A DNA stretch of 19,425 bases from Sulfurimonas sp. (GTDB lineage: Bacteria > Campylobacterota > Campylobacteria > Campylobacterales > Sulfurimonadaceae). The stretch is taken from positions 1-19,425 of the forward strand of contig JAUSKV010000046.1 of the NCBI GenBank assembly GCA_030646745.1. Reading direction: 5' to 3'. The position numbers and the translations under genes were made by a program. Below the pieces are notes generated by a model. The model did not search any database, was not told the origin of the DNA, and saw only the letters and a list, made by a program, of their open reading frames with translations. Shown here piece after piece: positions 1 through 19,425 of this stretch (position 1 is its first letter; the number at the start of each line of letters is the position of its first letter).

Positions 1-285
1 GATCCAATAATTAATATTTCGAGAGTGCAAAACAGGGTTCGTTTTGGTGGTCATAGTGTTCCGGAAGAGAAAATTGTAAGCAGATATTATCGCTCACTTG
101 AACATCTGAGTGAAGCTATCAAATATTCAAATCGAGCGTATATATTTGATAACTCAAATCATTCGCGAACTTGGATTGCTGAGATTACACAAGCTAAAGA
201 GATAGATATTAAGATTGATAAAATACCTGCTTGGTTTAATGAGTATGTTTTAAAAAAATTTAGCCAAGAAGAGTTTGCAAAATGA
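1..285 (+). CDS. Zeta-toxin / COG4185-type P-loop kinase, C-terminal fragment
   Basis: This is the 3' end of a gene that begins before the window; the frame is open from base 1, so the GTG at 25 is probably internal rather than the start. The visible ~94 residues carry the pattern RVRFGGHSVPEEKIVSRYYR, then RSL and YIFDNS, which I recognise from the C-terminal half of predicted ABC-type ATPase/zeta-toxin-like small-molecule kinases (COG4185). The Walker A motif and catalytic Asp would lie upstream, outside the window. Its TGA overlaps the ATG of the next gene (ATGA at 282-285), so the two are translationally coupled. Whether it acts as a toxin, as a UDP-sugar kinase, or as a housekeeping kinase cannot be judged from this fragment; I see no antitoxin in the window. 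Confidence 0.75.
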   Translation, partial: DPIINISRVQNRVRFGGHSVPEEKIVSRYYRSLEHLSEAIKYSNRAYIFDNSNHSRTWIAEITQAKEIDIKIDKIPAWFNEYVLKKFSQEEFAK

Positions 286-803
286 AATTTTACAGTGGTT
301 TTTCTCTCAAAAATGAGTCCTATCTCTTTGAGGCATTTATAAAAGATACGGAGTTTACGGTATGTGGATTTAGTTATGGGGCTATTAAGGCATTTGAATA
401 TGTTAAAAAAGAGTTGGCATGTGGAAATAGAATCGACACTTTGCAACTCTTCTCTCCTGCCTATTTTCAGTCAAAAACAAGAGAGTTTAAACAACTTCAG
501 CTGATGGCATACAGACGAAATGAGGAAGTGTATCTGAGACAGTTTATAAACGCATGTTTTGCTCCCTATAGTGTCAAGCCCTTAGAGCACTCCGTGACAA
601 TTTTAGAAGAGCTAGACGAACTTCTCCATTTTCAGTGGGTTTTTGATGAACTTCAAGAGATAGTAGAGCAGGGAGTAAAGATAGAGGTGTATCTGGGTTC
701 GGAAGATAGAATCATCGATGCAGAGAGTGCAAAACACTTTTTTTTACAAGTGGCAACCGTGACTTATATCAAAAATGCAAACCATTTTTTACAAATAAAT
801 TAG
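282..803 (+). CDS. bioV: Pimeloyl-[acyl-carrier protein] methyl ester esterase BioV
   Basis: An alpha/beta-hydrolase of 173 residues, short for the fold, as is usual for the BioV class of Helicobacter and other Campylobacterota. BioV removes the methyl ester from pimeloyl-ACP methyl ester, ending the masked fatty-acid elongation phase of biotin synthesis; it replaces BioH in these bacteria. The nucleophile elbow is GFSYGA with Ser31. An acid candidate lies in GSEDRIID (Asp142 or Asp146) and the catalytic His is probably His168 in KNANHFLQ. It is a cytoplasmic enzyme with no signal peptide. The start is the ATG of an ATGA overlap with the upstream kinase gene, and mogA follows 13 nt later, so all three are probably one transcript. 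The family call comes from length, motif order and lineage, without an alignment. Confidence 0.82.
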   Translation: MKFYSGFSLKNESYLFEAFIKDTEFTVCGFSYGAIKAFEYVKKELACGNRIDTLQLFSPAYFQSKTREFKQLQLMAYRRNEEVYLRQFINACFAPYSVKPLEHSVTILEELDELLHFQWVFDELQEIVEQGVKIEVYLGSEDRIIDAESAKHFFLQVATVTYIKNANHFLQIN

Positions 804-816
804 AGGAACAAACAAT

Positions 817-1347
817 ATGGCAGAGATTAAAATAGGCGTAATTACGGCAAGTGACAGAGCAAGCAAGGGAATATATGAAGATATTTCAGGTGTTGCAATA
901 CAAGATACCATGAAAGAGTATTTGAGCAGTGAATTTGAGATAGTTTATAGATGTATCCCCGATGAGCAGGATATTTTAGAGCAGACAATGATAGAGCTTT
1001 GCGATGAAGCAGGGTGCTGTTTGGTTGTCACAACGGGTGGAACAGGTCCGGCACTGAGAGATGTAACTCCTGAAGCTACGGAGAATGTTTGCCAAAAAAT
1101 GATGCCCGGGTTTGGTGAACTTATGCGTCAAGTGAGTCTGCAGTATGTTCCAACGGCAATTCTCTCAAGACAAACGGCGGGAATCAGAGGCAAATCCCTC
1201 ATCATTAATTTACCGGGAAAACCAAAATCTATCCGTGAATGTTTGGACGCAGTTTTTCCTGCTGTTCCTTACTGTATAGATTTGATTGAAGGTCCATTCA
1301 TTGAGACAAATGAGGATGTTATCAAGGCTTTTAGACCTAAAAAATAG
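817..1347 (+). CDS. mog: Molybdopterin adenylyltransferase (MogA/MoaB family)
   Basis: A 176-residue MoCF-fold protein that would adenylate molybdopterin to MPT-AMP, the substrate for molybdate insertion in molybdenum/tungsten cofactor synthesis. Hallmarks are the N-terminal VITASDRASKG, the MPT-binding loop TTGGTGPALRDVTPEAT at about residues 68-85, the PGFGE segment, and the C-terminal SRQTAGIRGKSLIINLPGKPKSIRECL. The length fits MogA. The start ATG follows an AGAGGA Shine-Dalgarno (802-807). It sits 13 nt after bioV on the same strand, so the two cofactor genes may be cotranscribed. MogA and MoaB share this fold; the RDVTPEAT loop and the C-terminal GKPKSI region favour the MogA role, but I cannot exclude MoaB. 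Confidence 0.88.
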   Translation: MAEIKIGVITASDRASKGIYEDISGVAIQDTMKEYLSSEFEIVYRCIPDEQDILEQTMIELCDEAGCCLVVTTGGTGPALRDVTPEATENVCQKMMPGFGELMRQVSLQYVPTAILSRQTAGIRGKSLIINLPGKPKSIRECLDAVFPAVPYCIDLIEGPFIETNEDVIKAFRPKK

Positions 1348-1364
1348 AAGGTTCTTACACTAGA

Positions 1365-1447
1365 CTTCTTGCAAAACTCAAAACTAAGCGAACGATTCTG
1401 CAGCGTAAGCGAAGCCTTAGTGAGCGTGTTTTGAGTTTTGCAAGAAG
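1365..1447. repeat. Intergenic element with perfect 20-bp inverted repeat
   Basis: Arms 1365-1384 and 1428-1447 are perfect reverse complements (CTTCTTGCAAAACTCAAAAC and its complement) around a 43-nt core. The core holds a smaller CTAAG/CTTAG pair and a repeated AAGCGAA. It lies between the convergent mog and response-regulator genes and could terminate both, but no long T-run follows either arm closely. The size and the structured core also fit a small mobile or REP-like element. Confidence 0.7.
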
Positions 1448-1497
1448 CTTACTATTTTTACAACTAAATTTTGTAAAATTTTGTTCGCCATAAAAAT

Positions 1498-2169
1498 TTA
1501 TACGACTTTGAGCCTATAACCCTCTCCATGGTGTGTTTCTATGGTGAGGGGAGCAAATTTTTCTCTTGCTCTGGAGATGAGTTGACGCATGCTTCCCTGC
1601 GATACAACCTCCTTATTCCATACATATTCAACTATCTCATAAGTGCTTACTACTTGATTTTTTCTTTCAACTAGCAGGGTCAAAAATAGATTTTCTTTTA
1701 TAGTTAATTTTATTTCTTTACCCTCACAGTAGAGGATTCTATTGCTCATGTCGTAGGTAATATTTTGGTTTAAATAAATTTTTTCTACTAGGTTGTTTTT
1801 ATATATGATGATGGCAAGTTTTATGATTTTTAGTAAGCTGTCGCTATTGTAAGGTTTGCTCATATAATAGAAGTGATTTGTTTCTGCAACATCTTCGAGT
1901 GTCTCGTCATCACCATGTGCGGTTAAGTAAATAACAGGTATGTTCTTTACTAAATTAAGCTTTTTTACTAGGTCGATGCCGTTTACATTCCTATCACCTA
2001 AATTTATATCGGTAATCATTAAATCAAAAGTGCCTTTTGAAATATATTTGAGTGCAATATCCGGAGAATGTGCAAGAAGTACTCTATACCCCGCATTCGT
2101 TAAATCATATTCCAATGCTTTTGTAGTAATAGAGTTATCCTCTATGACCAATATATTAAATTTAATCAA
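1498..2169 (-). CDS. OmpR/PhoB-family response regulator (receiver + winged helix)
   Basis: A 223-residue two-component transcription factor. The receiver domain (about 4-120) has the acidic pair Glu9/Asp10, phospho-acceptor Asp54 in MITDINLGD, Thr83 in YLTAH and Lys105 in MSKPY. A winged-helix domain (about 130-223) ends in the typical ISRAREKFAPLTIETHHGEGYRLKVV. The start is a TTG at 2169, supported by GAAGG six nt upstream and by the receiver fold beginning at once (FNILVIED); no ATG would keep an intact receiver. No cognate histidine kinase adjoins it. It is divergent from the lipoprotein gene, and the shared upstream region holds 11-bp-phased ATGTNAC boxes of the kind this family binds, so it is the best candidate regulator of that promoter and possibly of itself (inference). 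Confidence 0.9.
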   Translation of the reverse strand: MIKFNILVIEDNSITTKALEYDLTNAGYRVLLAHSPDIALKYISKGTFDLMITDINLGDRNVNGIDLVKKLNLVKNIPVIYLTAHGDDETLEDVAETNHFYYMSKPYNSDSLLKIIKLAIIIYKNNLVEKIYLNQNITYDMSNRILYCEGKEIKLTIKENLFLTLLVERKNQVVSTYEIVEYVWNKEVVSQGSMRQLISRAREKFAPLTIETHHGEGYRLKVV

Positions 2170-2225
2170 ATTAAACCTTCAATAATGAGTTATTTTTAAA
2201 CATTCACAACATATTATATTAAGCT

Positions 2226-2243
2226 TGTGACATTGATGTCACA
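2226..2243. promoter_or_regulatory. Perfect palindromic operator candidate TGTGAC-N6-GTCACA
   Basis: TGTGACATTGATGTCACA is a perfect palindrome (8-nt arms, 2-nt centre) 57 nt upstream of the response-regulator start. On the minus strand it reads as ATGTGAC (from 2244) and ATGTCAC (from 2233), two boxes 11 bp apart. The same TGTGAC-N6-GTCACA form recurs at 10822-10839 in front of the second operon. It could autoregulate the response regulator. A Crp/Fnr-type site is less likely because TGTGA and TCACA are 8 rather than 6 nt apart. Confidence 0.55.
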
Positions 2244-2353
2244 TGTTATTTATTTAATTCAAAAGATTTTAAATTTCACTAATCATCCAATGACACCAAT
2301 CATAAGTCGCTGTGTCAACTAATTGAAATAATAAATAACTTCTAAAGTATTAA

Positions 2354-2409
2354 ATGTAACAACTATGTAACAACTATGTTGCATCCATGTTACACCTTGA
2401 TGTTACATT
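2354..2409 (+). promoter_or_regulatory. Promoter with four 11-bp-phased ATGTNAC-type boxes and extended -10
   Basis: Boxes ATGTAAC (2354), ATGTAAC (2365), ATGTTGC (2376) and ATGTTAC (2387) start exactly 11 bp apart, one helical turn. Exactly 10 nt after the last box lies TACATT (2404-2409), preceded by TG one base earlier, an extended -10 in TGTTACATT. A transcript starting near 2416 would carry the Shine-Dalgarno at 2426-2430. This is pho-box-like geometry for a PhoB/OmpR-class activator that replaces the -35. The rest of 2170-2436 is AT-rich and I see no other gene in it; a TGACAC/GTGTCA pair at 2291-2317 is a weaker motif. Confidence 0.65.
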
Positions 2410-2436
2410 ACCGCATCTTAAAATTAAGGAAGTGTG

Positions 2437-4020
2437 ATGAAGACAAAAAGTAAAAAACACATTAGTTTAGTGCTTAGCACTTTTATACTCGGTTCTATGG
2501 GGCTAGTAGGTTGTAGTAGTGACAGCGGTGGAAGTTCAGAGCCGGCAGTAGTAGCAGAAAAACCGATAATAGCAAAAACCGTTTCCGGAATTGCTGTCGA
2601 TGGTTATATTAAATTAGCAACCGTAACTTTAAATGGTTTGAGTACTCAAACAAATGATATCGGTATATGGTCTATGTCTTATACCGGAAATAATAGCCAT
2701 GTTATATCCGTAAAAGGCGGAATCGATACAAGTACGGGTAAACCTTTTGAAGGTACTTTAAAAGCGGAACTTGGTGCAGATGGTGTAAATGTTGCTGTTA
2801 CTCCTTTATCTACATTAGTAAGTTCTTTAGTTAAAAATGGTGAAACAAAGGCAGCAGCAAGTGCAAAAATCGCTACACAATTAGGTATTTCTGAGGCTAC
2901 ACTTGCAGGAGATCCAATTGCTATTTTAGCAACAGGTACGACTGAGCAAAAGAGTGAAGCGGCACAAGCTATGAAGAGTATTTTGATAGTTCAAAAAGCA
3001 GCAGAGGCATTTGCAAAATCTATGGGTGATTCCGGCAGCGATAATTATGAGGCAACATTTGCCGGCATGTATGATGTAATTGCCGCACAACTCGGCAGTG
3101 CAGCAGCATCCGCAACGACTGTCTCAGCGTTTGACACAGTTATGGCAAATACTTCCGGTCTTACAACGGCACTACAGGCAAATTTAGCTTCAACAATAAC
3201 AGATCCACTTATGAATGATAGATTACAAGCTGCTTCAGGGAGTGTTGCAACTATTATTACCTCTGTACATAGTATTTCTAATGCTGATATTGCAAATAAT
3301 GCAGATTCGGCTGCAAAAGCTGTTGAGCAACTCACAACTCTCATTGAAAATCAGCTCGTTCTCATATCAAGTTCTACAACTCTAGCGGCAATTGGTACAG
3401 CCCAAACAAATGCTGCTGTAGTTACAGAGCAGAATGATATTGCTAATCTAGTGAATGACTATACTACAAATCCAAATTTAGGTGTAACAGATTCAGTTGT
3501 AACTCCTCCGGTCGTTGACCCGGTTGTTCCTCCGGTTGTTGACCCGGTTGTTCCTCCGGTTGTTGACCCGGTTGTTCCTCCGGTCGTTGACCCCGTTGTT
3601 CCTCCGGTTGTTGACCCCGTTGTTCCTCCTGTCGTTGTTCCTCCGGTTGTTGACCCGGTTGTAACTCCTCCAAGTTCTGGCGGCGGAGATTCTACGCCTG
3701 CAGTAACTACACAAACAGTCTCTGTTACAGCAACAGGAAGTAGCGATGCCGGCTCTCTTGCAAGTACATACAACTTCACAGCAGGAACTTACACTTACGC
3801 TATCGCAAACTTTAACGACGGCGATATTTTGGATTTCCCTGCCGGTAATAACCCTACCATGATAAATACAAGTTTTACGGATGGAAATCTTACGGTTCAA
3901 TGGGCAAATGACGGCAATGTAATTCTAGTGAACCTCTCAAATATTCCAACGGCAGACGATGCAAGCATACTTGGAACTACAAGTTTCAAAACAGCATTCG
4001 GAACGAGTTCAATCCAGTAG
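2437..4020 (+). CDS. Outer-membrane/surface lipoprotein with Pro-Val stalk, function unknown
   Basis: A 527-residue protein that I do not recognise as a named family. A lipoprotein signal peptide (MKTKSKKHISLVLSTFILGS...LVG) ends at lipobox Cys26, followed by a Ser/Gly linker without Asp at +2 (Ser27), which suggests outer-membrane sorting. Next come a beta segment with GIAVDGYIKLATVTLNG, a Ala-rich helical region to about 355, a (PPVVDPVV)n stalk (357-409), and a C-terminal beta domain (about 427-527) containing IANFNDGDILDF, reminiscent of the ITDF..GD motifs in RTX proteins. The ATG at 2437 is chosen over GTG 2434 because AAGGA (2426-2430) sits 6 nt before it. It precedes the giant surface protein on the same strand, so a role as its surface anchor or partner is plausible but inferred. 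Confidence 0.8.
   Translation: MKTKSKKHISLVLSTFILGSMGLVGCSSDSGGSSEPAVVAEKPIIAKTVSGIAVDGYIKLATVTLNGLSTQTNDIGIWSMSYTGNNSHVISVKGGIDTSTGKPFEGTLKAELGADGVNVAVTPLSTLVSSLVKNGETKAAASAKIATQLGISEATLAGDPIAILATGTTEQKSEAAQAMKSILIVQKAAEAFAKSMGDSGSDNYEATFAGMYDVIAAQLGSAAASATTVSAFDTVMANTSGLTTALQANLASTITDPLMNDRLQAASGSVATIITSVHSISNADIANNADSAAKAVEQLTTLIENQLVLISSSTTLAAIGTAQTNAAVVTEQNDIANLVNDYTTNPNLGVTDSVVTPPVVDPVVPPVVDPVVPPVVDPVVPPVVDPVVPPVVDPVVPPVVVPPVVDPVVTPPSSGGGDSTPAVTTQTVSVTATGSSDAGSLASTYNFTAGTYTYAIANFNDGDILDFPAGNNPTMINTSFTDGNLTVQWANDGNVILVNLSNIPTADDASILGTTSFKTAFGTSSIQ
3505..3663 (+). repeat. 24-bp in-frame tandem repeat encoding PPVVDPVV
   Basis: Five consecutive 24-nt units, a 15-nt truncated unit (PPVVV) and a sixth full unit encode an extended Pro-Val-Asp stalk in the lipoprotein. 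Units differ only at a few synonymous positions (GTC/GTT, CCG/CCC), so copy number probably varies by slippage while keeping frame. Confidence 0.9.
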
Positions 4021-4041
4021 TAGTCCTTTTGCGTCTTCCCA

Positions 4042-4196
4042 GTCATTGCGAGGAGCAAAGCGACGCGGCAATCTTAAGAGTGCCTTCCAAAGGCTAACAA
4101 AACCTTATAAATCTCGAAAAACAGAGTTTTTCGTAGCTTTAAGGGGTTGTAGGGACATTTGTCCCTGCCACTTAAACGGACGCGTTCGTTTAAGTG
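4042..4196. repeat. Hairpin-rich spacer with REP-like element
   Basis: The spacer between the lipoprotein and the giant surface protein holds no gene but several hairpins. Positions 4042-4075 match the widespread CATTGCGAGGAGC..AGCGACG..GCAATC type of extragenic repeat, with arms ATTGC/GCAAT at 4045-4049 and 4068-4072. Further stems are 4115-4122/4126-4133 (CGAAAAAC), 4151-4157/4160-4166 (AGGGACA) and 4169-4178/4187-4196 (CACTTAAACG). The last is almost a full palindrome, ends 28 nt before the next start codon, and lacks a T-run, so it looks more like an attenuator, processing site or mRNA-stabilising hairpin than a terminator. Confidence 0.6.
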
Positions 4197-4224
4197 TATA
4201 ACATAAAAAAACAAGGAAAATAAG

Positions 4225-7200
4225 ATGTCAAAGGTATTTTTAACAGCAGGTAAAACAGGATATGAAGTTGCAAATTTAGGTGATAGTTTTTATGGTTCTA
4301 CGGGAACAGAAAGCGTATCTATTAATTCAAATGTAACAGGCATAATAGTTGATTCAAATATGGAAAGCGTAACACTAGCCGGTGCTATGAGCACTTATTC
4401 ATTTCAGCAAGCAGGAAATGTTTTGAGTATTTATACAGCTGATGGCGTTACACTTGTTACAAGTATGGTAATCGGCGATAGCGGATCAACACTTATCATG
4501 AATAGTGTATCGTATCATGTAGCAGTAGAAGCAGACCAAATGATGAAAGTAGGAGATGAAAAAGTTGGAGTTCAGACACTTACAACGGGTGTAGATAACT
4601 TAACCGGAACAGTTGCAAATGACACATTTAACAGCACCTTCGGTAATGGCAATCCTGATACTTATACGCTTGAAACTGCCGATGTTCTCAATGGCGCTGC
4701 CGGCATAGACACTCTCAATGTCACGACTGCGGCTGAGGCTAGTACTCCAACTGACGCTCTATGGACTAATACAACTAATTTCGAAAAAATTGTGTTCAGT
4801 TCAACAGGTGTGGGTGCACAAGTTATTACTACAGGTGCTAATTTTGCGGCAGCATTTACGACAGGTGCGGAAGTGAGTGTAGAAACTTTTGACGGTGCGA
4901 TTACTCTTGACATGACAGGATATACGCAAGCAACAACAGTGAATACTACAACACACGGAGCATCATCTGCACAAACTATTACAACGGGTACTGGAGCGGC
5001 TTCTGTAAATGCAACTACTCTTCTGGCCGGCGCACAAACTATCTCGGGTGTGAACCTTAATACGGTACATGCAACAGTCCTTGGAGCAGGTGCTCAGACA
5101 ATTACAAGTATGAGCACATCAGCTGTAACGGTAGTTGCGGATGCTTTTAATGGTGCACAAACAATTACAACAGGTGTAGGTGCCGATAGTGTAACAACGA
5201 CTTCTGCTGCGGGAACAATCAATACAATTACGACTGGTGCAGGGAATGATACTATCGTTGCAAGTCTTGGTAGTGATACTATCACGGGCGGTGCCGGTGT
5301 AGATATTATGACAGGCGGTTCGGGTACTGACACATTTTTAATTGCAGCTCCTGATACCGGTATCACTCTAGCAACTGCAGATACTATTACTGACTTTACT
5401 GCCGGTGATGTGATTAATGCAACTTCAATTGTTGGAGGTGCAACTATAGTGGATGGTTCCGGTTTTGCTGATTTTGATGCTTTCGTTGCAGCAGCAAATG
5501 CTGTATATACTGTTAATACAGCTGCATATATCGCATATAATGCTGCAAATAGTGGCGATGCTTGGGTTCTTCTTGATCATGATAACAGTGATTCAGTCAC
5601 TACAGGCGATTCAATAGTTGTTCTCTCCGGTGTTAACACTGCTACTAAAATCGATGTTGTTGCTCCAATGATAACTTCTGCGGCGGTATCAGCAGACGGT
5701 CGAAGCATCGTAGTAACACACTCTGAAGCGTTAACAGGTACACCTGAAGCAGCGGATTACGGAGTAACTTTAAGTGCCGGCAGTACAAATATAACCGGTG
5801 CTACAATAGGTTCAGGTGTAGACTCAAACAAGGTTACTATAACTTTGTCTGACACTGTTACATCTACTATAAATGTAACAAATCTTATTTATACAGCTGA
5901 CCCTCTCCACCCTATTCACGATACTGCAACGAGTGCTAACAGTCATGCTACACAAACATTAAATGCAGTGACGAACAGTTCTGCAGTTGTAGCTTCCACT
6001 TTTACAACAGCTGTGGATAACTTAACCGGAACTGCTGCTGATGATATGTTTAATGGCACACATGGCGATGGAAATGCATCAAATACATTTCAAGCCGGAG
6101 ATGTCCTTAATGGTAGTACAGGTACAGACACTTTGCACATCACTACCGGAATTGAAGCTAGCTCACTCACTGATGTTCTATTTGCTAATAAACTCGGTTT
6201 TGAAAAAGCTGTGTTCAACTCAACAGGTGCCGGTGCACAAACTATCACTACAGGAACTAATTTTGAAGCAGCATTTGCGACAGGTGCAGATGTAAGTGTA
6301 GAAACTCTAGAAGGTGCGATTACTCTTACCATGGATTCTTATACACATGCTTCAACAATTACAACTTCAACAGTCGGTGATGGAGCGCAAACAATTTTAA
6401 CAGGTTCAGGCGCTACAACAGTGAATGCAACATCCCATGCAGCGGGTGCTCAAACTATTAACGGTGCAGGTCTTACTACGGTAAATGCAACTATTGTAGG
6501 TGCAGGTGTTCAGACAATCGGTACGACTGCAGGTCAAAATATTGTTACGGTAAATGCAACAATTCAAGGAGACGGTGCTCAGCAAATTACGAGTACTAGC
6601 ACATCTGCTGTTACAGTAGTTGCGAATGCTTTTAATGGTGTGCAGACGATTGTAACGGGTTCAGGAAATGACAGCGTAACAACAACATCTGCTTCAGGGA
6701 CGAACAACTCAATTGATACAAATGCAGGCGACGATGTTATCGTAGCAAGCGCAGGGAATGATACTATCACGGGTGGTTTAGGTAAAGATACTATGACTGG
6801 CGGCGAGGGTAGAGATATATTCGTATTTGCAGACGGTGATACAGGTACAACTATAGAAACTGCAGATATTATTACCGACTTTAATTCGGCGGATGATATT
6901 ATTCAAGCACCGGCAGGAGCTTTAATTATAGCAAATGGTGCTGCTTTAGATTTTACGACTTTCTCTGCTGCAGCGAATGCTGCATTCGCTGGCGGAGCTA
7001 CTAATGACGATAAATTTATCGCATATAATGCTGCAGGAACCGGTAGTGCTTGGGTTGCTATCGACCATGACAATGACGGTACATTAGATTCAGTAGCTGT
7101 TTTGAGTGGTGTGGATGTTGAAAGTAAATTAACAGTAACCACGCTTACAATTGGTACGGATACAATTACGGGAACTGCCGTTGCTGATACATTTAATGCT

Positions 7201-9801
7201 ACTTACGGAAATGCAAGCACACCAAAAACGATTCAAGCTGAAGATGTTCTCAATGGCGGTGCCGGCATAGACACTGTAAACATTGTTACAGGAGCTGAGG
7301 CTAGCACACCGCTTGACGGCTTATGGACGAACAAAACAAATTTTGAAAAAGTTGTGTTCAGCTCAACAGGCGATGGTGCACAAACTATTGTTACGGGTAC
7401 TGATTTTCTAGCAGCATTTGCAACAAGTGCAGATGTAAGTGTAGAGACGCAAGCAGGTGCAATTAATGTTGACATGGGTTCTTATACACATGCTTCAGCA
7501 ATCACAACATCATCTATCGGTGCGGGTGTGCATACTATTGTAACAGGTTCAGGTGCTACAACTGTAAATGCAACAACCCATGCGGCAGGTGCTCAGACTA
7601 TTAACGGTGCCGGTCTTACGACGGTAAACGCAACCATTGTTGGTGCAGGTGTTCAAACAATCGGTACAACTACAGGTGGAAATATTGTTACAGTCAATGC
7701 AACAATCCAAGGAGACGGTGCACAACAGATTACAAGTACAAGCGCATCCAATGTTACTATAGTTGCAAATGCACATAATGGTGTGCAGACGATTGTAACG
7801 GCTGGAGGGAATGATAGTGTAACAACAACATCTGCTTCTGGAGTGAACAATACAATTACTACTTATGCAGGAATTGATACTATCGTAGCAGGTGCTGGTA
7901 ACGATACTATCACGGCTGGAACAGGTAAAGATACTATGACAGGCGGTGCGGGTAGAGATATATTTGTATTTGCAACAGGCGATACGGGTACAACTTTAAC
8001 AACTGCAGATATTATTACTGACTTTAGTTCTGAAGATATTATTCAAGCACCGGCGGGATCTTTAATTATAACAAACGGTTCTGCTTTGGCAGATTTTGCG
8101 GCTTTCTCTACAGCTGCTAATACCGCATTTGGTGGTGGAGCTACTATGGACGATAAATATGTCGCATACAATGCTGCCGGTACTGGGGATGCTTGGGTTG
8201 CTATTGACCATGATAATGATGGTACATTAGATTCTGTGGCTGTTTTGAGTGGTGTAAACCTTGCAAGTAAAATTACAGATGTTGCTGCTCCGGCAATACT
8301 TTCAGCGGAGGTAGCAGCAGATGGTAAAAGCATTGTAGTAACACACTCTGAAGTGTTAACAGGAACACCTGAAGCAGCTGATTACGAAGTAACTTTAAGT
8401 GGTGGTTCTACAACTTCAGTAACCGGTGCTACACTAGGAACGGGTGCAGATGCAAATAAAATTACACTGACTTTATCTAATGTTGTTCTATCTACTTTAA
8501 ATGTAACAGATCTTGTTTATACATCAAGTGCCGGAGTTGCAGACTCTATCAAAGATGCATCGATTCTCTCTAACAAAGCGACTACGCAAACATTGGCTTC
8601 AGTGACTAACAATTCTGCGAATACAACTTACACACTTACTCTGGACACGGATACTTTGACTGGAAGTGCTGCTGCTGACACATTTGCCGGTACTTTTGGT
8701 GTTGGTGTTGCAACAACTTATACACTTGGAGTTGCTGATGTTCTTGATGGCGGTGCTGGCATAGACACTCTGAATGTCACTACTCTCCTAGCTCAGGCGA
8801 ATTCACCGACTGACGCTCTGTGGGCTAATAAACTAGGTTTTGAAAAAATTGTTTTCAACTCACTAGGCGATGGCGCACAAACTGTGATTACAGATGCTAA
8901 TTTTGCATTAGCATTCGCGGATGGCGCAGATTTTAATGTGCAAACTCTTTTAGGTGCGATTACTGTTACCATGACTGGATATTTGGATACTGCAACAATC
9001 AATACAACAACAATCGGCACTGGTGCACACACTATTACAACCGGAACAGGAGTGGCTTCTGTAAATGCAACATCTCTTGCAGCAGGTTCACAAACTATCA
9101 ACGGTGTCGGTCTTACTACCGTAGATGCAACAATTAATGGAGCAGGTGATCAAACAATCGGTACTACTACGGGTGGAAATATTGTTACGGTAAATGCAAC
9201 AATCCTCGGAGCAGGTAATCAGACAATTACAAGTACAAGTGCATCAGCTGTAACAGTAGTTGCGGATGCCTTTGCCGGTGATCAGACGATTATAACCGGT
9301 GCAGGAAATGACAGTGTAACAACTACATCTGCTGCCGGAACGACCAATGCAATTACTACAAATGCAGGGAATGATACTATCGTCGCAAGTTTGGGTGATG
9401 ATACTATCATTGGCGGTGCCGGTGTTGACACTATGACAGGCGGTTTAGGTGCAGATACATTTGATTTTGGAGCTTCTGCTACAGGTATCACTTTAGAAAC
9501 TGCGGATACAATTACCGACTTTACAACAGCGGATGATGTTATTACTACATTATTGTCTGAAGGAGTTGTAACTATAGTTGATGGTGTTGGATTCACTTTT
9601 AATACTTTCCTTGCAGCTGCTGCTGCCGCATTCGTTGACGGAGGAGAAGTCGCATATATCGCATACAATGCTGCGGGTACAGGCAATGCTTGGGTTATTA
9701 ATGATGCAGATACTACTGATTCAGTAACTGCACTCGATACACTCATTATTCTAACAGGTGTGAATCTTGTTGGTGAAATTGCTATCGGCGATATCGCTTA
9801 A
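4225..9801 (+). CDS. Giant RTX/S-layer-like repeat protein with SwmB-like domains, probably type I secreted
   Basis: An 1858-residue, Thr/Ala/Gly-rich acidic protein with no cysteine and no N-terminal signal peptide, as expected for RTX or S-layer proteins exported by a type I system through a C-terminal signal. After an N-terminal beta region (1-117) come four large modules: A from about 118, B from 592, C from 973, D from 1471. Each starts with D(N/T)(L/I)TG..A.DTF.., runs through beta-helix-like GAQTI(T/V)TG coils, then RTX-like nonapeptides (GGAGVDIMTGG; about 340-371, 835-866, 1216-1247, 1715-1746), and ends in an ADTITDF..GD / AYNAAGTG.AW..DHDNDG segment resembling the bluetail surface-protein domain. 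SwmB-like domains (about 478-586 and 1352-1462; AVSADGRSIVVTHSEALTG) follow A and C. Start supported by AAGGA (4213-4217). No type I exporter is in the window. Function is probably cell-surface layer, adhesion or motility. Confidence 0.85.
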   Translation: MSKVFLTAGKTGYEVANLGDSFYGSTGTESVSINSNVTGIIVDSNMESVTLAGAMSTYSFQQAGNVLSIYTADGVTLVTSMVIGDSGSTLIMNSVSYHVAVEADQMMKVGDEKVGVQTLTTGVDNLTGTVANDTFNSTFGNGNPDTYTLETADVLNGAAGIDTLNVTTAAEASTPTDALWTNTTNFEKIVFSSTGVGAQVITTGANFAAAFTTGAEVSVETFDGAITLDMTGYTQATTVNTTTHGASSAQTITTGTGAASVNATTLLAGAQTISGVNLNTVHATVLGAGAQTITSMSTSAVTVVADAFNGAQTITTGVGADSVTTTSAAGTINTITTGAGNDTIVASLGSDTITGGAGVDIMTGGSGTDTFLIAAPDTGITLATADTITDFTAGDVINATSIVGGATIVDGSGFADFDAFVAAANAVYTVNTAAYIAYNAANSGDAWVLLDHDNSDSVTTGDSIVVLSGVNTATKIDVVAPMITSAAVSADGRSIVVTHSEALTGTPEAADYGVTLSAGSTNITGATIGSGVDSNKVTITLSDTVTSTINVTNLIYTADPLHPIHDTATSANSHATQTLNAVTNSSAVVASTFTTAVDNLTGTAADDMFNGTHGDGNASNTFQAGDVLNGSTGTDTLHITTGIEASSLTDVLFANKLGFEKAVFNSTGAGAQTITTGTNFEAAFATGADVSVETLEGAITLTMDSYTHASTITTSTVGDGAQTILTGSGATTVNATSHAAGAQTINGAGLTTVNATIVGAGVQTIGTTAGQNIVTVNATIQGDGAQQITSTSTSAVTVVANAFNGVQTIVTGSGNDSVTTTSASGTNNSIDTNAGDDVIVASAGNDTITGGLGKDTMTGGEGRDIFVFADGDTGTTIETADIITDFNSADDIIQAPAGALIIANGAALDFTTFSAAANAAFAGGATNDDKFIAYNAAGTGSAWVAIDHDNDGTLDSVAVLSGVDVESKLTVTTLTIGTDTITGTAVADTFNATYGNASTPKTIQAEDVLNGGAGIDTVNIVTGAEASTPLDGLWTNKTNFEKVVFSSTGDGAQTIVTGTDFLAAFATSADVSVETQAGAINVDMGSYTHASAITTSSIGAGVHTIVTGSGATTVNATTHAAGAQTINGAGLTTVNATIVGAGVQTIGTTTGGNIVTVNATIQGDGAQQITSTSASNVTIVANAHNGVQTIVTAGGNDSVTTTSASGVNNTITTYAGIDTIVAGAGNDTITAGTGKDTMTGGAGRDIFVFATGDTGTTLTTADIITDFSSEDIIQAPAGSLIITNGSALADFAAFSTAANTAFGGGATMDDKYVAYNAAGTGDAWVAIDHDNDGTLDSVAVLSGVNLASKITDVAAPAILSAEVAADGKSIVVTHSEVLTGTPEAADYEVTLSGGSTTSVTGATLGTGADANKITLTLSNVVLSTLNVTDLVYTSSAGVADSIKDASILSNKATTQTLASVTNNSANTTYTLTLDTDTLTGSAAADTFAGTFGVGVATTYTLGVADVLDGGAGIDTLNVTTLLAQANSPTDALWANKLGFEKIVFNSLGDGAQTVITDANFALAFADGADFNVQTLLGAITVTMTGYLDTATINTTTIGTGAHTITTGTGVASVNATSLAAGSQTINGVGLTTVDATINGAGDQTIGTTTGGNIVTVNATILGAGNQTITSTSASAVTVVADAFAGDQTIITGAGNDSVTTTSAAGTTNAITTNAGNDTIVASLGDDTIIGGAGVDTMTGGLGADTFDFGASATGITLETADTITDFTTADDVITTLLSEGVVTIVDGVGFTFNTFLAAAAAAFVDGGEVAYIAYNAAGTGNAWVINDADTTDSVTALDTLIILTGVNLVGEIAIGDIA

Positions 9802-9818
9802 TCTGATTGAATCTCTCT

Positions 9819-9849
9819 CTTTCCCCCTCCCAGAGAGGGAAAGCCTTTT
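9819..9849 (+). terminator. Possible terminator after the giant surface-protein gene
   Basis: Arms CTTTCCC (9819-9825) and GGGAAAG (9837-9843) pair around an 11-nt loop, followed by CCTTTT. It starts 17 nt after the stop codon. The T-run is short, so termination may be partial, with the stronger hairpin at 9938 as backup. Confidence 0.5.
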
Positions 9850-9937
9850 CTCATGTCACAGTATTTGATGTGGTGGAATGCAGAATGAATCATTGATTTG
9901 TTAGATAGAATCGTAGGATATTTTAGGATAAGTTCAA

Positions 9938-9991
9938 TAGAGTTGTTGCATAACTATCTTTTTAGTTATGCAACAACTCTACTCTTTTTTT
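9938..9991 (+). terminator. Strong Rho-independent terminator candidate
   Basis: A perfect 19-bp stem (9938-9956 with 9963-9981, TAGAGTTGTTGCATAACTA) with a 6-nt TCTTTT loop, followed within three bases by seven T (9985-9991). It would stop rightward transcription from the surface-protein gene before it runs into the antisense side of the diguanylate cyclase. On the minus strand the stem lacks a clear U-tract. The stem is long for a terminator, so a mobile-element remnant is an alternative. Confidence 0.75.
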
Positions 9992-9992
9992 G

Positions 9993-10601
9993 TCATTTTT
10001 TTTGTAAATCATCCATGGCTATTTTTACTTGATTTCTGCCATGTTCTTTTACATCATACAAAGCTTTATCTGCTCTGCCTATTGCAATATCTAAGGTGTC
10101 ATTTTCATGTATTTTTGTTATTCCGAATGAAGCTGTTTTGCTGCCTACATGCTCAAATATTTTTTCTTCTATCTGCTTTCTCACTCTTTGTGTAATTTCA
10201 TAAGCATCTTCTATGGAAGTTTTTGGAAGAAGTATTAAAAACTCTTCTCCTCCCCAACGACCTATGACATCTGTGTCTCTAAATACTTTTTTAAGCTCCA
10301 AAGAGATAGTCTGAAGAAAAATATCGCCTTCATTATGTCCATAAACATCATTCACTAATTTGAAATTGTCTATATCCATCATGACGATACAAAGCTCTGT
10401 TTTATAGCGATTCGATTGTCTTTTTTCATATACAAATGTCTCTTCAAACTTATATCGGTTATATAAACCCGTCAGCTTATCGGTAGAAGATAAAATTTCA
10501 AGAGCTTTTTTCTCTTCAATGAGCCGTGCATTTGTACTCTCAAGCGCTTTGATTCGAAATCTTAGTTTGTTAGACTTTTTCAAAAATGAAAATCTAGACA
10601 T
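9993..10601 (-). CDS. Diguanylate cyclase (GGDEF domain)
   Basis: A 202-residue soluble protein that would make cyclic di-GMP from two GTP. A basic N-terminal coiled coil (about 10-38) leads through STDKLTGLYNR into a GGDEF domain. Metal-binding Asp76 lies in MMDIDNFK, the nucleotide-binding segment is NDVYGHNEGD, and the active-site loop is an intact WGGEEF (GGEEF 117-121). RDTD at 108-111, five residues before it, is a canonical inhibitory I-site, so product inhibition is expected. No sensor domain or membrane segment is present; the short coiled coil may mediate dimerisation or partner binding. AGAGG lies 9 nt before the ATG, inside the end of the 48-aa small gene upstream, which ends 4 nt before this start. 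It is divergent from a c-di-GMP phosphodiesterase operon. Confidence 0.93.
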   Translation of the reverse strand: MSRFSFLKKSNKLRFRIKALESTNARLIEEKKALEILSSTDKLTGLYNRYKFEETFVYEKRQSNRYKTELCIVMMDIDNFKLVNDVYGHNEGDIFLQTISLELKKVFRDTDVIGRWGGEEFLILLPKTSIEDAYEITQRVRKQIEEKIFEHVGSKTASFGITKIHENDTLDIAIGRADKALYDVKEHGRNQVKIAMDDLQKK

Positions 10602-10605
10602 AATA

Positions 10606-10752
10606 TTACACCTCTATAAAGGCGAAAACTTCGACATTTTGATGCAACTCTTTTAGTTTTTGTACAGCTTCTTTAATAGTGTACGCCCTAATATCCGCTA
10701 CTGCCATTTGATTTACTAGAAATGATTTATATCTGATTCTAAAAGTTCCCAT
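10606..10752 (-). CDS. Small protein (48 aa) upstream of the diguanylate cyclase, unrecognised
   Basis: A short frame on the minus strand reading MGTFRIRYKSFLVNQMAVAD followed by 28 more residues ending FAFIEV. It has AAAGG (plus positions 10761-10765) 8 nt before its ATG, and it ends 4 nt before the diguanylate cyclase start, with the cyclase Shine-Dalgarno inside its last codons, so the two look like one transcript. The sequence is mixed charged/hydrophobic with a likely central helix (TIKEAVQKLKELHQNV) flanked by possible strands; there is no signal peptide or obvious membrane segment. I do not recognise the family. Position suggests a regulator or partner of the cyclase, but this is inference, and a spurious frame remains possible. 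Confidence 0.6.
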   Translation of the reverse strand: MGTFRIRYKSFLVNQMAVADIRAYTIKEAVQKLKELHQNVEVFAFIEV

Positions 10753-10794
10753 TTGCATATCCTTTGATTGTATTGCACAAAGTTTACAAAAAAC

Positions 10795-10854
10795 ATGTCA
10801 CGCATATGTGATATTTTTAAATGTGACGGCTATGTCACAACCTAATGTTACATT
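10795..10854 (+). promoter_or_regulatory. Second promoter with phased ATGTNAC-type boxes and the same extended -10
   Basis: Boxes ATGTCAC (10795), ATGTGAT (10806), ATGTGAC (10821) and ATGTCAC (10832) fall into two pairs, each pair 11 bp apart and the pairs separated by 15. Exactly 10 nt after the last box is TACATT (10849-10854) in TGTTACATT, as in the 2354-2409 promoter, and the following bases (ATTAC, then a T-rich stretch and TTAAA) also match. The third and fourth boxes form TGTGAC-N6-GTCACA, like 2226-2243. Only 42 nt separate the first box from the divergent small gene, so minus-strand control is also possible. Confidence 0.65.
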
Positions 10855-10880
10855 ACTGTATTTTAAATCGGGGATACAAA

Positions 10881-11294
10881 ATGGCAGGGAAGCTAATCTT
10901 AATTGTAGATGATGATGAGATAACTTTGGAGATGATAGGTTATACATTGGAAGATGAGGGCTACAAGGTTATTAAATCTACAAATAGCAGGGATGCAATT
11001 GAACTTGCAGAAAAAAATTCACTCTTTCTTAATGCAGTACTTATGGATCTTGTCATGCCGCAAAATGACGGTTTTATGGCAATAAGAACCATGAAGGGTC
11101 GAAGAAGTTTAAGGCTTATTCCAATCATGGCTTTAACTGCATCCAATGATAAAGAGTCGGTTTTAAAAGCTTTTAATGCCGGAGCAGATGATTATTTGAC
11201 GAAACCTTTTGATCCTGAGGAGCTACTATTCAGAGTAAAAGCACTTTGCAAGATTACGGATTTTGTACGACGATGGCAAGCTTTTGCCAAATAA
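10881..11294 (+). CDS. Single-domain CheY-like response regulator
   Basis: A stand-alone receiver domain of 137 residues with acidic cluster DDD at 10-12, phospho-acceptor Asp56 in VLMDLVMP, Thr86 in ALTAS and Lys108 in LTKPF. No output domain is present; the C-terminal tail (about 120-137) is a basic helix. It probably acts as a phosphotransfer intermediate or through protein contacts, perhaps with the HPt-containing hybrid kinase two genes downstream. The ATG at 10881 is chosen because GGGGA (10870-10874) sits 6 nt before it and the receiver fold starts immediately; the in-frame ATG at 10845 lies inside the promoter motif and would add 12 residues not typical of a receiver. It is the first gene of an apparent five-gene operon, 10 nt before the next. 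Confidence 0.92.
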   Translation: MAGKLILIVDDDEITLEMIGYTLEDEGYKVIKSTNSRDAIELAEKNSLFLNAVLMDLVMPQNDGFMAIRTMKGRRSLRLIPIMALTASNDKESVLKAFNAGADDYLTKPFDPEELLFRVKALCKITDFVRRWQAFAK

Positions 11295-11304
11295 AGGAGA
11301 CTAA

Positions 11305-12459
11305 ATGATACATTTTGATTCTATAGACCGAGCTACCATTCTTGTGGTAGATGATACGCTTGATAATCTCACTCTCATGTCGGGTTTACTAAAAGATTTA
11401 TATAGAGTTAAAGTTGCAAATAGCGGCGAAAAAGCACTCAGATATCTTGAGAGTGACTCCATGCCCGATTTGATACTCTTAGATATTATGATGCCCGGAC
11501 TCTCCGGCTATGATGTTATTAAAGAGCTAAAAGCAAACCACAAAACAGAAGATATTCCGGTTATTTTTTTAACCGCGATGAGTTCGATGGATGATGAAAA
11601 AAAAGGTCTTGAGATGGGAGCCGTGGACTATATCACAAAGCCTATCTCTTCACCGATTGTTATGGCAAGGGTGAAAGTTCATATACAAAATAAGGCGGCA
11701 GCCGATTTTTTAAAAGACCAAAACAGTTATCTTGAATCTGAAATACAAAAGCGTACCCGTGAAATATCCGCAATTCAAGATGTAACTATTTTAGCTATGG
11801 CTTCTCTAGCCGAGACAAGAGATTCCGATACAGGTAATCACATCAGACGAACACAGTTTTATGTCGTAGCCCTCGCACAAAGACTCAAAAATCATCCTCG
11901 TTTTGCCCAATTTTTGAGCGAAAAAATGATAAATACACTCTTTAAGTCCGCCCCCTTGCATGACATAGGAAAGGTTGGTATTCCCGACCATATACTTCTT
12001 AAACCCGGAAAATTCACACCTGAGGAGTTTGAAATTATGAAAACACATACGACGCTTGGACGCGATGCTATTTCGCATGCAGAAAAACAGCTTGGAATGG
12101 AAGTTGAGTTTCTTCAGATTGCTAAAGAGATGGCTTTTTCTCATCAAGAAAAATGGGATGGCAGCGGCTATCCAACAGGAATAAGCGGGGATGCTATACC
12201 GATTTCCGCTAGGCTTATGGCAGTTGCGGATGTGTATGACGCACTCATTAGCCGTAGAATTTACAAAGAGGGAATGCCACATGAAAAAGCTGTTTCTATC
12301 ATCGTTGAAGGCAAAAGTACGCATTTTGATTCGGATGTTGTGGATGCTTTTTTAGAGTTGCAAGAGGAGTTTCGTGCCATTGCCGCAAGATTTTGTGATA
12401 GCGATGAAGACATGGCTCTCAAAGCGCAACAGATGGCAAGATTGGAGGTGCACTCATGA
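11305..12459 (+). CDS. Response regulator with HD-GYP domain (cyclic di-GMP phosphodiesterase)
   Basis: A 384-residue RpfG-type protein: an N-terminal receiver (about 11-127; phospho-acceptor Asp60 in LLDIMMP, Thr90, Lys112), a short coiled-coil linker (about 135-160), and an HD-GYP domain (about 160-370) expected to hydrolyse cyclic di-GMP. The metal-binding HD is His219-Asp220 in HDIGKVGIP, and the GYP motif is at 288-290 in WDGSGYPTG, followed by SARLMAVADVYDAL, all typical of active enzymes. AAGGAG (11294-11299) precedes the ATG by 5 nt. Its TGA overlaps the kinase ATG (ATGA at 12456), which strongly suggests the downstream hybrid kinase controls its phosphorylation. It opposes the divergently encoded diguanylate cyclase. 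Confidence 0.94.
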   Translation: MIHFDSIDRATILVVDDTLDNLTLMSGLLKDLYRVKVANSGEKALRYLESDSMPDLILLDIMMPGLSGYDVIKELKANHKTEDIPVIFLTAMSSMDDEKKGLEMGAVDYITKPISSPIVMARVKVHIQNKAAADFLKDQNSYLESEIQKRTREISAIQDVTILAMASLAETRDSDTGNHIRRTQFYVVALAQRLKNHPRFAQFLSEKMINTLFKSAPLHDIGKVGIPDHILLKPGKFTPEEFEIMKTHTTLGRDAISHAEKQLGMEVEFLQIAKEMAFSHQEKWDGSGYPTGISGDAIPISARLMAVADVYDALISRRIYKEGMPHEKAVSIIVEGKSTHFDSDVVDAFLELQEEFRAIAARFCDSDEDMALKAQQMARLEVHS

Positions 12460-15400
12460 AAAAATTTCTCTCACTCTTAGAGGGTATGAAGCTTAGTTTT
12501 AGGCTGCTATTTGGATTTGCTGCTGTTTTACTTATTACACTTTTTATAGGGCTTTATGGTCTCTACGCCTTTTCTATATTAAATGAAAATATAAAATCAA
12601 TCTATGAAAAAGGGTTTCTTGGAGTAAGCCATTTAAAAGAAGCGAACATAAAACTTGTCCATATATCTAGGAATGTGCGTCAAATGGCACTCGCTATAGA
12701 TTCCGTTTCTCAAGAAAAAGCAAAAAAGAAGATTGAACAAAATATTAAAGAGCTCTCAATTGAACTAGAAAAAGGAAAAGTGAGTGTCTATGGTGAAGAG
12801 AATATGGAACGATTACAAGATTTTAATTTCCTCTATGTTGAGTATATAGAAAATATTCATACTCTTGTATCTATGATTGATAAACGTAAAGATAGTGAGG
12901 ATATATCGGTAGAAACATTTTTGAGTAGTGACTATTTTTTAGAAATAATTGAAAAAACAGAGCAAAAAATTGAAGAGATTTCTTTAGCAAAAGAAGAAGC
13001 AGCGAAAAATTCATATATCAAGGGAGAACTTATTTATGAGCAGAGTGAAAAAGTATTTTTTTACCTCTTTTTTCTGGCACTCCTCGGCGGTACGCTTTTC
13101 TCTTGGCTGAACATTCTCTCCATTCGTCGTCCTTTAGAAAATTTACGAGAATCTATTGAACAGCTAGCAAAAGGAAATCTTGATATTGTAATACCTTATA
13201 CACACTTTACAAATGATGTAGGGAGCATTGCAAATTCCATAGTGGTGCTTCAAGAGGGAGCAAAAAGTAGAGAGTTGCAGCGCCTCATCAAAGAGAAGTT
13301 AGCTGAGTTTGATAAAACTCTACTGGGTATTACCTCTTTTGCAGAATTTGGAAATACCTTGCTAGCGAAGATGTCCCAATATATGGGCTTGGTTTACGGT
13401 GCCTTGTACATTGCAGATAAAAATCAAACACAACTCCTAAGAGAAGGAAGTTATGCCTGTGATAACGACATCCATGCAACAGAATTTACTTTTGGGCAGG
13501 GCTTAGTCGGGCAAGTAGCTCTGAGCAAAAAAACAATTATCCTCAAACTCGATGCTGATTCCGCAGTCGGAATTACAACAGGAATTGGAAAGTTAAACAT
13601 TCATACACTGCTCCTAGCACCGGTAGTCAATAACAAAAAGGTATCGGGAGTTTTAGAAATTGGCTCATTTGATGCGTTTAATTTGGAGCAGATAGCTTTT
13701 TTAGAGGTGCTTTTACCGGCAGTAGCTATAAAATTAAGAATTTTAGAGGGCAATTTAGAAACGAAAGAGCTGCTTGAGCAAACACAAATGCAATCCATGG
13801 AACTTGCGGCATCGCAACATCAACTTTTAGTGCGTCGTGATGAGTTGGAAAGAAATAACAGCCTCCTAGCAGAACAGGCTTCGCAAATGTCACAACAAGC
13901 AGAAGAGTTAGCCCAACAGCAAGAGTCACTCCTAGAACAACAAGAAATTTTATCTCAAACAGAGGAGCGAACCCGTCTTATTTTAGGCTCGGTAAATGAA
14001 GGTATTTTGGGCTTAGATGCAGAGGGAAAAACAACCTTTGTAAATGAAGCGACCATAGAGATGTTAGGATATTCTGAGTCGGAGCTCTTTGATGCCGACA
14101 TGCACACGCTCATGCATCACTCTTATGAGGATGGTTCTGTTTATCCAAAAGAGAATTCTCCTATCTATTTGACATCCGTGGATGGCGTGGGTCGTAAAAT
14201 AGACAATGAAGTGTTGTGGCGTAAAGATGGCTCATCCTTTCCCGTGGAGTACGAAACTACTCCGGTTCTTAAAAATGAGCGACTTGTTGGAACGGTTATA
14301 GTTTTTAGAGATATAACCAAACGCAGGGAGATAGAAGATGAAATCAACAGAGCTAAAAAAACTGCCGAAGATGCTACAAAGGCAAAGTCGGACTTTTTAG
14401 CAAATATGAGTCACGAAATACGAACGCCCATGAATGCTATCATCGGCATGTCGCATCTAGCACTTCAAACAGACTTAAATGCGAAGCAGAGAAACTACAT
14501 TGAAAAAGTCGATAATGCTTCCAGAAGTCTGCTCGGTATCATCAACGATATTCTTGATTTCTCTAAAATAGAAGCCGGAAAAATGCAGTTTGAAAATGTT
14601 GATTTCTACATTGATGATGTCATGGAACATTTAGCAGATTTGTCTGTAATAAAAGCACAGGACAAGGGTCTTGAGCTCCTTTTTGATGTTGGAATGGATG
14701 TACCGACGGGACTTGTCGGCGATGCCTTGCGTTTGGGGCAAGTCATTATAAATCTTGTAAATAATGCTATAAAATTTACGGAAAAGGGTGAAATTACCGT
14801 TTGCATACACAAAATTGCGGAGGAGGGTGAGGGTGTGCGACTTCTTTTTGAAATCAAAGATACCGGAATCGGCTTAACGCATGAGCAACAAAATAAACTC
14901 TTTAGTGCCTTTTCTCAAGCAGATGCTTCGACTACCCGTAAATACGGAGGAACAGGTTTGGGGCTTACTGTGAGTAAAAAACTTGTAGAAATCATGCAAG
15001 GGGAGATAGGAGTAGAGAGTGAATTAGGAAAAGGGAGTAATTTTCACTTCACGGCAAAATTCGGTGTTCAAAAGGAACAAAGAAACTTCTCAATGAGTCC
15101 GGAGGATGTAAAAAATTTGCGTATTTTAGTGGTGGATGATAATGCAAGTGCCAGAGAGATACTCCAAACTATGCTTACATCGCTCAAACTTGATGTAACC
15201 GCAGTAAGCAGTGGGCATGAGGCAATCGGAGAGTTAGAACAAGCACAACTAGAATATAAACCTTATGAGCTTGTTCTGATGGACTGGATGATGCCGGGTA
15301 TGGATGGTTTAGAGACTATAAAACGCATTCAAGCAGATATAAAGCTCGCTAAAACACCCACCTTTATCATGGTAACAGCGTATAGTCGTGAAGAGTTGCT

Positions 15401-16541
15401 TCAAAATAGTGTTGGCATTGCTATTGAAGGTATTTTAGTCAAACCGGTAACTCCTTCGACTCTACTCGACAGTATTCTCAATGCACTTGGCAAGGAAGTT
15501 GCACAAAGTACAAGAAGACATGAAAAAGAGTCTAATTACAGAGAAGCAGAAAAAATTCTAAAAGGTGTCTATTTGCTGCTGGTTGAAGATAATCTTGTCA
15601 ATCAAGAGTTAGCCATTGAACTCTTAGAAAATGCAGGGATAAAAGTGGATGTTGCAAATAACGGTGCCGAAGCCTTAGAAAAAGTACAAATTGCCGAATA
15701 TGACGGTGTTTTAATGGATTGTCAGATGCCCGTTATGGATGGGTTTGAGTCCACGCGTCTTATTCGTAAAATTCCGAGACTCTCCAATCTGCCAATTCTT
15801 GCCATGACAGCAAATGCAATGGCAGGAGACAAAGAAAAATGTATCGAATGCGGCATGAATGACCATATCGCTAAACCGATTGATGTTGCACATCTGTTTC
15901 TCACAATGGCAGAGTGGATAAAACCAAAGCGTGTAAGCACACATGAGACACTTCAAATAGAAGGAATGGATATTAAAAGTGCATTAGGGCGTGTTGCGGG
16001 AAATGAAAAGCTTCTTCGTAAACTTCTTTTTCGCTTTTTACAAACACAATCGGATGTGATGGTTCGTATCCATAGTGCAATGGAGGGTCATGACATGCAA
16101 ACGGCAATAAGAGAAGCACACACTATCAAAGGATTAGCCGGAAATATCGGTGCCGATTTGTTGTTTCAACATGCAGAGGAGCTTGAGAGAGTGCTCAAAG
16201 AGGGAGAATCGGATACTGTTAAGAGTTGTTTAGAGTTGACTCAAAATGAACTCTCAAATATTATACAGAAAATTTCAGTTGCTATCAAAGAACCGATACA
16301 AACCCTAACTCCTCCAACCGACATAGACATGGAAGCCTTAGTAGATGCCTTAAAAAAGCTCGATAAACTTTTAGAAGAACTCGATGCCGAAGCAGCAACA
16401 GCTGAAGAGGAACTTTTTGATAGTTTGGTTGCCCTCGGACATGGTATTGCTATCAAAAAAATCAAAAAAGCAATTGACAAGTTTGAATTTGAGGATGCAA
16501 GAGAGTTGCTTGCTCAAATATTAGCAAAACTTTCTACATGA
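12456..16541 (+). CDS. Hybrid sensor histidine kinase (HAMP-GAF-PAS-HisKA-HATPase-REC-REC-HPt)
   Basis: A 1361-residue membrane phosphorelay kinase. TM1 (about 14-37) and TM2 (about 200-222) flank a helical periplasmic sensor, followed by HAMP (about 222-275), GAF (284-430), a Gln-rich coiled coil (435-505) and PAS (505-630). HisKA has phospho-acceptor His653 in [14 protein letters not shown]. The HATPase has its N box near 762 (NLVNNAIKF), DTGIGL and GGTGLGL. Receiver 1 has Asp943 in LMDWMMP and receiver 2 has Asp1088 in LMDCQMP. HPt has His1222 in AHTIKG. A further Glu-rich helical tail (about 1285-1361) follows. It is translationally coupled (ATGA) to the HD-GYP regulator, its likely output. 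The domain order resembles BarA/TorS-class kinases; the signal sensed is unknown. Confidence 0.94.
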
Positions 16542-16563
16542 AAGACAAAAGAAGGAGTAGGTT

Positions 16564-18537
16564 ATGTCCAATTTAATAATGATGTGTTTTGCAGTTTTAC
16601 TGTTAATGAGTGGGTGTGGGGATGAAAAGAGTAGCCAGAGTGATGCTATTTTGGATTCAAATATAATTAGCCACCCAGATGCGAATGCAACAATCTATTC
16701 GCATGATGATGAACTTAAATCAATTGGCAGACATGCAGCGCCACCTATGTATATCTCTATTGAAGATCCCGCTCCAAATGCTCCGGTTACGGTAGAAATT
16801 ACAGGTGTCTTAGGAAGCAGTATGTATGTAACCGTAGCAGGTTCGGGTTGCGGCACTCTACAAAACACGGTGGGAGTCTCTCCTCTGACTCTAGCGGGGA
16901 ATGCAGGTTCAAGCGGTTATTGCATTATAAAAGCTACTTATGATGATGGCAAGAGAGTCTCAGGTCGTTTTGTCGTAGCTGCACATGAGCCAAATTTACC
17001 GCCGATTGACTCTGAACATGGCACTTGGGTTATAGGTGAAAAACCACAAGTGTCAACGCTCTTAGATAGTGATGCAAAACGATTGGTAGGGCTTCCTGTT
17101 ATATCAAAAATTGAGGGTTCTCAAGAGCTAATCAACGGAGGCTCTTCAGAATTTACCGTTTATAGCTCTAGCGGTTCTAACATTGCTGCTATTTTGGTAC
17201 AAATTGGCTCTTATGACGGTTATTACGCTATTCCTGTTTATTCATCCTCAAAAAATGGAGAGTTTAAACTTCTCTTTGCCTCCGATTTGTTTACGAAACT
17301 CAGAGCCGTTCGTGCTGCTGTTGATTTAAATATTACTATTACTGTAATTGATGATTTAAATCAGGTAAGTGAGGCTTTTACTATTTTGTTATCTGCAAAT
17401 GAAATAGGTTTTCGTGCAGTCGGAAGTGCGGCAAAAGTTTCCGGTAAAGTCAGTTATGAGGATTTTCCGGTTTCAAGAATCGGTTTAGGCAGTAGCAGAA
17501 TGTTGCCGGTTCGCTTTGCTGAGGTTCAAGTTGTGAGGAATTTTGATAATGCAACTCTAGCCATAGGCGCTACGGACGCTTCGGGTAGATATGAGATAAG
17601 CTTTCAAAATGATGACACTGAGCATTCGGGCTACTATGTTTTAGTCTATGCAAGACAGGATAGTATTATATTAAAACAAGAAGTGAGAGATTTTTCAAGA
17701 AATGTTTATTCTTTTAAATCTGGGAGCGTGATTGATGAAATTCAAACACCGCAAAAAAGTGACATGGATATTGCCATAGAAAAAAGTAATAATGCCGGAG
17801 CTATGAATATTTTTGATGTCGGAGTGAGCTGTAGTGATTACGCACGCTTACATGGCGGAAGAGTTCCAGACAAACTAACTTTCTTTTGGCAGGTAAACGG
17901 TATCAGTGGTTCATACTTTTCTCCGCTAAACAGAGAGATTGTTATACTTGGGAAGCTATCCGACTCCGATGAGTATGATGATTTGGTTATAGGGCATGAG
18001 TATGGGCACTTTGTCATGAGCACTTATAGTAAAAGTAGCTCTCCCGGTGGAAGTCACACTTTGGCACCATCGGTTCCGGCATTAGCATGGTCAGAGGGTT
18101 GGGCAACCTATTTTTCAGCAGCGGCATTAAATAAAAGTTATTATGTAGATACCACGGCAACGGGTGTAGGTGCATATTATAGTATAGAGAGTTTGCCTAG
18201 CAGTATAACGCTTGGCAATATTGACGGTAAGCTTGAAGGGAGTTTGAGTGAGGCGGTAGTGAGTTCCGTTTTATGGGATTTATATGACAGCACAAATGAA
18301 ACATTTGATACTTTGAGCGATAAATCAATTGCAATTTGGAAAATATTTACAACTTATCTCAATGGGGTCAATTTTAGAGATAGAGGAGAGTCAGGTATTG
18401 ATTTGGTTGATTTTTTAGATGGCTGGTTTTGCCTAGGATATGGGGATAAAGGCTCGGATGGGGTTGGTATGGTTGGAAATGTTTGGTCAATGCATGCTTT
18501 GAGTTATGATTTTAAAGAGTTAGACGCATGCAAATAA
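16564..18537 (+). CDS. Putative lipoprotein zinc metalloprotease (HEYGH, gluzincin-like)
   Basis: A 657-residue exported lipoprotein: the signal peptide MSNLIMMCFAVLLLMSG ends at lipobox Cys18, with Gly19 at +2. A beta domain (about 55-135) holds two Cys, then a carboxypeptidase-regulatory-like beta sandwich (about 290-365; KVSGKVSYEDF ... GATDASGRYEISF). The C-terminal half has HEYGH (His478, Glu479, His482) and, 28 residues on, Glu511 in WSEGWATYF, a spacing and motif compatible with a zinc gluzincin, plus a later VLWDLYDS as seen in M4/M36-like enzymes. The family is not assigned. AAGGAG (16552-16557) precedes the start by 6 nt; it is 22 nt after the kinase gene, in the same operon. A role in processing the giant surface protein or its partner is plausible but unproven. 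Confidence 0.8.
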   Translation: MSNLIMMCFAVLLLMSGCGDEKSSQSDAILDSNIISHPDANATIYSHDDELKSIGRHAAPPMYISIEDPAPNAPVTVEITGVLGSSMYVTVAGSGCGTLQNTVGVSPLTLAGNAGSSGYCIIKATYDDGKRVSGRFVVAAHEPNLPPIDSEHGTWVIGEKPQVSTLLDSDAKRLVGLPVISKIEGSQELINGGSSEFTVYSSSGSNIAAILVQIGSYDGYYAIPVYSSSKNGEFKLLFASDLFTKLRAVRAAVDLNITITVIDDLNQVSEAFTILLSANEIGFRAVGSAAKVSGKVSYEDFPVSRIGLGSSRMLPVRFAEVQVVRNFDNATLAIGATDASGRYEISFQNDDTEHSGYYVLVYARQDSIILKQEVRDFSRNVYSFKSGSVIDEIQTPQKSDMDIAIEKSNNAGAMNIFDVGVSCSDYARLHGGRVPDKLTFFWQVNGISGSYFSPLNREIVILGKLSDSDEYDDLVIGHEYGHFVMSTYSKSSSPGGSHTLAPSVPALAWSEGWATYFSAAALNKSYYVDTTATGVGAYYSIESLPSSITLGNIDGKLEGSLSEAVVSSVLWDLYDSTNETFDTLSDKSIAIWKIFTTYLNGVNFRDRGESGIDLVDFLDGWFCLGYGDKGSDGVGMVGNVWSMHALSYDFKELDACK

Positions 18538-18554
18538 GTAACAAAGGAGAGTGC

Positions 18555-19016
18555 ATGGTAGTTAAATTTAAGATGAAAAGATTAAGAGGATTCATCCTCC
18601 TCTTTTTGGGTCTATTTTTGTTTAACAGTGAGATTGTAGCAGCTACAAAAGCTCCGATTGAAGGAGATTTTATTCCCTCTTCCTATGAGATAAAAAGCCC
18701 TAAAAAGGTAAAAGTTGATTTGCAATTTTTTCTGTTAATGCCGTTTAAAAAAGTGAGTGTTTCTTTAATAGTGCCAAAAGGGGTGACTCTCGTTCGCGGC
18801 GATATAATGACTATTTTTAATGATTTAAAAACTAACGAAGTTAAAATAGTATCTTATGCGTTCATGGTTGAAGATCTTAAAGAAAAACAAATTTGGGCTA
18901 CCGTTAAAGTACTTGAAATCTCGGATGCAATATTGAGTAAAGACTTTTTATTTACAATTAATCCGCAGCAGAGTGCGCATCCTCCGGCAGCTTTTATTGA
19001 AGAGGGTCATCGCTAA
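18555..19016 (+). CDS. Small exported protein of unknown function
   Basis: A 153-residue protein starting MVVKFKMKRLRGFILLFLGL, with a clear Sec signal peptide (basic n-region, hydrophobic core, probable cleavage after IVAA near residue 29). The mature part has alternating charged and hydrophobic segments (KVKVDLQFFL, KVSVSLIVPKGVTLVRGD, KQIWATVKVLEI) suggesting a beta-sandwich; I do not recognise it. The ATG at 18555 is chosen because AAGGAG (18544-18549) sits 5 nt before it; the in-frame ATG at 18528 overlaps the upstream gene and would place nine polar residues before the signal. It lies 17 nt after the metalloprotease gene and is probably the last gene of the operon. It could be a periplasmic partner or inhibitor of that protease (inference). 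Confidence 0.8.
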   Translation: MVVKFKMKRLRGFILLFLGLFLFNSEIVAATKAPIEGDFIPSSYEIKSPKKVKVDLQFFLLMPFKKVSVSLIVPKGVTLVRGDIMTIFNDLKTNEVKIVSYAFMVEDLKEKQIWATVKVLEISDAILSKDFLFTINPQQSAHPPAAFIEEGHR

Positions 19017-19037
19017 TTTTAGTATAGGGTACTAAAA
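19017..19037 (+). terminator. Weak hairpin immediately after the operon
   Basis: Arms TTTTAGTA (19017-19024) and TACTAAAA (19030-19037) pair around a 5-nt loop right after the stop codon of the last gene. The stem is AT-rich and no T-run follows, so it may be a weak or Rho-assisted end of the operon rather than a classical terminator. Confidence 0.3.
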
Positions 19038-19250
19038 GGCTGAATAAGTAATATTAGCAAGTTGTTATAGAGAGATTCTAATTCCTTTTAGTTTGAAGCT
19101 ATACAGTTCTTTAAGATAGCTATTTTGAAGCTAGTCCTTGTATAGTCCGTATCCTAAGCAATTCTATTTTTTAAATTATCTTCTTCGTTTTAGTAAACTT
19201 CATAATTGATTTTGAATTGTAACGTAATAGTACTAATCTTTCATATTATT

Positions 19251-19301
19251 ACTCACCGCGAAAGCTTACGAAATGTAATGAAGTAAACTTTCGCGGTGAG
19301 T
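19251..19301. repeat. Inverted repeat ACTCACCGCGAAAG
   Basis: A perfect 14-bp arm pair (19251-19264 and 19288-19301) extends by four more base pairs after one mismatch (to 19269/19283), leaving a 13-nt loop. It lies in the 409-bp tail (19017-19425) where I find no gene. A GC-rich stem in an AT-rich spacer fits a REP-like element or the terminator of a gene beyond the window. Confidence 0.6.
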
Positions 19302-19365
19302 CAGCAAACGAAGTGCGTTAGTGTTCTAAAAAGAAATGAATATAACAGTGAATAGAGCTTTATAA

Positions 19366-19392
19366 TTTGAGGTCGAAACTTTCGACCTCAAA
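19366..19392. repeat. Near-perfect palindrome TTTGAGGTCGAAA
   Basis: Arms of 13 nt (19366-19378 and 19380-19392) surround a single C. In RNA the centre would open to a small loop, giving a stem of about ten pairs. It is one of three palindromes in the last 175 bases. Confidence 0.6.
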
Positions 19393-19410
19393 AGCTGATA
19401 ATTTCTTAAG

Positions 19411-19425
19411 GTCGCAAATTGCGAC
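19411..19425. repeat. Palindrome GTCGCAA-A-TTGCGAC at the window edge
   Basis: A 15-nt palindrome with 7-nt arms around one A occupies the last bases of the window, so any longer structure is cut off. The shared GTCG core links it loosely to the palindrome 20 bases upstream. Confidence 0.5.

Follow-up and report, generated by a model that had tools for sequence, protein, structure and literature searches.

Among the described systems closest to the promoters analysed here, PhoB of E. coli is a winged-helix response regulator that acts at the PHO box, two 11-nt direct repeat units (PMC4415409). The TGTCA core resembles the ATGTCACA box found here, and the contact of PhoB with sigma and its autoregulation are further points of likeness to the regulator that we propose below (PMC4415409, PMC6194859). 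The boxes here are, however, ATGTNACA and not CTGTCAT, and the presumed targets are surface and c-di-GMP genes. In Sulfurospirillum, a member of the same phylum, PceP (RR2) uses CTATA repeats that follow one another in 11-bp steps and overlap the -35, and its own promoter is a target, whereas its consensus (CTATW-N17-CTATW) and its role in tetrachloroethene respiration differ from what we found (PMC7755780). We rejected the PceP regulon as an identity for these sites, which do not follow CTATW-N17-CTATW and are built of ATGTNACA. The KdpE operator has the same 11-bp period, being composed of two 6-bp direct repeats 5 bp apart, but its half-sites are TTTATA/TTTACA and it serves potassium transport (PMC3264566). 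No regulon of this kind is described for Sulfurimonas in the literature searched, the coverage of which was partial.

Two promoter regions with a common layout

The window, by which we mean the whole stretch of 19,425 nucleotides of Sulfurimonas sp. DNA that was analysed, contains ATGTNACA boxes in 11-bp steps upstream of a surface-protein unit and again upstream of a signalling operon. The features concerned are the following.

2354..2394, forward strand: four ATGTNACA boxes at 11-bp steps, upstream of the lipoprotein gene
2401..2409, forward strand: TGTTACATT, presumed extended -10 of the lipoprotein promoter
2434..4020, forward strand: surface lipoprotein-like gene, without a Pfam match; ATG 2437 suits GGAAG better than GTG 2434
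4225..9801, forward strand: RTX-repeat protein of 1,858 aa, presumed to lie in the lipoprotein unit (Pfam HemolysinCabind, 1.3e-30)
10821..10839, forward strand: operon operator pair ATGTGACG-N3-ATGTCACA, 11-bp period
10846..10854, forward strand: TGTTACATT, presumed extended -10 of the operon (TACATT, 10849-10854)
10881..11294, forward strand: single-domain response regulator (REC), first gene of the operon (Pfam Response_reg, 2.5e-26)
11305..12459, forward strand: REC plus HD-type domain, HD-GYP-like, presumed c-di-GMP phosphodiesterase (Pfam HD_5, 2.8e-31; Response_reg, 2.2e-25)
12456..16541, forward strand: hybrid sensor histidine kinase (4HB, HAMP, GAF, PAS, HisKA, HATPase, two REC, Hpt)
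16564..18537, forward strand: lipoprotein-like protein with a HEYGH motif (motif seen by eye; no Pfam match)

The last of these genes follows the hybrid kinase and is perhaps part of the operon; its HEYGH protein is possibly a secreted metallopeptidase.

The boxes of the first copy start at 2354, 2365, 2376, 2387 and 2400, and those of the second copy, at a distance of 8,445 bp, at 10795, 10806, 10821, 10832 and 10845. Positions 10821-10854 (ATGTGACG-GCT-ATGTCACA-ACCTAATGT-TACATT) repeat the layout of positions 2376-2409 (ATGTTGCA-TCC-ATGTTACA-CCTTGATGT-TACATT, with two further boxes upstream at 11-bp steps, 2354 and 2365), namely a ATGTNACA pair 11 bp apart, followed after 9 nt by TACATT inside TGTTACATT. 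This TGTTACATT is identical in both copies, and 35 of 50 bases are shared between 2376-2425 and 10821-10870. A preliminary description of this DNA had claimed a common box type, 11-bp pairing, a gap of exactly 10 nt and an identical -10 in two copies some 8.4 kb apart; all of this is borne out, the gap being 10 nt if counted from a 7-nt box and 9 nt otherwise. The recurrence of the architecture as a whole holds for the last pair, the 9 nt and TACATT, but not for the upstream parts, in which the steps are 11-11-11 in the first copy and 11-15-11 in the second.

Coincidence, which the same description had considered unlikely, is indeed hard to reconcile with the best ungapped match of the two promoter regions, whose score of 23 was reached by none of 2,000 dinucleotide-shuffle pairs (mean 8.3, largest 15). 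Twelve of the 17 exact ATGTNACA boxes of the window fall within its 1,566 intergenic bases, as defined by the CDS set used. Scanning 10602-10880 for promoters of the form TTGACA-N16..18-TATAAT yielded none (1.8 in shuffles). Positions 10845-10852 are an exact ATGTNACA box as well and overlap the presumed operon -10. The warning that ATG codons in the motif could mislead start calling also proved justified: the ORF caller chooses 10845, while the start at 10881 is preceded by GGGGAT (10870-10875) and yields MAGKLILIVDDDE, which aligns with VGKLILIVDDED of a relative.

On the opposite strand the same intergenic region faces a second c-di-GMP gene.

9993..10601, reverse strand: diguanylate cyclase (Pfam GGDEF, 4.6e-43)
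10606..10758, reverse strand: 50-aa ORF between the divergent promoter and the GGDEF gene, absent in the related genome G034
10781..10814, reverse strand: presumed promoter, divergent from that of the operon, for the small ORF and the GGDEF gene, ATATCACA-N3-GCGTGACA-N9-TAAACT, with 3 mismatches; conservation extends to G034 and to the related genome G026, where the pair is another one

Read on the minus strand, the pair at 10795-10813 gives ATATCACA-TAT-GCGTGACA-TGTTTTTTG-TAAACT, followed by the 50-aa ORF and then by the GGDEF gene. The matching sequence of G034 lies directly upstream of the GGDEF gene, with 36 extra bases between this pair and the operon site; G026 has the GGDEF gene too, with a conserved leader and one pair flanked on both sides by -10-like hexamers 9 nt away. 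After this comparison we replaced the reading of 10795-10854 as a single four-box operon site by one of two divergent promoters, which the intergenic region 10758-10881 probably holds. Because the boxes at the GGDEF promoters deviate at 3, 3 and 2 positions, the case for them rests on their conservation.

Occurrence of the motif and the adjoining regulator

The window comes from contig C381 of a 2.15-Mb assembly (390 contigs), and since this assembly is only 74% complete some copies of the sites may be absent from the counts that follow. Exactly two perfect matches to ATGTNACANNNNNATGTTACATTA were found in it, these being the two promoters, together with four at 3 mismatches (control 1). The pattern ATGTNACANNNATGTNACA, two boxes 11 bp apart, gave nine matches with at most one mismatch (control 0), of which eight lie in the window or at C117:3412; the ninth is inside an ORF of contig C27 and was set aside for that reason. 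The composite of the pair and a -10 at 9 nt occurs with at most one mismatch at four places, against none in the control, so that the motif does not show the random genome-wide frequency that had been named as speaking against the claim. These four places are the promoters of the lipoprotein gene, of the operon, of the regulator gene at 1498-2169 (minus strand) and of the paralogue of this regulator on contig C117. At 3 mismatches the composite is found 27 times in the own genome compared with 13 times in the control, and we therefore place weight only on close matches. Matches at 2-3 mismatches were rejected as sole evidence for being too common, the loose version at 2 mismatches being present in at least 123 of the 135 genus genomes. 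No phosphate genes occur among the ORFs seen at composite sites, and the Pho regulon (PhoB itself) was rejected because none of the four places found at this one-mismatch limit is an operator of phosphate-uptake genes, in an assembly from which 26% of the genome is absent.

The regulator gene and its promoter adjoin the first copy.

1498..2169, reverse strand: OmpR/PhoB-type response regulator (Pfam Response_reg, 1.7e-20; Trans_reg_C, 1.6e-13), which we propose as the protein controlling the whole set of promoters
2211..2244, reverse strand: promoter of the regulator, ATGTGACATCAATGTCACA, with TATAAT following at 7 nt or TAATAT at 9 nt

The protein has the receiver and the winged-helix Trans_reg_C domain that characterise the OmpR/PhoB type, and two or more half-sites at an 11-bp period stand at its presumed targets. 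A constant 9-nt spacing was not upheld at the regulator promoters, all five of which have a better -10 (TATAAT or TATACT) at 7 nt than the one at 9 nt; the presumed -10s stand at 9 nt in the lipoprotein, operon and GGDEF promoters and at 7 or 9 nt in those of the regulator, in a table of candidates that omits the rows of the L037 remnant and the L038 lipoprotein. The C117 copy (G000:C117:3497-4018; L035, L041) is 81.6% identical over 174 aa and is either a true paralogue or a co-binned strain. A HisKA_2 kinase adjoins the regulator on C117, where it is divergent, and in G034, and ORFs judged by their sequence to be HisKA_2-like adjoin it in the related genomes G020, G026, G132 and G135; within the window no kinase stands beside the regulator copy. 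Between the MoCF_biosynth gene and the regulator, at 1360-1452, we observed a long inverted repeat (cttgcaaaactcaaaac ... gttttgagttttgcaag), which is perhaps a bidirectional terminator.

In the comparison set of 135 genus genomes, with presence of the regulator called at E at most 1e-40, the composite with at most one mismatch gave 36 matches in 27 genomes (control 0). Eleven of these are in four of the five genomes with the regulator and 25 are in 23 of the 130 without it, so that the composite is commoner in regulator-bearing genomes (4/5 versus 23/130, Fisher p = 0.0057), the pattern having been derived from the window itself and the own genome being one of the four positives (3/4 without it). 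Among the genomes without the regulator there are ten single-pair matches in nine genomes, of which the loci L025 and L027 were inspected. As 25 of the 36 matches belong to genomes of this kind, sites of a similar kind must also be in use by related regulators, with boxes that differ somewhat (such as ATTTAACAC...ATGTAACA). The site in G108 adjoins another response-regulator-like gene, with receiver- and winged-helix-like features seen by eye. Among the matches listed there is also a separate recurring promoter-like string, ATTTTACA-N3-ATTTTACA-N9-TTAnACT, present in many genus genomes (for example G012:C1:170303, G014:C1:1967981 and G016:C3:175308), and this is probably another OmpR-type operator of the genus, with the 11-bp layout shared and the box different.

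Conservation in related genomes

Conservation of both sites in related genomes, which the preliminary description had proposed as a check, was found in so far as the layout persists there at both sets of genes. The pair of the regulator promoter has no mismatches in the window, on C117 and in G020, two in G034 and one in G135, while no pair within 2 mismatches stands directly upstream of the regulator in G026 and G132; in G132, the regulator of which is 64% identical, none was found across its 20-kb locus. The lipoprotein promoter is kept in the window, G020, G135 (with four boxes at 11-bp steps) and G034, is degenerate in G026 and has diverged in G132, where ACACCACA-ACT-CTGCCACA-N9-TACGCT, picked out by eye and post hoc with 5 mismatches in the pair, is a diverged version at best. 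In G034 (L037 16600-16900) only a short remnant of the lipoprotein gene is left, behind an intact promoter. The operon promoter is kept in G034 with 0 mismatches and in G026 with 3, a match equalled by one of 200 mononucleotide shuffles, and a further G034 site stands upstream of a DUF4214 protein. The regulator lies directly beside the operon in G034 and near the lipoprotein gene in G020 and G135.

Relatives of the HD-GYP gene have the pair upstream in all three genomes that possess the regulator, whereas in all eight genomes without it no such pair was found in about 900 bp upstream, the best candidates having 4-7 mismatches and being equalled by 5.5-100% of shuffles; these eight genes are 61-68% identical and may not be orthologues.

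Two genomes outside the 135, G135 and G136, were searched once the idea had been formed and provide an independent check, with a pattern slightly looser than the composite, the leading box bases being left free. G135 gave four matches (control 0), three of them at regulator and lipoprotein promoters and the fourth, on C90, in an overlap of ORFs; it has no HD-GYP relative at E 1e-60. Downstream of its lipoprotein and RTX genes there is an ABC transporter like those of type I secretion, as would suit a surface protein that is secreted. The Sulfuricurvum genome G136, with a regulator 60% identical, also gave four matches (control 0): one upstream of a PAS-GGDEF gene, one on C159, and two that are readings of a single site upstream of a gene cluster on the contig of the regulator. 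The closest Sulfuricurvum relative of the HD-GYP gene (G136, 73%) lacks any site within 4 mismatches, and this counts against the operon as a conserved target. G135 is an entry titled Helicobacter pylori PMSS1 (L086, CAMCYD010000024.1), but its regulator and its locus resemble those of the Sulfurimonas relatives, and the label looks wrong.

A proposed regulon and its alternatives

The rare signature is common to the surface-protein genes, the c-di-GMP genes and the regulator gene, so one regulator probably switches both gene sets. We consider it likely, with a probability of roughly 0.7, that the repeated motif is the operator of the regulator encoded at 1498-2169, which would activate its own gene, the lipoprotein and RTX genes, the HD-GYP operon and the GGDEF gene. 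The single regulon of surface-protein and signalling genes suspected in the preliminary description thereby gains support from promoters that are near-unique in the assembly and from a layout kept at both gene sets in relatives.

An unlikely but arguable alternative is that a dimeric regulator, such as one of the CRP/FNR type, binds the sites as inverted repeats (TGTGACA-N4-TGTCACA), perhaps as a promoter-blocking repressor. TGTNACA is self-complementary, and because each box is nearly so the direct and inverted readings are hard to part; the 7-mer frequency profiles give r = 0.98 for the inverted and r = 0.95 for the direct orientation, with box frequencies biased because the sites compared were picked for carrying boxes. 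The G026 pair, with its -10-like hexamers on either side, would also suit a symmetrical operator. The four-box arrays with 11-bp steps and repeated spacers in the window and in G135 favour the direct reading, however, and so does the outer flank: with the leading base an A in 13 of 17 sites, an inverted arrangement should mostly place a T after the downstream box, where it is found in 4 of 17. CRP half-sites are spaced as TGTGA-N6-TCACA, and class II sites are centred near -41.5. Here the spacing is TGTGA-N8-TCACA, so that the boxes were rejected as a CRP/FNR operator, the centre of the pair would be near -31 if TACATT is the -10, and no CRP/FNR gene is present among the window ORFs scanned.

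It is similarly unlikely that a different member of the OmpR/PhoB family, for example a genus-wide paralogue, binds the sites and that the neighbouring regulator is merely linked to them. The occurrence of similar pairs in genomes lacking an orthologue of the neighbour (23 of 130) would be expected under such an arrangement, but the best sites of the own genome precede this very regulator and its paralogue, and the 11 matches in five genomes stand against 25 in 130. Copying by descent in place of present co-regulation would explain why the likeness of the promoters extends beyond the -10 (ATTACYGYATYTTAAA), into bases that a regulator has no need to read; we regard it as very improbable, given that boxes and -10 are conserved in several species with diverged surroundings and that in the regulator and GGDEF promoters the pair is shared whereas the sequence further downstream is not. 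A fortuitous resemblance between AT-rich intergenic stretches, to which the abundance of loose two-mismatch versions in the genus might lend colour, is refuted by the shuffles and by the empty genus control at one mismatch, and we give it practically no weight.

Regulators of the OmpR/PhoB type recognise direct repeats arranged in tandem. Under the preferred reading, in which the neighbouring regulator does the same, two and in places four monomers would bind ATGTNACA half-sites head-to-tail on one helix face with an 11-bp period. The pair would end 9 nt upstream of a weak extended -10 (TGTTACATT), at the usual position of the -35, and a regulator bound there probably recruits RNA polymerase through sigma in the manner of PhoB, the simplest reading being activation and not repression. 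Besides its own gene it would thus co-activate the surface lipoprotein and the RTX protein, the operon of REC, HD-GYP and hybrid kinase, and the GGDEF gene on the other strand, with the HisKA_2 kinase encoded beside it in relatives and on C117 as the likely phosphate donor through which a presumed signal would arrive, and with a presumed effect on adhesion or biofilm. If so, this locus offers a testable regulon for an uncultured lineage of sulfur-oxidising Campylobacterota, in which a presumed secreted RTX surface protein and the making and breaking of c-di-GMP come under one named regulator with defined operator bases, and the recurrence of the PhoB-like operator layout in the genus with varying boxes could help to match further response regulators with the genes that they control.

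A third ATGTNACA box lies over the -10, with 0-1 mismatch, in eight of nine lipoprotein, operon and DUF4214 promoters and in none of the five regulator promoters; with G132, judged by eye, the count is eight of ten, the third box of the L038 lipoprotein promoter has 4 mismatches, and the counts are not independent because the promoters are partly related by descent. We raise tentatively, as a rather doubtful addition to the model, that this box is a built-in brake: at low levels the regulator would activate through the upstream pair and at high levels it would block the -10 through the third box, so that the adhesin and the c-di-GMP enzymes would be made in a pulse; the promoter of the regulator itself, which has no such box, would stay on. 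In PhoB auto-repression, half-sites likewise overlap the -10 of a promoter with an upstream activation site, but there the promoter is the regulator's own and two half-sites lie on the antisense strand (PMC6194859), whereas here one box is found, in the target promoters and not in that of the regulator.
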